DNA of 64,000 nt from assembly GCF_007990755.1 (NCBI RefSeq), contig NZ_BJXA01000016.1, positions 1-64,000 of the forward strand, written 5' to 3'. Shown one piece after another: positions 1 through 64,000 of this stretch. The stretch's first letter is position 1. Each line of letters begins with the position of its first letter. The notes under the pieces are model-generated. The model was not told the DNA's origin and made no database searches. It worked only from the letters and a program-made list of their open reading frames with translations. This DNA comes from Nocardia ninae NBRC 108245. Lineage in GTDB: Bacteria; Actinomycetota; Actinomycetes; Mycobacteriales; Mycobacteriaceae. Made by a program: the position numbers and the translations under genes.

Positions 1-620
1 ATATTGATGACCGTGGCGCCGCTGTCGACCGCGTGCACCACCGCGCTGGCGAGGGTGTCGACGGTGCCGTAGCCACCCGCCGACATCGCGCCGGGATCGT
101 CGGAGCGGTAGCTGTTCTTGGCCTGGTAGGCCAGGCTGGTCTGGCGAATGGAGAGGATCGCGGCGGCGGGCGCGACACCGGAGAAGCCGTCGCCGCCCTC
201 GGGTGCGGGCCGACCGGCGATGAGACCCGCCACCAGGGTGCCGTGCCCGTCGCAGTCGGCGGTGCCGTCGGAATCGGAGACGTAATCACCGCCCGGCCGC
301 ACCGACAGTCGCGGATGCGGGTTGACGCCGGTGTCGATCACCGCGACGGTCTGTCCCTCGCCGCGGCTGAACTGCCAGGCGGCTTGGAGCCCGAGCGCCT
401 TCTGCGCCACGGGTACTCCGACGGGCGCGGGTCCGGTCCAGATCGGTTGGGAGCACAGCAGCCGCTGCTCGGACGGAACAGGCGGGGCCACTGGGGCATT
501 CGTGATCAGCGCCCCCGGATCGACCACGGGCGGTGCCACGCCGAGTGCCGCACCGACCGGACCTACCGCCAGCGTGAGCGTCAAGGTGACGACGACGGCA
601 GATCGGACGAGCTCACGCAT
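1..620 (-). CDS. mycP: Mycosin (type VII secretion subtilisin-like protease), truncated by the left window edge
   Basis: Reading leftward from an ATG at 620, the product has a short signal peptide (hydrophobic run VVVTLTLTLAVGPVGAALG). Then come the first two catalytic motifs of peptidase family S8: the Asp motif VIDTGVNPHP and the His motif DGHGTLVAGLIAG. The Ser motif and C-terminal membrane anchor lie beyond position 1. Mycosins are membrane-anchored proteases essential for ESX secretion. The start overlaps the end of eccD by 8 nt, so the two are translationally coupled, which is the usual eccD-mycP order in ESX loci. Confidence 0.93.
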   Translation of the reverse strand, partial: MRELVRSAVVVTLTLTLAVGPVGAALGVAPPVVDPGALITNAPVAPPVPSEQRLLCSQPIWTGPAPVGVPVAQKALGLQAAWQFSRGEGQTVAVIDTGVNPHPRLSVRPGGDYVSDSDGTADCDGHGTLVAGLIAGRPAPEGGDGFSGVAPAAAILSIRQTSLAYQAKNSYRSDDPGAMSAGGYGTVDTLASAVVHAVDSGATVIN

Positions 621-2070
621 TCCGGGCCATGGCGTAGACGTCGAGGATCCAGAAAACGAGCGGACCGATAATGCAGATCAGCAGGTATTCGAAGATCTCG
701 CCCGCCCGCTGCACCACCGGCGAGACTTCCATGTTCGGCCCGGCGACCCCGATCAGCATGCCGAGCCCCGCCACCAACAGCAGCGCGCCCGCGGCGGGCA
801 AGGCGAGTTCCGGCATCCGCACACCCCACAGCACCGCAGGCACGATCAAGGCCGCGCAGCCACCGGCCACCAGTACCGCGGCCTGGGTCAGATCCGCGAA
901 AGCCCTTCCGCGCCTGGCGAGTACGACACCGGCCGCAGCGGCCAGCACCGCGCACTGCCAGCGGTGTTCGGTGGCCGAGGCGACGATCACGATCGTCGCG
1001 AGCACGGTGATCGCGACGATGCCGAAGATCATGCCGGACTGAAAGTCGTTGGCGCGCCGCGATCGTTCGCCGAGGCCGGCCGCCGAGGGGATGGCGGTTG
1101 CGCCGACTGCGCCGATGCCTTCGATGGTCGGCCGTGGTTCGTGGTCGCGCGGGTCGATGGCCCCGCCTGCGGTCGGTACCGGAGGCACCGGAAGCCGAGC
1201 GGCCGCCACCGCGATCCGTGAGGCGAGGGTGATGCCGAGCAACGCGAAGACGATGATCCCGGCTGCAACCTTGAGCGGTGCGACATCCCAGATCGTCACC
1301 GTGCCCGCGGCGCCGACGCCGAACGTCGCGACCGTGATGACACCGGTGAACATCGTCGTGCGCACCGGGATCGCCCGCATCGCGATCACCGCGAGCAGCA
1401 GGGTGGCCGCCGCACCGAACAACAGGTGTGGCGCGCCGGGGCGGCCGGGCACCAATGCCGCTGTGCCACTGCCCATCAGGAGCAACCCGCACAGGGCCAG
1501 CGCGGTGGCGGGAGCGGTCGCCGCATACTTCTTGGCGACCAGGGCGGCGCCGATCAGGATAACCAGGCCGACGCCGAGGCCCGCCGAGCCGGCCAGCACC
1601 GACCAGCCACGCGCCGCCGCGAACAGCAGCAGGAAACACGTGCCGACCACTGCCGTGATCGCGCCACCCATCCCAGCTCGGCCCGCCGACTCACCCGACC
1701 AGCCGCTGAAGGAGTCGTCGGTCAGCCGGGCGACCGCGTCGATCACATCATCGAACAGCGGCGGCGACTCGACCGAATCCACCGCGCGCAGCACCAGCAG
1801 GTCGCCGTCGAACACCTCGGCCTCGGTGAGCGTGCGCCCTGGATCGATCGCGGTCTGACCGGGCTGGGCCAGGGTCCAGTGCTGGGCGGCGAGCGGCCCG
1901 TTGTCCTCCAGTTCGGATAGGTCGGGATTGCGAGAAGCGATGAGCGCCACCACATCCGGGATGAAATTCGCGATCGCGACGGTCGCGGGCAGCACCACAT
2001 CCACCTGGGTGTTGCCACCGATCACCGAGACCCGGCACAGTTGCGGCTCGATCGCCGTGGACTCCATCAC
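613..2070 (-). CDS. eccD: Type VII secretion membrane channel protein EccD
   Basis: The 485-aa product has an N-terminal cytosolic ubiquitin-like domain (about residues 8-100, starting CRVSVIGGNTQVDVVLPA). It is followed by about eleven hydrophobic segments to the C-terminus. This is the architecture of EccD, the transmembrane pore-forming component of ESX complexes. Length matches mycobacterial EccD proteins. It is co-transcribed with mycP downstream and divergent from eccA, leaving about 0.2 kb between 2071 and 2266 for two opposing promoters. The ESX type (1 to 5) cannot be fixed without the rest of the locus. Confidence 0.93.
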   Translation of the reverse strand: MMESTAIEPQLCRVSVIGGNTQVDVVLPATVAIANFIPDVVALIASRNPDLSELEDNGPLAAQHWTLAQPGQTAIDPGRTLTEAEVFDGDLLVLRAVDSVESPPLFDDVIDAVARLTDDSFSGWSGESAGRAGMGGAITAVVGTCFLLLFAAARGWSVLAGSAGLGVGLVILIGAALVAKKYAATAPATALALCGLLLMGSGTAALVPGRPGAPHLLFGAAATLLLAVIAMRAIPVRTTMFTGVITVATFGVGAAGTVTIWDVAPLKVAAGIIVFALLGITLASRIAVAAARLPVPPVPTAGGAIDPRDHEPRPTIEGIGAVGATAIPSAAGLGERSRRANDFQSGMIFGIVAITVLATIVIVASATEHRWQCAVLAAAAGVVLARRGRAFADLTQAAVLVAGGCAALIVPAVLWGVRMPELALPAAGALLLVAGLGMLIGVAGPNMEVSPVVQRAGEIFEYLLICIIGPLVFWILDVYAMARNA

Positions 2071-2266
2071 GTTCGGGAAATTAACAACGGAGTCGCTCGC
2101 TCGCGCGGGCTGAGCAGTGAGTTTCCTCAGTCGTAACCCTGGTCGGGCGCTGACATGCGGTTCTGTGGCGGCGGTGGTCGCGCGCGGTTAATCCCCGGTG
2201 AATGCCGCATGCTCGCGAGCAGGGTAAGGAGTGACGCGGCAACGTATTCCGGCTACGTTGCGCCGC

Positions 2267-4084
2267 ATGTCAGCGATTCGTTCAGCCCAACAGGTCTTCG
2301 ACGCGGGCGTGCTGTCGTTGGGTCTGATGGTCGACGGCCAGCAGGCCGCCAAGAACCTCGAATACGCCAAGGTGGCCTTCCGCCGGGCCACCGAGCTCGA
2401 CCCGGACATGTGCGACGCGTGGCTGGGCCGCCTCGCCGCAGGGGACGCGTCCAACGAGGTGTTCGGGCAGCTGCACCGCACCTCGACCACCTCGCTGATG
2501 CGCGAACAGCGCCGGCTCGGGTTGCCGCCGCGCCAGCTGGCGGGCCGCTTCCAGATCGGCCAGTACATCGACTATCCGGTCGCCGGCTTCACCGAGATCT
2601 GGATCGCGCACGCCATGCGGCTGCTGGACGACAAGCAGTTCGACGAGGCGCAGCATGTGCTCGACGAGCTGGACGAGCGCCGCAAGAAAATCACCGACGA
2701 CCCTGATGGCGCGCTGGACGACCGGCTCTGCGCCTACGCCCGCGGTGTCCTGTACTTCACCGCCCAACTCTGGCCCGACGTGATGGCGGTGCTCGCCGGG
2801 TCAGCCGAATGGCAGGACCAGTACATGGCTGTCGGCGCACACGTCATGGTCGGCACCGCGTGCGCGCACCTCGGGCTGTTCGGCGAGGCGACGCGCCGCC
2901 TCGAACAAGCCGAGCACGGTCCGATCCCGGCTGCCCGCACCGCTGCCATGTACTGCCGCGGCCTCGCGCTGCGCGAGCAAGGCAACGAGGACGAGGCGCG
3001 GTCGCTGTTCGAGACGGTGTACAGCCAGGTGCCCGGCTTCGCCTCGAACGCTCGCGCCATGAGCGATCCGACGTTCCGGATCATGGTCACCACCCGCGAG
3101 CAGATCGAATCACGCACCAACCGTTGGGATCCCGCGACCGCGCCGTCCCTGGACGAGGCCGCCGAACAGGAACACCAGGACCGGGCCGAGACGATTCTTG
3201 CTACCGCCCGCGCGGAATTGCAGGCCCAGATCGGATTGGCGGCGGTGAAGGTGCAGGTCGCCAAGTTGCAGTCCTCGGCCACCATGGCCAAGATTCGTGC
3301 GGAGAAGGGGCTCAGCAGCATGCCGCGCGGGCAGCACCTGGCGTTCACCGGTCCACCCGGTACCGGCAAGACCACCATCGCCCGTGTGGTCGCCAAGATC
3401 TACTGTGGGCTCGGGCTGCTCAAGACCGACAAGGTGGTGGAGACCAAGCGCTCCGATTTCGTCGGCCAGCATCTGGGTTCCACCGCGATCAAATCCAATG
3501 CGCTGATCGACTCCGCCATGGACGGTGTGCTTTTCGTCGATGAGGCATACACGCTGATCCAGCAGGGGCTCTCCGGTGGGGACGCGTTCGGACGCGAGGC
3601 AGTGGATACTTTGCTCGCGCGGATGGAGAACGACCGAGACCGGTTGGTGGTGATCATCGCGGGTTACGACGGCGAGATCGATCGCTTCCTGGCCAGCAAC
3701 GACGGGCTCGCCTCCCGGTTCGCCAAACGGGTGAAGTTCGACTCCTACTCGCCCGATGAACTGCGTGACATCGGCAAATTCATTGCCAGCAAACGTGATT
3801 CCGCACTTTCGGACGAGGCGGTCGAGATCTTGCGTGAAGCGTGTGTGCAGCTGTACGCGGCGGAACGCACCGACCAGAGTGGTCTGCCGCGGCGCGGTGT
3901 CGACATCGCGGGTAACGGGCGGTTCATCCGCAATGTGATCGAGAGCGCGGAGGAAGAACGCGAATACCGTTTGGCCATGGACGAATCCCTTGATCTACGG
4001 ACCCTCGATGAGGACACTCTGATGCGGATCGAGGCGGACGATATGCGGAAGGCGCTGGATATCGTGCTGGCCACGTTGGCCTGA
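2267..4084 (+). CDS. eccA: Type VII secretion AAA+ ATPase EccA
   Basis: The protein has a TPR-like helical N-terminus (about residues 1-270) and a CbxX/CfqX-type AAA+ domain with Walker A GPPGTGKTTIARV, Walker B GVLFVDEAY and arginine-bearing LASRFAKRV. EccA is the cytosolic ATPase of several ESX systems and binds ESX substrates and their chaperones. The ATG at 2267 gives an N-terminus (MSAIRSAQQVFDAGV) that fits the family. A GTG at 2231 is possible, but its AAGGAG lies almost on the codon. The protein is about 605 aa, within the 573-631 aa range of mycobacterial EccA1 and EccA3. It is divergent from eccD-mycP. Confidence 0.94.
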   Translation: MSAIRSAQQVFDAGVLSLGLMVDGQQAAKNLEYAKVAFRRATELDPDMCDAWLGRLAAGDASNEVFGQLHRTSTTSLMREQRRLGLPPRQLAGRFQIGQYIDYPVAGFTEIWIAHAMRLLDDKQFDEAQHVLDELDERRKKITDDPDGALDDRLCAYARGVLYFTAQLWPDVMAVLAGSAEWQDQYMAVGAHVMVGTACAHLGLFGEATRRLEQAEHGPIPAARTAAMYCRGLALREQGNEDEARSLFETVYSQVPGFASNARAMSDPTFRIMVTTREQIESRTNRWDPATAPSLDEAAEQEHQDRAETILATARAELQAQIGLAAVKVQVAKLQSSATMAKIRAEKGLSSMPRGQHLAFTGPPGTGKTTIARVVAKIYCGLGLLKTDKVVETKRSDFVGQHLGSTAIKSNALIDSAMDGVLFVDEAYTLIQQGLSGGDAFGREAVDTLLARMENDRDRLVVIIAGYDGEIDRFLASNDGLASRFAKRVKFDSYSPDELRDIGKFIASKRDSALSDEAVEILREACVQLYAAERTDQSGLPRRGVDIAGNGRFIRNVIESAEEEREYRLAMDESLDLRTLDEDTLMRIEADDMRKALDIVLATLA

Positions 4085-4173
4085 CGCCGTGGCCGTTTTA
4101 GGTGATCGCGTCGAGTTCGGCGTCGAAGCCGTTACCCTGAAGTGTGCTCGGCGCGCTGGGGGAGGTAAGTGAA

Positions 4174-4440
4174 ATGCCGCAACTGCGAAGGTTTCTCGTA
4201 GAAACCGCATATGCGACTCCATTCGTATTGGCCGTAGCGTCGGTGCTGATGTTCGTACTCGGGTTCGACGGGGTATGGGTAGTCATGGTGTCGGTGCTGG
4301 TCGGCATGCTCATGGGGAAAGTCGCCGAAGCTTTGGTGGGGATGGTGCGGGCGTATCGGTCTGCGGCGCAGCCTGTTTCATCGGATCCGGTCTGGCGGAT
4401 CTGGCAGCGGCGAACGCGTCACGATGGTGATCTCCCGTGA
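4174..4440 (+). CDS. Small two-helix membrane protein, unknown function
   Basis: An 88-aa ORF starts at an ATG preceded by GGGGGAGGT at proper spacing, which is better supported than the upstream GTG at 4144. Two hydrophobic segments (TPFVLAVASVLMFVLGF and VWVVMVSVLVGMLMG) predict a hairpin membrane protein with a basic C-terminal tail. I recognise no family. It follows eccA by about 90 bp on the same strand and may be read with it, but a role in secretion is only a guess. Confidence 0.6.
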   Translation: MPQLRRFLVETAYATPFVLAVASVLMFVLGFDGVWVVMVSVLVGMLMGKVAEALVGMVRAYRSAAQPVSSDPVWRIWQRRTRHDGDLP

Positions 4441-4959
4441 GCGCTGCGCCGTTCCGTCAGTGTCGGAGCTGATCGGTCGGTCCGTCGCCTCGGCGGGGAT
4501 GACCCAGCCTTGCTGTGGCCGCAGGGACGGACCAGCGGAATGCCGGGCCGGAGTAATGGGCTACTTTCGGGCGAAGGCTGGGCTGACTACCTAGTGCGCC
4601 ATCGATGTGCTTGTCAGTGCGTTTATTGGCATCGTGCACCGGCGAAACACCGTAAACGAGGTCGCCCCCCAGCTACTGAGCTGACCTGGGCGACCCGAAC
4701 TGGACAGTGGATCAGTTCCGCCGGGATCCGGCTCCCACGGGCGAGCCTGGCGACCGGGCACGGAATTGTGCGATCATGAGAATTCGGCCCGCGGGTGCGC
4801 TGCGGGCCTTGGATCTCTCACCGTTGCCGAGGCCCGGTGAGCACCGCGAGGATCTAAAGCACTCGCGAGCGATGCAGGGGCTCGGGGACAACGGCGTGCA
4901 CCACTGCCTCGGCAGAGCGGGTAATTCGGTAGATCCCCTTCGGCGAAAGGCGCGCAATC
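4441..4959. other. Intergenic region holding repeat copy A
   Basis: No convincing gene lies in this 0.5-kb gap; short ORFs are scattered in several frames without ribosome sites. It contains at about 4558-4724 a sequence that reappears, diverged, at 19922-20085. The last 20 bases before 4960 include GAAAGG, the likely ribosome site of the cyclodipeptide synthase. Confidence 0.6.
4558..4724 (+). repeat. Diverged intergenic repeat, copy A
   Basis: Aligned by eye with 19922-20085, this block shares GGCTACTTTC, GGCGAA, GATGTGCTTGTCAG, ACCGGCGA, ACACCGT and AACTGGAC-GTGGATCAGTTCCG in the same order and spacing. Overall identity is roughly 70 percent. In one frame both copies carry a TAG at the same place followed by VLVS....IV.RR.TV, but copy A has further stops. 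It may be a decayed small gene or a non-coding element. Confidence 0.6.
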
Positions 4960-5703
4960 GTGACGTCGGCAACGCTCTCCAGATCTGCAGCAGAATCTCT
5001 GAAACCCATTGTCCAGCAGGGCTTTCTGGTTCAGCCGTTCACTCGGCACTGCCAGGTGGTCCAGCGCGATGGTGATCACGCGGTCATCGGTGTGTCACCA
5101 GGCAACAGTTACTTCTCCGGTCAGCGAATCCGCGATCTCGCCAAGTGGGGACTCGCGCACTTCGATCGGGTCGACATCGTCTACACAGATGTGTATGTGG
5201 CCGAAATGTTCGAAGCCGTAGGGTACTCCGCGCTCGACGCTCGCCGTAAGGCGGACAAGAACATTCGTGGTGTTCGTGCCAAAATTGTTGCGGCAGTTGG
5301 TGATGCCGACCCGCAGGGGAGGCGACTGTTCGCGAAGGCGATGTCGGAGTTCCGGGCCAACGAAGCGTACCGGGACCTACATGCGGATCTCGTCAGACGA
5401 TCGGCCGACGATGCGGAATTCCGCGCCGTGTGTCATCAGCTGGTGGCGCGGTTCCTGTCCTCGAAGGTGCTGGATGGGCGCGCACCTACGCCCCGTCAGC
5501 ACGAAGTGTGCCTCGACTACATCCGTGCCGAGGCCCCACTGTTCCTGGACACGCCCGCGATCCTCGGGGTGCCCTCGTCACTGAACTGCTATCACCAACT
5601 ACTACCGATGGCGGAACTGCTGTATGCGCGTGGGTCCGGTCTTCGCGCCTCGCGTAACCAAGGCCACGCCATCGTCACTCCTGTCGAAGGAGCGGGCGCA
5701 TGA
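4960..5703 (+). CDS. Cyclodipeptide synthase, probably cyclo(L-Tyr-L-Tyr) synthase
   Basis: The 247-aa protein belongs to the tRNA-dependent cyclodipeptide synthase family, which takes aminoacyl-tRNAs and makes diketopiperazines. The nucleophile is Ser46 in GVSPGNSYF. Tyr187 and Glu191 ([10 protein letters not shown]) and Tyr211 (SSLNCYHQ) have the same spacing as Tyr178, Glu182 and Tyr202 of AlbC. From memory it is very close to M. tuberculosis Rv2275 over most of its length but lacks that protein's long N-terminal extension. The start is a GTG after GAAAGG. Its stop overlaps the next gene's ATG (ATGA), and the partner is CYP121-like, so cyclodityrosine is the expected product. Confidence 0.93.
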
Positions 5704-6890
5704 CTACTCTCGACACCTTGCTCGCTTTCCCGTTCTCCGCCCGTGGCGACCGAATTCCCGAGGAGGTCAACGCACTTCGCGAAGCAACGCCTGTCCGCAA
5801 GGTACGCACCATCGCCGGTGACGAGGCCTGGCTGGTGAGCTCCTACGCCCTGTGCAAACAGGTTCTGGAAGATCGCCGGTTCTCGCTGAAGGAGACCTCC
5901 GCGCCGGGAGTGCCCCGCCAGTACGCCCTCACCATCCCGCCGGAGGTGGTGAACAACATGGGCAACATCACGGGTGCGGGTTTACGTAAGGCAGTAATGA
6001 AGGCCCTGAGCCCTAAATCGCCTGGCCTCGAAGAGTTTATGCGAACCACGGCCACAAATCTGATCGATGCCCTCGTCGCCGAGGGTGCGCCCGCCGATCT
6101 GCGCAACGATTTCGCCGACCCGTTCGCGGCCGCACTGCACTGCCACCTCCTCGGCATTCCGCAGCAGGACGCACCCAAGCTGATGCGCAGCCTGCACATC
6201 GCGTTCATGAACTCCGCCGAGCCCATCCCAGCCGCCGAGCTCAACTGGAATCGGGATATCGCCTACATGGTCGAGCGCCTCGACGACCCGGAAACCTTCG
6301 GCCTGATGGCCGAACTCGCCGCCCTGCGCGACGATCCAGACTACGCGCAGGTTTCCGAACAGATGCTGGCCACCGTCGGAGTCACCTTGTTCGGCGCCGG
6401 CGTGATCTCCACCGGCGGCTTCCTCACCATGGCACTGGTGTCGCTCATCCAGCATCCGGAACTGAAGGCGCAACTGCTCGCAGACCCGGCGCTGATCCCC
6501 GCCGGAGTAGAGGAGCTACTGCGCATCAACCTGTCCATCGGCGACGGTCTGCCACGACTGGCCACCGAAGACGTCCAACTCGGAGATGTCCTGGTCAGCA
6601 AGGGTGAGCTGGTCCTCGTACTGGTGGAAGGCGCCAACTTCGACCCCGCCGCCTTCCCCGCACCTGAGACCGTCGACCTGAACCGCCCCAACGCCAGCGC
6701 CCACCTATCCTTCGGCGGCGGTCAACACTTCTGCCCCGCCACCGCCCTGAGTCGCAAGCACGCCCAAATCGGCCTGGAAGTCCTACTGAGCCGCATCCCC
6801 ACCCTCGACCTAGCCGTACCCATCGACCAACTCGTCTGGCGCACCCGCTTCATGAAACGAATCCCAGAGCGCCTACCCGTTTTGTGGTAG
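5700..6890 (+). CDS. Cytochrome P450 of the CYP121 type (mycocyclosin synthase)
   Basis: The 396-aa P450 closely follows CYP121 (Rv2276) from memory: N-terminal [10 protein letters not shown]-helix region FFGAG-like [13 protein letters not shown], haem motif [14 protein letters not shown] with the ligand Cys, and C-terminal [18 protein letters not shown] carrying the active-site Gln-Arg equivalents. CYP121 makes the intramolecular C-C bond in cyclo(Tyr-Tyr) to give mycocyclosin. Here the haem loop reads FGGG instead of the FGRG I recall for CYP121. Translational coupling to the cyclodipeptide synthase supports a two-enzyme pathway. The gene is followed by a hairpin at 6903-6928. Confidence 0.94.
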
Positions 6891-6902
6891 TCGCCGTCCG
6901 AT

Positions 6903-6928
6903 ACCCCGCCTGACGAGGAGGGCGGGGT
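6903..6928 (+). terminator. Hairpin after the CDPS-P450 operon
   Basis: ACCCCGCC and GGCGGGGT form a perfect 8-bp stem around a 10-nt loop, 12 bases after the P450 stop. No T-tract follows, as is common in high-GC actinobacteria. Confidence 0.6.
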
Positions 6929-7059
6929 CGTCGGCACTGGTCACCGGCTGCCGCGCGTCCGACACCGGCAAGGTCGAACGCTCTGTAGAACCGGGAGCAT
7001 CATTGCTGCGTCCTATAGTTGTTCAGGCGTCCACGGACTGCGCTGCGAGGGGAGACTGC

Positions 7060-7368
7060 ATGTCGGACGAACTTCAGGTCGAGCCGGATCGGCTCCGGGA
7101 TGCCGCACGCTTCATTGCCGACAAGGCGCAAATCATCAAGGACGGGATAGTCCAGCTCGATAAGACGGTCGGCCAGGAGCTGCTGGCCGACGGGTGGCAG
7201 GGAAATGCTGCCTCGGCCTACGACGAATCCTGGATCGAGTGGAAGCAAGGGGCGGATGATATCGCCGCTGCGCTGGAGGAGTCAGCGTCGAATCTTGTTG
7301 ATGCGGCACATCGGTATGAGATGCGAGATCAAGTAAATCGGGACGCGATCGCACAAGCCGGAGAGTAG
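7060..7368 (+). CDS. WXG100-family (Esx-like) secreted protein
   Basis: The ATG at 7060 follows GAGGGGA and gives 102 aa. The ORF could open at 7003, but that would add a non-helical tail. The product is a helical hairpin with DGWQGNA at the turn, the hallmark WXG motif. WXG100 proteins are exported as dimers through ESX systems or serve as targeting partners for larger substrates. It is the first gene of a five-gene run (7060-9905) with a toxin-like protein, so a role in carrying that toxin is likely. There is no C-terminal YxxxD/E immediately visible. Confidence 0.88.
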   Translation: MSDELQVEPDRLRDAARFIADKAQIIKDGIVQLDKTVGQELLADGWQGNAASAYDESWIEWKQGADDIAAALEESASNLVDAAHRYEMRDQVNRDAIAQAGE

Positions 7369-7377
7369 GTGTAAGGG

Positions 7378-7674
7378 ATGGCGGACGATTACAGCTACCG
7401 CGTGAACCTCCAGCAACTCGACGACGCGATCGCCACTATGGCGAAATTCGGAACTGAGGTCGAAGGATGGTTGCGGGAAGTCGATCAGCATATTGCTGAT
7501 CTGCATCTGTCCTGGTCGAGCAATGCGGCCGAAGCTCAGCGCGCTGCCCACGACCGATGGATGGCGGGCGCGGCGGAGATGCGGGAGAACCTCGATGAGC
7601 TGCGTGAGGTTGCGCGACGTGCACACACGAACTACACCGGGGCTGTCCAGACCAACACCGAGATGTGGCCGTGA
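7378..7674 (+). CDS. Second WXG100-like protein
   Basis: A 98-aa helical protein starts 9 bp after the first WXG100 gene. The turn reads LHLSWSSNAAEAQ, so the canonical Gly of WXG is Ser here. The C-terminus ends in TNTEMWP. Its stop overlaps the next gene's GTG (GTGA). Paired WXG100 genes normally encode heterodimer partners, and this pair precedes the toxin-like gene, as in other actinobacterial T7SS effector modules. Confidence 0.85.
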   Translation: MADDYSYRVNLQQLDDAIATMAKFGTEVEGWLREVDQHIADLHLSWSSNAAEAQRAAHDRWMAGAAEMRENLDELREVARRAHTNYTGAVQTNTEMWP

Positions 7675-8981
7675 GTCCGCCGACGCCCTTTCCGGTCATC
7701 GTTTGCCGAGGCGATGACTATCGCTCGGCCAGTGAAGGAGTCGGTTTCATCCGCGATGACGCCGGCGAGGTGCACGGCGCGCTGCTGCTGACATTGTCGG
7801 GATACGCCGGAATGGGTGGCAGCGACAACGCCGGTGCGCAATGGGCGAAGTCATACGACGAGGCTGTAGATGCGGCACTGCAAACCTCGTCGAAGCTGGT
7901 ATCGACATGTGCCCGCACCAGCGATCTGATAGCCGCAGGTGCGCACAACCATGCTGTTGCCGAGGCCGGTGCCAATGGCGTCGAACCGCCGTCGGCGCCC
8001 AAACCCGGGATGGATCCGTGTTTGGCGATCAGAGTTCCCTCGGCGGGCGGTGGCGGTGGCCCGGAGCCATTCGGGTGGTCGTTGATCAAGTCGGTATCGG
8101 GGTTGGTGTGGCCGAATGGCCATCAGGACCAGTTGCGGGCCGCGAAAGACGTTTGGTACGCCGCCGCGGAGTCGATGGGTACCGCCACCAGCCGGTTCCC
8201 AGCGACCGTTGGTCTGCTCGAAAACCAGCGGTCGGCCGAAATCCCCGCCGCAGTCGCGGCCTGTAGCGAGACAGCCGACAACTTTCTCGAGTTGGAGACC
8301 GCGTTCCGGGAGATCGGGGATTCGTGCTCCGAGTACGCCCAGCACCTCGACGACGCACATCACGAGATCCTGGCCGAGCTGAAGCAAATGCTCATCGAGA
8401 CGGCCGCGATCGAAGCCGGCCTGGCTGTCTTGATCCCGTTCACGGGCGGGTTATCCGAGCTCGGCAATGGAGCGGTCATCGCGCGAATCGGCATCTACGC
8501 TGCGCGCATAGGCCGCATCATTGATCGGCTTGTCGTCAAAGTCACCGCAATCGTCGGCAGGCTCGGCTCGATAGTCACCGGCAAGCTCAAGCCGTTGCTG
8601 ACGAAGCTCGGGGAGTGGTTGGAGAAGGCCAAGACCAAGTGGTGGCGGTCCGACTCCGGTGGTGGGCTGCCCGAGCTCCCACCCAAGCCGCCTGCAGTGA
8701 AGCCGAAGGTGAACAACACCAAACTGCAGAACATGCTGGACGACCTCTACAAGGGCGCGGAAAACCCAGCCCGAGTTGGGGACGGGACAACTGCGGACGC
8801 TGTTCGCAACGAGTATCGAACTCTGGAGCCCACTGAAGGTAGATGGCATCTGCAGAAAGCGATGGAGACACAGCGAGGACTCGCGAAATGGCTTATGGAC
8901 AAGTCGAATACCGATCCGGCCGATCGGGCGGTGGCGATTCGGGAACTGCAGAACCTCATGGACGCATTGGCGGGGCGGTAG
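7671..8981 (+). CDS. T7SS-associated polymorphic toxin-like protein
   Basis: About 436 aa. The N-terminal half is helical with WXG/LXG-like character (SYDEAVDAALQTSSKLV; LRAAKDVWYAAAESM). A hydrophobic, glycine-bearing stretch (AAIEAGLAVLIPFTGG) and a proline-rich linker (LPELPPKPPAVKPKV) follow. The last about 85 residues, starting NTKLQNMLDDLYKGAENP and including GDGTTADAVRNEYRT and LAKWLMDKS, resemble a C-terminal module I have seen on many actinobacterial polymorphic toxins. Its activity is not known to me. The GTG at 7671 overlaps the previous stop; a GTG at 7665 is also possible. The next gene would be the immunity protein. Confidence 0.72.
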   Translation: MSPPTPFPVIVCRGDDYRSASEGVGFIRDDAGEVHGALLLTLSGYAGMGGSDNAGAQWAKSYDEAVDAALQTSSKLVSTCARTSDLIAAGAHNHAVAEAGANGVEPPSAPKPGMDPCLAIRVPSAGGGGGPEPFGWSLIKSVSGLVWPNGHQDQLRAAKDVWYAAAESMGTATSRFPATVGLLENQRSAEIPAAVAACSETADNFLELETAFREIGDSCSEYAQHLDDAHHEILAELKQMLIETAAIEAGLAVLIPFTGGLSELGNGAVIARIGIYAARIGRIIDRLVVKVTAIVGRLGSIVTGKLKPLLTKLGEWLEKAKTKWWRSDSGGGLPELPPKPPAVKPKVNNTKLQNMLDDLYKGAENPARVGDGTTADAVRNEYRTLEPTEGRWHLQKAMETQRGLAKWLMDKSNTDPADRAVAIRELQNLMDALAGR

Positions 8982-8997
8982 AGGGTGAGGCGAGATT

Positions 8998-9474
8998 ATG
9001 AATGAGCAGACCGATAAAGAGATTCTGGACATGCTCGACACCTGGACTCGGAGCCTGGTGCCCGAGCAAGCGCGGTTCGTCGACGAACTCGCGGCTCTCG
9101 AGCCGGAGATCCGCCCGCTGATCGCTGAACACATCCGCGATAACGACGAGCTTCTCCCGACACTGTTGATGGGCGACATCGCTCGATGGGTGGCGCAGGT
9201 TGTTCAGAACAGTGACGATCCGCGATCACGATTGGCACCGTTCTTCCTCGAGCTCGAACGGGCTTGGGGCGATGGACGCGGTCCGGTATCCGATCTGATC
9301 GCGGTGTCATTTGTAGAGAACGTCTTCGACAATCCTGGCATCGTCGAACTCTTGGGACCCAATCTCGCTCACTACTACCGGGTTTACACCGGACAAGAGA
9401 AGGCACGTGACGACGAGCGCCGACCAGTGCCCAGCATCGTGAAGCAGATCAGGAAGAAGCTGGGCCGCTCATGA
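8998..9474 (+). CDS. Small acidic protein, probable immunity protein
   Basis: A 158-aa soluble, acidic, mainly helical protein with no signal or membrane segment. It begins 16 bp after the toxin-like gene and overlaps the next ORF by 4 nt. That position, size and charge are typical of an immunity protein for the preceding toxin. I recognise no catalytic motif; the segment LLPTLLMGDIARWV looks like the most conserved part. The role is inferred from context only. Confidence 0.62.
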   Translation: MNEQTDKEILDMLDTWTRSLVPEQARFVDELAALEPEIRPLIAEHIRDNDELLPTLLMGDIARWVAQVVQNSDDPRSRLAPFFLELERAWGDGRGPVSDLIAVSFVENVFDNPGIVELLGPNLAHYYRVYTGQEKARDDERRPVPSIVKQIRKKLGRS

Positions 9475-9905
9475 CCGACCTGCAGAGATGGGAGCAGCAG
9501 CTTCAGCAGGAACTCGCCGAAATCCGCCGCAGCGCAGAAACACTCGCGAAGTCGGCCGCAGCTGTGACCGGGCGGGGTGAGCTGCGGGGCATCACCATCG
9601 AGGTCAACGCCGGCGGAGACATCACGACCCTGCATATTGCACCGGCTGCGATGCGATGGTCCACCGCGCAGCTGACCAATGCGCTGCTGGACTGCCATCG
9701 CCGTGCCCGAGCCGACGTTCGCGCCAAAACCGAAGAGGTCGCTCGGACGGCCGATCCTCGATTGCGCAGTCAGCTGCAGGAGATTCTCGGCACGACGGAG
9801 AACCCGCCTGCGGAACAGCGTCGGACGTTGACGGAGGAGCAGGTGCAAGCGGCGGACGACGCGTATTTCGAACGGATCAACCAAGGTTGGACCACCGAGC
9901 GCTGA
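9471..9905 (+). CDS. YbaB/EbfC-like protein of a T7SS module
   Basis: The 144-aa product opens with a coiled-coil helix (LQRWEQQLQQELAEIRRSAE), continues with the strand pattern of the YbaB/EbfC fold (ITIEVNAGGDITTLHI) and a second helix (STAQLTNALLDCHRRARAD). YbaB-like proteins are dimers that bind DNA in the nucleoid, and in actinobacteria short versions recur beside WXG100 and toxin genes. ATGA overlap with the immunity-like gene places it in the same operon. Its function there is unknown. Confidence 0.72.
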   Translation: MTDLQRWEQQLQQELAEIRRSAETLAKSAAAVTGRGELRGITIEVNAGGDITTLHIAPAAMRWSTAQLTNALLDCHRRARADVRAKTEEVARTADPRLRSQLQEILGTTENPPAEQRRTLTEEQVQAADDAYFERINQGWTTER

Positions 9906-10114
9906 CGGTCGTCGGTTCATGGCTCGCGCGCGGGTTGCGTTCTACGTCCTGAGCTGTAATGGAGCTAGAACACGTTGCGCGGGGTTTCGAGTAGGCCGAA
10001 TGCGTTGCGACTGCCCTCTCCGCTGAACGGGTCGCTGCTGGACTTGTTCGATCGTCGCCACGGACCCGCTGTCGTGGGTCGCACGCAACACCGCGCCGAC
10101 TGTCTGGCCCGCGC

Positions 10115-10700
10115 TCATCGCCTCGTCTCGTACCGGGTCAGCAGCACTCCGCCGGGAAACATCCGGGTCTCCACCAGGTTCAAGTTCACCCAGCTGTCCA
10201 GCGCGGTGAAGAACGGTGTGCCGCCGCCGACCAGGACCGGCACGGTGACCAGCACGTATTCGTCGATCAGCCCCGCCCGCATAGCCGCACCGGCGAGCGT
10301 CGCGCCGCCGATGTCCATCGGGCCGGCGTCCTCGGCCTTGAGCCGCGTGATCTCGGTGACCGCGTCGCCGGTGAACAGGCGGGTGTTCCAGTCGACTGTG
10401 CTGGTCGTCGCGGAGAACAACACCTTCGGCATGTCCCGCCAGCGACGGGCGTACTCGATCGCCGCCGGTGTGGCGCCGGGCTGCTGGTCGGCGGTCGGCC
10501 AGTGGGAACTCATCGCCTCCCACAGCTTGCGCCCATACAGCGCCAGGCCCGTCGCCGCCACCCGGTCGGACCACCACTGGAACAGCTCGTCGCTCGGTGA
10601 CGAGTCCGGTCCCTCGCCCCCCACTCCAGCCGAGGTCGTCGCCGGGCGCGGCGATGTAGCCGTCCAGGGTCACATTCATGCCAAAGGTCAGTTTCCGCAT
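10115..10700 (-). pseudogene. RibD/DHFR-like reductase with a frameshift in a run of six C
   Basis: Reading leftward from the ATG at 10700 gives MRKLTFGMNVTLDGYIAAPG, the typical start of the RibD C-terminal/dihydrofolate reductase-like family. The frame is lost at a C6 run (10617-10622 on plus). The matching remainder continues in another frame to 10115 (VAATGLALYGRKLWEAM, GGATLAGAAMRAGLIDEYVL, ending TRYETRR). One C fewer restores a single 194-aa protein of normal family length. It is either a real frameshift or a sequencing error at the homopolymer. The family contains NADPH-dependent reductases of unknown substrate. Confidence 0.8.
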
Positions 10701-10753
10701 GCGGCAGCCTCTCGTGAGTCGATCTCACGCGTACAGACGGTAGCGGTGGATGC

Positions 10754-11488
10754 TCATGCAGCGGGGTCGCGCTGCGAACCTGCGTCCGAGACGGCGTCTC
10801 GATGCTCGCCGCGCCTACGCCAGCCGCGGTATCCGCGATGTAGTGCGACGGCGCCGAGGATCGCGGTGACGCACCACACCGCGATCGCGGTGTAGGCCAG
10901 GGGCGCCGACAGGTCGCCGATCGATGCGCCGAGTGCGGTGTAGACGAAGGCGCGCGGCGCCGAGCCGATGAAGGCGCCGACCGCCATCTGCCACACCGGA
11001 ATGCCGAACGCACCGAAGACATACGACGCCAGCGCATCCGAGATCCCGGGGACGAAGCGCTGCCCGACGACAGCCCAGAGGCCGCGCCGCTCGATCTGCG
11101 TATCGATCTGCTCGGCGCGGCGGGCTCCGATCAGCCTGCGTGCACTCTCGCGGCCCGCACGCCGTCCGAGCACGCTGGCGATGATTGCCGTGCCCACGGT
11201 CGCGCCGAGCGTGACGAAGGTGCCGACGAGTGGACCGAACAGCAGGCCGCTGCCCGCGGCCAGGATCGTGCCGGGGACGAAGATCGCGCCGAGGGCGGCC
11301 GAGGCCACCACATAGACCAGCGGTGCGACCGGGCCGGTCGACTCGATCAGCTCGCGCACGGCGTCGATGTCGATTACGCGGGCGACGGCGACGAGATAGA
11401 ACATCACACACAAGAACGCGGCGAACAGCACGAGGCGGGCGATGTCCAGTCGCCGACTGATGCGGTAAGGGCTGCCGTTCTCGGTCAT
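10754..11488 (-). CDS. TVP38/TMEM64 (SNARE-associated/DedA-like) membrane protein
   Basis: The 244-aa protein has five or six hydrophobic segments and the family signature around FVPGTILAAGSGLLFGPLVGT and GTAIIASVLGRRAGRE, followed by RRGLWAVVGQRFVPGISDAL. The family is related to DedA proteins implicated in lipid flipping, but this member's substrate is unknown. I chose the ATG at 11488 (MTENGSPYRISRR). A longer ORF from 11614 adds an unlikely basic leader. Confidence 0.85.
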   Translation of the reverse strand: MTENGSPYRISRRLDIARLVLFAAFLCVMFYLVAVARVIDIDAVRELIESTGPVAPLVYVVASAALGAIFVPGTILAAGSGLLFGPLVGTFVTLGATVGTAIIASVLGRRAGRESARRLIGARRAEQIDTQIERRGLWAVVGQRFVPGISDALASYVFGAFGIPVWQMAVGAFIGSAPRAFVYTALGASIGDLSAPLAYTAIAVWCVTAILGAVALHRGYRGWRRRGEHRDAVSDAGSQRDPAA

Positions 11489-11628
11489 GATGCGGGCAAT
11501 CTTGCCGCATGCCGTCCGGACCCACGAATCGACGACGGTGCAGTAATTCCGCTGCGGCGGTCCTGATGTCGTGCGCGTCGATACGCGGTGGATCGCTAGT
11601 CGAAGTCCGGCCACCGCAAGCCGAGAAC

Positions 11629-11823
11629 TTACGTGACGGATTTGCCGACGACAGATTTGAAGAGTCCGTAGAGGACCTCCAGCCCACCCAGGACCATCAA
11701 CACGATGCCCAGCTTGGTCAGCGTGACGACCGGCGTATCAACATCGCCGGCGAACCGCCACAGCACGAAACCGATAACGAGGGTAATGCCGCCCATGATC
11801 ACGGCTTTGAATCCTGAATTCAT
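11629..11823 (-). CDS. Small two-helix membrane protein (DUF5708-like)
   Basis: The 64-aa product has two membrane helices (AVIMGGITLVIGFVLWRF and LGIVLMVLGGLEVLYGLF) joined by GDVDTPVVTLTK. The pattern recalls a small actinobacterial membrane family I remember as DUF5708, unconfirmed. The start faces the 33-bp palindrome at 11842-11874, so it is probably controlled together with the divergent TetR gene. Confidence 0.7.
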   Translation of the reverse strand: MNSGFKAVIMGGITLVIGFVLWRFAGDVDTPVVTLTKLGIVLMVLGGLEVLYGLFKSVVGKSVT

Positions 11824-11841
11824 CCCTTACCTCTCCAAGTA

Positions 11842-11874
11842 GTCCATACGACTGTACTGTACAGTCGTATGGAC
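11842..11874. promoter_or_regulatory. Perfect palindrome, probable TetR operator
   Basis: GTCCATACGACTGTA, a 3-nt centre CTG, then TACAGTCGTATGGAC: 15-bp perfect arms. It sits between the divergent small membrane gene and the leader ORF/TetR pair, 18 bp from the former's start. This is the position expected for a TetR autoregulatory operator covering both promoters. Confidence 0.75.
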
Positions 11875-11923
11875 CGGCGAGTCGTCAGACCACCGCGACA
11901 GTTCCCGTGCTGGAGGTCAATCC

Positions 11924-11986
11924 ATGAGCAAGTTCGTCGGTATCACCCGCGACGCCGTCTATATCAGTCCGGTCGAGAAGCAGTGA
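11924..11986 (+). CDS. 20-residue leader ORF coupled to the TetR gene
   Basis: An ATG at 11924 lies 8 bp after TGGAGGTC, a strong ribosome site, and encodes MSKFVGITRDAVYISPVEKQ. Its TGA overlaps the GTG at 11983 in frame with the TetR gene (GTGA). The arrangement looks like translational coupling by a leader peptide, or the stump of a deleted gene that now only drives TetR translation. No homologue comes to mind. Confidence 0.5.
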   Translation: MSKFVGITRDAVYISPVEKQ

Positions 11987-12630
11987 GCGGTGCGATGGTG
12001 ACGGACAACGCGCACGCCCTGCGGCGCGCCGAGCTGTTGGACGGCGTCCTCGACGTTGCGGCGACCCGAGGCATGGAAGCGGTGAGCGTGCGTGAGGTCG
12101 CCGCACAAGTCGGGGTGTCCCCAGCGAAGGTGCAGTACTACTTCCGCACCAAGGACGAAATGCTGATCGCCGCATTCAGACACGTCGAACAGCTCCTCGA
12201 CGACCGCGCGGCGCAGGTGAGCTACGAGCACGGCGTGGCAGCGGCACTGCGGGCTGTCCTGGTGGATTGGCTTCCGGTCGACGCGGCACGAGCGCGGTTG
12301 GTGAAGGTATGGATCGCGTTCCTCGCGCGCGCCGTCGTCACCGACGAACTCGCCGCGATCGAGTCGGCCTATCAGCAACGCACCCAGGCACAACTGATCG
12401 AGGCCATCGAATCCGCTATCGAATCCGGCGAATACGCGGCCGAGGTCGAACCCGCACTCGAGGCGCGACTGCTGTCCGCACTGGTCGAAGGGCTATCGGT
12501 GCGCATGCTGACCGACCCGGTCGGGTTGCCGGCCGAAACTGCTATCGCGACCCTCGACGCGCACCTGGCCGTCCATCCCAGGCGAGCAGACCACCGCGCC
12601 TCGTCGCACGCGCATCACCGTGCTGACTGA
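11983..12630 (+). CDS. TetR-family transcriptional regulator
   Basis: About 215 aa. The N-terminal helix-turn-helix (LLDGVLDVAATRGMEAVSVR then EVAAQVGVSPAKVQYYFRTK) is classical TetR. The C-terminal part fits the TetR_C_6-like ligand domain (WIAFLARAVVTDELAAI; EGLSVRMLTDP), where the family binds small effectors. The GTG at 11983 overlaps the 20-aa leader ORF; the ATG at 11995 is an alternative. The palindrome at 11842-11874 upstream is the likely autorepression site. Confidence 0.88.
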   Translation: MSGAMVTDNAHALRRAELLDGVLDVAATRGMEAVSVREVAAQVGVSPAKVQYYFRTKDEMLIAAFRHVEQLLDDRAAQVSYEHGVAAALRAVLVDWLPVDAARARLVKVWIAFLARAVVTDELAAIESAYQQRTQAQLIEAIESAIESGEYAAEVEPALEARLLSALVEGLSVRMLTDPVGLPAETAIATLDAHLAVHPRRADHRASSHAHHRAD

Positions 12631-12674
12631 GCTGGCTGCGGGCGCGTCGGTCTGGGATCGACGCGCCGGTCTGC

Positions 12675-13316
12675 CTAGGCCGTAACGGGGCGGGTGCGGT
12701 CGGTGGCCAGCAGGACCGCGACTGCGCCCAGCAGCGTGCCGGTGACCCAGCGCTGCGCCCGCAGCCACAGCGGCCGGCCGGACAGGAACGATGCGAGACT
12801 GGCGGCACCGAGCACGATCAGGCCGTTGATGGTTAGCGCGATACCGATCTGCACCGAGCCGAGCAGCAGACTCTGCAACCAAATTCGCCCGTGTTCGGGA
12901 GTCACGAACTGCGGAATCAGTGCCATGTAGATGATCGCGATCTTCGGATTGAGCAGGTTCGTGACCAGACCCATGGTGAAGAGTTTGCCCATGGAGTCGG
13001 CGGGCAGACCGGACGGCTCGAACACCGAGAGGCCGCCGCGCAACGTCTTCCACGCCAAGTACGCCAAATACGCTGCGCCGGCCAGCTTCAGGGCCAAGTA
13101 CAACCCGGGCACCACCGCGAAGATCGCGGTAAGCCCGACGGTGGCGGCCACGAGATACACCATGAACCCGATGGCCACGCCCGACAACGACACCAGACCC
13201 GCGCGCCGTCCCTGCGATACGGTCCGCGATACCAGATACACCATGTTCGGCCCTGGCGTAAGCACCATTCCCAGCTCGATCGCGGCCACTCCCAGCACCG
13301 CCGTCGTTTCGATCAC
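12675..13316 (-). CDS. LysE/RhtB-family amino-acid exporter
   Basis: The 213-aa product has six hydrophobic segments. It carries the LysE family N-terminal motif ELGMVLTPGPNMVYLVSR with the conserved GPN, then AGLVSLSGVAIGF and the central LLNPKIAIIYMALIPQFV. Members export amino acids or homoserine lactones across the inner membrane. The substrate cannot be told from sequence. The GTG start overlaps the end of an upstream fragment (GTGA), suggesting a former operon with a gene that is now mostly lost. Confidence 0.88.
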   Translation of the reverse strand: MIETTAVLGVAAIELGMVLTPGPNMVYLVSRTVSQGRRAGLVSLSGVAIGFMVYLVAATVGLTAIFAVVPGLYLALKLAGAAYLAYLAWKTLRGGLSVFEPSGLPADSMGKLFTMGLVTNLLNPKIAIIYMALIPQFVTPEHGRIWLQSLLLGSVQIGIALTINGLIVLGAASLASFLSGRPLWLRAQRWVTGTLLGAVAVLLATDRTRPVTA

Positions 13317-13437
13317 GCCTCATCCTCGGGCACACCCATAGCGGCTGTCGACCGCCACTTCCGACGCACTGGACTGCTCGACGCCGGGCCGATGGTGAAC
13401 CAGCACAGCGCGTGCCGACCACGATGACGTCGTACAT
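13313..13437 (-). pseudogene. Remnant of an FAD-dependent monooxygenase gene
   Basis: From an ATG at 13437 leftward the frame reads MYDVIVVGTRCAGSP, the typical N-terminus of an FAD-dependent monooxygenase with its GxGxxG-like nucleotide-binding start. Recognisable sequence then stops after 15 residues. The remaining bases run into the lysE start, where another frame ends with MGVPEDEA. This looks like a large internal deletion leaving only the two ends of a gene. It is short, so the identification rests on one motif. Confidence 0.35.
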
Positions 13438-13533
13438 GAAACTCGACTCCGGTATGTCCTCGACTGTTCCGGATCATGCGCGCAGCGGGATCATGGTGCA
13501 TCTGGTCGGTGTGCATTTGTGCCGTCGACTTGA

Positions 13534-14067
13534 TCAGAGCCTGGGCTTCACCATGTGGACCGCACCGCTGATGTGGTTGGGTGGGAGGGGATCCGGCGTG
13601 GGCAGGAGTTGGTAGCCCGCGTTCTGATACATGCGGATGTTGCGTTCGCTGCGTGCGCCGGTGAACAGGATGAATTGCTCGACGTGCGGGGGAGCGAGAC
13701 TTTCGATCAGGCGCAGCAGGTGGGAACCGGCTCCTCGACCGGCCAGGTCGGGAGCGACCATGAGCCGGCCGACGTGCCAGTCGCTACCTTCGACCTGGCC
13801 GCGCACCGCAGCGACCAGACGCCCGCGCTTCCGGACGACCAGAGTCGTCGACGTAGTCGCCCACGCCAGTACCTCGTCGTGAGTCTCGTGCAGTGGGGGG
13901 AGGTCGAGCATGTTGTTGAGCACCGCCTCCGGGACCCAGCAGCATCGCTGCAAGACAACGAGTTCGGCGAGATCGTCTGCAGTGAAGAGGGACAGTGTGG
14001 AGTCAGGGAGAACGTCCGATAGGGCGTCGCGGGGTAGATCTATCTGCTTCGGCGAGTGTGTGGCCAT
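13534..14067 (-). CDS. GNAT-family N-acetyltransferase
   Basis: From the ATG at 14067 (MATHSPKQIDLPRDALSD) the product is 177 aa with the acetyl-CoA-binding motif GRLMVAPDLAGRGAGSHLLR (Q/RxxGxG/A type) and the C-terminal ARSERNIRMYQNAGYQLL typical of GNAT enzymes. The acceptor substrate is unknown. It lies downstream of a second GNAT gene on the same strand, separated by about 46 bp. Confidence 0.85.
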   Translation of the reverse strand: MATHSPKQIDLPRDALSDVLPDSTLSLFTADDLAELVVLQRCCWVPEAVLNNMLDLPPLHETHDEVLAWATTSTTLVVRKRGRLVAAVRGQVEGSDWHVGRLMVAPDLAGRGAGSHLLRLIESLAPPHVEQFILFTGARSERNIRMYQNAGYQLLPTPDPLPPNHISGAVHMVKPRL

Positions 14068-14113
14068 GAGTGGTTCCTGATCAGTGGTGCGGATGGACAA
14101 TACGGCGTGCGGA

Positions 14114-14650
14114 TCAGCGCATCGGCTTGTGGAAGATGAGGAAATCGCACGGGGTGGCGAGCAGCGGCACCAGGTGCGGGTAGCTCTCGTCCAGCGCACC
14201 CTTACGCTCGAGGGCGTACCCGAGCCGCAGATACCAGCCGCGCAAAAACTCCTTCACCGGATGCGCCCAGCTGCGGGGCACCAGTAGCTCCAGCTGCACC
14301 GTCCGCGCACCCTGATCGACACAGTGGCGCTCGGCGAAATCGACTAGAGCACTGCCGATTCCGGTGCCGCGCTGCTCGGGCGCGCACACCAGCATGCCGA
14401 ATTCGCCGATGCCATCGGCCAATTGCTGAATGCGGACGGCACCAACGATTCGGCCATCCTCATCGCGCGCCACGGCGACATGACCGTCGGTGATCAACCC
14501 GGCCAGCTCGGATGTCGTTGTGCGGCTGGCGCCGTCACGCCACAGACCCGCTTCGGCCACTTCGTACACTCGATTCACCAGGTCGGCAAGCTCCGCGAGT
14601 AGCGCGGTATCGTCCGCCGCCTCCGTCGGCACCATCTCGATGGACACCAT
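14114..14650 (-). CDS. GNAT-family N-acetyltransferase
   Basis: I chose the ATG at 14650 because AAGGAG lies 6 bp upstream; longer starts add a basic tail. The 178-aa product carries the GNAT acetyl-CoA loop CAPEQRGTGIGSALVDFAE preceded by GEFGMLV, and a C-terminal RGWYLRLGYALERKG. The acceptor is unknown. It is the upstream member of a tandem pair of unrelated-looking GNATs. Confidence 0.86.
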   Translation of the reverse strand: MVSIEMVPTEAADDTALLAELADLVNRVYEVAEAGLWRDGASRTTTSELAGLITDGHVAVARDEDGRIVGAVRIQQLADGIGEFGMLVCAPEQRGTGIGSALVDFAERHCVDQGARTVQLELLVPRSWAHPVKEFLRGWYLRLGYALERKGALDESYPHLVPLLATPCDFLIFHKPMR

Positions 14651-14851
14651 CGGTACTCCTTCTCGCATCGTGACGTTTCCCGCGTCCGTTCCCGCGCTCA
14701 TGATCACATGGCGACGGCGTCGGCCGCGCCTGAGGCCGAATCTCGAGGCGCGGCCGCCTGTTTCAGTGTTCACCAGCTCCTCGGGCCCGACGCCGGGTTC
14801 TTTCCGCTCTCCTCCGGCAGGGTCTGGTCGCGGCGTCGTCTTGTGTCGGCT

Positions 14852-15733
14852 TCATCCGAGGACTGCGGTTAGATCGAGATGGGCGAGTCGGTTGGGATCG
14901 GACAGGATGTCGATCGCGGTGATGCGATCACCGGCAACGGTGAAGGCGAGGACGGAGAAGGGGGCGCCCTCGACGGTGTTGACCAATCCTGCACAGTCGT
15001 TGACCAAGGCGGGGTGGATGGTGCAGAGGGTGGCCATGCGCTGAAAGGTTTCGGCTTGTCCGGCGACGGCGGCCGCGCCACGGATCACGCGCATCGCTGC
15101 GCCGGAGTCGGCGCGCAGCACCACGTCGGGGTCGAGGAGGCGCAGCAGTTCCTCGAAGTCGCCGCCGCGGGCGGCGGTGAGGAAAGCGTCGACGACGCGG
15201 CGATGACCGGCCCGGTTCGAATCCGGGCCCGGACTCGAACCCTGGACTCGGCGGCGGGCCTGGCTGGCCAGTTTCTTGGCGGTCTGGGGAGTGCGGTCGA
15301 CGATGGGTGCGATCTGTTCGTACGGCAGCGCGAACATGTCGTGCAGGACGAAGGCGAGTCGTTCGGCGGGGCTCAGCGATTCCAGCACGACCAGCAATGC
15401 CAGGCTTACCGAGTCGGCAAGTAGCGCTTCGTGTTCCGGATCGAGGGTGGACTCGCTGGTGATCACCGGATCGGGCAGGTGGTCGGCTTCCAGTGGTTCT
15501 TCGCTGCGGGTTTTGCGGGAGCGCAGCATGTCCAGGCAGACGCGGCCGACGACGGTGGTCAGCCAACCGCCGAGGTTGCCGACGTCGCTGGTGTCGGTAC
15601 GTGCCAAGCGCAGCCACGCCTCTTGGACCGCGTCGTCGGCGTCGGTGAGCGAGCCGAGCATCCGGTAGGCGACCGCCCGCAGGTGGGTGCGGTGTCCTTC
15701 GAATTCCTCGGCCAGGAACTGGTCATCGTGCAC
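14852..15733 (-). CDS. sigJ: ECF41-type (SigJ-like) extracytoplasmic-function sigma factor
   Basis: The 293-aa protein has sigma region 2 (RAVAYRMLGSLTDADDAVQE), region 4 (LSPAERLAFVLHDMFALPYE) and a C-terminal SnoaL-like extension of about 110 residues. This is the ECF41 layout, in which the extension modulates activity in place of an anti-sigma factor. The ECF41 NPDKL-like motif appears as DPNRL near the end. It is divergent from a hydrolase-DoxX-CMD operon; ECF41 factors usually sit beside such genes and drive that promoter. The intergenic inverted repeat is described separately. Confidence 0.88.
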   Translation of the reverse strand: MHDDQFLAEEFEGHRTHLRAVAYRMLGSLTDADDAVQEAWLRLARTDTSDVGNLGGWLTTVVGRVCLDMLRSRKTRSEEPLEADHLPDPVITSESTLDPEHEALLADSVSLALLVVLESLSPAERLAFVLHDMFALPYEQIAPIVDRTPQTAKKLASQARRRVQGSSPGPDSNRAGHRRVVDAFLTAARGGDFEELLRLLDPDVVLRADSGAAMRVIRGAAAVAGQAETFQRMATLCTIHPALVNDCAGLVNTVEGAPFSVLAFTVAGDRITAIDILSDPNRLAHLDLTAVLG

Positions 15734-15772
15734 GGGGTCCTCCTCGATCTAGTCCCGTACCGATGACGAATG

Positions 15773-15931
15773 GGCGGCGGAAAACGTGACCCTATAAGTC
15801 TTCGCTGGCTTTTCCCATCACCGGTTCGGTGTGCGCTTCGCCCCGAACCGGCCGCCGGAAGTGGACCCGAGCCGGGTAGGAGCGGGCTCTACCTGCCCTT
15901 TTCCGTGTTGCGGTCACGTTTTCTCGCCGCC
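15773..15931. promoter_or_regulatory. Large inverted repeat in the sigJ/hydrolase divergent region
   Basis: GGCGGCGGAAAACGTGACC (15773-15791) is matched in inverse orientation by GGTCACGTTTTCTCGCCGCC (15912-15931) with a single inserted base. Between them lies a stem-loop CCGGTTCGG/CCGAACCGG (15821-15851). Each arm lies 180-260 bp from the gene it would point to. The arms could be paired promoters or operators for the two divergent units, or the ends of a 160-bp MITE-like insertion. Confidence 0.6.
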
Positions 15932-16029
15932 GTCCGTCAGTGCACCAGAACGCCGATCGCGGCGGCTTTTCGGAGCCGAATGCTCCCGCCTCGCGCGCCA
16001 TCTCGGCTGCTATCGAGAGGAACAACATT

Positions 16030-17202
16030 GTGAACGAGATCGAAGTACACGGCACCGTTGCCGACGGATACGAGCAGGTGCATGCCGAGTTCGCCGCCGT
16101 CGTCACCGAGGAGGACGGGGAATCGAGTGCGCAGCTGGCCGCGTTCGTGCGAGGCCGGAAAGTGGTGGACCTGTGGGCCGGCCGGGACGTTTCCTGCAAT
16201 ACGCTGACCGGTTTGCATTCCACCAGCAAGGGCGCCGCAGGCCTGGTGGTGGCGCTGCTCATCCAAGACGGTGTCCTCGATGTCGACCAGACGATCGCCC
16301 ACTACTGGCCACAATTCGCCGCCGCGGGTAAACAGCGCATTACCGTGCGCGACGTACTCGTCCACCGGTCCGGGATCGTCGGGGTCGACGGCGGACTCAC
16401 CATCGCCGAACTCGCCGACGAAAAGATCATCGCCGAACGACTGATCGGGCAGCGGCCCTTCTTCGAACCGGGATCGGTCCACGGATACGGCGGGTTCGTC
16501 ACTTACGCCATCATCGGCGAAGTGGTGCGGGCAGTGACCGGCAGCACCATCCAGGAACTGTTCGAACAACGGATACGCGCCCCCTACGGGCTGGATGTCT
16601 ACCTCGGCCTGCCCGCCGAACTCGACCACCGCTACCTGCCGATCCTGCCGTGGCGAGCGACCCCGGAGATGGAAGCGGCCTTCGCCGCCAACGCACCCAA
16701 CCCCCATGGGATCGCGGGCATCGCCTACAACCTCAACGCGCGCGGCTTCACCGCCGCCGACGTCATGACACTGCCCAACGACACCACCCTGCGCCGCCGC
16801 GGCCAAGGCTCGGCCGGTGGCGTCGGCAGCGCGAACGGCGTCGCAGCGATGTATGCCGCGGCCACCACCGGCATCGCTGGCCGGGAACCGCTGTTGTCCC
16901 TGGAAACCATCGCCATCGTCTCCGCCATCCATTCCGGTGGAGCGGATTTGGTGCGCGGTGCACAGGCGCCCTACGCACTGGGTTTCGAAGCCAAGAGTCT
17001 GCTGTATCCGTTCCTCGGCACCCACGCCTTCGGACACACCGGCTCCGCGGGCTCGGACGGATTCGCCGACCCACACAGCGGCCTGGCCTACGGCTACACC
17101 CGCCGCCGCGCCGCCTTCGCCTTCAACGCCCCCGAGAACGCCCGGCTCGCCGCCGCCGTATACCGCGCCGCCACCGGCACCCCGATCGCCTCGGCCGCCT
17201 GA
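16030..17202 (+). CDS. Serine hydrolase of the beta-lactamase/EstB-like family
   Basis: A GTG at 16030 after GAGAGG gives 390 aa. The class C-type catalytic set is visible: LHSTSKGAAG (SxxK, Ser64-Lys67), HGYGGFVTYAIIG (the Tyr motif) and FGHTGSAGSDG (the HTG/KTG-like third motif). Such proteins act as esterases, peptidases or occasionally beta-lactamases; no signal peptide is seen, so it is likely cytosolic. It heads the operon with DoxX-like and CMD-like genes, divergent from the ECF41 sigma factor. Confidence 0.87.
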   Translation: MNEIEVHGTVADGYEQVHAEFAAVVTEEDGESSAQLAAFVRGRKVVDLWAGRDVSCNTLTGLHSTSKGAAGLVVALLIQDGVLDVDQTIAHYWPQFAAAGKQRITVRDVLVHRSGIVGVDGGLTIAELADEKIIAERLIGQRPFFEPGSVHGYGGFVTYAIIGEVVRAVTGSTIQELFEQRIRAPYGLDVYLGLPAELDHRYLPILPWRATPEMEAAFAANAPNPHGIAGIAYNLNARGFTAADVMTLPNDTTLRRRGQGSAGGVGSANGVAAMYAAATTGIAGREPLLSLETIAIVSAIHSGGADLVRGAQAPYALGFEAKSLLYPFLGTHAFGHTGSAGSDGFADPHSGLAYGYTRRRAAFAFNAPENARLAAAVYRAATGTPIASAA

Positions 17203-17240
17203 CCCGCTACCGGCCGACCAACTATTCAGGAGCAACGAAC

Positions 17241-17675
17241 ATGTCTACTCGCACCACGTCGATGATCTCCCGCACCCTGAAACTCGCCCGCTGGATTCCC
17301 GTGACCGCCGTGCTCGCCGAAACCGCGGTCGGCGCCTACTGGGACCTCGCCCGGATCTCCTACGTCCGCGACTCTTTCGATCACCTCGGCTACCCCATGT
17401 ACTTCGCCACCATCCTGGGTGTCGCCAAGACCGCCGCCCTCGCCGCGATCCTGACCCCCGGCCACCCGCAAACCAAGGAATGGGCCTACGCCGGACTGGT
17501 CTTCGTCTACGGCGGCGCCGCCACCTCCCACATGGCCGCCGGGGACGGCCCCGACAAGTGGGCGATGCCGCTGTGCTTCGCCGCCGCCACCTTCGCCGCC
17601 CGCGCCTGGCTGCCCCAGGGCACCGCCACCCTGCGCGCGCTCGGCATCTCCGGAAACCGGCCCCAGCCCGCCTGA
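17241..17675 (+). CDS. DoxX-like small membrane protein
   Basis: The 144-aa product has about four hydrophobic segments, with WIPVTAVLAETAVGAYWDL at the start and YFATILGVAKTAALAAILTP in the middle, fitting the DoxX-like family. It starts 38 bp after the hydrolase and ends 35 bp before the CMD-like gene, so all three are probably one transcript. DoxX relatives often neighbour ECF sigma factors; the biochemical role here is unknown. Confidence 0.8.
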   Translation: MSTRTTSMISRTLKLARWIPVTAVLAETAVGAYWDLARISYVRDSFDHLGYPMYFATILGVAKTAALAAILTPGHPQTKEWAYAGLVFVYGGAATSHMAAGDGPDKWAMPLCFAAATFAARAWLPQGTATLRALGISGNRPQPA

Positions 17676-17710
17676 CCCCGGCCGATTCACCACAACAGAG
17701 AAGGAACACG

Positions 17711-18226
17711 ATGAACGCGAACACCACCACCCAGCGGCGCAGCGGCTCCCGGCTGCCCAATCCCCAGCAACTGGTTCCCGAACTCGGTGAGGTCGGCGCG
17801 GCGCTGTTCAAGGCCACCGGCAACGGGGCGATTCCGCGGGCCACGATCGGTCTCATCCAGCTACGCGCGGGCCAGATCGTCGCAAGCACCTACCTCGCCA
17901 TCCTGCACGCGGGCAACCTGCGCACCGCCGGGGAGTCCGAGGAGCGGATCGCCGCGGTCGCGACCTGGCGCGACGCCCCCTATTTCACCGACGCCGAACG
18001 CGCCGCGCTGGCGCTGGTCGAGGCTGTCCTGCAACCGTCCGCGCACGGTGAGCGGGTACCTGAGGAGCTCTACGCCCACGCTGCCGAACACTACGACGAC
18101 AAAGCCATGGCCACCCTCGCCATGGCCATCGGCCAGGTGAACTTCTTCGTTCCGCTCGCCCTCATCGGACAGCCGCTGCCCGGCCGCCCTCCGGCCGAGC
18201 AGTGGACCGCTGTGCCGGTCCGATAG
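17711..18226 (+). CDS. Carboxymuconolactone decarboxylase/AhpD-like protein lacking the CxxC pair
   Basis: The 171-aa protein follows the CMD fold pattern: LIQLRAGQIVASTYLAILHAGN, then ERIAAVATWRDAPYFTDAE and FFVPLAL. In AhpD-like enzymes the first segment normally holds Cys-x-x-Cys before a His; here those positions read S-T-Y-L, so the redox pair is absent while the His remains. Peroxidase chemistry is therefore unlikely. CMD proteins are among the commonest neighbours of ECF41 sigma factors. AAGGAACACG precedes the ATG. Confidence 0.82.
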   Translation: MNANTTTQRRSGSRLPNPQQLVPELGEVGAALFKATGNGAIPRATIGLIQLRAGQIVASTYLAILHAGNLRTAGESEERIAAVATWRDAPYFTDAERAALALVEAVLQPSAHGERVPEELYAHAAEHYDDKAMATLAMAIGQVNFFVPLALIGQPLPGRPPAEQWTAVPVR

Positions 18227-18299
18227 GTCGACACGGCCGGATGCGGGGCAATTGCGCTCCGGCCCCACAGCAGTGCCGGTACCCGGTGTGTCCGCGGAA

Positions 18300-18905
18300 T
18301 TACCCGGCAGCGTCCGGCCGCATGGCTTTGAGGAAGACCTCGACGAGGGAGTCGGCGTATTCGGTGGTCAGCGGGCCGGACCGGAGCAGCCAGCGTTGAT
18401 AGACGGGCGCGTAGAGCAATTCGAGCGCCAGGTCGAGATCGGCGTTTGCGTCGAGTTGCCCGGCCCGTTGCGCGCTGCGGAGCCGGTCCTTCTTGGCCTC
18501 GTCCAACGGGCCGGCCAGCTTGGCGTGGTACTGGGCGGCGAGGACTGGGTCGTTGATGATCTCGGTATTGAGCGCGCGGATCGGTCCCTCGAACGCGGGA
18601 TCGGCGAATTCGGCCACCGTCGCACGCATCACGGTTTTGAGATCTGCCTTCAGGTCGCCGGTGTCGGGCAGTGCCATGCTCTGGTCCGGCCCCTCTTCGC
18701 TGAGCGCCAGGAACGCGTCCAGGACCACCGCGCCCTTGGAAGGCCACCAGCGGTAGATGGTCTGCTTGCCCACACCGGCCCGGGCCGCGATGGCCTCGAC
18801 CGACAACTTCGCATACCCCAGCTCGGAGACCAGTTCGCGAGCCGCGGCGAGGATGGCCTGCCGGGAGCGTTCACTACGGCGCGCGGGATCGGGCTGCTTG
18901 ACCAT
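18300..18905 (-). CDS. TetR-family transcriptional regulator
   Basis: From the ATG at 18905 (MVKQPDPARRSERSRQAIL) the product is 201 aa with a TetR helix-turn-helix (LSVEAIAARAGVGKQTIYRW) and a C-terminal TetR_C_16-like ligand domain. It is divergent from the SDR gene. CAAGACG/CGTCTTG boxes lie between them, so repression of both genes is likely. Confidence 0.88.
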   Translation of the reverse strand: MVKQPDPARRSERSRQAILAAARELVSELGYAKLSVEAIAARAGVGKQTIYRWWPSKGAVVLDAFLALSEEGPDQSMALPDTGDLKADLKTVMRATVAEFADPAFEGPIRALNTEIINDPVLAAQYHAKLAGPLDEAKKDRLRSAQRAGQLDANADLDLALELLYAPVYQRWLLRSGPLTTEYADSLVEVFLKAMRPDAAG

Positions 18906-18926
18906 GCTCGGATCATAGCAGCGACG

Positions 18927-18984
18927 CAAGACGAGTCGGTCCGTCTTGTCAGGGTCGGCGGCGAGACGTATCGTCTTGTCTCGT
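18927..18984. promoter_or_regulatory. Probable TetR operators between tetR and the SDR gene
   Basis: CAAGACG (18927-18933) and CGTCTTG (18942-18948) form a 7-bp inverted repeat with an 8-nt spacer. A related AGACG-TAT-CGTCT lies at 18965-18977, followed by TGTCTCG. Both are in the short divergent promoter region. Confidence 0.65.
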
Positions 18985-19016
18985 CACAGTGGATCGAGTA
19001 GGAGGAGGTGGAGCCC

Positions 19017-19832
19017 ATGACCCGGGTATGGCTCATCACGGGTGCGTCACGAGGACTGGGCCGGGCGTTCGCGGCGGCGGCGTTACAGGCTGGCGACCGG
19101 GTGATCGGAGTCGCGCGCAATATCGAGCCCCTTGCCGACCTCGCGCGGCAGTACCCCGACCACCTGGTGCCGATGACGCTCGATGTCACCGACCGCCCGG
19201 CCGTGTTCGTGGCCGTGGAGCAGGCGGCCTCGGCCTTCGGAAGGCTCGACATCGTGGTGAACAATGCCGGCGCCATGCTTCTGGGCATGGTGGAGGAGGC
19301 GAGCGAGGAGCAGATCAGGGCCCATTTCGACGTGAACCTGTTCGGTGCGGTATGGGTCACCCAGGCTGTACTGCCGCACCTGCGCGCCCAGGGTGGTGGA
19401 CGCATCCTGCAGGTCACCACGATGGGGACCGGCGGCGGGTTTCCCATGGTCGGCATGTACGCGGCCGGCAAGTCGGCGCTGGACTCGGTGAGCGAGGCCG
19501 TGGCGATGGAGGCCGAACAGTTCGGAGTGGAGCTCACCATCGTCCAGATGGGCGGCTACGACACTGGCCTGTTCACCACAGGTACCACCGCGACCACGCC
19601 CGACCCGCACTACCAGCAGCTGCGCGACGAGCTGATCGCGATGTGGGGCGAGGACGCCGGACCCGCCCCGGACACCGCAGCTCCGGTGATCATGGAGCTG
19701 GTGGACCTTCCGGACCCGCCGCGGCGCCTCATCGTCGGCTCCGGATCCTTCGACGTGGTCCAGCAGGACCTTCAGGACCGTGCGGCTCAGTATCGCGCCT
19801 ACGAACACCTCAGCCGCAAAGTGCCCGGGTGA
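19017..19832 (+). CDS. Short-chain dehydrogenase/reductase
   Basis: The ATG at 19017 is preceded by GGAGGAGGTG. The 271-aa product has the classical SDR features: nucleotide site TGASRGLG, DVTD, NNAG, and active-site YAAGK. The position 13 residues before the Tyr, where a catalytic Ser is expected, is Thr (VTTMGT). It is an NAD(P)H-dependent oxidoreductase of unknown substrate, resembling the oxidoreductases often controlled by an adjacent divergent TetR. The region downstream carries repeat copy B. Confidence 0.88.
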   Translation: MTRVWLITGASRGLGRAFAAAALQAGDRVIGVARNIEPLADLARQYPDHLVPMTLDVTDRPAVFVAVEQAASAFGRLDIVVNNAGAMLLGMVEEASEEQIRAHFDVNLFGAVWVTQAVLPHLRAQGGGRILQVTTMGTGGGFPMVGMYAAGKSALDSVSEAVAMEAEQFGVELTIVQMGGYDTGLFTTGTTATTPDPHYQQLRDELIAMWGEDAGPAPDTAAPVIMELVDLPDPPRRLIVGSGSFDVVQQDLQDRAAQYRAYEHLSRKVPG

Positions 19833-19921
19833 TCGACCGTCGACGCCGGGCCGATGGGTCGCAGGCGGGGGCAGCGCGCGCGGCGGCGAGAGTGACGGTC
19901 AGCTGTCGGGTTCGTCCTGGT

Positions 19922-20085
19922 GGCTACTTTCAGGCGAATGGCGGTCGGTCACCATAGCGCTCCCATGATGTGCTTGTCAGCGATTCGGCGGTCATCGTTT
20001 ACCGGCGACACACCGTTCGTGCGGGCCACGTCAGCTACTCGGACAATCTGGGCGCGGCGAACTGGACGGTGGATCAGTTCCGGTG
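19922..20085 (+). repeat. Diverged intergenic repeat, copy B
   Basis: Second copy of the element at 4558-4724. One frame stays open from 19970 to 20212 (80 codons) here but is broken in copy A, so coding potential is doubtful. It lies just outside the left end of the proposed island. Confidence 0.6.
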
Positions 20086-20222
20086 GGGGGAGTTGTGCGG
20101 AACCAGCGTGGGCGGTCTGTATCTCCGTGTGGAAGCGCTTGCGGGCATCGCGAGGGAGTGCCGTTTCCGACCGGCGGCCGACATGTTTGCGCAGATAAAC
20201 GCTGGTAATTAGCGGGTGTACC

Positions 20223-20277
20223 CGGGTGTCCGAGAACCCTCGGGCACCCGACCCGCGGCTGCGTCACGCGTGACGCA
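20223..20277 (+). terminator. Two hairpins left of the island junction
   Basis: GGGTGTCCGAG/CTCGGGCACCC (20224-20249, one G:U) is followed by the perfect 18-bp palindrome TGCGTCACGCGTGACGCA (20260-20277). The second abuts the 25-bp tRNA-derived repeat. Read on the minus strand it sits just where a terminator for the tRNA-Leu transcript would be, so it may be the tRNA's original terminator. Confidence 0.5.
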
Positions 20278-20300
20278 AAGCTGTGCGCGAGAGGGGACTT
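20276..20300 (-). repeat. Putative attachment-site copy (tRNA-Leu 3' end), left island boundary
   Basis: These 25 bases are identical and in the same orientation as 56206-56230, which contain the 3' end of tRNA-Leu(UAG). Tyrosine integrases commonly use tRNA 3' ends, leaving a full tRNA at one junction and a 3'-end fragment at the other. A degenerate integrase lies 0.3 kb away. Weaker similarity continues to about 20340. Confidence 0.7.
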
Positions 20301-20591
20301 AAACTCCTCGCCGCGTCACTGATGGAACGGCCGTGTGTTCGAGCGCTGTTATTTTACGTTGCAGGAGCGTAGCACAAGCTGTCTAGCGTGTTGAAAGTCT
20401 TCTCTATCTTGTTGTGTTGTAGCAGTTTTCGTGCTGAGTGTGTTTGTTGCTGGGTGGGTGGGTGGTTTCGGGTGGGCGGTGTGGGTTTTGCTGCGGCCGG
20501 GAGTTGTGTTGTCGAAAGGTTTGCTGCGGAGGCGGATTCGATGGTGTGGGTGGTGCCGGTCGCTGTGGTGGGCGACCGGCACCGTGTTTTG
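20301..20591. other. Island left margin with tRNA-Leu-like relic
   Basis: 20301-20336 resembles the 5' part and upstream flank of the intact tRNA-Leu (CGCC, TGATGG-ACG-CCGTG), with about 45 bases of the tRNA body missing. The remaining bases are G/T-rich and hold no credible gene. Confidence 0.45.
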
Positions 20592-21440
20592 TTAGTCGGT
20601 TTGGTGGGTGAGTAGGGGGTGGGGTTGTTGGGTGAGTGTTGCTAGGGCGGTGGTGATTTCGTAGAGGTCGGCTTTGACGTAGGTGGTGGTGGTGCCGTGG
20701 GCTCGGGTGCGGTGGCCGGCGTAGGCGCGGGCGGTGGCGTAGCCGTAGGCGCGTTCGACCCAGGTGAGGGTGGTGTGGCGTAGCCAGTGGGTGGTGATGC
20801 GTTGGGCGGCGACCCAGGGGAGGTGGGTGCCGATGCGGGTCCAGAGGTGGTCGTAGCGTCGGCGGGTGATGGGTTTGCCGTTGCGGTAGCGCAGGAGCTG
20901 ACCTTCTGGTGGGCTGCGGCGTTGTACTGCGTGGTGTTGTAGGTGGGCCATGAGGGTGGGGGAGACCGGTTGCCAGCGGTCGATGCCGTTCTTCTCGCGC
21001 AACAGGATCAGACTGTTGTGGGGGTCGAGGTCACACGGGCGCAGGTTCAGGGCGCCGCCGCGGCGGCAGGCGGTTTCGATGTGCAGGCGTAGCAGCAGGG
21101 TGTCGAGTTCGCGGTCGTCGCCGGTGATGGAGGTGACGTGGCAGATCTCGGCCAGGCGTGGTGAGGGGATCGCTTGCCGATGTGAGGCGGGCCGGACGGG
21201 CCTGGTCAAGCGGGCGGCGGGCCAGCCAACGTGTGGAATAGGTGTTTGTCGTGGAAGCGTCCAGCATCACCGACGGTGCACATGCGGTAGACAATGCTGC
21301 GGTTGATCGGTTCGGCGACGGGTGGTGGTGCGGTGCGCAGGCTGTCGATCAGTTCGTCGATCGACGTCAGGGGGGGATGGCTGGTGGGATCAGCACGGCG
21401 CGTACCTTCTTGCGGTGGTGCAGCTGAGGTGGAATGTAGT
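20592..21440 (-). pseudogene. Tyrosine recombinase (integrase), frame-broken
   Basis: The C-terminal 205 residues from 21209 leftward keep the catalytic core: Arg in IETACRRGGALNLR, HWLRHT (HxxR), YAGH and the likely nucleophile in TTTTYVKADL. The preceding part continues in two other frames: LTSIDELIDSLRTAPPPV to LFHTLAG (about 21225-21375), and before that HRKKVRAVLIPPA, with a C7 run at the second break. Two frameshifts thus separate it from its N-terminus. It is probably the integrase that placed the island in tRNA-Leu, now inactive. Confidence 0.75.
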
Positions 21441-21625
21441 GCGCTGGTTGGGCTGCGGGTGCGTGCTGGCGTTGTGGCGTGACGGGGGTGAGCTAAATGC
21501 TGCTCGGGGTGAGGCACTCGGCCGCGCGGCCCAGGTGCGATCAGCCGCACTGCCGGGTGCACGAACAATGACGGCGCATTCGGCCACGTAGTAGTAGTCA
21601 TCACGCGCAGAAGCGCACTGAACCA

Positions 21626-21659
21626 CCCCTGTGAGGCCGGACGTCCGGGCTCACAGGGG
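21626..21659 (-). terminator. Large palindrome after the SAVED-like gene
   Basis: CCCCTGTGAGGCCGGAC and GTCCGGGCTCACAGGGG form 17-bp arms with one mismatched pair and no spacer. It starts 3 bases after the stop of the minus-strand SAVED-like gene and so likely ends that transcript before the integrase remnant. Confidence 0.7.
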
Positions 21660-21661
21660 GA

Positions 21662-22729
21662 TTAAGGCCAGGTGGGGAGTTGTTCGTAGGTGGCGGTGTC
21701 GCGGTTGAAGGTGAAGGCTTGCCATCGGCCGTGTTCCGCGGCGGCGAGTCGGGCACCGAGTGCGATGGCGATGGAGAGTGCGCCGCTGAGGAAGATCGTG
21801 TGTCGGCCGCTGCGGGCGGTTGGTGTGAGGCCTGCGTTGCGCCAGGCGTGGCTGATTTGGGCGACGGCGGCTTCGAAGGTTTCGGGGTTGTTGTTGAGTT
21901 GGTGTGTGGAGTTTCGCAGGGTGAGCACGATGCTGATCCGCTGTTGGACGCAGATGGTGTTGACGTCGGAATCGAAAGTGGCGCCTCGGTTTTCGAGGTC
22001 GAGTGCGAGTGCTGCGTGGGTGGGTTCGCCTGCGGTGAAGTGGTGCAGTTGTTCGATTGTTAGTGGCGTTCGGGTGGCTGTTGTGGAGGTGCGCAATGAG
22101 ATTGCGTCGAAGTGGGTGTTGGTGCCGTTGCCGCGCAGGGTTTGGTGGATGCGGATGTCGCGGGCGTGGGCGCTGCCAAGTCGGGTGCCGAACCAGAATC
22201 CGGCGTGCAGGGGCATGGTCGGTATGAGATGGAATTGGGTAGCGTCGGGGGTGAGTCGTTCGGCGAGTGTGATGGCGGACAGGGTTTCGTCGGCGAGTGC
22301 TTCGATGAGTGGGCGAGTGGGGCGTTGGCCGTCGGTGGTGGGGATTGCGGTTTTGAGGGCGACGGTGCAGGTTCTTTGGGCGTAGCGTTCGGCCTGTTGG
22401 TCGAGTTGAGCGGCGCCGGTTAGACCGCGGGCGGCGTCAGGTGCGGTGATTACGATCGCAACGCGAGTGCGGCGGCCGGTGTGCTGGCGCAGGAGTGTGC
22501 CCAGGCTGATGACGGCGATTCCGATCAAAGTCGCGGCCACGAAGTACCAGCGGCCGCCTTCATCGGTGGTGACAAACGATTTGGCGGCTTCGACGCCGAA
22601 GCCGCCGGCGATGATGCCGCCCACTGTGGCGGCGATGGTGCCGTCCTGCAGGGCTTGGTGCCCGTGGCTGATGGTCGGGGGTGATGTGCCCAGGATCGTC
22701 AGCTGCGGGGCTCGTGGGTGGAAGCTCAT
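21662..22729 (-). CDS. Membrane protein with C-terminal SAVED-like domain
   Basis: From the ATG at 22729 the product is 355 aa. Two hydrophobic segments near the N-terminus (about 31-47 and 61-80, WYFVAATLIGIAVISLGTLL) precede a soluble domain. That domain has features of SAVED, the cyclic-oligonucleotide sensor of CBASS: FHLIPTMPLHAGFWFGTRL in the middle and FLSGALSIAIALGARLAAAE near the end, closing with a YEQLPTWP tail. A membrane-SAVED layout is known for Cap14-type CBASS effectors. No CD-NTase is adjacent; the neighbours upstream on the same strand are the unknown 282-aa gene and the SIR2-like/STAND gene. The domain call is by pattern only. Confidence 0.65.
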   Translation of the reverse strand: MSFHPRAPQLTILGTSPPTISHGHQALQDGTIAATVGGIIAGGFGVEAAKSFVTTDEGGRWYFVAATLIGIAVISLGTLLRQHTGRRTRVAIVITAPDAARGLTGAAQLDQQAERYAQRTCTVALKTAIPTTDGQRPTRPLIEALADETLSAITLAERLTPDATQFHLIPTMPLHAGFWFGTRLGSAHARDIRIHQTLRGNGTNTHFDAISLRTSTTATRTPLTIEQLHHFTAGEPTHAALALDLENRGATFDSDVNTICVQQRISIVLTLRNSTHQLNNNPETFEAAVAQISHAWRNAGLTPTARSGRHTIFLSGALSIAIALGARLAAAEHGRWQAFTFNRDTATYEQLPTWP

Positions 22730-22857
22730 GGGGGTGCGGGTTCTCTCGACGAGCAGGGTATCGCGGTTCAAGGGTTTCGGGTTGGCGGATGCGGAACGTG
22801 GGAACGAGTCGGTCTGATCCGGTGATGACGGCTCGGCCGCCGAGTGAGCCGGGAGCG

Positions 22858-23706
22858 TTATCGGGTGCTGCCACGGACATCGACCAGGTCGGTCCACACC
22901 TTCGCAACGAGGCCGACGAATGCATTGCCTGGCAACTCGGCAATCTCGTTGACAGAATGCGCAAGTCGCAACGCCGGTGCTGCGTCCAAGCTGCCGCCGA
23001 TACTGAGCTCCTCGAGGATGTCTCGGAAGGAACATGGGAGCGATACGAAGGTGTTGACCAGTTCACGCTCGGCCAATGACTCCAATCGTTCGATCGGTGG
23101 CCGCCCGTCCGATCGAACCTCGCGTGTCCACAGCGTTGTCACCACTCTGATCCGACGGTCCAGCTCGTTCTTGGGGAATTTCAGTCCGAGATCCGATGCG
23201 ACATTGGTTACGACGGCTGGAACACTGACAGATTCGCGGGCCCGCCATTCTGCGCGCAATTCCGCAGACGTAACGATATCGGACGCGATTTCGGACAGCT
23301 CAGCCAGAGCCTTGGCGAGACTCTCGGCGAGTGCTACCCCGCAGACTGCCCATTGTGATTCAGCCACACCATCGGTGACCAAGCGGACCCACCTATCTCG
23401 TACCTCGATTGCAGAAATCGCATTCGTATGCTCGTTAGCAGTGCGAATGTTGAGGATGAGTGTTGTGAACAAATCCACGGCAGGATGCCGGTCATGTTTA
23501 TCTTTGAGGAAGGCGATATCATCGGCGAGGGTTTCTTTCCAGAGTTTATAATACGAAGATACCACCTTGCGGAACTCGGCCTCGGTCGAGCTGTCGACCA
23601 GCCAGGTGTCTTCCGCTGCAGAGCGTAGCCCGACGCCAGCGCACAACCTCTTCTTCTGATCTATTTCCTGAAGGCTGGACATTGCGAAGATCGTAGCCGT
23701 TTTCAT
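22858..23706 (-). CDS. Unknown 282-aa protein coupled to the STAND gene
   Basis: The ATG at 23706 overlaps the STAND gene's stop (ATGA), so the two are translated together. The product begins MKTATIFAMSSLQEIDQKKR and is soluble and helical, with no recognisable catalytic motif or membrane segment. Base composition is lower in GC than the chromosomal genes, like the STAND gene. Coupled partners of large STAND NTPases are often regulators or effectors, but nothing here says which. A longer in-frame ORF from 23880 would lie wholly inside the STAND gene and is unlikely. Confidence 0.75.
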   Translation of the reverse strand: MKTATIFAMSSLQEIDQKKRLCAGVGLRSAAEDTWLVDSSTEAEFRKVVSSYYKLWKETLADDIAFLKDKHDRHPAVDLFTTLILNIRTANEHTNAISAIEVRDRWVRLVTDGVAESQWAVCGVALAESLAKALAELSEIASDIVTSAELRAEWRARESVSVPAVVTNVASDLGLKFPKNELDRRIRVVTTLWTREVRSDGRPPIERLESLAERELVNTFVSLPCSFRDILEELSIGGSLDAAPALRLAHSVNEIAELPGNAFVGLVAKVWTDLVDVRGSTR

Positions 23707-26700
23707 TTCACCGACCTCGTCTCGGGACGAGTCGACGACCCACGGATCGGGTCGGCGATGGTGCCGCGCATATTGAAGGCGATATGAAACTTCGGTAGCA
23801 GATCGCCTCGCTTCCGCAGCTCGCTGACCGAGAACCTTAACGGTATGAAATTCACTTCCACCGAGAGCTGATCGACCCACACGGCACCGCGTCTGCCATC
23901 TGCGGCCGCCCAGGTAACACGGCCGGTGAATTCACGAGCAGTTCCGTCCGGATTCGAGACCACATATGAGGACAGAACGCGCCTCGACATGTCGGTTGAT
24001 TGTCGTTCGACCGATTTGAAGACCTCGTCCGATATCGCAAAATTGCCGAGATGGAACAGCGATATCCCGCGCAAGAAGTCTACTTTATAGCGAACATACC
24101 GGGCGGGGCGTGTGATCAAGTCGGTAATTTTCAGGCACTCTTCCCAATCGGCGCGGCTGAACGGAAGTGCGATCCGCTCGTTGCTCAAAAAGGGGGTACC
24201 GGCCTTCAATCTCCAGAACAAATCGAACAGCAGATGCGAGCAACGCCAGTCGTCACGAACAGCGGCGGGAGCGGTCATCAATCGCTCAACTGCTGCGGCG
24301 AGGCCAGCTGCGCCGGTATCTGCTTCATAGCGCGCCAAGCAATAGTACGCTGCCGGGTCGCCGCTCTGTCGGAGCACATCCAGATAATTGGATTCTCGCG
24401 CCTGATCCTGCATCAGACTGGCGATATTGGCGCGTCGTTGAAGATAGTTTGCTCGCTGGCCTGGGTTCAGTAGCTCCGAGTCGAACGAGTCCAAAGATGC
24501 ATCGGCATCTGCCAAAACCCGTACGCGGTCGACAGGCGTCAGATTCGACTTTCGTACGAGGTTGTCGCTCACCCAGGCAACAACATCGACCGGATACACG
24601 TTCTCGGGATCGAGTGCTCTGGCTTCGAGTGATATTTCTACCACCCGTTCCATCAAATTCATCACCCGGTCTGGTTGGACGGAGTTGGCGGTGAGTTCGT
24701 ATATCTCAGCGCCGACCGTAGACGCCAGTTCGACCAGCAAGAACAATCGAGTTCTTTTTCCAACGTTGTCTTCATACGCCGTAGCTTCGAGTAGACACCG
24801 AGAATACTCCAGAATGCGAAGTCGTTCATCAAACTTCGGTAGATCTCGCTTATTTTTGACGACATACTCACGCCGAAGATTGGCCTCAAGCAGAACCAGG
24901 CGTGGATGGCCTGGCGCACCGCGCTCCCGGCGATCGCGCAGCGAGTCGGCGAGGGCTCCATAATAGCGGCTGTATTCGCTCGAATTATTCAGACCTGCTG
25001 CCTGTGGTCCGATGCGTCCGATCAAATCGACGATGAATTCAACTTCGCGACCGCCCCAGAGTGTGGAATCGGCATGAATTTCGGTTATGTATTGTGCTAG
25101 TATCTCGACCTCGGATTCGAGAGTGATATTCTCTCGCGCCAGCAACTCGGCTTCGAGTTGCGTCCGACTCCCTATGTATTGTTCGCCACTGTTCTCGTCT
25201 TCGGTCCATCGGAAAATATCGAAGCTGGTGACCAGATCCACGATCTGGTTGACGCCTGCCCTGCCGATGATTCTGAGCAGCAGTTCCAGTGGTACCGGGA
25301 GGCCCCGTCTACCTGCCACGAGTACCACCGCAGTCAGCTGCTCGGCCGTCGAGCGTTGGTCGAAATGGAGGCTTTTCATCTCCTCGTCGGGATGATCGGA
25401 GGGCACAAATACTTTGATTTCATAGCCGGCGACAAGCAATGCGTGTGCTACTGCGCCGTAGCATCCGACCTCGGTTCTGTCGAGACTGCGTGCTTGTTTC
25501 TCAAGGCCGAATTCGGATGCCCGCATTTCCATTGAAAGGCCTCTGCGTAAGCCTCGCTCCGTCTGCGGCAGGGCTCGGTAGAGCAACGCGAGAAGGGATG
25601 ATTCGAGCTCATGATCACTCAGCTCCGGGGTAGGGATTTTGAATCGCCGAAGCCACGCTTTCATCTCGGTTATCTCGGCCTCTGACAAATCGGGCGACGC
25701 ACTGATAATCTCTGATTTCGGTCGCCGTCGAAGCTTGTAACTGCTGCCGACGATCTGGACACGGCGTCCTCTTGCCCTGAGATCATTGTTCAAGCCATAG
25801 TATTCATCCGGAGACTCCATGCCATCCCAGATGAGCAGAACGGCGGGCAGGCTGTTCTCTTCGGCCCATGCGCAGAATCGATCTATGTCCGAGAGGTTCG
25901 GGCGTTCGCCTCGACGAGACTGGTGCAACACGGCGAATTGACCGGCTCTGGCGATTTCGATGGCCAGCTGACACAGTGCCATTGATTTGCCCGTGGCTGT
26001 TTGTCCCATGAGAATCAACGGCTTCGGGTTCGGCTCGCTGAGCCCTTTGCGAACTCGCCTCAGGAGTTCTTCCTCGAAGTCTCTGGTGATCTTCATCCCG
26101 CTTGCTATCGACTTCCAAGGTGGCATTCCCTCACTGGAACCGAGAAGTTCGAGCAGGCGCTGGTACTCAGTGGGATCGGGTCCCATGGGTGATGGCTCCA
26201 GTAGTTCGGTGTCGATCGGTCGGACCGAGCCGATGACCTGGTTCCAAATATCGACCCCAATTTTGGCGAATCCGTTCTTTACCGGGATGAGGCGTGTTCC
26301 AGAACTGTCGGCTGATTCGTACCGAAAATTCAAGACTCCACTATGTGAAAGTTCGTCGAGAGCCTCCGCGGCGGAGGATGAGTGCGTGATCAATTGCCCG
26401 CGTCGAACAGCTTCATCTATGAACTGGTCGCGCGCCAATTCTGGTGTCATTGAAAACAGGTGGGCTTGCCCGGGTTGCAGGCGGGTCAAGAGAGAGTACA
26501 TCTCTTCGGTACTCAGCCAATCCTGCCGACCAAAGCATTCAATTAGAACTATACCGCGAGGCGTTATCAGCTTGGTAGCAAAGGTGAACAGCGTATCGCG
26601 CGCGCGTGTTCGAGTGTCACTTTCTTGTATGGCGTTTGTCGGTGGACGTTCGTCGGGAACCAGCTCTACGCCGCCGAAGAGCATTCGTACTATCAACTCG

Positions 26701-27038
26701 GTGGCACTGCGCGGAAAGCGTCCGAGTTGAGCACCGCCGGTCGCGGCAACTCGCCGCCATGGTGCTTCGAACAAGTGTGGTAGTGCAGCGTCGATGCGGC
26801 TGGTGAATACTCCGTTCCAGCTGTAGCCGGCCAGGCGAAGTAGCTGCTCGCTGGGTGCGTCGGAAAGCATCCTATCGCTGTATGCGGCGAATTCTTCGGC
26901 GAGATCGGTGCCCGGCTCTGCCTCCGATGGCAGCGGCGGCGGGGCCGTCGACCGATCGAGGCCCAAATTCTGGCCGAGTAGCAGGAAGCGGGGACCATGT
27001 GTCAGCCCAAGAATCAAACTGCGTCGTTTGCTATCCAT
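23703..27038 (-). CDS. STAND-type P-loop NTPase with N-terminal SIR2-like domain
   Basis: 1111 aa. Residues about 1-230 follow the layout of SIR2-like domains found on antiphage proteins: an opening RSLILGLTHGPRFLLLGQNL, SWNGVFTSRIDAAL in place of the usual TTNxD, LFGGVELVPDE, then RGIVLIECFGRQDWLSTEE. The nicotinamide-site Asn of TTNxD is Arg here. The NTPase has Walker A GQTATGKS (345-352) and a Walker B-like AVLLIWDGME. The remaining about 500 residues look like helical repeats, probably the sensor. Such proteins typically detect phage products and deplete NAD. The gene is coupled to the next and is visibly less GC-rich than the chromosome. Confidence 0.78.
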   Translation of the reverse strand: MDSKRRSLILGLTHGPRFLLLGQNLGLDRSTAPPPLPSEAEPGTDLAEEFAAYSDRMLSDAPSEQLLRLAGYSWNGVFTSRIDAALPHLFEAPWRRVAATGGAQLGRFPRSATELIVRMLFGGVELVPDERPPTNAIQESDTRTRARDTLFTFATKLITPRGIVLIECFGRQDWLSTEEMYSLLTRLQPGQAHLFSMTPELARDQFIDEAVRRGQLITHSSSAAEALDELSHSGVLNFRYESADSSGTRLIPVKNGFAKIGVDIWNQVIGSVRPIDTELLEPSPMGPDPTEYQRLLELLGSSEGMPPWKSIASGMKITRDFEEELLRRVRKGLSEPNPKPLILMGQTATGKSMALCQLAIEIARAGQFAVLHQSRRGERPNLSDIDRFCAWAEENSLPAVLLIWDGMESPDEYYGLNNDLRARGRRVQIVGSSYKLRRRPKSEIISASPDLSEAEITEMKAWLRRFKIPTPELSDHELESSLLALLYRALPQTERGLRRGLSMEMRASEFGLEKQARSLDRTEVGCYGAVAHALLVAGYEIKVFVPSDHPDEEMKSLHFDQRSTAEQLTAVVLVAGRRGLPVPLELLLRIIGRAGVNQIVDLVTSFDIFRWTEDENSGEQYIGSRTQLEAELLARENITLESEVEILAQYITEIHADSTLWGGREVEFIVDLIGRIGPQAAGLNNSSEYSRYYGALADSLRDRRERGAPGHPRLVLLEANLRREYVVKNKRDLPKFDERLRILEYSRCLLEATAYEDNVGKRTRLFLLVELASTVGAEIYELTANSVQPDRVMNLMERVVEISLEARALDPENVYPVDVVAWVSDNLVRKSNLTPVDRVRVLADADASLDSFDSELLNPGQRANYLQRRANIASLMQDQARESNYLDVLRQSGDPAAYYCLARYEADTGAAGLAAAVERLMTAPAAVRDDWRCSHLLFDLFWRLKAGTPFLSNERIALPFSRADWEECLKITDLITRPARYVRYKVDFLRGISLFHLGNFAISDEVFKSVERQSTDMSRRVLSSYVVSNPDGTAREFTGRVTWAAADGRRGAVWVDQLSVEVNFIPLRFSVSELRKRGDLLPKFHIAFNMRGTIADPIRGSSTRPETRSVK

Positions 27039-27777
27039 TTCGGATTTCCAGTTCCTGTTTGACCCGTTTGTAAAGATTAGTGTGCTACCTGTCGTGCTGA
27101 GGTAGGTATTTGCCTCGGCTTATGTTTTGGCAAATATAAAGAATCCAACTGCAGGTCTTGCAGATATATTGACGACGCCCAGAAGGCGTGTCCTTCCAAT
27201 ATTTGGCTTTCATTTTACGGCGGCGCGAGGTTCGGTACAGTCATTCGAGTGATGGCTTGACTTTTGGCGTTTGTTGCGGTATGCAAGATGCGCGCGCTCA
27301 AGCGAGGCAACGGCACGCTACGGTGGGTATGGTCGGCTGCCGACGGGCCCGTCTTGGCCTATTTCTCCTCCTTGCTGCCGGTCTTCCCGACCAGTTCGGT
27401 GCTCACGACGTGATGGTCTCTTCCTATATTTAAACTTTGCGCGTTGGTCACTGCGTGGACCGAGCTGAGCGGTTGAGTTCCGGCATGACGATGAGTCGGG
27501 CGTTAGAGGCTGCGTACGCGAACACTCTATTCCGCGTGGCGCGCGGTTCCACCGGCCACGCGGCAGCACCTGAAGATCGACGGACACAGACGATCTCGAT
27601 CATCAGTAGCGCTCTGTACTGCCGAGGAGTGGCACTCTCGATGTCCGCTTTGTCGGTATGCCTTGCGATCATGACTGCATGGGTCAATAGACCTGGTAGG
27701 CAATGAATTCCGGTGCAGGGCGATGTTCAACCCGCACCGGAATTCGTGCTTCCGGCCGGGAAATTTCGTTTCCGGAT
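27039..27777. other. AT-richer region upstream of the STAND operon
   Basis: No convincing gene. 27040-27200 is unusually AT-rich for this window (GGCAAATATAAAGAA and similar) and is the likely promoter region of the leftward STAND operon. Short plus-strand ORFs between 27188 and 27706 lack ribosome sites and normal codon use. Confidence 0.5.
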
Positions 27778-27996
27778 TCAGCGATGCTTGGGACCCGGCC
27801 GTGGCCGGGTGTTCGTCGGGGGCTGCGGGTCCAGCGGGCGAGAGCGTCCGGCGAGGGCTGCGGGCCAGAGGACGACGGCGAAAATCGTGTACAGCACGGC
27901 CCAGGGCAGCCAGCCCCAGCCTGCCGCGGCCGCGCGCACGAGGCAGTAGATCGTCAGCCCGGGCAGGAGCACGCACGGCGTGAGCACCACCAGCAC
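27778..27996 (-). CDS. Small membrane protein, unknown
   Basis: A 72-codon ORF encodes two hydrophobic segments (LVVLTPCVLLPGLTIYCLV and WLPWAVLYTIFAVVLWPAAL) and a proline-rich basic tail. The amino-acid make-up is that of a real membrane hairpin. The start is unclear: the only in-frame initiators are GTG codons, with no strong ribosome site. No family recognised. Confidence 0.4.
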   Translation of the reverse strand: MLVVLTPCVLLPGLTIYCLVRAAAAGWGWLPWAVLYTIFAVVLWPAALAGRSRPLDPQPPTNTRPRPGPKHR

Positions 27997-28049
27997 TCCG
28001 GCGCCGACCAGGCCCCACGCCCCGCCAATCGCGGACTACGCTCGTTCGC

Positions 28050-28454
28050 GTGACTGTCCCGAAACTTCGAGCATCCGACGCGAGCGGACAGACACTGGAG
28101 GATCCGACCGACACCCAGGTGCACGACCTCTTCGCGGGCCTGAACGCACGCTGGCCGTTCGCGATCGTGGAAAGGCTCGATCGCGAATCGACGGGCCAGT
28201 TCTACTTCCAGATTCACCTCGATTACGTCGGTGACCAGAACCCGGATGCCGACGAAGAGGTCGACATCGACTATGACGTCGAGTTCCGAGACGGTGGCCC
28301 GGACAAGCACTACCGAGCCAGGGTCGCCGGCGCGTATCGCATCGACGGAATGGATCTCGCGTACCTCGCGTACACGGTGTATAGCGCGTGGCGGGCAGAA
28401 GACCCGCGACTGGAAGATCTGCTGTCGTGGGAATTGCTGAAATTCGACAGCTGA
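28050..28454 (+). CDS. Acidic protein of 134 aa, unknown
   Basis: The ORF runs from a GTG at 28050. The product is strongly acidic (HLDYVGDQNPDADEEVDIDY), soluble and without membrane segments. Size and charge recall immunity or antirestriction-type proteins, but no motif supports either. It stands alone, convergent with the NHL-repeat gene, with two hairpins between them. Confidence 0.55.
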   Translation: MTVPKLRASDASGQTLEDPTDTQVHDLFAGLNARWPFAIVERLDRESTGQFYFQIHLDYVGDQNPDADEEVDIDYDVEFRDGGPDKHYRARVAGAYRIDGMDLAYLAYTVYSAWRAEDPRLEDLLSWELLKFDS

Positions 28455-28654
28455 GCTGATGCGCTGGCGGGCCTCTCCAATCCGGCACTTCAGCCGGGCA
28501 CGGGGGTCGAGGAACATCGGCGTGAAATCTTCCGGTAGCGCTCAATCGGCCTTCCAGGAGGCCGAGAGTCGCGCCGACCCTGGGCGCTACCGCTCATAGT
28601 TTCGTGAGTCGACCGTGGCACCGGGGCAGTTACGCCAGCTCGGAGACCGTGTTG

Positions 28655-28681
28655 CCGCATATAGCGCGCGGCTATATGCGG
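28655..28681. terminator. Perfect palindrome between convergent genes
   Basis: CCGCATATAGC and GCTATATGCGG are perfect 11-bp arms around GCGCG. It lies between two convergent genes and may be a bidirectional terminator, or a protein-binding palindrome. Confidence 0.55.
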
Positions 28682-28700
28682 TTACTGCTAAGCGTGGTGT

Positions 28701-28737
28701 TGACCGGTCGAGGCCTACCGATGTCCTCGACCGGTCA
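28701..28737 (-). terminator. Hairpin 17 bp after the NHL-repeat gene
   Basis: TGACCGGTCGAGG and CCTCGACCGGTCA form a perfect 13-bp stem with an 11-nt loop, just past the stop of the minus-strand NHL-repeat gene. Confidence 0.7.
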
Positions 28738-28754
28738 GCCGATCCATGTTGCAG

Positions 28755-31022
28755 TCAGTAGGCCCCTGCGGCGATTCGATACACCGCTGAGGGATCTTGG
28801 CTGGTCCTCCCGGTCAGGTACAAATCACCGGAATTGGCAACTGCGACATCGGAAAGTATCAGTCCGTTTGTGGGAATCACGGAGCTTGTAGTCGATCCTG
28901 TGGGAAACCGCATGAGCGCTGTATCGATGAAGTCGCCGCCTGGCCCGTGGCGCGACACGATAGCGAAGAGATCTCCGTTGCTTGCTGTGGTGCATTTCTG
29001 CGCGATTTCGTTGCTGAACAGCGGGATCACTGTAATTGTGGTTCCGTTGTCGAGTCGCAGAATGCCGTGGTCGGCGATACCGCCGGTTTCTCCGTCGTAG
29101 TTGCCGCCGGCGTAGATGACCCCGTCTGGCGACGCGGCGAGGCAGCCCGATCCGGCTGCTACCTCGGTGCGTCCAGGATAGTTCGGCTGCAGAAACGGCA
29201 GAACCGTCGACGTGTTCGTCCCTGCCTCGATCTTCTCAACTCGATTGCGAGCGTGACTCTCGGGTGCTGTCGGATCTTTTCCCAGCACGTACGTATTGAA
29301 TTGACCGTCCACTGCCACGTCGACGAGGCGCTGCACCTGCGAGTACGGCACGGTGACCGCTGAGGCTGCTCCCGGGGCCAGCTTTTGCACGAGATGTCCG
29401 CCGGCGGGACCACCTGGGGTGTCGGCTACGTACACCGCCCCTGCCGTGTCGGTGGCGATTCCGACGACGTAGTACAGCTGAGCGAAGGGCAGCTCAACGG
29501 GAGTCGTCGAACCGGGGGCGTACTTGACGACTTTGCCTCCCTGCGTGTGGCTTGCGAGGTAGAGGTCGCCATTCGGGCCGATCGCGAGCTGGCTCGGGTC
29601 TGGGAAACCGGTCAGCGGGACCTGCTGCAACACACCGGATCCGCCGGTAGAACTGCGGGTGATGGTCAGACTCGCGGGGCCGCTGATCGTGGCGACCAGT
29701 CCACGTGCCTGCCCGTCAAATCTAGCGAACAACTCCGTCAAGCTGTGCGCGAGCGCCAAGACGTTGCTGCCCTTTTCGGTGAGCGCGCCGGTCTGTTCGG
29801 CATAGCTCACCAAGCACTGCGTCACGATCTGCGCTGAGGACAACACGTCGTCGACGTTGCTCGGGTTCTTCCCGGCCAGATCCATGGATTGGCGCACGCA
29901 CTCGCCGGCCGGTTTGATTTGGGCGAGCGGCTGTCCTCGTGTCAGGCGATCGGTGACGAGCTTCATCGTGGTGACCAGGATTTGGAAGGTGGTCAGTCCG
30001 GCGTTCGGCGTCAAGGTCGCGGAGCTCGGCGGGAGGTTCGCTTCGAACGACGCCGATCCGCCGGTCAAGATCTGGGTCGCGTCTCCGTCCAGTCCGGCAC
30101 CGATTTCCCCTGCCATCCAGTTGAAGACATCATCGACGGTGCCGATCGTGTCGGTGTTGATCACGCCGTCGATAGGTGGATCGGTCGTTGCGTCCCATAC
30201 CAAGCTGGTGTTCGAATGCAGCGTCAGGCGGGCTGCACCGGATGATCCACGATCCAGGCACGGCCAGACCACATCGTCAGTGCCGGGAACTGGCCCGACA
30301 CCAGGCGAATTGACTCGTGGCAGTGAGTATTTCGTCGCACCGTCGATGTAGTCGGTGAACGCGCACCCGGGCTTGGGGTACCGGGTGCCGGTCAGCTCGC
30401 CCCACTTCTGTCCGAGCCACGTGCTGGTCTGGTCCCAGTTGATCTCGAACGGAAAGACAATGCTGAGTTGTCCCAGCCGTGCGGTGAGCACCTTGGTACC
30501 CGGATCCCATGTCGCATCGGTCCATGTCGCGGTTTGGTCGCCCTGGTGCTGAGACAGCAGTTTCGGAACCGAACGGTGCGTTGTGCCGCCAAGACGATCC
30601 GCAGGCAACCCGGATAGGTTGTACCGCAGGGTGATCGGTGTAGCGGGCTGCATGTTGCCGTCGCCGAGCCGGATCGACACCGGTGCTGCGATCACATCAG
30701 CGAGTTCGGCCTGCGCCGCGTTGAGCTGGGTGGAAGCCATTGCCACGGTGACGGCGGTGCCGACCGGTGCCACGCCCGAGTCGCCGGTGACTTCCACGGC
30801 ACCAACCACGGCAGTGAATCCCTCCGGCCCGACCGTGGTGGTCAACGGCGGCGGTGTCGGGGGCTCGTTCCCGCTCCCGGAGCTTCCGCTGCCTGTATCG
30901 GGTAGCGGAGCCGCTTCCGCGACAGATGCAGACATCGGACCGGTCAGGACCGCCACGGTCAATACTGCGACGGCGGTTCGCCACCGCGCCTCGGCGCGTG
31001 CAGACCGAAACCTACCGACCAT
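28755..31022 (-). CDS. Secreted NHL/beta-propeller repeat protein
   Basis: 755 aa with a Sec signal peptide (TAVAVLTVAVLTGPMSASVAEA, likely cleaved after AEA) and AAAGGAAT before the ATG. A low-complexity Gly/Ser/Pro stretch follows, then about 400 residues of unknown fold. The C-terminal third holds NHL/Vgb-like propeller blades (PSQLAIGPNGDLYLAS; LVDVAVDGQFNTYVLG; CLAASPDGVIYAGGN; LSDVAVANSGDLYLTG). It is an exported protein, probably for binding rather than catalysis. It has no operon partner and stands out from the defence-like genes around it. Confidence 0.8.
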   Translation of the reverse strand: MVGRFRSARAEARWRTAVAVLTVAVLTGPMSASVAEAAPLPDTGSGSSGSGNEPPTPPPLTTTVGPEGFTAVVGAVEVTGDSGVAPVGTAVTVAMASTQLNAAQAELADVIAAPVSIRLGDGNMQPATPITLRYNLSGLPADRLGGTTHRSVPKLLSQHQGDQTATWTDATWDPGTKVLTARLGQLSIVFPFEINWDQTSTWLGQKWGELTGTRYPKPGCAFTDYIDGATKYSLPRVNSPGVGPVPGTDDVVWPCLDRGSSGAARLTLHSNTSLVWDATTDPPIDGVINTDTIGTVDDVFNWMAGEIGAGLDGDATQILTGGSASFEANLPPSSATLTPNAGLTTFQILVTTMKLVTDRLTRGQPLAQIKPAGECVRQSMDLAGKNPSNVDDVLSSAQIVTQCLVSYAEQTGALTEKGSNVLALAHSLTELFARFDGQARGLVATISGPASLTITRSSTGGSGVLQQVPLTGFPDPSQLAIGPNGDLYLASHTQGGKVVKYAPGSTTPVELPFAQLYYVVGIATDTAGAVYVADTPGGPAGGHLVQKLAPGAASAVTVPYSQVQRLVDVAVDGQFNTYVLGKDPTAPESHARNRVEKIEAGTNTSTVLPFLQPNYPGRTEVAAGSGCLAASPDGVIYAGGNYDGETGGIADHGILRLDNGTTITVIPLFSNEIAQKCTTASNGDLFAIVSRHGPGGDFIDTALMRFPTGSTTSSVIPTNGLILSDVAVANSGDLYLTGRTSQDPSAVYRIAAGAY

Positions 31023-31567
31023 TTGTATTCCTTTCCAGCAAAGTCGAATTCACAGCTGCGAGTCAATCGCACAGGGTTGTCGAATAGCTGCACTCGACTG
31101 AGCGGTTCAGTGCTCGTTGGCCGATTTCCGCGTGCATTTCCGGGCAAACTGGACGCAGAATTCCGACCAGTACTCGCTGAGGATCGACAGAAGGGTTGGC
31201 CTCGCAATTGTCGATCGCGACCGGGGCGGGATCGGTACCCGACATTCCGCCGAAGTTCAGGCCAGGCCGACCGTCGTGTTCAGGCGGAAGCGACCCGATT
31301 CGGTCCAGTGTGGGCAGCTATCGACGGTGGGTGTGCGTGTCGCAGTCCGGTCGCGGTGTGAGCATGAAAACCGGGCCGTGGCCGATTGAATAGCGGGTCA
31401 TCGTCCAGTGGTGGGGTCGGTGGGTGTATGGGTCACGTAGAAGGACCCTCGCAGAACTCGCACAGCAGCCTCCGCCGTAGGTACGGCGTTCGATAATCGA
31501 CAAACGTTGATCAACAGTTGATCTGGCGACTGCGCGCGCACACTTGAAGAGCAGCCCCCCGTGCGGT
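31023..31567. other. Intergenic region without a gene
   Basis: Contains the promoter of the NHL-repeat gene near its left end. I see no coding frame, RNA gene or strong repeat in the rest. Confidence 0.4.
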
Positions 31568-31714
31568 CTATGCGTTTGCCTTGTTGTATGCCTCGGTGAC
31601 GTCAGGGAGATTCGTTCCTCGGGCCGATACTTTGCGTCCGTTCTTGGTTGCCCAGTCGCGGATGGCGGCTGAGTCCAGTGCTGCCCCGGGGGCACGGAAA
31701 TTGGCAGGCCGGAC
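31568..31714 (-). pseudogene. Orphan C-terminal DNA-binding fragment of Lsr2
   Basis: The minus-strand frame ending at a TAG (31568-31570) reads SAAIRDWATKNGRKVSARGT then LPDVTEAYNKANA. This is the AT-hook-like C-terminal domain of Lsr2, including the RGT equivalent of the RGR minor-groove motif. The N-terminal oligomerisation domain is absent and there is no start codon nearby. Lsr2 silences horizontally acquired DNA in actinobacteria. This is probably a leftover of a gene cut away by rearrangement. Confidence 0.65.
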
Positions 31715-31759
31715 GTGGGCATGCCGATGTACGCTCAGCTCTTCGAAAAGGAGGCAACT

Positions 31760-32815
31760 GTGGGTGCCGATGCGAATGCATTTGACACGAACGCGGAAGC
31801 GGCACAACCGCAATCCGCGGCCGGGCCCGACCGTGTGCAGAGGCAGGTCGGGTACACAAGGTTGCCATTTCTCGGCGCCCACATCTCAGGATTGCCCGCG
31901 CCTACCGTGGAGGAGCTGGGCATCGAGTGGATCCACGACGTGTGCCACCGATTGTGGATGTATCGCAGTGCCGATCATTTCGAGCCCGACATTACGGTCC
32001 CGATCGCGGAGAGCCAGTGGCGTGAGACCCGCGCGCTTTCAGGCTCGACCGCCGAGTCTCTGATGCTCGGTACGGCGGCGCTCATCGAGATCGCGTGGCT
32101 CGAACGGGGCCTGCAGCAAGGCAAAGTCGCGCCGCGGATGGGATTGGGCCAGCGGTACTACGCGGACACGGTGTGTGAGACCTCGATTGCCGTCGGGCAC
32201 CGCCTGATCAACTTGATTGCCCGTGTGCTGCGCACCGACGCTGCGACACAGCAGCGGATGGCAACCCACGGCGTGGGCGGAAAGAAAGTCCTAAAATGGC
32301 TTGGGCCGGGATACAAGCCGTTTAATTCCACCGATCGTGGTGCATGGCTCTCGCTCAACGAGGTGACCCTCAACGCGCTGCGCGATGTCGCTCCCGCGGG
32401 CCAAGGCGATGTGGCAGCGGCTGTGAACCGGCTGGCAGACCTGGAAGCCTCGCCGGAGTGGGGCGACGCGTTTGAGCACCGTGCCGAGAACTTTCACCGC
32501 TGGCGTCTTGAGCATGAGTATGTTGCCGGTGTCGATCAGGTCTCAGGCAACGCGCGTGACGTCTATGACCACACAAACCAGATCGTTACAGGTAAACGGT
32601 ATGGGGGTTACAACGACGTGCGGTACTCGGCCGCTGACGGTCTCGGCGACCAGGCGGTGGTTCGTGCCCGCACGGGTCTGGTGGCGACCGCTCATGCCGC
32701 CGACGACGTTCTGCAGCATATTCTCGATGCTCTTCCCGACCTGACGAAAGGCTGCTGGATCGAACTCGGCACCTCGACCATCACCTCGGGCAGAGGAGGT
32801 CGGCGGAGGTCATAG
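31760..32815 (+). CDS. Unknown 351-aa helical protein
   Basis: The GTG at 31760 has an excellent ribosome site (AAAAGGAGG). The longer ATG at 31715 lacks one. The product is soluble and mostly helical; its middle (LIEIAWLERGLQQGK; AVGHRLINLIARVLRTD) and HRWRLEHEYVAGVD have the look of HEPN-type bundles. R-x4-H in RWRLEH would fit a HEPN nuclease motif, but this is weak evidence. Neighbours are the Lsr2 fragment and a PD-(D/E)XK-like gene. Confidence 0.65.
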   Translation: MGADANAFDTNAEAAQPQSAAGPDRVQRQVGYTRLPFLGAHISGLPAPTVEELGIEWIHDVCHRLWMYRSADHFEPDITVPIAESQWRETRALSGSTAESLMLGTAALIEIAWLERGLQQGKVAPRMGLGQRYYADTVCETSIAVGHRLINLIARVLRTDAATQQRMATHGVGGKKVLKWLGPGYKPFNSTDRGAWLSLNEVTLNALRDVAPAGQGDVAAAVNRLADLEASPEWGDAFEHRAENFHRWRLEHEYVAGVDQVSGNARDVYDHTNQIVTGKRYGGYNDVRYSAADGLGDQAVVRARTGLVATAHAADDVLQHILDALPDLTKGCWIELGTSTITSGRGGRRRS

Positions 32816-33110
32816 CCGTCTGTTCGCCTCGCGACTCCGTCGATGCGCGGCGGACGAAGGCGTCGGTGCTCGACGTAGTAGTTCAAAGAGGAACATCCGG
32901 TAAGCCCACGCCGCTGTGAGCGCTGAGTGAAGCGGCCACGCTGCCGTGGCCCGGCCTCAGGTACGTCGTGTGAACCAACCGCTCCTAGCCCGGCACCGCC
33001 CAGGGCAGGAGTACTTAAACCCGGAGAGCGGTCGCTTGCCTGCGGGTAATGTGCTTCATCATGCTGCGGGGGCGGATCGCCTGCTTGCCGCACGCTGAAA
33101 GGTAGGGGTC
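32816..33110. other. Intergenic region without a gene
   Basis: Nothing recognisable except the ribosome site GAAAGGTAGGGG just before 33111. Confidence 0.4.
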
Positions 33111-34238
33111 ATGGGGCTCCGACGCGGCCGCTCGGTCAACACGGAACTCGAAGCGATGGCCTTCATGGCCATCAGCGACACACCGGGCGCCAGCCCGAGC
33201 CCTCTCCGCGATCCCGCTCGCATCGCCGCCGTTGTCGAAGTCTTGCGCTCCGGGCTGTCCGCGTCCCTGGGTAGTGCAGGCCGGATCCATGGACTGCGCG
33301 TTCAAGCGCTCTTTCAAGCTGTCGTGGTCGCACTGGGGGCAGTGAAGTTCATCAAGCCGGAGGACTTCGGCATTTACTACAGCGACGATACGGACGGCGC
33401 GATCCTGCCCGCCGATTTCATGCTCGTCCTCGCGGACGGGCAACGAGTGCTGGTCGAGGTTAAGAACGTCGCGCCGAAGGATATGTCCGAGGGTTTCGTG
33501 ATGCGCCGCCAGGACTTTGACGCTCACAAACGATATGCCGCGATGGCTGGTGCGCGACTGCTGTTCGCACACTACTGGGCGGGGTTGAAGATCTGGACCC
33601 TTGTCGACGCTGACATCATGACCGTCAACGCCAACAAGGTCCGGCTCAAGATCAACCAGGCCATGCGGGCCAGCCAGATGGCTGCACTCGGCGACGCCTG
33701 GATCGCGACGAAGCCACCACTGACCTTCACCGTCCACGTCGAACCCGAAGGCCAGCAACGGCTCGGCGACGGACACTATGAACTTCAGATAGCGGCCATC
33801 GAGATCGCTGCCGCGGGGCATGTACTGACCAATCCGGTCCAGAAACGAATGGCCGTCACCTTCATGTTGGGGAGCGACTGGACCGAGAACGTCGAGGTCC
33901 AGTTGACCCATGCCGACGTGGTAACAAAGATCGTATGCATACAGGAACCGTTCGGAGATCAGGACTACATCGACAAGATTGCCGAGCAAGGCTTCGCGTT
34001 TCTCGGACCGCTCAGCGCCGTTTACTCCCGCCTCTACCACATGGACACTGTCGACGAAGACGGTGAGATAACCGCGTTGAGCTCGGAACCTGAACCCGGC
34101 TTCTTGCGTGATCTCATCCCAGACGACTACTGGGAACGCGACGACGATCTCCTGCCTATCTGGAGATTCCAGATGGAGAGCATTGACCCGGCACACACGC
34201 CCGAACGTCCGCAAATCAGCGTTAGACGTTCTGGATAA
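33111..34238 (+). CDS. PD-(D/E)XK nuclease-like protein
   Basis: 375 aa starting after GAAAGGTAGGGG. Residues 98-120 read ILPADFMLVLADGQ then VLVEVKNV: Asp102, Glu116 and Lys118 fit the D...ExK core of PD-(D/E)XK nucleases, with LLFAHYW and IWTLVD continuing the fold. The rest (residues about 190-330) is an unassigned domain that might select the target. It stands alone, with no methyltransferase or helicase beside it, so it does not look like a standard restriction system. Confidence 0.7.
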   Translation: MGLRRGRSVNTELEAMAFMAISDTPGASPSPLRDPARIAAVVEVLRSGLSASLGSAGRIHGLRVQALFQAVVVALGAVKFIKPEDFGIYYSDDTDGAILPADFMLVLADGQRVLVEVKNVAPKDMSEGFVMRRQDFDAHKRYAAMAGARLLFAHYWAGLKIWTLVDADIMTVNANKVRLKINQAMRASQMAALGDAWIATKPPLTFTVHVEPEGQQRLGDGHYELQIAAIEIAAAGHVLTNPVQKRMAVTFMLGSDWTENVEVQLTHADVVTKIVCIQEPFGDQDYIDKIAEQGFAFLGPLSAVYSRLYHMDTVDEDGEITALSSEPEPGFLRDLIPDDYWERDDDLLPIWRFQMESIDPAHTPERPQISVRRSG

Positions 34239-34710
34239 CATCCGGCCCAAGCTGACTCCAGCCAGGGCGAGTGAGCGGTTGAGCCGCGAACCGCGCGTTC
34301 GAGGACGCGCGCGCATCTAGAACGAGTCGTAGTCAGTCGCTGGTCCGTTCACGGACGATAGTCTGCTTGAGCTGTCCACGGGAGCTCGAACGATGTACGC
34401 GAAGTACGCGGGATGATCGAAACGACTGGACCGGCGATACTTTCCGCCTTCTACATATATCTGGATTTGGGCCGTGCCACCCGCCGCGAGTATGGGCCAC
34501 GTTATGAGAATCGACCTCTGGTTGTGCCCTTATTGCTGTCCAGTACTTGCCAGCTGAGTTAGGCGAAGGCGCCGAGTATGTGGCCCCAGTCGCTGTTGTG
34601 GTTGGCGGTGAGGTGGGCGGGGCCGTCGGTGTGCCACCGACAGGGTCTCCGTGGCGTCGTAGACGGATCCGCCCGGCATCCGGGATTGGCAGACCCTGTG
34701 CCCTCCTCGT
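34239..34710. other. Intergenic region without a gene
   Basis: About 470 bp between the nuclease-like gene and the end of the nucleotidyltransferase-like gene. ORFs on either strand look like shadows. I see no RNA gene or long repeat. Confidence 0.4.
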
Positions 34711-35931
34711 TCAGTAGCCCTCGTCCAGGAGCCGGATGATGTACGGGTTGAACACCTCGCGCCGGACGTGGGCGAAACTCGGGCGCACCAAGGCATGCGG
34801 GTGCCTTCCGGCCTCGTACCGCACTCGGTCGGCGAGTTTGGCGCGAAAGCGGTGCAAGGCGGGCCGCACGTCGAGGCGGTCCCATACCATGTCCGGCTGA
34901 GGGATCAGCATCATCTGATAGAAGCCCGGACAGTAGGCGTCGAACTCATCGAGATGATAGACGCGAGGCGATCGCAGACACCCGCCGTCGACGGCGACGG
35001 TCTCCAGCGGGAGATGGTAGCTGCGCCCGGCGAACGTGCGGACATGGTCATGCTCTCCGCGCGGCACTTCGCGGTAGTCGTGGACGGTCCGGCTGGCGCC
35101 GGCCGTCTCCGGCGCTAGCCGGGGTGTCGAGCCCACAAGTATGTGGTCCAGCGCGGACGTCGTCATGAAGTGAAGGCTGAGCAGGTAGTCGGCCGGTGCG
35201 ATCGATGATGGCAGCAACGGGTCCGGCGTGTCCTCTGGCCACGTCTCGATCTTGTGACTGAATACGGTCCGGCCGTCATCAAGACGGTCGGTGAAGATTT
35301 GGGCCCGGTAAGCGAGATAATCGACGTCTCTCGCCGAGGCGCGGGAGAGGCGCGACAATCGGCTGACGATTGCGTCGAGGGCACGGCTGTCGTCGATGAC
35401 TACTAGCAGGTCTAGGTCCGAAGCCGGTGCCCCGTATCGATTGCCCCGGACGTAGCTGAACGGAGCGTAGCTCGTCGAGCCGACCAACAGGCCCGAAGTG
35501 CTGGTGTCACCGAGAGCCTCACGTAGTGCGCGGGTGTCCCGCAGTCGACGGCAGGTCTCGACGACCGCCTCGTAGAGAGACGGCCGGCGCCGGGAGCCTC
35601 GATAGGGCGCCAGAGCCAGAATCCCGCGGTCGTCGGTGAAGTGGGTGCGGTACAGGTCGACGTCGACAACCTCATGCTGGTTGACGTCGGCCAGGACGGC
35701 CAGCAAGTGCTCACACATGAGCTCCTCCCGCCCGACGTAACTCCACGAGATCCGCAGGACAGCGTCAGCGAGGGCATCGGCGAGCGGGTCGGGCACGTAT
35801 CCTGCTGTGCCGCCACTGAGAACCTGTATCCGCTGCTGGTAGAGTGCCCGCAGCCGGCGCCAGTCCGCCTCCCGTTCGGCTGCTGGCAGCACGTCGGCGA
35901 CCAGACCCCGACGACGATAGCTTGTGGTCAT
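34711..35931 (-). CDS. Nucleotidyltransferase-fold protein
   Basis: From the ATG at 35931 the product is 406 aa. Its centre has the polymerase-beta-type NTase signature: LLVGSTSYAPF (Gly151-Ser152) followed by PASDLDLLVVID (Asp172, Asp174). A helical N-terminus (about 1-140) and a 200-residue C-terminus with RTFAGRSYHLPLETV remain unassigned. It is divergent from the WD40 STAND gene with only about 70 bp between starts, so the two are probably co-regulated. It could modify tRNA or protein, or make a nucleotide signal; the sequence does not decide. It is not an obvious CD-NTase. Confidence 0.72.
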   Translation of the reverse strand: MTTSYRRRGLVADVLPAAEREADWRRLRALYQQRIQVLSGGTAGYVPDPLADALADAVLRISWSYVGREELMCEHLLAVLADVNQHEVVDVDLYRTHFTDDRGILALAPYRGSRRRPSLYEAVVETCRRLRDTRALREALGDTSTSGLLVGSTSYAPFSYVRGNRYGAPASDLDLLVVIDDSRALDAIVSRLSRLSRASARDVDYLAYRAQIFTDRLDDGRTVFSHKIETWPEDTPDPLLPSSIAPADYLLSLHFMTTSALDHILVGSTPRLAPETAGASRTVHDYREVPRGEHDHVRTFAGRSYHLPLETVAVDGGCLRSPRVYHLDEFDAYCPGFYQMMLIPQPDMVWDRLDVRPALHRFRAKLADRVRYEAGRHPHALVRPSFAHVRREVFNPYIIRLLDEGY

Positions 35932-36000
35932 GGCCACAACCCTCGGCGCTCCGGATCGGTCCGGCCAGAGGGTTCGGACGGACGGATGCGGCCGGTAGGT

Positions 36001-39000
36001 ATGGATAGGGAAGAGGTCAAGAACGCTCTCGCGGACGCGCTGCACAAGCTTGCCGGCCGCGGCCACCTCAACCAGGAACTGGGGGAGGTCCTTGGTGCAG
36101 CCCGAGCCACTCTATCGGACTGGAGAAACGGCAAGAGCCTGCCCGACACCGTACGTGAGGGCTCGGACGGCCTCACCGTCATCGGTCGGCTTGAAGCACT
36201 TCCGACCTCCGACGAGGTGCGCGCTGTACTCCTTCCTATCCTGCAACGGGTACGCAGCCTGGCCGAGGCGAACGCTACGTCGCCGCGCCGCGGTCCTGAC
36301 CTCGCCGAGAAGCTCCGGCCGGGCGGCACGGCCCTGCCGTCGCCTCCACCGAACTTCGTCCCGCGTCCGGCCGAGGGCGGTCGGTTGATCTCTGCCCTGA
36401 TCGACGCCGACTCGGCGACCACGGTCGGTCTGGGATCGGCCGCGGCTGTCCACGGCACCGGCGGATACGGCAAGACAAGCCTCGCCGCCTGGGCCTGCCG
36501 TTCACCGGATGTCCAGGCGGCGTTCCCGGACGGTATCCACTGGGTCGAACTGGGTCGTGATCCATCGACGGAGACGATCGTCGGCGCGTTGTCGGATCTG
36601 GCCGCCATGCTGAGCGGTGAACCGCCCCGGGGCTATTCGACGGTGTTCGCCGCCGGTGCCGCGTTTGCCGGGGCCACGCGAGGCCGGCGGGCTCTGATCG
36701 TTGTCGACGACGTGTGGAACGCTCGCGATCTCGACCCTTTCCTGCGCGCCGACCCGACCTGCAAGCTCCTGGTGACCACACGCCAGCCGCGAAGCCTCCC
36801 CCCAGACGCCGTCCGGATCGAGGTCGACCGGATGACGCCGACGCAGGCACAGGCTCTTCTCGGGGCGGGGCTCGACCCGGCGACACAGCCGACGATCTTC
36901 CGCCTGTACGAGCGCTCCGGACGCTGGCCGATCGTGCTCAGCCTGCTCAACGGCGTACTGCGGAGCATGGTCGACGAATTCGGGCTGCCTGTCGCCGACG
37001 TCGTCGACGACATTGTCGCCCGACTCGATCGCCGTGGTGTCGCCGGGCTGGATGCGATCGCCGACGAGCGGGATCGGACCATCGCCGGCACTCTCGAGCT
37101 CAGCCTGGACGAGCTCGGCGCCACGGCGGGGGCGGACACCGGGCGGCGAATGGTGTCATTGTGCTGCTTCCCGGCAGGCACGCTGATTGATTACTCGTTG
37201 CTGGAGATCCTGTGGGGCGCCGACCGCCTTGACGTCCGCCGGACTTGCGCGGCTCTGGCCGCTCGCTCACTCGTGCAGGGGATCACCCGCGACGGGGTGC
37301 ACCTTCACGAAGTGATCCACGACTACCTGCGGCGCTCCCGCTGGCCGGACGTCTTCACAGGGCATACGGAGCTGGTCAGGACGGCCCGCATGATGGTGAC
37401 CGACGGCTGGCACGAGTTGCCACACCGGCTACCGGCGCTCGTCAACCTGCTGGCGTACCAACTCGTCAACGCCAACCTGGAGGATGAACTTCGATCGGCC
37501 TTGTCCGACCTGCGTTACCACGCAGCGCGGATGGTCGGCTCGGGCCCGGCCGGCCTGGCCAACGACACCTTCATCTGCTCCACCGCGTTCGCGCGCGATC
37601 CGTTCCTGGCCGCACTCGCCCGCTGCTTGTCGCTGGAAGGCCACGTGGTTGTCGGTCTCGATCGTATGGAAGATGTCGCCTCGACGTGGTATAGCCGCCT
37701 GGTCGGGCACCGCGAACTCCGATCCGGGGTGCAGTCGGCGGCAGACCTGCTGGCTGAAGCCCTGGTCGCCGAGCACCCGTTCCCAGACTTTCCCGATGAG
37801 CGCCTTCAGCAGGTGCTCCACGGTCACGCCGGCCCGGTGTCGGCTCTCGCCTGGCGCGACGACGGCAACCAGTTGGCGACCGCGTCCGAGGACGGCACGG
37901 TCCGGGTGTGGGAGCCACGGTCGGGGCGCGAACTGCTCAGCGTCCGCCTCCCCGCGGACCGCAAACCCGGCCGGCTCGCATGGAGCCGGGACGGTCTCCA
38001 CATCGCTGCCGGCGGCGACGGGTTCGTGGCGCTGATCGACCCGGTCCTCGGCGACGTGCTGGCGCTCGAACCGCTGTCGGGTCCGGTCGGCAGCGTACGG
38101 TTCGCCCCCGGCTCCGACTATCTGCTGGTCGCGACGGGCGACGGCTTGGAAACCCGCATCCTGGACGGTCTCCGCCAGGGAGCACGGCTCGATCTCCCGG
38201 CCAAGTCGGCGATCTTCCTGGCCGACGGTCGAGCACTGGCCGCTGGGCTCGACGGCCCCGGACAGCTGTCGACTCTCGACGTCGCGACCGATTCCCTGTC
38301 GGTGCTCCGGCAGGTGGTGACCTCGGCTCAGGTGATCCGCGGCTTGGCCGGGCACCCTTCGGGCGATTCCGTGCTGGTCCTCGCGGCTGGCCCCGCGCTT
38401 CTACTCGTGGACTCCGGCAGCCTGGAGGTCGTCGCGCGATCCGCCGATCAGGAGTCGGCCCGGTCCACGGCCGCGTGGAACGACACCGGGATCCAACTCG
38501 CGGTTGGCACTGGAGACGGTCACGTCGACGTCTGGGGCCACCCTGAGGACGGCGCGGTGCATTTCGCCCCGGCCGACCCGCTGCGGCAGTCCTGGGAGGA
38601 CCGGCTTGGATTCGTCACCACCCTCGATTACCACCGCGCGCAGGTGCGGGATGTGGCCTGGCAGCCTGGCGGCGACCAATTGGCGGTGGCGACCCACTCA
38701 CCTGTTGTCCGCCTGTGGGGCGGCCTGCACGCCGATCGGGCGGCGCCCACCGACACCGGTTTGTACTGTGTCGCCTGGCAGCCGTCAGGCTCGCTCATCG
38801 CTGCAGGGAGCCTCGACGGCGAACTCCGCGTCGTGCGGGTCGGCGACGGCCATTCGTGGACCCGGGAGGCGCACGGCGGCCAGATCCGCGGGCTCGCGTG
38901 GTGCCCAGACGGCACCATGCTCGCCACGTACGGCGAGGACGGAAGACTGCTGATCTGGTCGGTCGAACCCGAGCCGAAGCCGCTGGCGTCGGTCACGCCG

Positions 39001-39612
39001 AACCAAGGGCCGGATGCGGCGATGAACGACTGGCCCGGTCCGGTCGTATGGACGACAGCGGGGATCGTTGTGGCCACGGGCGGCTTGGTCTCGTTGATTC
39101 ATCTGATCGACCGGACTCTACGGCTCGCGGGCGAGGCGAATGTCGGTCAATTCGTCTCCGCCATGGCCTGCGCGCCAGGCGGAACACATGCCTTCGTTGG
39201 CACCGCCGACACCGCGTTGACCGTCGTGGACTTGGCTACGATGCACGTCGCGCACCACGATGCCGGTGACGAGACGATCACCGCCGTTCGTATGGTTGAT
39301 GGGCGACCCGTCACCTGCGACCTGATAGGCCGGATGCATATCTGGGACCGGGAAACCTGGCGACCCCGCCCGTACGTCTTGCTTCCGACGGACACGTTCT
39401 ACGACTCCGACGTGAGCGCCGACGGCGACGTGGTCGTCGCGATCGGCAGCGAGGGTTACGTATACCTGCGAAGTGGGGTGCCGGACAGACCTGCGTCGCG
39501 CCTGCGGGTCGACGCCGCCCTGAACGCCTGCGCCATCTCGCCCGGCGGCGACCAGGTCGCGTTTGCCGGAAGCGCTGGGCTGTATCGCTGCCGGATCGGC
39601 TGGAACACTTGA
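36001..39612 (+). CDS. HTH/NB-ARC/WD40 STAND ATPase
   Basis: About 1203 aa. An N-terminal XRE-like segment (LGEVLGAARATLSDWRNGKS) precedes an NB-ARC NTPase with Walker A GTGGYGKT (152-159), Walker B RRALIVVDDVW and LLVTTR (sensor). A winged-helix region follows, then from about residue 600 some twelve WD40 blades (LHGHAGPVSALAWRDDGNQL; LATASEDGTVRVWEP). This is the animal Apaf-1-like layout, used in bacteria for signalling and defence. The ATG at 36001 has a weak ribosome site and an ATG at 35986 is possible. The divergent NTase gene is the likely functional partner. Confidence 0.85.
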   Translation: MDREEVKNALADALHKLAGRGHLNQELGEVLGAARATLSDWRNGKSLPDTVREGSDGLTVIGRLEALPTSDEVRAVLLPILQRVRSLAEANATSPRRGPDLAEKLRPGGTALPSPPPNFVPRPAEGGRLISALIDADSATTVGLGSAAAVHGTGGYGKTSLAAWACRSPDVQAAFPDGIHWVELGRDPSTETIVGALSDLAAMLSGEPPRGYSTVFAAGAAFAGATRGRRALIVVDDVWNARDLDPFLRADPTCKLLVTTRQPRSLPPDAVRIEVDRMTPTQAQALLGAGLDPATQPTIFRLYERSGRWPIVLSLLNGVLRSMVDEFGLPVADVVDDIVARLDRRGVAGLDAIADERDRTIAGTLELSLDELGATAGADTGRRMVSLCCFPAGTLIDYSLLEILWGADRLDVRRTCAALAARSLVQGITRDGVHLHEVIHDYLRRSRWPDVFTGHTELVRTARMMVTDGWHELPHRLPALVNLLAYQLVNANLEDELRSALSDLRYHAARMVGSGPAGLANDTFICSTAFARDPFLAALARCLSLEGHVVVGLDRMEDVASTWYSRLVGHRELRSGVQSAADLLAEALVAEHPFPDFPDERLQQVLHGHAGPVSALAWRDDGNQLATASEDGTVRVWEPRSGRELLSVRLPADRKPGRLAWSRDGLHIAAGGDGFVALIDPVLGDVLALEPLSGPVGSVRFAPGSDYLLVATGDGLETRILDGLRQGARLDLPAKSAIFLADGRALAAGLDGPGQLSTLDVATDSLSVLRQVVTSAQVIRGLAGHPSGDSVLVLAAGPALLLVDSGSLEVVARSADQESARSTAAWNDTGIQLAVGTGDGHVDVWGHPEDGAVHFAPADPLRQSWEDRLGFVTTLDYHRAQVRDVAWQPGGDQLAVATHSPVVRLWGGLHADRAAPTDTGLYCVAWQPSGSLIAAGSLDGELRVVRVGDGHSWTREAHGGQIRGLAWCPDGTMLATYGEDGRLLIWSVEPEPKPLASVTPNQGPDAAMNDWPGPVVWTTAGIVVATGGLVSLIHLIDRTLRLAGEANVGQFVSAMACAPGGTHAFVGTADTALTVVDLATMHVAHHDAGDETITAVRMVDGRPVTCDLIGRMHIWDRETWRPRPYVLLPTDTFYDSDVSADGDVVVAIGSEGYVYLRSGVPDRPASRLRVDAALNACAISPGGDQVAFAGSAGLYRCRIGWNT

Positions 39613-39958
39613 TGATCCGGAATCCATGCTGCCCGCGGCGAGACGGCCGCGCCGCCAGCCACACCGTTGACTCGCAGGCCGGCACGCCGACGCGCTCCGG
39701 CGAGCCCACGAACCGCCGGAACCCCGGCGGCGTCGATGCTGGATTGTCTTCGTGGCCCGGTGCCTCTAGCTGAGGTAGTGGGTCACGATGTCTGCAACGG
39801 TCCGGGTGGACGTCCCATGGACCTCCGGCGATGCGCTGCTGGTATGCGAGGGATCGCCGCCCATGGTAGCCAATGGCTCGCCGTGGTAGTCGGTCTTCGC
39901 ACTTCCGGGCTTCGGCATTCGAATGCGATACTTGCGGTGGTTCTTCTTGGGGGTGCCG
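39613..39958. other. Intergenic region without a gene
   Basis: No gene seen. GGGGGTG, the ribosome site for the next gene, lies at its right end. Confidence 0.4.
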
Positions 39959-40537
39959 ATGACCGTACTCATCGCTGCGGCAATGACATTGATCGGAGTC
40001 GCGGTCGGCGGCTGGGTCACGCTACGAGCTCAGGACCGGTTGTTGCGACGCGACCACAGCACCCAATGGCGAGATATCCGTTTGGCGGCCTATACCGGCT
40101 ATCTGGCCGCGTTTCGGGAGTACGTCGCCTACGTGCAGCGGCCGGGAGCGAATGTAACGGTGGTGCCGCGTCCGGTGCGGCCGCACGACCCGATGCCGGT
40201 TTTCGACGAAGCCGGAGCCGTCTATAAGGAGCGACTGGAGGCCGCCAAGACCACCCTGCGGCTGGTGTCGGGTCAGCCGCGCGTCGTGCGCTCGTCCAAT
40301 CTGATGGTGCGCTGCGCCCGTCAGCTTGCTGCCGAACGCGCCGAGCATGCCGTCGAAACCATACCGGCACACACCTTCGAGCAATTGTGGTCCGCCGAAC
40401 GGGAGTTTGTGCTCGCCGCGCGCGCGGAACTGGGATTGCCCCACGACTTCGAGATCGGGGACCGGCCGACTCGGCGTCCCGGGAGCAACGCGGACGAGCT
40501 GTCGCCGCTCGCGGTATGGATTCAGGCACCCGAATAG
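39959..40537 (+). CDS. Membrane-anchored protein, unknown
   Basis: The ATG at 39959 follows GGGGGTG. The 192-aa product has one N-terminal membrane helix (VLIAAAMTLIGVAVGGWVTL), a charged linker (RAQDRLLRRDHSTQWRDIR) and a cytoplasmic helical part. The layout, helix then W-x-x-[IL]-R-x-x-Y-x-x-Y-L, is shared with the protein at 52399-53130. No family name is known to me. Confidence 0.65.
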   Translation: MTVLIAAAMTLIGVAVGGWVTLRAQDRLLRRDHSTQWRDIRLAAYTGYLAAFREYVAYVQRPGANVTVVPRPVRPHDPMPVFDEAGAVYKERLEAAKTTLRLVSGQPRVVRSSNLMVRCARQLAAERAEHAVETIPAHTFEQLWSAEREFVLAARAELGLPHDFEIGDRPTRRPGSNADELSPLAVWIQAPE

Positions 40538-40719
40538 GGTCCGTCCAGGGGCCTGTCCACGCCCGGGGCGAAGTCATCACCGCGGACGTGGGCGAAGCTT
40601 TGCCGCAGCATGGCGTGCCGATGCCGCGTTGTCGCGATTCGGACGTGCTGAAGCGACACCTTTAGATTGGCGTGCGAATGTCTCGCCGAGTCCACGAGCG
40701 GACGGTTGGATCCAGAGGA

Positions 40720-41532
40720 TCAGCGGGATGGTGCGGTGTGCTCAGTCCAGTTCGTCCCGTCCCACCAGCGCAGGACGGTGGGCTGAGCGCTGTCCGGGTA
40801 CCAACCGGCCGGCGCCGATGGTGGAGGTGGGCGCGGTGGAACTACCGGGTCTGTTGTAGTGGTCTCGACGGCCGCATGCGGTGGTCGGTGCCCGTCGACT
40901 GGCAGGTCAACGGTGCGAAGGTGGCCTCCGGCAAGCGCCTGTGCCAGTGCCTCGCGCAACGGTTCGAAGCGTTTGACCTGCTGTTTGGTTACGAGGACGG
41001 CGTTTGGGTTCGCCGCAGCATCGATTGTGGTGCTGGCTTCTGGGTCTTCGCCGATTACTACGAATTTCAAGTACCCATTCACCAGCATTGACGGCGACTT
41101 CCACTCAACATGCTCCAGGTAGTTGAGTGGGATTCGCCTCGACTCGTACCCGTTTACGTTGGCTGAAAGCTTCGCGACCACACCGGTGCGTTGGATGTTG
41201 ATCCACCACCCGTCGAAGGTAATGGTGCCGTCATGGCCTTTGGCCGTAATCAGTTCGGGCAGGGCCAATGGCTGGACGTCACGGGGTTCGGCCGACGTTA
41301 GATGCGCCCGCATCGCTGGTTGCGATGTGGCCTGGTTTGCAGGTTGGGCGGCATGTCCGACAACTTTCGTGTCGTAGATGCCAGTCCCGGGTACGCGGAG
41401 CGTGCGCCGTAGTTTGCCGTCCGCACCGATGCCGACCCGGACTGGACCGGCGCCGGCGCTGACGCCGATGCCCTTTTTTGATGCGGTGAACCGCACAGGG
41501 CCAAGCTTCTTAGACTTTCGGAACTGGACCAT
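40720..41532 (-). CDS. DUF4236-DUF4429-DUF2510 protein
   Basis: 270 aa in three parts: an N-terminal DUF4236 segment (FRKSKKLGPVRFTASKKG, ending VPGTGIYDT), a middle resembling DUF4429 (TITFDGWWINIQRTGV), and a C-terminal DUF2510 motif (PAGWYPDSAQPTVLRWWDG). These domains recur in actinobacterial and phage or plasmid proteins; the middle domain resembles lipid- or membrane-associated PH-like folds. The biological role is unknown. It stands between a membrane-anchored protein and the IS21 element. Confidence 0.8.
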   Translation of the reverse strand: MVQFRKSKKLGPVRFTASKKGIGVSAGAGPVRVGIGADGKLRRTLRVPGTGIYDTKVVGHAAQPANQATSQPAMRAHLTSAEPRDVQPLALPELITAKGHDGTITFDGWWINIQRTGVVAKLSANVNGYESRRIPLNYLEHVEWKSPSMLVNGYLKFVVIGEDPEASTTIDAAANPNAVLVTKQQVKRFEPLREALAQALAGGHLRTVDLPVDGHRPPHAAVETTTTDPVVPPRPPPPSAPAGWYPDSAQPTVLRWWDGTNWTEHTAPSR

Positions 41533-42011
41533 ATTCGGATATCGGAGCTGGCAGCACGGGTGATACAGGTCACTCCTTTGGATGCGAGTTTCGCAGACAT
41601 AAGCGCCGACGCTGCGGCGGGCCGAACGCAGGATAAAGCCGATGAGCGCTCACACTACGTCGGCGATGTGCACCGTCAGCGCCTCGTAGCCACGTCGGCG
41701 CCTGGGCTCGCCTCGACCGTGATCACCATCTCTCGAGTTGCCCGATAACCATGAGTCGAGGGCGCCCACTGGATCCGGTCCGGCCACCTCATGCCGCACC
41801 GTCCTAGCGATAGTTGCCCGATAGCCGTAGTTATCTGGCAACTTGCGACCGTTCGAACAACCCGCCCGACACGTTCCCTGAACAGCATCGGTACAGGAGC
41901 CACTACGGCCTGCGCTCCTGGTGGACAAGCGGCAGACAGTCCGCCGGTCACCCCGTGTCGATTCCGGTGCGATCCTGACCCAGTAGTTCCGGGCGAACGC
42001 TGACCCACCCT
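41533..42011. other. Region upstream of istA with short direct repeats
   Basis: No gene. AGTTGCCCGATAACC (41736-41750) recurs as AGTTGCCCGATAGCC (41812-41826), and GGCAACT follows in inverse orientation at 41837. Repeated boxes near the left end are usual in IS21-family elements, where IstA binds them. I could not pair true terminal inverted repeats on the two sides. Confidence 0.5.
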
Positions 42012-43256
42012 GTGACGAATCATGAGGTGCTCAACGTGGAGGACTGGGCGGAGATCCGCCGATTGCATCGGGCCGAAGGCATGCCGATCCGGGCCATCGC
42101 CCGGCATCTACACGTCTCGAAGAACACCGTAAAGAAGGCCCTAGCTGCGCACCAACCCCCGAGATACCAACGGCCGTCCAAGGGTTCGGCCGTCGATGCG
42201 TTCGAACCGCAGATCCGGGCGCTGCTATCGGAGTTCCCGGACATGCCGACGACGGTGATCATGGAACGAGTCGGTTGGCAGCGCGGCAAAACCGTGTTCT
42301 TCGAGCGAGTCCAGCAGCTGCGACCCTTGTTCAAGCCACCGGACCCGGCCTCGCGCACCGAGTATCAGACTGGCGAGCTCGCTCAGTGCGACCTGTGGTT
42401 CCCGCCTGCCGATATCCCGTTGGGGTTCGGGCATGTCGGTCGACCGCCGGTGCTGGTCATGGTGAGCGGGTATTCGCGGGTCATCGCCGCGGTGATGCTC
42501 GCTACCCGGCAAAGCCCTGATCTGCTGGCCGGGCATTGGGCGTTGATCTCACACTGGGGCCGGGTGCCGCGCGCACTGGTGTGGGACAACGAATCCGCAG
42601 TCGGGCAATGGCGCGGCGGCAAACCCCAGCTGACCGACGCGATGAACGCCTTCCGTGGAACGCTCGGCATCAAGATAATCCAATGTCGTCCCGCTGACCC
42701 TGAAGCGAAAGGACTCGTCGAACGCGCCAACGGCTACCTCGAGACCTCGTTCCTTCCCGGCCGAAGCTTCATCGGCCCAGATGATTTCAACGCTCAGCTC
42801 GCCGAGTGGCTGGAGCGGGCGAACCAGCGCCACCATCGGCGATTGGGTTGTCGGCCGGTCGATCGTTGGTCTGCCGATCGAGCCGCGATGCTCGAACTGC
42901 CGCCGGTCGACCCGGTCGTCGGGTGGCGGCTAACGACGCGGCTGCCGCGCGACCACTACGTGCGCTTGGACTCCAATGACTACTCGGTGCATCCAGCAGT
43001 GATCGGCCGCAACGTCGACATTCGTGCCGACCTGCACCGGGTGGTGATCCTCTGCGGCGGCACCGAAGTCGGGCGTCACGAACGGTGCTGGGCGCGGCAT
43101 CAGACCATCAGCGATCGCGTCCACATCGCCGCGGCTGCCCAGATGAGGCGGTCTCGCGGTCTGGCGGCCGTGCCGATGGTCGACACGTTGGTCGAGCATC
43201 GCGATCTCACCGACTATGACCGGATGTTCGACCTCGACAGTGAAGGGATCGCCTGA
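42012..43256 (+). CDS. istA: IS21-type transposase IstA
   Basis: 414 aa. N-terminal helix-turn-helix (IRAIARHLHVSKNTVKKAL), then a DDE integrase core: first Asp in LAQCDLWFPP, second in LVWDNESAVG, Glu in AKGLVERANGYLE. The C-terminal beta domain ends with RLDSNDYSVHPAVIGR. It catalyses strand transfer together with the ATPase IstB. The gene starts at a GTG; a GTG 24 bp further in (VEDWAEIRRLHRAEG) is an alternative. Confidence 0.93.
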   Translation: MTNHEVLNVEDWAEIRRLHRAEGMPIRAIARHLHVSKNTVKKALAAHQPPRYQRPSKGSAVDAFEPQIRALLSEFPDMPTTVIMERVGWQRGKTVFFERVQQLRPLFKPPDPASRTEYQTGELAQCDLWFPPADIPLGFGHVGRPPVLVMVSGYSRVIAAVMLATRQSPDLLAGHWALISHWGRVPRALVWDNESAVGQWRGGKPQLTDAMNAFRGTLGIKIIQCRPADPEAKGLVERANGYLETSFLPGRSFIGPDDFNAQLAEWLERANQRHHRRLGCRPVDRWSADRAAMLELPPVDPVVGWRLTTRLPRDHYVRLDSNDYSVHPAVIGRNVDIRADLHRVVILCGGTEVGRHERCWARHQTISDRVHIAAAAQMRRSRGLAAVPMVDTLVEHRDLTDYDRMFDLDSEGIA

Positions 43257-44053
43257 TGACCGCCAAGTCCTCCACCAGCGGCGCCCGCAATGTAGGTTCT
43301 GAAATCGCTTATCTGGCAAGAGTTCTCAAAGCGCCCACCCTGGCTGGCGCGGTCGACCGGCTCGCCGAGCGTGCTCGCTCGGAAGGCTGGACTCATGAGG
43401 AGTTCCTTGCCGCGTGTCTGCAACGCGAAGTCGCTGCCCGCGAAGCTCACGGCGGCGAAGGCCGCATCCGCGCCGCCCGGTTCCCATCACGGAAATCCCT
43501 GGAAGAGTTCGACTTCGACCATCAACGCTCACTCAAACGTGACACCATCACTCACCTCGGAACCCTGGATTTCATCACCGCCCGCGACAACGTCGTCTTC
43601 CTCGGCCCACCCGGAACCGGCAAGACACATCTATCGATCGGGCTCAGTATCCGCGCGTGCCAAGCGGGACATCGTGTGGCATTCGCGACCGCCGCCGAAT
43701 GGGTTGCCCGTCTAGCCGAGTCCCACCAGGCCGGAAAACTGCAGGCAGAGCTGATCAAGCTCGGCCGGATTCCGCTCCTGGTAGTCGACGAGGTCGGCTA
43801 CATCCCCTTCGAATCCGAAGCGGCCAACCTGTTCTTCCAGCTGGTCTCGTCCCGATACGAACGGGCAAGTTTGATCGTGACCAGCAACAAACCCTTCGGC
43901 CGCTGGGGCGAGGTGTTCGGAGACGACATCGTTGCCGCGGCCATGATCGACCGCCTCGTCCACCACGCCGAGGTCATCTCCCTCAAAGGCGATAGCTACC
44001 GCCTCAAAGACCGCGATCTCGGCCGCGTTCCCGCGGCCAAAACCAACGACTGA
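43256..44053 (+). CDS. istB: IS21-type transposition helper ATPase IstB
   Basis: 265 aa, DnaC-like AAA+ ATPase: Walker A FLGPPGTGKTHLSIGL, Walker B LLVVDEVGYIPF, sensor SLIVTSNKPFGRW. The N-terminal helical domain (LARVLKAPTLAGAVDRLAER) contacts IstA. TGATG overlap with istA couples translation. Length and motifs are complete. Confidence 0.94.
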   Translation: MTAKSSTSGARNVGSEIAYLARVLKAPTLAGAVDRLAERARSEGWTHEEFLAACLQREVAAREAHGGEGRIRAARFPSRKSLEEFDFDHQRSLKRDTITHLGTLDFITARDNVVFLGPPGTGKTHLSIGLSIRACQAGHRVAFATAAEWVARLAESHQAGKLQAELIKLGRIPLLVVDEVGYIPFESEAANLFFQLVSSRYERASLIVTSNKPFGRWGEVFGDDIVAAAMIDRLVHHAEVISLKGDSYRLKDRDLGRVPAAKTND

Positions 44054-44118
44054 GCAACGCGCTATACGCGACATTTTCCGCGTTGGTTTCTTGGCTGCCG
44101 TACGAGTTCTGTGCAGGG

Positions 44119-44313
44119 TTATGGCTGTTGGAGGCTGAGTGCGGCGGTTGGGCAGGCGTGGACGGCGGCGGTGACTTGGGCGTGTTGGTGGGGTGGGATG
44201 TGGTCGGTGCTGAGGTGCATGGTGCCGGTGTGGTCGAGGGTGAAGTGGTGTGGTGCAAGGGACACGCAGATGCCGGTGTGGAGACAGGCGGTGGGGTCGA
44301 CGGCGATTTTCAT
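44119..44313 (-). CDS. Small [3Fe-4S]/[4Fe-4S]-type ferredoxin
   Basis: 64 aa. The cluster ligands follow the short actinobacterial ferredoxin pattern: ACLHTGICVSLAP then ACPTAAL (C-x5-C ... C-P). These ferredoxins usually pass electrons to oxygenases such as P450s. Its start overlaps the end of the MpaB-type oxygenase gene, so the two are translated together and it is a plausible redox partner. Confidence 0.85.
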   Translation of the reverse strand: MKIAVDPTACLHTGICVSLAPHHFTLDHTGTMHLSTDHIPPHQHAQVTAAVHACPTAALSLQQP

Positions 44314-45767
44314 GGCTGTTCCGGTCCGGTGGGTCGTGGACTGGTGGCCTGTGCGGGGTTGGGATCGAGCGGTGCGAGGTCGCTGGTGGTGGTGTGGTCG
44401 TGGCTGTTGTAGACGGTGGTGAGGTTGGTGTGGCGTTGGGTGTAGGCGTGGTAGCGGGTGTGGAGGGCTTTGATGAGTGGGTCCACCGGTGGGGTGGGCA
44501 GGGTTCGGCGGCCGCCGAGGGTGCGTAGTTGGTGGCCGATACTGCTGCCGCGCACGAGGGTCATGGACAGGGCGCCGCCGAGGATGGCCCAGCTGTTGAG
44601 GTTCAGGGTGCGGTATCGGGTGTGGGCGATGGCGGTGGATACGACGGTGGGGCCGAACAGGTGGGTGAGGTGGCCCAGTAGCAGTGGTGTGAACAGGTGG
44701 CGGGAGACAGGGCTGAGGATCTGGCGGGCCCAGGCGGTATCTGGGGCTAGGCTCAGGGGGATGTCGGTGGTGGTGTCGACGAGCACGCGTGCGACTTCGG
44801 GTGTCCAGGCCGAGGGTTCACCGATGTGGGTGACGATGTAGTCGCCGTAGTCGATGATGTCGGTGGCGGTGTCGGGGATCAGGTAGGCGGGGGCGCCGAG
44901 CAGGTAGGCGATGTAGCCCCAGTAGTCGGTGACGGCTTCCATATCGGCGGGGGTGCATGTGTGGCCGAGGGCGTGGTCGTAGAACAGTGGTACCAGTCCG
45001 AACGCGAGGTAGCCCGCGGCGAGTCCGGACGCCGAGATGGGGGCACCGTATTGGTCGTAGGCGTCGGGGCCCCAGGTTTTGCGCAGCGCGCGGCTGACTT
45101 GGGCGTGCATGAGCCCGATCCGGACCACGTCTTTGAACCCGTCTCCGTGTCGTGTGAGTGCGTCTGCGCGGGTGACGGTTTCGAAGAAGGCGAAGGTTTC
45201 CAGGTTGCGGCGCATGCCGTCGCGGGCGAAGCGGCCGGTCGCGCCTACCGCGGCCGAGACGTCCGGGGCCATGATCGTGTTGATGAGGTTGACGGTCAGT
45301 TCGGTGGCGCGGCCCAGCGGGGATCGTGAGAGCCACACCCGCCGACCGGCTTCTATGCGTTCGGGAGCGAACCGGGCTGGTGGATTGTCCAGCTTGTCGA
45401 ACAACCGCACCAGCTCGCGGGGTGGATCGTCGAGGGTGGCGATCCCGTCCTCGAGTGCGGTGTCGAACAGTTGGCGTCCTCGGGCGGGACCTTCGCGGTG
45501 AAACATCGCGACCACGTCGTCCATCAGTTCGTCGCTTTGCCAGCGATGGTCGGCATGCAGGCGGGCCAGCGGTGTCTGCGAGGGGCCATCCTCGACGGGA
45601 CGCCACGGGGTGAGCAGGAACCGGCGCAACGGCTGCCACAGCTCGCTGGCCGCGTACCCGCGAGGCGCCGGCCGCAGATCCATGCCCTCGCGGTAGTAGT
45701 AGTCGAACCGATGGGCGGGCTGCTCGACGGGGCTGGACGAGGAGTGGTCGGGATGTATTTGCGTCAT
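44310..45767 (-). CDS. MpaB-type (DUF2236) oxygenase
   Basis: 485 aa. Conserved parts of the MpaB/latex-clearing-protein family are visible: SAAVGATGRFARDGMRRNLE, RIGLMHAQVSRALR (Arg and His near the haem in the family) and QYGAPISASGLAAGYLAFGL. Characterised relatives are haem proteins that cleave or oxidise hydrophobic substrates; this substrate is unknown. It is followed directly by a ferredoxin gene and divergent from a TetR gene, with CATGTAAC boxes between, so it is probably an inducible oxidation unit carried by the island. Confidence 0.85.
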   Translation of the reverse strand: MTQIHPDHSSSSPVEQPAHRFDYYYREGMDLRPAPRGYAASELWQPLRRFLLTPWRPVEDGPSQTPLARLHADHRWQSDELMDDVVAMFHREGPARGRQLFDTALEDGIATLDDPPRELVRLFDKLDNPPARFAPERIEAGRRVWLSRSPLGRATELTVNLINTIMAPDVSAAVGATGRFARDGMRRNLETFAFFETVTRADALTRHGDGFKDVVRIGLMHAQVSRALRKTWGPDAYDQYGAPISASGLAAGYLAFGLVPLFYDHALGHTCTPADMEAVTDYWGYIAYLLGAPAYLIPDTATDIIDYGDYIVTHIGEPSAWTPEVARVLVDTTTDIPLSLAPDTAWARQILSPVSRHLFTPLLLGHLTHLFGPTVVSTAIAHTRYRTLNLNSWAILGGALSMTLVRGSSIGHQLRTLGGRRTLPTPPVDPLIKALHTRYHAYTQRHTNLTTVYNSHDHTTTSDLAPLDPNPAQATSPRPTGPEQP

Positions 45768-45955
45768 GGCGGACTCTCTTGTGGGCCTTGATGATTCATC
45801 TCTTGGCAGTCGCTGGGGATGTTCGGCCCGGCACGGCCGGAGCTGCGGGGAGACGGTCTTGCCGGTCGATGGCCCGATGGCGGGTTTGCTAGCAGCGTGC
45901 GCACCTCGGCGTCCGGACCGGCGCCCGCGGCGCTACGCCCCATCGAGTACTGAAT

Positions 45956-45990
45956 GTTACATGGAACGCTACTCATGTAACTCATGTAAC
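45956..45990. promoter_or_regulatory. Triple GTTACATG/CATGTAAC operator
   Basis: GTTACATG (45956-45963) faces CATGTAAC (45974-45981), and a third box CATGTAAC follows at 45983-45990. They lie 10 bases before the likely TetR GTG start and upstream of the divergent oxygenase, as expected for an autoregulated TetR operator. Confidence 0.75.
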
Positions 45991-45999
45991 GTCAAGGGG

Positions 46000-46632
46000 G
46001 TGCTGACCTCTGCGACCTCACTGATCGAGATGCTGGGTCGCGTGCTCACCGGCGAGGCCGAGGTAAGCGCGCAGCGCACCGAACAACGCATCCTCGATGC
46101 CGTGATCGAGGAATTGCTGGTCACGCCGCTTCGGAAGCTGACCTTGGAAGACGTCGCCCGCAGGGCTGGGCTGACCCGGATGACCGTGTACCGGCGCTTC
46201 GGTGACCGCGAGGGCCTGATCCAAGCCACCCTTACCCGCGAGGTGTCACGATTCCTCGGCGCGGTCCAACAGGTGGCCGACGCCGAAACCGAGCCTGCGG
46301 CCAAGACCTGCGAAGCCTTCGCCACCGGTCTGCATTTGGCCTACTCGCACCCGCTTGTGGAGCACTGGCGGCGCACCGACCCCGGCGCCCTGCTGAACTA
46401 CCTGCTGGCCGACAACGGACTCATGTTCGCCGCCGCCAGCGCCATGATCGCCGACAACCTCGCCACCCTCACCCCGCCCCCGCGCGACCCTTTGCAGACC
46501 GCCGAAATCCTCGCCCGCCTGTTCACCGCCCTGGTCCTCATCCCCCCGACCACCCTCGACCTCACCGACCCCGACGCCGCCCGCCAACTCGCCCGCGACA
46601 CCATCGCCCCACTAGCCCTCACCACCCCGTAA
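46000..46632 (+). CDS. TetR-family transcriptional regulator
   Basis: From the GTG at 46000 the product is 210 aa with a TetR DNA-binding domain (RKLTLEDVARRAGLTRMTVY then RRFGDREGL) and a ligand domain (FATGLHLAYSHPLVEHWRRT). The start is uncertain: an ATG at 46030 and an upstream ATG at 45961 are in frame, but the operator boxes lie between 45956 and 45990, favouring 46000. Likely represses the divergent oxygenase-ferredoxin pair. Confidence 0.85.
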   Translation: MLTSATSLIEMLGRVLTGEAEVSAQRTEQRILDAVIEELLVTPLRKLTLEDVARRAGLTRMTVYRRFGDREGLIQATLTREVSRFLGAVQQVADAETEPAAKTCEAFATGLHLAYSHPLVEHWRRTDPGALLNYLLADNGLMFAAASAMIADNLATLTPPPRDPLQTAEILARLFTALVLIPPTTLDLTDPDAARQLARDTIAPLALTTP

Positions 46633-46951
46633 CAAGAGCCAGGCCTCTGCCAAGAATCGGTCGGTCGCCCTGCTGGCACTCGCAGCTTTCATCGCAACCA
46701 TCCACTCCGACGCAAACTCAGGCCCTCGCACCAAGGCGAGCGCACGTTCATCGGGCACTGTGGGACGTCCGCTTAGGCGGCTGGGTCACGATTGTCCCGG
46801 AAGATCCGGGTCAGGTTCGAACCGGAATTGACACCCCGGACACTTCACCTACCGGACCGGACAGCCGTCCGGCCGGCGGACACCGGACAGACGGACACTG
46901 GACAGACTGACACCGGACAGGCATCCGCCTGGCGGACAGCTCAGGTGTCCG
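46633..46951. other. Intergenic region with short tandem-like repeats
   Basis: Between about 46845 and 46925 short units of the type GACACCGGACA / GACACTGGACA / GGACAGACG recur five or six times, imperfectly. No gene is seen. Confidence 0.5.
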
Positions 46952-47674
46952 TCAGCTTTGTTCATCATGGTCAGTGCGGTTCCCGGATTCGGAGTCCACG
47001 GTGTCGATGACACCTCCAAGGAAGGTCGCATAAAGCCCCGCGAATGTACGGGCGGACTTCACGAAATTGGCCGCCGCGGATGGAGAAACGGCCACGGGGG
47101 CGATCTCAGCACGGGTATGCAGATCCTTGAGCTTACGGAACACGTCAGCAAGATCGCTGGGTGTGCCTGGCCAGAGCTCGAACCCTACGGGAGCAGCCTC
47201 CAGCATTTCGGCTATCAGTTCGTTGAGGCGGGAGCCCCGGCTGAGGACTACCGCTCCCGGATACTTCTGAACCGCTGAGGGGAACGAGACCCTGGCGTGC
47301 TCGTTTGAGTAGCTTCTCAGCCTCTCGGCGCTGGTCCTGAGGATCTGAAGCTTTTCCGGGCGGAGGGTTTTGGCTGTCGATATGGCGAGCGGAGGTATCT
47401 TGACCACTGTCGCCTCATCGGTGGCTGTGATGTGATCCTCGGCTTCTGCCATGCGCGGTGCCTCCGCCGCTTGCTGGGCTTCTTCAGCGACCCTCTCGCT
47501 CTCTGCCTCGATCGTCGCCGTGAAGCCGGCCACGCTGATCGAACCGGATTTGATGCGGTCCACCAGTTTTGCGATCGGGTCACGGAGATCGCGGAGATAG
47601 ATCACCGCAGCGCAGACGACGACGGGCCACTTCAGCGCGTTGATGTATGCCAGAACCACTTCCGGAGCTGCCAT
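46952..47674 (-). CDS. Membrane-anchored coiled-coil protein, unknown
   Basis: 240 aa with one N-terminal hydrophobic segment (LKWPVVVCAAVIYL), then an Ala/Glu-rich coiled coil (ATIEAESERVAEEAQQAAEA) and a soluble C-terminal part (GVIDTVDSESG near the end). No family recognised. It is one of several single-helix membrane-anchored proteins spread through the island. Confidence 0.65.
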   Translation of the reverse strand: MAAPEVVLAYINALKWPVVVCAAVIYLRDLRDPIAKLVDRIKSGSISVAGFTATIEAESERVAEEAQQAAEAPRMAEAEDHITATDEATVVKIPPLAISTAKTLRPEKLQILRTSAERLRSYSNEHARVSFPSAVQKYPGAVVLSRGSRLNELIAEMLEAAPVGFELWPGTPSDLADVFRKLKDLHTRAEIAPVAVSPSAAANFVKSARTFAGLYATFLGGVIDTVDSESGNRTDHDEQS

Positions 47675-48572
47675 CCGGCGAATCGTAGTCGCGGAGCTAC
47701 TCAGTCGGCGGCATCTGTCCGTCCGGGCCGGGTCGGGGGACGCCTGCGGAGTCCAGGTGCTCGTGAACGCGGCAGGTTCGGTACGTCGGCGGGATCCATT
47801 CAGATGGAGACCGCCCCGGACAGCAGCTTCTCGGTGGGCAGCTGGTTATTGAAGCCGATTTCGTGCTGTCGATCGACTGATGCTCGACGCCTGGCGGACT
47901 GGCGTCGACGCCCACCATGTTCGAAAGTGCTTTGAACGCCAATTCGCTCGAATGCATGGCTCCGCCAATGGTGCGCAGCGTCGAGACAGCCATAGCTGCC
48001 AGTTGATGGGTAGTCGGATGCGCCGCTCTGGGGCGGGCCGGTGGGTAGCCACATGCACTGATCGACAACGTCTTCGAACCCGACAGAACCCAGTCACCGA
48101 GCTCGCTCATTCGGTCGTTCAACCCTGAGGCACTGAGGATGCGTACAAGGTGACGGTGTCGTTCCAGGACAGGAACCGGTCGCGGTTGGCGAAGCAATAG
48201 ATGTCGCTGGTGTCGACCAGAAGACGCGCCGCTGGAGGCCGGATGCCGCGCAGGTCAATTAGTTCGTCCGTATGGTTAACGGTCTGCCCATCTAGTGCAA
48301 CCCTAATCTGACTCCGGCGAGTAACGTCCTTGAACGTTGCCCGAGGGCGACGACTTTGTTGGGGCCGAGGGCGGCCCCTGGCCCGCTGGCACCCGGAGCT
48401 TGTCGGTGGGCCCTGATATGCCGTCATTTTCCAATCGAGTTGTGGGAGAGAACCACACAAGATCCTGACTCCGGGGCCGGACCTTGGTTCACCAGACGAA
48501 GCATTTCGTACTGGTCGAGCTAAGGCCGTCCGTTTGCCTCTCGACCAGAAACTGCAGAGAGGTAAGGACTCA
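47675..48572. other. Ambiguous, probably decayed coding region
   Basis: Overlapping minus-strand frames look partly protein-like. One ends at 48119 and includes LLVDTSDIYCFANRDRFLSW; another starts near 48109 (MSELGDWVLSGSKTLSISAC); a third ends at 47800 with FNNQLPTEKLLSGAVSI. No single frame covers the region, so it is likely one or two genes broken by frameshifts. I cannot name a family. Confidence 0.35.
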
Positions 48573-48746
48573 GTGGACCCCTTCATACTCATCGGGGCAA
48601 TCACAGGCGTCTCAGGTACGGCTTCCGCCGCTGCTGCTCACGTCGCCAACACTCGGACCAAGGTCAGACTCGTACGCGAGGCATTGGACGGTGTTCCGCC
48701 AGCGGAGAAGCCTGCCGTCCTTGAAGCGCTCGCCGCTATCCTGTAG
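48573..48746 (+). CDS. Small protein with one hydrophobic segment
   Basis: A GTG at 48573 behind GAGAGGTAAGGA gives 57 aa: a glycine/alanine-rich hydrophobic stretch (PFILIGAITGVSGTASAAAA) then an amphipathic helix (VRLVREALDGVPPAEKPA). The strong hairpin terminator directly after it supports a real gene. Function unknown. Confidence 0.65.
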   Translation: MDPFILIGAITGVSGTASAAAAHVANTRTKVRLVREALDGVPPAEKPAVLEALAAIL

Positions 48747-48753
48747 TTCCGAG

Positions 48754-48799
48754 ACGCAAAGGCCCCACCGGCTGTGCAAGCTGTTGGGGGCCTTTGCGT
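48754..48799 (+). terminator. Strong intrinsic-type terminator
   Basis: ACGCAAAGGCCCC and GGGGCCTTTGCGT form a perfect 13-bp stem with a 20-nt loop, 7 bases after the small ORF's stop and followed by TTC. Confidence 0.85.
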
Positions 48800-48918
48800 T
48801 TCATCCGCGCAGTTCCGCCGACAGGAACCTTCGTCGCCCCGGCCAGGTCCGCGCCGTTCGGCCGCGTGGTAGTCGCGCCGACCCTCCGTGTTCTGGCTGG
48901 GCGCGGCACTGCGGAACG

Positions 48919-49110
48919 TCAAAGCAGGGTGTAGGTGGTGATGGTGGCCAGGGTCAAGGTCAGGGTGGCTCCAAACCCGATCGTGCCAGTGCGGACAGCA
49001 GCGAGCATGGTGGCCCCGTCGGCCTTAGCGAGGATGCCGGCGCAGAGGCCGGTGATGATCGCGAGTAGCGCGGTGCCAGCAAACAGCAGCGCCTTGGTGA
49101 TGGTGGGCAT
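48919..49110 (-). CDS. Small two-helix membrane protein
   Basis: From the ATG at 49110 the product is 63 aa: ALLFAGTALLAIITGLCAGI and TGTIGFGATLTLTLATIT are membrane helices joined by LAKADGATMLAAVR. It is divergent from the STAND gene at 49131 with about 20 bp between starts, so a shared promoter region is likely. This type of tiny hydrophobic protein often neighbours actinobacterial mobile genes. Function unknown. Confidence 0.6.
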   Translation of the reverse strand: MPTITKALLFAGTALLAIITGLCAGILAKADGATMLAAVRTGTIGFGATLTLTLATITTYTLL

Positions 49111-49130
49111 GGGTTTCCATTCGGGTTGTC

Positions 49131-52100
49131 GTGAACCGGACGAATACCAGTGCAGCGAATCCAATGCCCCACAACCCATATCGCACAGCGCTACAGTGCC
49201 TCTGTGCAGGCGAAACAGGTGTGCGAGTCGCCGCGACTCGCTACGAGTCCTACTGCCGTCGACTCGGCCGGGTCGAGCGAGCATTGACAGCGCCAGACGC
49301 CTACTCCGTGTTCGTCGCGGACCTGGACCGCTTGCATGCGGCCGCGGGATACCCCACCGCAGCCCGGATCTCGTCGGCGATCAGTATCAGCTACAAACAG
49401 AAGGTCGCTGCCTCTACGATCAAGGGCTGGCTAGGCGAGAGGAACAGCCCACGACGGATCCCCCGTGAACACCAGAGCCGAAAGTTCGCTCTCGTCCTCT
49501 CCTATCTGCACGAATGTGCCAATAGACCATTCGATCGCGATGTCCCGCAGTCATGGGAGCTCCGTCGCCGCGCCGCGGAGAACGGACGCCCCAAGACTGA
49601 GGATGGCCACGCGGGCGCTCCAACTCCCGCAGATGACGGATCGGGCCGCTATGCCGATGTGAAGCCGGTGTATGCAGGCGTGAACGGTGAGCCGTCGTCG
49701 CTGGCTGGGCGGTCGCTATATGTGACGCAGGTTCGAGAGTTCATCGCCCCTATCGGTGGTCTGCGCGACCGCGCCTCCGAGATGGAAATGCTGGCCCGGT
49801 TCTGCCGAGGCAGGAGCCCGTATCTATGGGTGCGTGCTGATCCTTGGGCTGGCAAGTCGGCGATGCTGTCGACGTTCGCGGTGAAACCGCCTGCCGATCT
49901 CACCGTGGTGAGTTTCTTCGTTACTGACCGCCTTGCCGACCAGAACACCCACACTGCCTTCACCGCCGCAATCCTGGATCAACTCGCGGCATTGCTACCC
50001 GAACACAGGGAAGTGATCTCGGTAGCGGCGATTAACCGTGACGGGCTGCGCAACGAGCTTCTCTCGATCGCTGCCGATCAAGAGGAAAAAGCGAAGCGAC
50101 GGCTGGTGCTGGTGGTCGACGGGCTGGACGAGGATACTGGAACACCGCCGATCGCGGGCCTGCTTCCGGCCCAGCCCCCGCAGAACCTGCGAGTTATCGT
50201 CGCTAGTCGCCACGGCCCGGAGTTGCCGATCCCGCAACGACATCCCCTCACCAATGCGAAGTCACACCTGCTCAAGCCCTCACCGTTCGCTGCCGACATC
50301 CGCTCGCGCGCGGTCACAGAACTCGATACCCTGCTGCGCGGCCCGAACAGTCAGCGCGACCTGCTCGCCCTGATCACCGCCGCAAACGGCCTGTCCACGA
50401 GCGAACTCGTCGGCCTCACTGTGATGGCACCCTACGAGATCGACGGACTGCTGAGCGCGGTCACTGGACGTAGCTTCCGCGCCCGCGCAAGCAGGACCGA
50501 CCGCGACGACGGGACGAATCCGGTTTATGTGCTGGCGCACGAAACCTTGCAGCGCACCGCCGAACACCGACTCGGCCCCCACCACATCAATAGGGCCTTG
50601 ACACATTTGCATAGGTGGGCCGAACACTACCGCGATCAGGGTTGGCCATCGCACACCCCCGATTTCTTACTGCAGCGCTACTTCCCGGTGCTCGAACGCC
50701 ACGGCGACCTGCCGCGGATGGTCGCGCTGGCACTCGATGCCACCCGCCACCGGCTGATCGCCAAACGCACCGGCAGCGGCTGGATCCCGCTCGCCGAGAT
50801 ACGCACCGTACAGCGGCACATCTGTGAACAGCGCGACCCCGACCTGCTCACCACTGTTCGTCTCGCCCGCTATCGCGACAGCCTGTACCATCGCAGCAAC
50901 ACCACCTTTCGATGGCCGACAAACCTGTGGGGCCGCAGTGCCCAACATGTCGCACGATATTGGACGGAAGCTCAGAGTGGTGACAACAATGAACCGGGGC
51001 GGCAGCACGAAGCCCTCGCCCGCGACATCACCGATACCAAACAGTGGGATGACGCGCTGGTCCGTCTCGCCGAGTTCACCGCGGCGATCGATCCTGATCG
51101 GGCTGAAATCCTGGTCCACGACATAAACGAACCGTGGCGGCGGGCCGAAGCATTGACCCGCATCGCCGAGGTAGTCGCGAGAACAAACCCCGACCGGGCT
51201 GAAATCCTGATCCATGACATAAACGAACCGTGGCGGCGGGCCGAAGCATTGACCCGCATCGCCGAGGTAGTCGCGAGAACAAACCCCGACCGCTGCCGAA
51301 TGGATCGACTCGCCGATCGAGCCGAAGCCCTCGTCGGCGACATCACCGACACATCCCGGCGAGCGGACGCGCGGGCCCGCATCGCTGGGGTTGTCGCGAG
51401 AACTGACCCCGACCGAGCCGAAGCTCTGGTAGGCGACATCACCGACGCGTGGCGGCGGGCCGAAGCACTGACCCGCATCGCCGAAGTAATCGCTAGAACC
51501 AACCCCGACCGAGTGGATCGACTCGCCGATCAGGGCGAACTCCTGATCCGCGATTTCACCGACCCATGGTGGAAGGCCAATACGATGGCCCGTCTTGCTG
51601 GAATTATTGCAGAAGCCGATCCCGACCGGGCAACTCAACTCGCTGATCGAGCCGAAGCCCTCGTCGGCGACATCACCGACACATCTCGGCGAGCCGACGC
51701 GCTGGCCGGCATCGCCGAGGCAGTCGCAAGAACCAAGCCCGACCGAGTGGATCGACTCATCGATCAGGGCGAACTCCTAATCCGCGATATCACCGACCCA
51801 TGGTGGAAGGCCGAAGCACAGGCCCGTCTAGCCGCGGCAGTGGTGGAAACCGATCCAGACCGAGCGGAAACCCTAGCGCGCAACATCGGCGATCCGAAGC
51901 GGCAGTCCGCCGCACTCATCTACCTCGCAACTGTGGTCGAAGGTGCCAACGTCCGATTTCAAGGGCGCACCACCCCCGGCTCAAGTTCCGGCAGAGACCA
52001 GTCAGCGGTCGCCACTGAGAAACCGGCAGGTATAAGGGCGAAACGTCTCCTCGCGCGTGCCTGGGCAGTTTGGCGGTGGGAGGCTCCGCTGTCGGCGCTG

Positions 52101-52205
52101 GCCATTGTTGACAAACCGATCCTGGCCACCGTCGTGTCCGAAGTCACCGCCGAATCGATGAATTCGCCGATTCATCAGAACCCGGACATAGGCACCGACC
52201 TCTGA
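49131..52205 (+). CDS. STAND NTPase with HTH-like N-terminus and tandem C-terminal repeats
   Basis: 1024 aa if the GTG at 49131 is used; starts further in are possible. The N-terminus (DAYSVFVADLDRLHAA; SYKQKVAASTIKGWLG) looks like an XRE-type DNA-binding domain. The NTPase has Walker A ADPWAGKS (236-243), Walker B LVLVVDGLDED and LRVIVASRHG. Residues about 640-930 are repeats of roughly 31 residues of the type DPDRAEALVGDITD then RRAEALTRIAEVVART. Several are nearly identical at DNA level. In STAND proteins such repeats form the sensor, so recent duplication suggests selection for changing specificity. Confidence 0.78.
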   Translation: MNRTNTSAANPMPHNPYRTALQCLCAGETGVRVAATRYESYCRRLGRVERALTAPDAYSVFVADLDRLHAAAGYPTAARISSAISISYKQKVAASTIKGWLGERNSPRRIPREHQSRKFALVLSYLHECANRPFDRDVPQSWELRRRAAENGRPKTEDGHAGAPTPADDGSGRYADVKPVYAGVNGEPSSLAGRSLYVTQVREFIAPIGGLRDRASEMEMLARFCRGRSPYLWVRADPWAGKSAMLSTFAVKPPADLTVVSFFVTDRLADQNTHTAFTAAILDQLAALLPEHREVISVAAINRDGLRNELLSIAADQEEKAKRRLVLVVDGLDEDTGTPPIAGLLPAQPPQNLRVIVASRHGPELPIPQRHPLTNAKSHLLKPSPFAADIRSRAVTELDTLLRGPNSQRDLLALITAANGLSTSELVGLTVMAPYEIDGLLSAVTGRSFRARASRTDRDDGTNPVYVLAHETLQRTAEHRLGPHHINRALTHLHRWAEHYRDQGWPSHTPDFLLQRYFPVLERHGDLPRMVALALDATRHRLIAKRTGSGWIPLAEIRTVQRHICEQRDPDLLTTVRLARYRDSLYHRSNTTFRWPTNLWGRSAQHVARYWTEAQSGDNNEPGRQHEALARDITDTKQWDDALVRLAEFTAAIDPDRAEILVHDINEPWRRAEALTRIAEVVARTNPDRAEILIHDINEPWRRAEALTRIAEVVARTNPDRCRMDRLADRAEALVGDITDTSRRADARARIAGVVARTDPDRAEALVGDITDAWRRAEALTRIAEVIARTNPDRVDRLADQGELLIRDFTDPWWKANTMARLAGIIAEADPDRATQLADRAEALVGDITDTSRRADALAGIAEAVARTKPDRVDRLIDQGELLIRDITDPWWKAEAQARLAAAVVETDPDRAETLARNIGDPKRQSAALIYLATVVEGANVRFQGRTTPGSSSGRDQSAVATEKPAGIRAKRLLARAWAVWRWEAPLSALAIVDKPILATVVSEVTAESMNSPIHQNPDIGTDL
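51106..51300 (+). repeat. Near-perfect tandem DNA repeat inside the STAND gene
   Basis: Two adjacent copies of a unit of about 96 bp (starting GGGCTGAAATCCTG) differ at only about two positions. Each encodes AEIL-HDINEPWRRAEALT and the following 13 residues. Further shared blocks occur at 51317 and 51645 and at 51512 and 51750. Confidence 0.85.
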
Positions 52206-52398
52206 TGCAGGGAGTGGCCCTGCCACAACGACCGCAATACCAACCAGGCCTGCGCTGGGTATGCAGCAGCCTGCGCCTCAGACTCGACAAATTAACACCG
52301 CGAGTGTTATCGCCGCGAATACGGGTGTAGACCTCGATGTACGGTGGCCGTGATCTCAGGTGCCTAACTCTGTTTCGCATAGAACGCACCGTTTCTCA

Positions 52399-53130
52399 TC
52401 ATCGCTGACCGGATGCCTTACCTTGCTCTTCGCACACCGGCTGAGGCGATTCGGACTCGGCAGTCACCGCGGGTGGGGTGCTATCGGGTTCAGGAGCCCG
52501 ATCTCCCGATGAGATTGCATCATGAATTGTATGCCCCTGGCGGTAAGACTCACGAGGCGGTCTTCCGGGAAGCCATGGCCATTCCGCTGGTCGAGGAAAA
52601 GTAGACTCGGTCAGGGCGGGGAGATCGAGTTCATCCCGCATCGCGTTGCGGAGCACTTGAAGTAGGTCGCGGGCCTGAAACCAAGCCGGGTAGTAGCCTA
52701 CGAACATACGGCTTTCTGAGACCTCGTCAGAGAGCATCAAGAGAGCGCCTGACATGCGGTCAGCTAGGTCGACAACCCGTGGAGACGCCATGAGTTGAAT
52801 TTCGAACAAAAGCACCTGAAGTTCAGTGTCCCATTTGTGAACATACTCAAGAACGCCACTCCTTAGAGTCTCGGCATCCTCAATAGAAATGCTATTTGTA
52901 TCGTCATATGGCATCAGGGTGGCGATCGCATCCACCTCACGGAGCATCGATTCGCATAACAAGAGATACTTTGCGTATATTTGCCTGAGATCGGTTAACC
53001 ATCGACGTTTATCTTCATCGGTTTGCTTCTGTTGGACTGAGCGCTGGTTCAGGAATCCAGTTAACAAAACACCCGAAATACCGCCAATGAGAGTGAATGA
53101 ACCGATCAATATCGCCGTCAGGGGCCCCAT
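52399..53130 (-). CDS. Membrane-anchored protein, unknown
   Basis: From the ATG at 53130 the product is 243 aa. One N-terminal helix (LTAILIGSFTLIGGISGVLL) is followed by a charged segment (QQKQTDEDKRRWLTDLRQIY) and a helical cytoplasmic region, ending in a proline/Ser-rich tail. The W-x-x-[IL]-R-x-x-Y-x-x-Y-L pattern after the helix matches the protein at 39959-40537. No family recognised. Confidence 0.68.
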   Translation of the reverse strand: MGPLTAILIGSFTLIGGISGVLLTGFLNQRSVQQKQTDEDKRRWLTDLRQIYAKYLLLCESMLREVDAIATLMPYDDTNSISIEDAETLRSGVLEYVHKWDTELQVLLFEIQLMASPRVVDLADRMSGALLMLSDEVSESRMFVGYYPAWFQARDLLQVLRNAMRDELDLPALTESTFPRPAEWPWLPGRPPRESYRQGHTIHDAISSGDRAPEPDSTPPAVTAESESPQPVCEEQGKASGQR

Positions 53131-53558
53131 GCGCCAAAGATAGCCGGAAAGACCGCTAGATGCGACGGTTTGGTTCCTGAACCATCGGCGGCTGAACATC
53201 CGCTCTTGCCGCGATCCGCGCGTTTCTAATCGGCCAGCCCGGGCCCCGTGGAAGATCAACGGGCCGAGGAATTCCCGCTGGCCCTGGGGCAGGTTCGCGC
53301 CCAACTACTGGACGCAGCTGCCCTCGGCAAGCATCTGAGCCCGGCGCAGTTGGAGAGAACGCGGTCAGGAAATTGCCGACGCGCTGCGCGTTTACGGTTG
53401 CCCGGACTGACTCAAGTCGACTGGCCGCGAGTCTCGGGCGTATGTGATCTCCGCCTGCTGTGCGGGATCGGCAGATCTCAGGAGGCACTTACGTTGAAAA
53501 CCAAGAAGAGATCACAGAGTGGGGCGTGCAGGTGCAGGATTAGCTGTCGAGGCTTCTG
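53131..53558. other. Region with a small broken ORF
   Basis: From about 53248 a plus-strand frame reads FPLALGQVRAQLLDAAALGK then HLSPAQLER. After a likely 4-base insertion (GAGAGAACGCGG) it continues in another frame as GQEIADALRVYGCPD to a TGA near 53411. It resembles a small helical protein, now frameshifted. The rest holds nothing clear. Confidence 0.35.
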
Positions 53559-54614
53559 ATGGTCGAAGTGCCGGAAGTAGGTGGTGTGGTGGCGGGGGAT
53601 AGGAAGCTCGTAGCGGCAGCGATCATCGTGCCGCTGCTCATCCTGCTGGTGGGCATGCTGTTGTTGTTCGGAACACCGGCATCGAAGAACAGCTCGCTCG
53701 TGGCGGCGGCGTTCACGTTTTGCGGTGCTGTCGTCACAGCGTGGGTGTCGATGATCGGGTTGGTGCTCAAGAAACTGGCCGACGCACGGTTGGAGCGCGA
53801 GCGTGAGTTGGCCGAGGCACGATTGGAACGCGAGCATCAGGATGAAAGCAACAGGTTGCGGCTGGACGCGGCCATGCGCGCCGGGCAGTTGCTTGCCTCC
53901 GACGCCACCCACCCTCCTGCTCCCGCCGTGGTGGCATCCGGCTTGCTTGTCCTGACCAGGCTGGACCAGGTCGGGCTGGCGGTAACACTATTGGTGGATC
54001 TGTGGACCGAGGAGAACCCTCGGATTTCCTCGGAAGCAGCGATTCTCGTCATTGACGCCGCCCTGCGTTCTACGACACCGACGACACAACTGGTCGCCGC
54101 GGAAATCCTGTGCCGCAACGCAACCAGGCTCGATCCTTGCCAGTCTCTGCACTGGCCGAGCTCGTTGGAAGGCAGATGGAACCCGGACTTCAGCGGCAGG
54201 ACCAAGTTGCTGATTATCGAGGCGCTGGCGGACATGATGTTGACTGCCCCAGCGAACGAAGCCGCTCTACGCGCGGTCGCCGTGCGACTGTACGCGGTCT
54301 GGGACGCTGAGATTGGAGACGACCGAGTCCGTGGATGCGTCGGGAAACTGCTCAAAGCCCTGTTGCCGCAGCTCGAACTGCTCGGATACAGCAACTTCAT
54401 GCACGGCAACCGCGAGGTGCGGCTCGAACAGCTCATTGCCGCAGGCAGCAGCGCGCACGCCAATCCGGACGGCTTCCTCGACCAACTGTCCACTCGGCTC
54501 GCAGAGCAGCTATCTACTTGGTCCTTGACGTGCGGAGGTCTGCCGCAGAACCCAGGCAGCCTCGCTGCGGCCTATTGCGGCACCCCCGAACCCCTTCCGG
54601 AGCACACCAGCTGA
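53559..54614 (+). CDS. Two-helix membrane protein with coiled coil, unknown
   Basis: 351 aa. Two N-terminal membrane helices (LVAAAIIVPLLILLVGMLLL and AAFTFCGAVVTAWVSMIGLV), a strongly charged coiled coil (LADARLERERELAEARLERE), then a helical repeat-like C-terminal region of about 230 residues. Helices then cytosolic sensor or scaffold is the apparent design. The ATG at 53559 has a poor ribosome site. No family recognised. Confidence 0.68.
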   Translation: MVEVPEVGGVVAGDRKLVAAAIIVPLLILLVGMLLLFGTPASKNSSLVAAAFTFCGAVVTAWVSMIGLVLKKLADARLERERELAEARLEREHQDESNRLRLDAAMRAGQLLASDATHPPAPAVVASGLLVLTRLDQVGLAVTLLVDLWTEENPRISSEAAILVIDAALRSTTPTTQLVAAEILCRNATRLDPCQSLHWPSSLEGRWNPDFSGRTKLLIIEALADMMLTAPANEAALRAVAVRLYAVWDAEIGDDRVRGCVGKLLKALLPQLELLGYSNFMHGNREVRLEQLIAAGSSAHANPDGFLDQLSTRLAEQLSTWSLTCGGLPQNPGSLAAAYCGTPEPLPEHTS

Positions 54615-55306
54615 GTTCACCGCCTCTCGGCTAAACCATTTCACCAGAGCGCCCGGGCGTCCCTGTGTCTTACTGTCTGACTTGGGTTAACTCAAGTGAG
54701 CTGTAATAGCTGCTGGGCGCGCGGCCTGGCCTCGCGGTTGTCAGCCAGCTGTGGAGGGCAGCACGCCAACGTTCCAGTCGAGGACCTGCGGGCCCGCTTC
54801 GATCTCTGAGGAGCTGCTCGAAATCAGTCCCCGCCGAACGGCGGAAGCTGTTGCTCTCGGCGCATGTCGGGGATTCCATCGCTGTCCTCGTCGCGGGCTT
54901 CGTGTTCGGCGATGACGCGGTAGGCCCGGTTACGGAATCGCAGCACCACGGTGGCCGGCAGTGCGGCGGTGAGGGTGCCAGTAGCACTCCGATGCGCACG
55001 TGATCACCACGCACTGCGCTGAAGGCGTTAACCAGAATCGTTGTACCACACACGGCACGGAGGGCGCGGCGCATCAGCCTTCGAACAGCGACATCAAGAT
55101 GTGTGCTGCGCCAACCACATAGCACTTGGCACGTTCTGCGTCGGGCCGCGAGCGGGCCTCGACGAGAGTTTGAGAACGGTATTTGAACCCAGGCCTCTCG
55201 TCGACCTCGGTCTGCGTGTGGTCGAGTTTTGGGTGGCGTGCTTGGGGAATTTCGGCTTTGATGGGGTTGGGAGAATCGGTGGACGGGTCCGGGAGCCTGA
55301 TGCCCT
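54615..55306. other. Region with a mobile-element gene remnant
   Basis: Apart from the fragment at 54824-54990 (listed separately) I see no gene in this 0.7-kb stretch. Confidence 0.4.
54824..54990 (-). pseudogene. C-terminal fragment of a mobile-element membrane protein
   Basis: The minus-strand frame ending at 54824 reads LTAALPATVVLRFRNRAYRV, then IAEHEARDEDSDGIPDMRRE. The RFRNRAYRVI..HEA.D.DGDGIPD pattern recalls small membrane proteins carried by actinobacterial integrative elements and plasmids. Upstream the frame is lost; RIGVLLA in the next frame looks like its continuation. Probably a relic of the element's backbone. Confidence 0.5.
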
Positions 55307-55789
55307 ATGTCCAGATTCGATCGTCAACAGTTCCACACCCTTCTGAACCGCTATCTGGACGAGGCGCAGTCCCTGCTCCCGCCGGAAAGTCCCGATCCGT
55401 CAGATCCGTTGCGCTTGTCGGAGTTCGCGGTGTCGCTCATCAACGATCGCTCGCGGATCTGTGGGCAGCGCGTGTTCGAGTCGATGGGGTGGCCGCCGGG
55501 CACAGCGATCGGTTTCGGGGTGGTCGATGGGGTGGTCACGATCGGTGCGGTGGTGCGGAGTCGTTCGGTGATCGACAGTCGCGGGCATGCCCGGTTGCCG
55601 GCGGCGACACGGCGTGCGGCTGGTATCGAGCCGGGGGATCCGGTGCTCCTGGTGGCGATGCCCGAGGAGGGCCTTGTTGCGGTGATGGGCCCGCGGATGC
55701 TGGAGCAGGCCCTGGCGTCGGTGCTGGCTCCATTGCGAGATCCGCAGTCTCGGTTCGTGATCCCGATCCTGGGACCGCGCGAGCGCTAG
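55307..55789 (+). CDS. AbrB/SpoVT-type swapped-hairpin DNA-binding protein
   Basis: 160 aa. The C-terminal part (IDSRGHARLPAATRRAAGIE then PGDPVLLVA) is the AbrB/MazE/SpoVT fold, used as a DNA-binding dimer. The N-terminal 85 residues are unassigned and include an internal hydrophobic segment (GTAIGFGVVDGVVTIGAVV). It may regulate island genes. It is the last intact gene before the tRNA end of the island. Confidence 0.75.
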   Translation: MSRFDRQQFHTLLNRYLDEAQSLLPPESPDPSDPLRLSEFAVSLINDRSRICGQRVFESMGWPPGTAIGFGVVDGVVTIGAVVRSRSVIDSRGHARLPAATRRAAGIEPGDPVLLVAMPEEGLVAVMGPRMLEQALASVLAPLRDPQSRFVIPILGPRER

Positions 55790-56213
55790 CTGCGGCGTAG
55801 CGGTCCTCACTTGCAGCGTTTCTGACCGGCCTTGTTGCGAAGCTACAGGGTCGTTGCGGCCCTTTACACCGTGGATTGCTGGCTCGCATCGATTCGAGCA
55901 AACGTGCTCGGCAGGACACGCCGGGCACGTCTGCCTTCGTCCTCATCGGACCAGCGACCACCCCGTTATCGGGAACAGGCCACTCGGTCGGGTATCGAGC
56001 GGGTTCCCGTCTGCGTCCAGCAAACCTTTCGCGTGTCTCAACTGCGTCGTGACACGTGTGCGAGGGTGCGCGGGAATCGCCTCGGACACGTATCGGTGAC
56101 ACCGATGACGGGAAAGTGCGCTGGGAGAGGCCTGATTGGCGCATCTGCGACGTGCTCGAGAGCTCTCGAACCCCCGAAAGCGACATACGTGACACATCTA
56201 CGTGTCAAAGCTG
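55790..56213. other. Right margin of the island
   Basis: No gene. TGACAC-ATCTAC-GTGTCA (56190-56207) is an inverted repeat just beyond the tRNA 3' end and may serve as its terminator, mirroring the palindrome at 20260-20277 on the other side of the island. Confidence 0.5.
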
Positions 56214-56230
56214 TGCGCGAGAGGGGACTT
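56206..56230 (-). repeat. Putative attachment-site copy within the tRNA-Leu 3' end, right island boundary
   Basis: Identical over 25 bases to 20276-20300 in the same orientation. It covers the 3' acceptor strand and part of the T arm of tRNA-Leu plus 8 downstream bases. Confidence 0.72.
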
Positions 56231-56295
56231 GAACCCCTACGTCCGTGGACACCAGAACCTAAATCTGGCGCGTCTGCCAATTTCGCCACTCGCGC
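56214..56295 (-). tRNA. tRNA-Leu (anticodon UAG)
   Basis: On the minus strand the acceptor arms GCGCGAG and CTCGCGC pair perfectly, with discriminator A and no encoded CCA. The anticodon stem CCAGA/TCTGG encloses TTTAGGT (anticodon TAG). A long variable arm and T arm with GGTTCAAGTCCCC-like sequence follow. Length 82 nt fits a class II tRNA. It forms the right boundary of the proposed island. Confidence 0.93.
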
Positions 56296-56684
56296 GTGAT
56301 GGTACGACCGTGCAAACTCTACCGGGCTTGACCGACTTCGCGAAGCTCCGGGCGGGCGTGGCGTACTGGTCAGTAACCCTACCAGGGATTATAACGATTA
56401 GATAACTGTCAACATGAGGAGAGCTCATGTTTCGTACGGGTTAGTAACCCGGTAGACCAGCGTGTTCAAACATGAGGAAGGGTCATGTTTGACATCATTC
56501 TGGTACGGATGTGCACGAATACTCGGCGGTATGCCCCGTAGCCGCCGAGCAAACGTGAGGATTTCCTCATGATTTTGGCTATCCTCGCCCGTATCAGGCC
56601 CCAACGCTGAGGAACACCTGCGCACCGGAGGGAGCGGCGTGTCTCGCAGGGCACGTCGCCAGGAAAAGGAAGTCGAATCGTCTT
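56296..56684. other. Promoter region of FAS-I and tRNA-Leu
   Basis: Holds the two palindromic boxes listed separately, AT-richer sequence around 56385-56410, and AAAAGGA before the FAS start. The tRNA promoter must lie just above 56296 on the minus strand. Confidence 0.55.
56411..56492. promoter_or_regulatory. Duplicated palindromic box upstream of FAS-I
   Basis: AACATGA-N7-TCATGTT occurs twice: at 56411-56431 and, with longer arms (TCAAACATGA/TCATGTTTGA), at 56466-56492. Between them is GGGTTA-G-TAACCC (56438-56450). Fas expression in mycobacteria is controlled by the TetR-type FasR; these boxes are good candidates for its operator here, by inference. Confidence 0.7.
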
Positions 56685-59600
56685 GACGATCAACGAGAGC
56701 ACCGAGACCGGTACCGGACAGAGCGCGAAGGTTGGAGCCACCCACGGGGGTGGGGACCGCTCGCCGCTGTTGGATCGGCTGCTGAGCGGGACGCCCTACG
56801 CGCTCGCTTTCGGGGGACAGGGCGCCCAGTGGCTCGATGAACTGGAAGAGATCGGACGCGACAGCGCGCTGGAGCCCGAATTGACCGCATTGGTCAACGA
56901 GGCGGAAGAGATGCTGGAACCCGTTGCGGCACAGCTGCTGGTGGTCCGTCCGGTCGGTTTCGATCCGATCGGGTGGATGCTGGAGGACGAACTGGTCGAC
57001 ACCGACCAGGGCGAGGTCTCCGCCGCCCCGTCGCCGCAGATTCTGCGATCCGCCGCCGTGTCGATGCCCGGCGTGCTGCTCTCTCAGGTGGCGGCCATGC
57101 GCGCGCTGCGCCTGCAGGGACTGGATCCGACCGAGCAAGCGCCGGTAGCGATCGTGGGCCACTCGCAGGGCCGCCTCGCGGCGACCGCGGTCGAGGCCGG
57201 TGGCAGGCGGGATGCCGAGCTGCTCGCGATCGCGCAATTGATCGGCGCCGCAGCCGGTTTGGTGGCGCGCCGCCGCGGGCTGATGCCGGTGGGCGAGCGC
57301 TCGCCGATGGTCGCGGTGTCCAACGTAGACCCCGAGCAGCTTCGTGCCGTCGTGGCCGAGGTGTCCGAAGGCGTCGACCCGGCAGCGGCCGCGGTGGTGT
57401 CCATTCGTAATGGACGCAGGCGCGCGGTGCTCTCCGGCACGCCCGCCCAGCTGGAGCGAGTGCGCCAGCGCTGCGCGCAGATTCACGACGAGCAGTCCCG
57501 CGAACGCGACGCCAAGGTGCGCGGTGGCGCCATCTTCGCGCCGGTCTTCGAGGACGTGTCCGTCGATGTCGCGTTCCACCACCCGGCGCTGGCCGACACC
57601 GTGGACCTGGTCACCGGATGGGCCAACCAGTGTGGCCTGGATGCCGCGCTGGCCGGTTCGCTCGCGCAGGAGATTCTGGTCGACCCGATCGACTGGGTGG
57701 AGATCGTCGACGGCATGGTTGCCGCTGGCGCGCAATGGATTCTGGATCTGGGCCCCGGCGACCTGCTGTCCAGGCTGACCGGCGGTTCGCTCAAGGGCAC
57801 CGGCGTCGGCATGGTCGCCGCCGCGACCCGGGCCGGGCAGCGCAGCCTGCTCACCCCGGGTGCCGCGCCGGAGCGCTCCACGCCGTGGACGGCGTTCGCG
57901 CCCAAGCCGGTCCGGCTGCCGAACGGCCGGATCGTGGTGGAGACCGCGTTCACCCGGCTGACCGGTCGTTCGCCGATTCTGCTGGCGGGCATGACGCCGA
58001 CCACCGTCGACGCGAAAATCGTTGCGGCAGCGGCGAACGCGGGCCACTGGGCCGAGCTGGCCGGTGGCGGCCAGGTGACCGAGCAGATCTTCGCCGATCG
58101 CGTCGCGGAGCTGAAGACGTTGTTGCAGCCGGGCCGCGCGGTCCAGTTCAACTCGCTGTTCCTCGACCCCTACCTGTGGAAGCTGCAGCTGGGCGGCAAG
58201 CGACTGGTGCAGAAGGCTCGTACCGCGGGCGCTCCGTTCGACGGAGTCATTGTCACGGCGGGCATTCCGGAGCTCGAAGAGTCCGTCGCGCTCATCAACG
58301 AACTCACCGAGGTCGGCATCTCGCATGTCGCGTTCAAGCCGGGCACCGTCGCGCAGATCCGCGCGGTGCTGCGGATCGCCACCGAGGTGCCGGACTACCC
58401 GGTGATCATGCACATCGAGGGCGGCAAGGCCGGCGGGCATCACTCCTGGGAAGACCTGGACGACCTGCTGCTGGAGACCTACGCCGAGCTGCGCAACCAC
58501 GAGAACGTGGTGGTCTGCGTCGGCGGCGGCATCGGAACCCCCGAGCGCGCAACGGAATACCTGACCGGTGAGTGGGCCACCGCGCACGGCTACCCGGTGA
58601 TGCCGCTGGACGGCGTGCTGGTCGGCACGGCCGCCATGGCGACGCTGGAGGCCACCACCGCGGCCGAGGTCAAGCAGCTGCTGGTGGACACCCCCGGCAC
58701 CCCCGACTGGGTCGGCGCGGGCACCGCGTCCGGCGGAATGGCCTCGGGCCGTAGCCAATTGGGCGCCGATATCCACGAGATCGACAACGCCGCCTCGCGC
58801 ACCGGCCGCCTGCTCGACGAGGTCGCCGGCGACGCCGAGGCGGTCGCCGCGCGGCGCGCGGAGATCATCGAGGCGCTGAACGCCACGGCCAAGCCGTATT
58901 TCGGTGACGTCGCGACGATGACCTACCTGGACTGGCTGGAGCGCTACATCGAGCTCGCGGTCGGCCTGGACCGCCGCAAGGACTTCGACTGCGGCAGCGA
59001 CATCGGCGATGCGATCACCGACGCCACCCGCTCGGTCTGGCTCGACATCACCTGGCGCGACCGTTTCGCGGAAATGATGCGCCGCACCGAATCTCGGCTG
59101 CACCCGGCCGACCGCGGCGAGATCCCGACGCTGTTCGCCTCGGACGAGGACTTCGAGAACCCGGTCAACGCGCTCTGCGCGCTGAAGGCGCAGTACCCGG
59201 CCGCCGAGCAGACCCTGCTGCACCCGGCCGACGTCCCGTTCTTCGTGACCCTGTGCAAGACCCCGGGCAAGCCGGTGAACTTCGTGCCGGTCGTCGACGG
59301 CGACGTGCGCCGCTGGTGGCGCTCGGATTCGCTGTGGCAGGCCCATGATCCGCGCTACTCGGCCGACCAGGTCTGCGTCATCCCCGGCACCGTCTCCGTC
59401 GCGGGCATCACCCGCGTCGATGAGCCCGTCGGCGAACTGCTCGATCGCTTCGAGCAGGACACCGCGTACTCGCTGGTGCGTGCGGGCGTCGTGCCGGTGG
59501 CGATCGACGCGCGCCGGGTGGCGGGCGTGACCACCGGCCCGATCGACACGGTGCTCGCCGCGCCGGACATCGAATGGTCCGGCCGTACCACCGTCAATCC

Positions 59601-62600
59601 GGTACACCGGCTCGGCGACGTGTCCGACTGGACGGTGGACGGCAAGGGCGCCGTGCACCCGCCCAGTGGTGCCACACTCACCGAGACCACCGGCCCGGAC
59701 GCCGACGACTCCTACGTCGAGCTGACCGTTCCGCTGTTGGGCAGCAACGTCGTCCGCATCCGCATCACCGTGCCGACCACCACCTACAACGGTGGCGCTC
59801 CGGTGGTCACCGAGGCCGACGCGCACGACGCCATGACCGCGATGCTCGCCGTCGCCGCCGGGCAGGCGCTGCCCGAGGTGAAGGGCAAGGTCGCGCACCT
59901 GAACATCGCGTGGTCGCCGGATCTCGTGGCCGACCACGCGGGCGTGACCGGCTCGGGTCTGCCTTCGGCACTGAGCACGCTCGGCCGCACCGTCCCCGAC
60001 GTGCTGGTCGGCGCCTGCTGGCCCGCCGTGTTCGCCGTGCTGGGTGCGGCCAGGGCCGCCGACGGCGCGAGCGTCATCGAGGGCATGCTCGACCTGGTCC
60101 ACCTGGACCACCAGATCGAGCTGGCGGGCGAACTGCCCACCAGCCCAAGCGTTCTCGCGGTGCGGGCGGAGGCGGGCGAGACGCTCGACACCGACCTCGG
60201 CCGCGTCGTCGAGGTGCGGGTGCGCATCGCGGGCATGCTGGACCGTCCGGAGACCGGGCTGTCCATGCCGACCGTCGCCACCCTCACCGAACGGTTCGCC
60301 ATCCGCGGCCGCAACGGCGCGGGCGAGCTCACCGATCCGCCGCGCGCGGCGGGCACGGTGTCCGACGCGGCCAGCGACACCCCGCGGCGTCGTCGTCGCG
60401 ACGTCACGATCGTCGCGCCGCGCACCATGCACGCGTTCGCCGCTGTCTCCGGTGACCACAACCCGATCCACACCAGCGATTCCGCCGCCAAGCTGGCCGG
60501 TCTCGGCAGCCCGATCGTGCACGGCATGTGGCTCTCGGCCGCGGCCCAGCACGCGGTCTCGGCGATCGATCCGGAAAGCGCGATTCCGGCCCGGACCGTG
60601 ACGGCATGGACCACCCGTTTCCTCGGCATGGTTCGCCCCGGCGCGGAGATCGACGTGCGCGTCGAGCGGATCGCGGTCGACGCGGGCAGCGAGATCGTCG
60701 AGGTGTCCTGCCGGACCGCGGGCGATCTGGTGATGACCGCGACCGGACGGACCGCGGCACCCAGGACGGTCTACGCCTTCCCCGGCCAGGGTATTCAGCG
60801 CAAGGGCATGGGCCTGGACGCGCGCACCCGTTCCAAGGCCGCCAAGGCGATCTGGGACCGCGCCGACAAGCACACCCGCGACGCGCTCGGCTTCTCCATC
60901 CTCGCGGTGGTCCGGGACAACCCGACCTACCTCAAGGCACGCGGTGTGGAACACCGGCACCCCGACGGCGTGCTGCACCTGACCCAGTTCACCCAGGTCG
61001 CGATGGCCGTCCTCGGCGTCGCCCAGGTGGCCGAGCTGCGCGAGGCCGGTGCGTTCGTCGAGGGCGCGATGCTGGCCGGGCACTCGGTCGGTGAGTACAA
61101 CGCGCTCGCCGCGGTGGCCGGGGTGCTGCCGTTGGAGGCGGTGCTGGAGGTCGTGTTCCAGCGCGGCTCCGCGATGCACGAGCTGGTGCCGCGGGATGCG
61201 CAGGGCCGCAGCGACTACCGGATGGCCGCGATCCGGCCCTCGCAGATCGGTCTGCCCGACGACGAGGTGATCGACTTCGTCACCGGGATCGGCGCGCAGA
61301 ACGGGGAGTTCCTCGAGGTCGTCAACCTGAACCTGCGCGGCTCGCAGTACGCCATCGCGGGCACGGTCGCCGGGCTGGAGGCGTTGGAGACCGAGATCGA
61401 CCGGCGCCGTGCGGAATTCGGCGGCAAGCGGGCGTTCATTCTGGTGCCCGGCATCGACGTGCCGTTCCACTCCACGGTGCTGCGCAAGGGTGTGCCGGAG
61501 TTCCGGCACAAACTCGAGCAGCTGCTGCCCGCCGACCTGCACCCGGAAATCCTGATCGGCCGCTACATCCCGAACCTGGTGTCGCGCCCGTTCTCGCTGG
61601 AACGCGAATTCATCCAGGAGATCGCGGATCTGGTGCCGTCCGAGCCCTTGGCCGCAGTGCTCGCCGACTTCGACAGCTGGGCGGCGCGCCCCGTCGAGTT
61701 GTGCCGTGTCGTGCTGGTCGAGCTGCTGGCTTGGCAGTTCGCCAGCCCGGTGCGCTGGATCGAGACCCAGGACCTGCTGTTCACCGACACCGCGCACGGC
61801 GGCCTCGGGGTGGAGCGGTTCGTCGAAATCGGTTTGGGCGCAACGCCGACCGTGGCGAACCTGGCCAGTCAGACGCTGAAGCTGCCCGCGTTCAGCGGCG
61901 CGACGGTCGAGGTGCTCAACATCGAGCGCGAGGCGGGCATCGTCTACTCGACCGACACCGATCCCGCCCCCGTCGACGAGCCCATCGAGGAATCCGTCGA
62001 AACCGCCTCTGCCGCAACAACTGCCGCACCGGTGGTGGCCGCCGCGCCGGTGGCCAGCTCGGGTGGACCGCGCCCGGACGACATCGCGTTCACCGCGGCC
62101 GACGCCACCCGCGTGCTCATCGCGCTGTGGACCAAGCTGCGGCTGGACCAGATCGGCCCGGTCGACACCATCGAGGGCCTGTGCGACGGCGTCTCCTCCC
62201 GTCGCAACCAGCTGCTCGTCGACCTCGGCACGGAGCTCTCGCTCGGCGCCATCGACGGTGCCGCCGACGCGGACATGGGTGCGCTCTCGGTCACCGTCGA
62301 GCGCCTCGCCCGTACCTACAAGCCCTTCGGCTCGGTGCTGTCCGATTCGATCGGTGACCACTTGCGCAAGGTGTTCGGTCCGTCCGGCAAGCGCCCGGCC
62401 GCGATCGGCGAGCGGGTGAAGAAGGTCTGGGAGCTCGGCGACGGCTGGGCCAGCCACGTCACCGCCGAGGTCTCCCTCGGCACCAGGGAAGGCGCCAGCG
62501 TCCGCGGTGGCGACCTCGGCGGGTTGGTCAACGGCTCGCTGGGCGACGCCGCCTCGGTCGACGCGGCCATCGACGCCGCCGTGCAGGCGGTCGCCGCCCG

Positions 62601-64000
62601 CCGCGGTGTCGCGGTTTCGCTGCCGTCCACCGGTGGTGGTGGCGGAGCCACCGTCGACGCGGCCGCCCTCGGCGAATTCACCGAGCAGATCACCGGCCGC
62701 GACGGCGTGCTCGCTACCGCCGCCCGGGTGGTGCTCGAACAGCTCGGCCTGACTGAGCAGGTGTCCGCGCCAGAGGCGACCGACACCTCGCTGGTCGACC
62801 TGGTCTCGGCCGAATTGGGTTCGGACTGGCCGCGTTTGGTCGCTCCCGCGTTCGATGCCCGCAAGGCCGTGCTGCTCGACGACCGCTGGGCCACGGCCCG
62901 TGAGGACCTGGCCAAGCTGTGGCTCGGCGACGACGCCGAGTCCGCGCAGCTGCCGGTCGACGGCTACCTCGGCGCGGGTGAAGCCGTTGCCACGCAGGCG
63001 AACTGGTGGCGCGAACGGGCCAAGCACGAGGCCCGCTCGGTGCTGGCCGGCGTGTACGAGCGGATCGCCACGGCGGCGCTGACCGCCGACGATCGCGGGA
63101 TCTGGTCCGCGGACATCGCGGTGATCACCGGCGCCAGCAAGGGTTCCATCGCGGCGGCCGTCACCGGGCAGCTGCTCGGCGGTGGCGCGACCGTGGTGGT
63201 CACCACGTCGAGCCTCAACGACGACCGGCTGAGCTTCTACCGGAAGCTGTACCGGGACAACGCCCGCCACGGTGCCGCCCTCTGGGTGGTGCCCGCGAAC
63301 ATGGCCTCCTACCAGGACATCGACGCGCTGATCGAGTGGGTCGGCACCGAACAGGTCGACAACGCCGGCGGCGCGAAGGTCAAGACCAAGGACGCGATGA
63401 CGCCGACCATGCTGCTGCCGTTCGCGGCGCCGCGGGTGGCCGGTGACCTCGCCGACGCGGGCGCCCGCGCGGAGATGGAAATGCGCGTGCTGCTCTGGTC
63501 GGTGGAACGGCTGATCGGTGGCCTGTCCACCCTCGGTGCCGACCACGACGTGGACGCGAAACTGCATGTGGTGCTGCCGGGTTCGCCCAACCGCGGCCTC
63601 TTCGGTGGTGACGGTGCCTACGGCGAGTCGAAGGCCGCGCTCGACGCGGTGGTGGCCAAGTGGCGCGCCGAGAAGTCGTGGTCGACCCGGGTCACCCTGG
63701 TGCACGCGATGATCGGCTGGGTGCGTGGCACCGGGCTGATGGGCCACAACGACCCGATGGTCGAGGCCGTGGAGCAGGCTGGCGTGCAGACCTGGTCCAC
63801 CGCCGAGATGGCCGACGAGCTGCTCAAGTGGTGCACCTCGCGCGCTCGCCAGGTGACCCTGGCCGGGCCGCAGCAGATCGACCTGACCGGCGGACTCGCC
63901 AAGGCCAAGCTCGATCTGCCCGCGCTGGCCAAGCAGGCCGCGGAGCAGGCAGCCGAGGAGACCGTGGAAGCCGATGCGGCAGCCACGATTTCGGCACTGC
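56685..64000 (+). CDS. fas: Type I fatty acid synthase, truncated by the right window edge
   Basis: The TTG at 56685 gives (M)TINESTETG, matching the start of mycobacterial Fas (MTIHEHD). About 2438 codons of an expected roughly 3050 are present. Domains in order: acetyltransferase (AIVGHSQGRLA), enoyl reductase (SPILLAGMTPTTVD; HIEGGKAGGHHSWED), dehydratase (VSGDHNPIHTSD), malonyl/palmitoyl transferase (MLAGHSVGEYNAL), ACP (SSRRNQLLVDLGTE region) and ketoreductase (VITGASKGSIAA; the Tyr in GDGAYGESK). The ketosynthase lies beyond the edge. It makes the C16-C26 acyl-CoAs that feed mycolic acid synthesis. Confidence 0.96.

Follow-up and report, generated by a model that had tools for sequence, protein, structure and literature searches.

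We propose that three adjacent reverse-strand genes of Nocardia ninae NBRC 108245, located in a stretch of 64,000 nucleotides (the window), comprise two independent neighbours: a two-gene antiviral module, in which a STAND NTPase with a probably dead SIR2-like domain is coupled to a partner that is probably a HEPN RNase, and an orphan SAVED effector (probability roughly 0.6). The STAND gene and the gene for its 282-aa partner are a conserved coupled pair, and they constitute a real, conserved, and probably undescribed two-gene module of a known kind, STAND immunity. The SAVED gene would adjoin this module by chance or through the clustering of defence genes. The contig that holds the window is 140.5 kb long and belongs to a genome of 9.7 Mb, assembled in 204 contigs.

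A STAND NTPase whose SIR2-like domain lacks its catalytic residues

The larger gene of the pair and its features are as follows.

23703..27038 (-), STAND NTPase gene, 1111 aa, with a SIR2-like N-terminus, a STAND core, and a long C-terminal part (ORF call and Pfam)
26328..27038 (-), SIR2-fold domain, approximately aa 1-237 of the STAND protein, predicted to be catalytically dead
26790..26807 (-), FTSRID at the place of the TTNxD motif, aa 78-83 of the STAND protein
26670..26681 (-), LFGG at the place of the catalytic His-Gly motif
25983..26006 (-), Walker A motif GQTATGKS with an intact Lys

The initial annotation described a STAND NTPase of 1111 aa whose gene overlaps a 282-aa gene by ATGA, and this description is borne out by the ORF calls and by a Pfam match to nSTAND_NTPase5 (E 1.3e-9). 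At E<=1, nSTAND5, AAA_25, and DAP3 are the only Pfam domains of the window protein. nSTAND_NTPase5 is also found in 12/12 aligned members of the family and in a relative from a viral contig, L037, in which a match to nSTAND3 reaches only E 0.022. Moreover, the Walker A GK[ST] is retained in all 12 aligned proteins, and L037 has GKT, as judged by reading. Neither PADLOC (2023; E<=1) nor NCBIfam has a match for the STAND protein.

Pfam detects no SIR2 domain in this protein at E<=1. AlphaFold was therefore used to model aa 1-290, with a mean pLDDT of 81.8 for the best of five models and 68.9-74.6 for the rest, residues 240-290 lying mostly below 60. The modelled structure matched SIR2 defence proteins, as the initial annotation had supposed of the N-terminus. 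That annotation had also pointed to FTSRID in the place of TTNxD, which is indeed seen at aa 78-83, and had suggested that NADase activity might be altered or lost. Loss is the outcome supported by the alignment: in 12/12 aligned proteins, Arg or Ala stands in for the catalytic Asn of TTNxD, and Phe, Leu, or Tyr for the catalytic His, so that the domain is probably dead as an NADase. It is highly unlikely that the domain still works as an NADase with altered residues, even though the SIR2 fold is retained and Avs5 functions with Asn replacing the canonical His. In the accessible part of the same Avs5 study (PMC12931631), the Asn of TTNxD is required, as evidenced by the N110A variant, in which immunity is lost, and protection likewise disappears when the His/Asn place of Avs5 is occupied by Ala or Gln; in the family described here, both places are occupied by other residues throughout.

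A cold-shock or OB fold at the C-terminus of the STAND protein, considered from a pattern noticed by eye, found no support, with an hhalign score of 15.2 against CspA/CspI that lies below those of shuffled CspA controls (up to 18.2). PDB and Pfam searches gave no match for an OB fold there, and Pfam found no TPR in the 12 members at E<=0.1.

Conservation of the STAND and partner pair

The STAND family is rare and patchy in samples of the order, phylum, and class. Relatives were found in 2/348 genomes of the order, including its own (the other is 47% identical over its full length), and in its own genome only in the phylum (1/396) and class (1/394) samples. A pattern scan of genome contigs with the two-protein STAND alignment yielded ten more relatives, 28-48% identical in the best segment. 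By title, eight of these belong to Actinomycetota, one is a Microcoleus, and one is a Sideroxydans; five of the ten are MAGs. A scan of viral contigs added L037 (30% identical), and searches of plasmids and of phages with the STAND proteins gave no match. The STAND loci thus total 13, with the window included.

The window partner, used as a single query, had no match in genome contigs or plasmids and found only its own genome among 397 genomes of the order. Because single-sequence search fails for the partner, STAND was taken as the anchor. An ORF of 259-333 aa lies on the same strand directly after STAND in 13/13 loci, and in 12 of them the two reading frames overlap at the STAND stop (by 4 nt in eight and by 1, 8, 11, and 41 nt in four), while the L037 partner starts 5 nt past the stop; these starts were set mechanically, except that of L034, which was moved by hand from 5676 (a longer overlap) to 5838 to give a 4-nt overlap. 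When all ORFs of at least 70 aa were compared across the 13 loci, from 3 kb upstream to 4.5 kb downstream of STAND (less at contig ends), the partner was, apart from matches between close relatives, the only shared family. Two partner clades, of 9 and 4 members, can be told apart. BLAST at 1e-5 does not join them, but aligning their profiles with each other shows them to be homologous (98.8%, E 8e-16), and cross-clade hmmsearch was significant for 4/4 in one direction and 6/9 in the other.

The other shared-ORF matches are those between two close relatives, L015 and L028, and a single reverse-strand match between L027 and L028. A gene upstream of STAND is common to L015 (11989-12519) and L028 (724-1491), 73% identical over 140 aa, and has no match at E<=1e-5 in the remaining loci of the 13.

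The partner as a candidate HEPN RNase

The second gene of the pair has the following features.

22858..23706 (-), gene of the 282-aa partner, an all-helical protein and candidate HEPN RNase, its start overlapping the STAND stop by 4 nt (ATGA) (ORF call, alignment, and AlphaFold model)
23428..23445 (-), RTANEH, the RxxxxH motif of the partner (alignment)

Across the 13 partners, which are 14-31% identical to the window partner, the sole invariant columns are R88, H93, W106, and W154. The AlphaFold model of the partner (pLDDT 89.5) is all-helical and places RxxxxH where helix 75-92 ends, ahead of a loop to helix 97-111. In HEPN RNases, the catalytic Rx4-6H lies where helix 3 gives way to the loop that leads to helix 4, according to the accessible part of PMC3710099, and the likeness, for which we assigned the HEPN helix numbers of the partner ourselves, extends to a Glu in the helix preceding RxxxxH, retained in 10/12 partners. 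The partner is therefore probably a HEPN-type ribonuclease, as predicted from its alignment and model. It differs from known HEPN ribonucleases in having no significant fold or profile match and no Pfam family. Foldseek found nothing significant in the PDB (best E 1.5), VIA returned only common helical arrangements (HEPN chains missing from its list exclude nothing), sequence-profile searches of the PDB brought up no HEPN chain, and PADLOC gave a chance-level match (E 0.026). We therefore treat HEPN as the best reading and not as shown. The initial annotation had called the partner a protein of no recognised family, which is correct insofar as no Pfam or NCBIfam family fits and Pfam has no HEPN match, but it overlooked the family-wide HEPN-type RxxxxH.

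The C-terminus of the partner weakly resembles tRNA_NucTran2_2 in two loci, L037 (10651-11580, E 5.3e-4) and L035 (5591-6592, E 0.0095), both matches being under the Pfam cut-off. The PDB profile search does not support this likeness, which is a lead only, a hint of tRNA binding.

A different division of labor, which we consider doubtful, would make the partner an adaptor, an antitoxin-like inhibitor, or a second sensor and the STAND protein the effector, acting through an unrecognised SIR2-like activity. The missing HEPN match by fold or profile would fit a partner that is not an RNase, as would its two invariant Trp residues, which the RNase reading does not explain, and R95, R110, Q191, H193, and H219, invariant in the SIR2-like domain of the family, could form a new active site in the STAND protein. 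Nevertheless, the one motif invariant in 13/13 partners lies at the HEPN position, and the SIR2 Asn and His are missing from 12/12 STAND proteins.

If the partner is an RNase controlled by STAND, the likeliest mechanism is that an infection signal would bind the C-terminal region of the STAND protein, and ATP binding would drive its assembly. The partner may then be held or released by the dead SIR2 domain or by the core once assembled, and its paired HEPN domains would cut RNA, perhaps tRNA, and growth or translation would stop as a consequence.

An orphan SAVED effector next to the pair

A third gene lies on the same strand and is followed by an inverted repeat.

21662..22729 (-), 2TM-SAVED effector gene, 355 aa from ATG, judged to lie outside the STAND module (Pfam, NCBIfam, and PADLOC)
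21626..21659 (no strand), palindrome of 17+17 nt, 94% complementary, directly after the SAVED stop, terminator-like without a T run
20592..21209 (-), tyrosine integrase-like ORF, 205 aa (Pfam PF00589, E 4.9e-11)

The initial annotation recognised a SAVED-like membrane protein here, and this is supported by matches to SAVED in Pfam (E 2.4e-8) and NCBIfam (E 3.5e-18), by PADLOC matches to 'CorA' PDLC01176 (E 7.5e-92) and SAVED_TM PDLC02014 (E 2.3e-33), and by two hydrophobic stretches near the N-terminus, with a third at approximately aa 308-332 inside the SAVED part. The 34-bp palindrome said to close the run is also present. It is not among the six terminator-like sites of a scan in which 5.1 were expected by chance.

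Base composition already separates the STAND gene and its partner (GC, 0.564 each; GC3, 0.61 and 0.64; coding-strand skew near 0) from the SAVED gene (GC 0.643; GC3 0.756; skew -0.345), and the lower GC reported initially holds for the pair and not for SAVED. The integrase-like ORF beside SAVED has a skew of -0.406, strong like that of SAVED. Co-occurrence was searched in 11 STAND stretches (L015 and L026-L035, with L037 left out) and 8 SAVED stretches, 7-19 kb long and some with only a few hundred bases on one side; rows of the SAVED_L016 query, which is in the wrong frame with two stops, were left out of the result. SAVED was absent from 11/11 STAND stretches searched, and STAND and partner were absent from 8/8 SAVED stretches searched. 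The initial annotation had itself named a failure of the three genes to co-occur as grounds for refuting its proposal.

This co-occurrence search led us to reject SAVED as a third component of the STAND module. The initial annotation had proposed that the STAND protein, the partner, and the SAVED membrane effector form one three-gene system. The shared strand, the gap of only 128 nt between the partner stop and the SAVED start (without translational coupling), and the palindrome past the third gene speak for such a system. Set against the separate occurrence of the genes, their difference in GC, GC3, and skew, and the company that SAVED relatives keep elsewhere, it is scarcely plausible. The candidate undescribed system thus shrinks to the STAND and partner pair.

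SAVED relatives accompany cyclases or type III CRISPR. They were found in 9/348 genomes of the order, eight besides its own (42-52% identical), and a search of plasmids gave no match. A CD-NTase adjoins SAVED in four genomes (G168, G138, G327, and G212), and E1, E2, and JAB genes were confirmed nearby in G168 and G327, the two that were scanned. In G278, a DS2-like nucleotidyltransferase, whose match is well under the NCBIfam cut-off, lies tail-to-tail with SAVED. Two further loci (G342 and G219) hold Cas10 and a TIGR03986 RAMP gene, and the locus of G239 holds Cas4-Cas1, Cas2, and repeat-like sequence, as judged by eye from ORF translations, with Cas10 approximately 15 kb away.

Some of these loci merit separate description. 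In L018 (7565-9562), a DS2-like nucleotidyltransferase without a Pfam SMODS match is tail-to-tail with a 2TM-SAVED gene, possibly a CBASS-like pair. L019 (8607-14970) and L020 (2955-8748) are type III CRISPR loci with a 2TM-SAVED gene nearby, in which a Cas10-like protein of 467 aa or similar size adjoins one TIGR03986 RAMP protein of 718-754 aa with weak Cas7-11-like similarity; this arrangement looks like a compact type III variant.

The window SAVED gene resembles the 2TM-SAVED effectors of CBASS and type III CRISPR in its matches to PDLC01176 and PDLC02014, and it differs from them in that no cyclase or CRISPR machinery was found nearby or in the genome. The tblastn queries for CD-NTase, E1, E2, JAB, Cas10, and RAMP found none of these in the window (sole row, E 0.08, G049 partner), in agreement with the initial statement that no CD-NTase is adjacent, and a CD-NTase remnant beside SAVED was rejected on this basis. 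The same queries on the fetched stretches L024 and L025 gave one chance row (E2, E 0.033). Genome-wide, no SMODS (PF18144) and no convincing cyclase (PDLC00823) was detected; a weak cyclase match at G000:C6:38022 (E 0.0017) is a 294-aa ORF that reads as an ordinary nucleotidyltransferase and was set aside. PF18144 recognises 2/3 of the relatives' enzymes tried, and therefore a divergent CD-NTase could be missed. The divergent enzyme of G278 escaped the PDLC00823 search, so this third, DS2-like type was sought separately, and none was found in the genome of the window. Cas10 was absent by a query that found 3/3 positive genomes and by TIGR02578, which found 1/3 of them, and mCpol (PF18182) was absent at E<=0.01.

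As far as these searches reach, then, the window gene is an orphan two-helix effector of the CBASS/type III CRISPR type by its sequence, a status limited to what was searched because assembly gaps and divergent enzymes can escape. It is possible, though on balance unlikely, that SAVED is an active effector of a cyclic nucleotide from an undetected or distant enzyme, through cross-talk or as a Panoptes-like guard. Its 355-aa frame is intact, the accessible part of PMC12657218 describes a small set of mCpol operons with 2TM-SAVED genes, and an assembly in 204 contigs leaves gaps; the genome, however, yielded no convincing CD-NTase, Cas10, mCpol, or DS2-like enzyme.

Relation to known STAND systems

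The closest parallels for the STAND protein come from SAMD9 and Avs5. As laid out in the accessible text of Mekhedov and colleagues (PMC5445408), the SAMD9 family combines AlbA, a variant SIR2, a STAND-like NTPase with a GGT/S P-loop, TPR, and an OB fold, and it has bacterial members, especially in actinomycetes. The accessible part of a review states that human SAMD9 is a tRNase through its AlbA-like domain and that it is not known exactly what triggers SAMD9/9L (PMC13245274). Compared with these descriptions, the window protein shares the order and fold of a variant SIR2-like domain ahead of a STAND NTPase, but its family has a Walker A GKS/T in 12/12 members instead of GGT/S, and it has a partner gene in place of an AlbA/tRNase domain on the same chain. 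SAMD9 was absent at E<=1 from a whole-length sequence-profile search of the PDB with the STAND family.

Avs5, a SIR2-STAND protein, likewise has an N-terminal SIR2 fold. According to the accessible part of PMC12931631, it carries PF13289 (SIR2_2), nSTAND3 (PF20720), and an active TTNxD NADase, whereas the window protein has nSTAND5, lacks the catalytic Asn, and comes with a second gene; neither SIR2_2 nor nSTAND3 was detected in it at E<=1.

Other published systems are more distant. The accessible part of a study of phage-satellite hotspots describes STAND proteins with SIR2 and mentions no such pair (PMC9122126), and that of another work predicts a different two-gene system, made up of nSTAND2 proteins together with an inactive STAND module to which GT4 or HEPN domains are fused (PMC8195603). 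Among the matches listed in a search of titles and abstracts, with most subscription journals outside its range, no description of the STAND and partner pair was found.

We tentatively raise the idea that the pair corresponds to the human SAMD9 tRNase in split form, in which a SAMD9-like receptor without NADase activity retains its sirtuin domain as a dead scaffold and acts through a HEPN RNase, possibly one that cuts tRNA, from the overlapping gene. If true, STAND immunity would gain a module in which the effector has a gene of its own and a pseudo-sirtuin is conserved. The pair would further offer a tractable bacterial system for investigating virus sensing and RNase switch-on by SAMD9-type proteins.

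Genomic context

The neighbourhoods of the pair are supportive of a defence role, not proof of one. For instance, L037, a phage contig of 17 kb, carries integrase, portal, capsid, and terminase genes, with its STAND and partner pair placed between the portal side and terminase. PADLOC matched three of 10 neighbour proteins taken from 7 loci: the pair of L031 has PDC-S37/Hhe-like and AbiEii matches as flanking neighbours, and that of L026 a PD-Lambda-3_B match. The remaining 7/10 proteins, and 5/7 loci, had no PADLOC match.

Upstream of STAND in the window, a 755-aa ORF (28755-31022) has a secreted-looking start, as judged by eye, and an NHL repeat (Pfam E 4.5e-4); its PADLOC match to PD-T4-6 is weak and partial (E 8.5e-5). 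Farther along, a 1024-aa ORF (49131-52205) contains an NPHP3_N-type NTPase domain (Pfam E 2e-11) and, within its final third (51099-51862), tandem repeats with units of 96 bp and 234 bp, and it is possibly another repeat-bearing conflict protein. An IS21-type element with Mu-like transposase and IstB genes occupies window positions 42012-44053.
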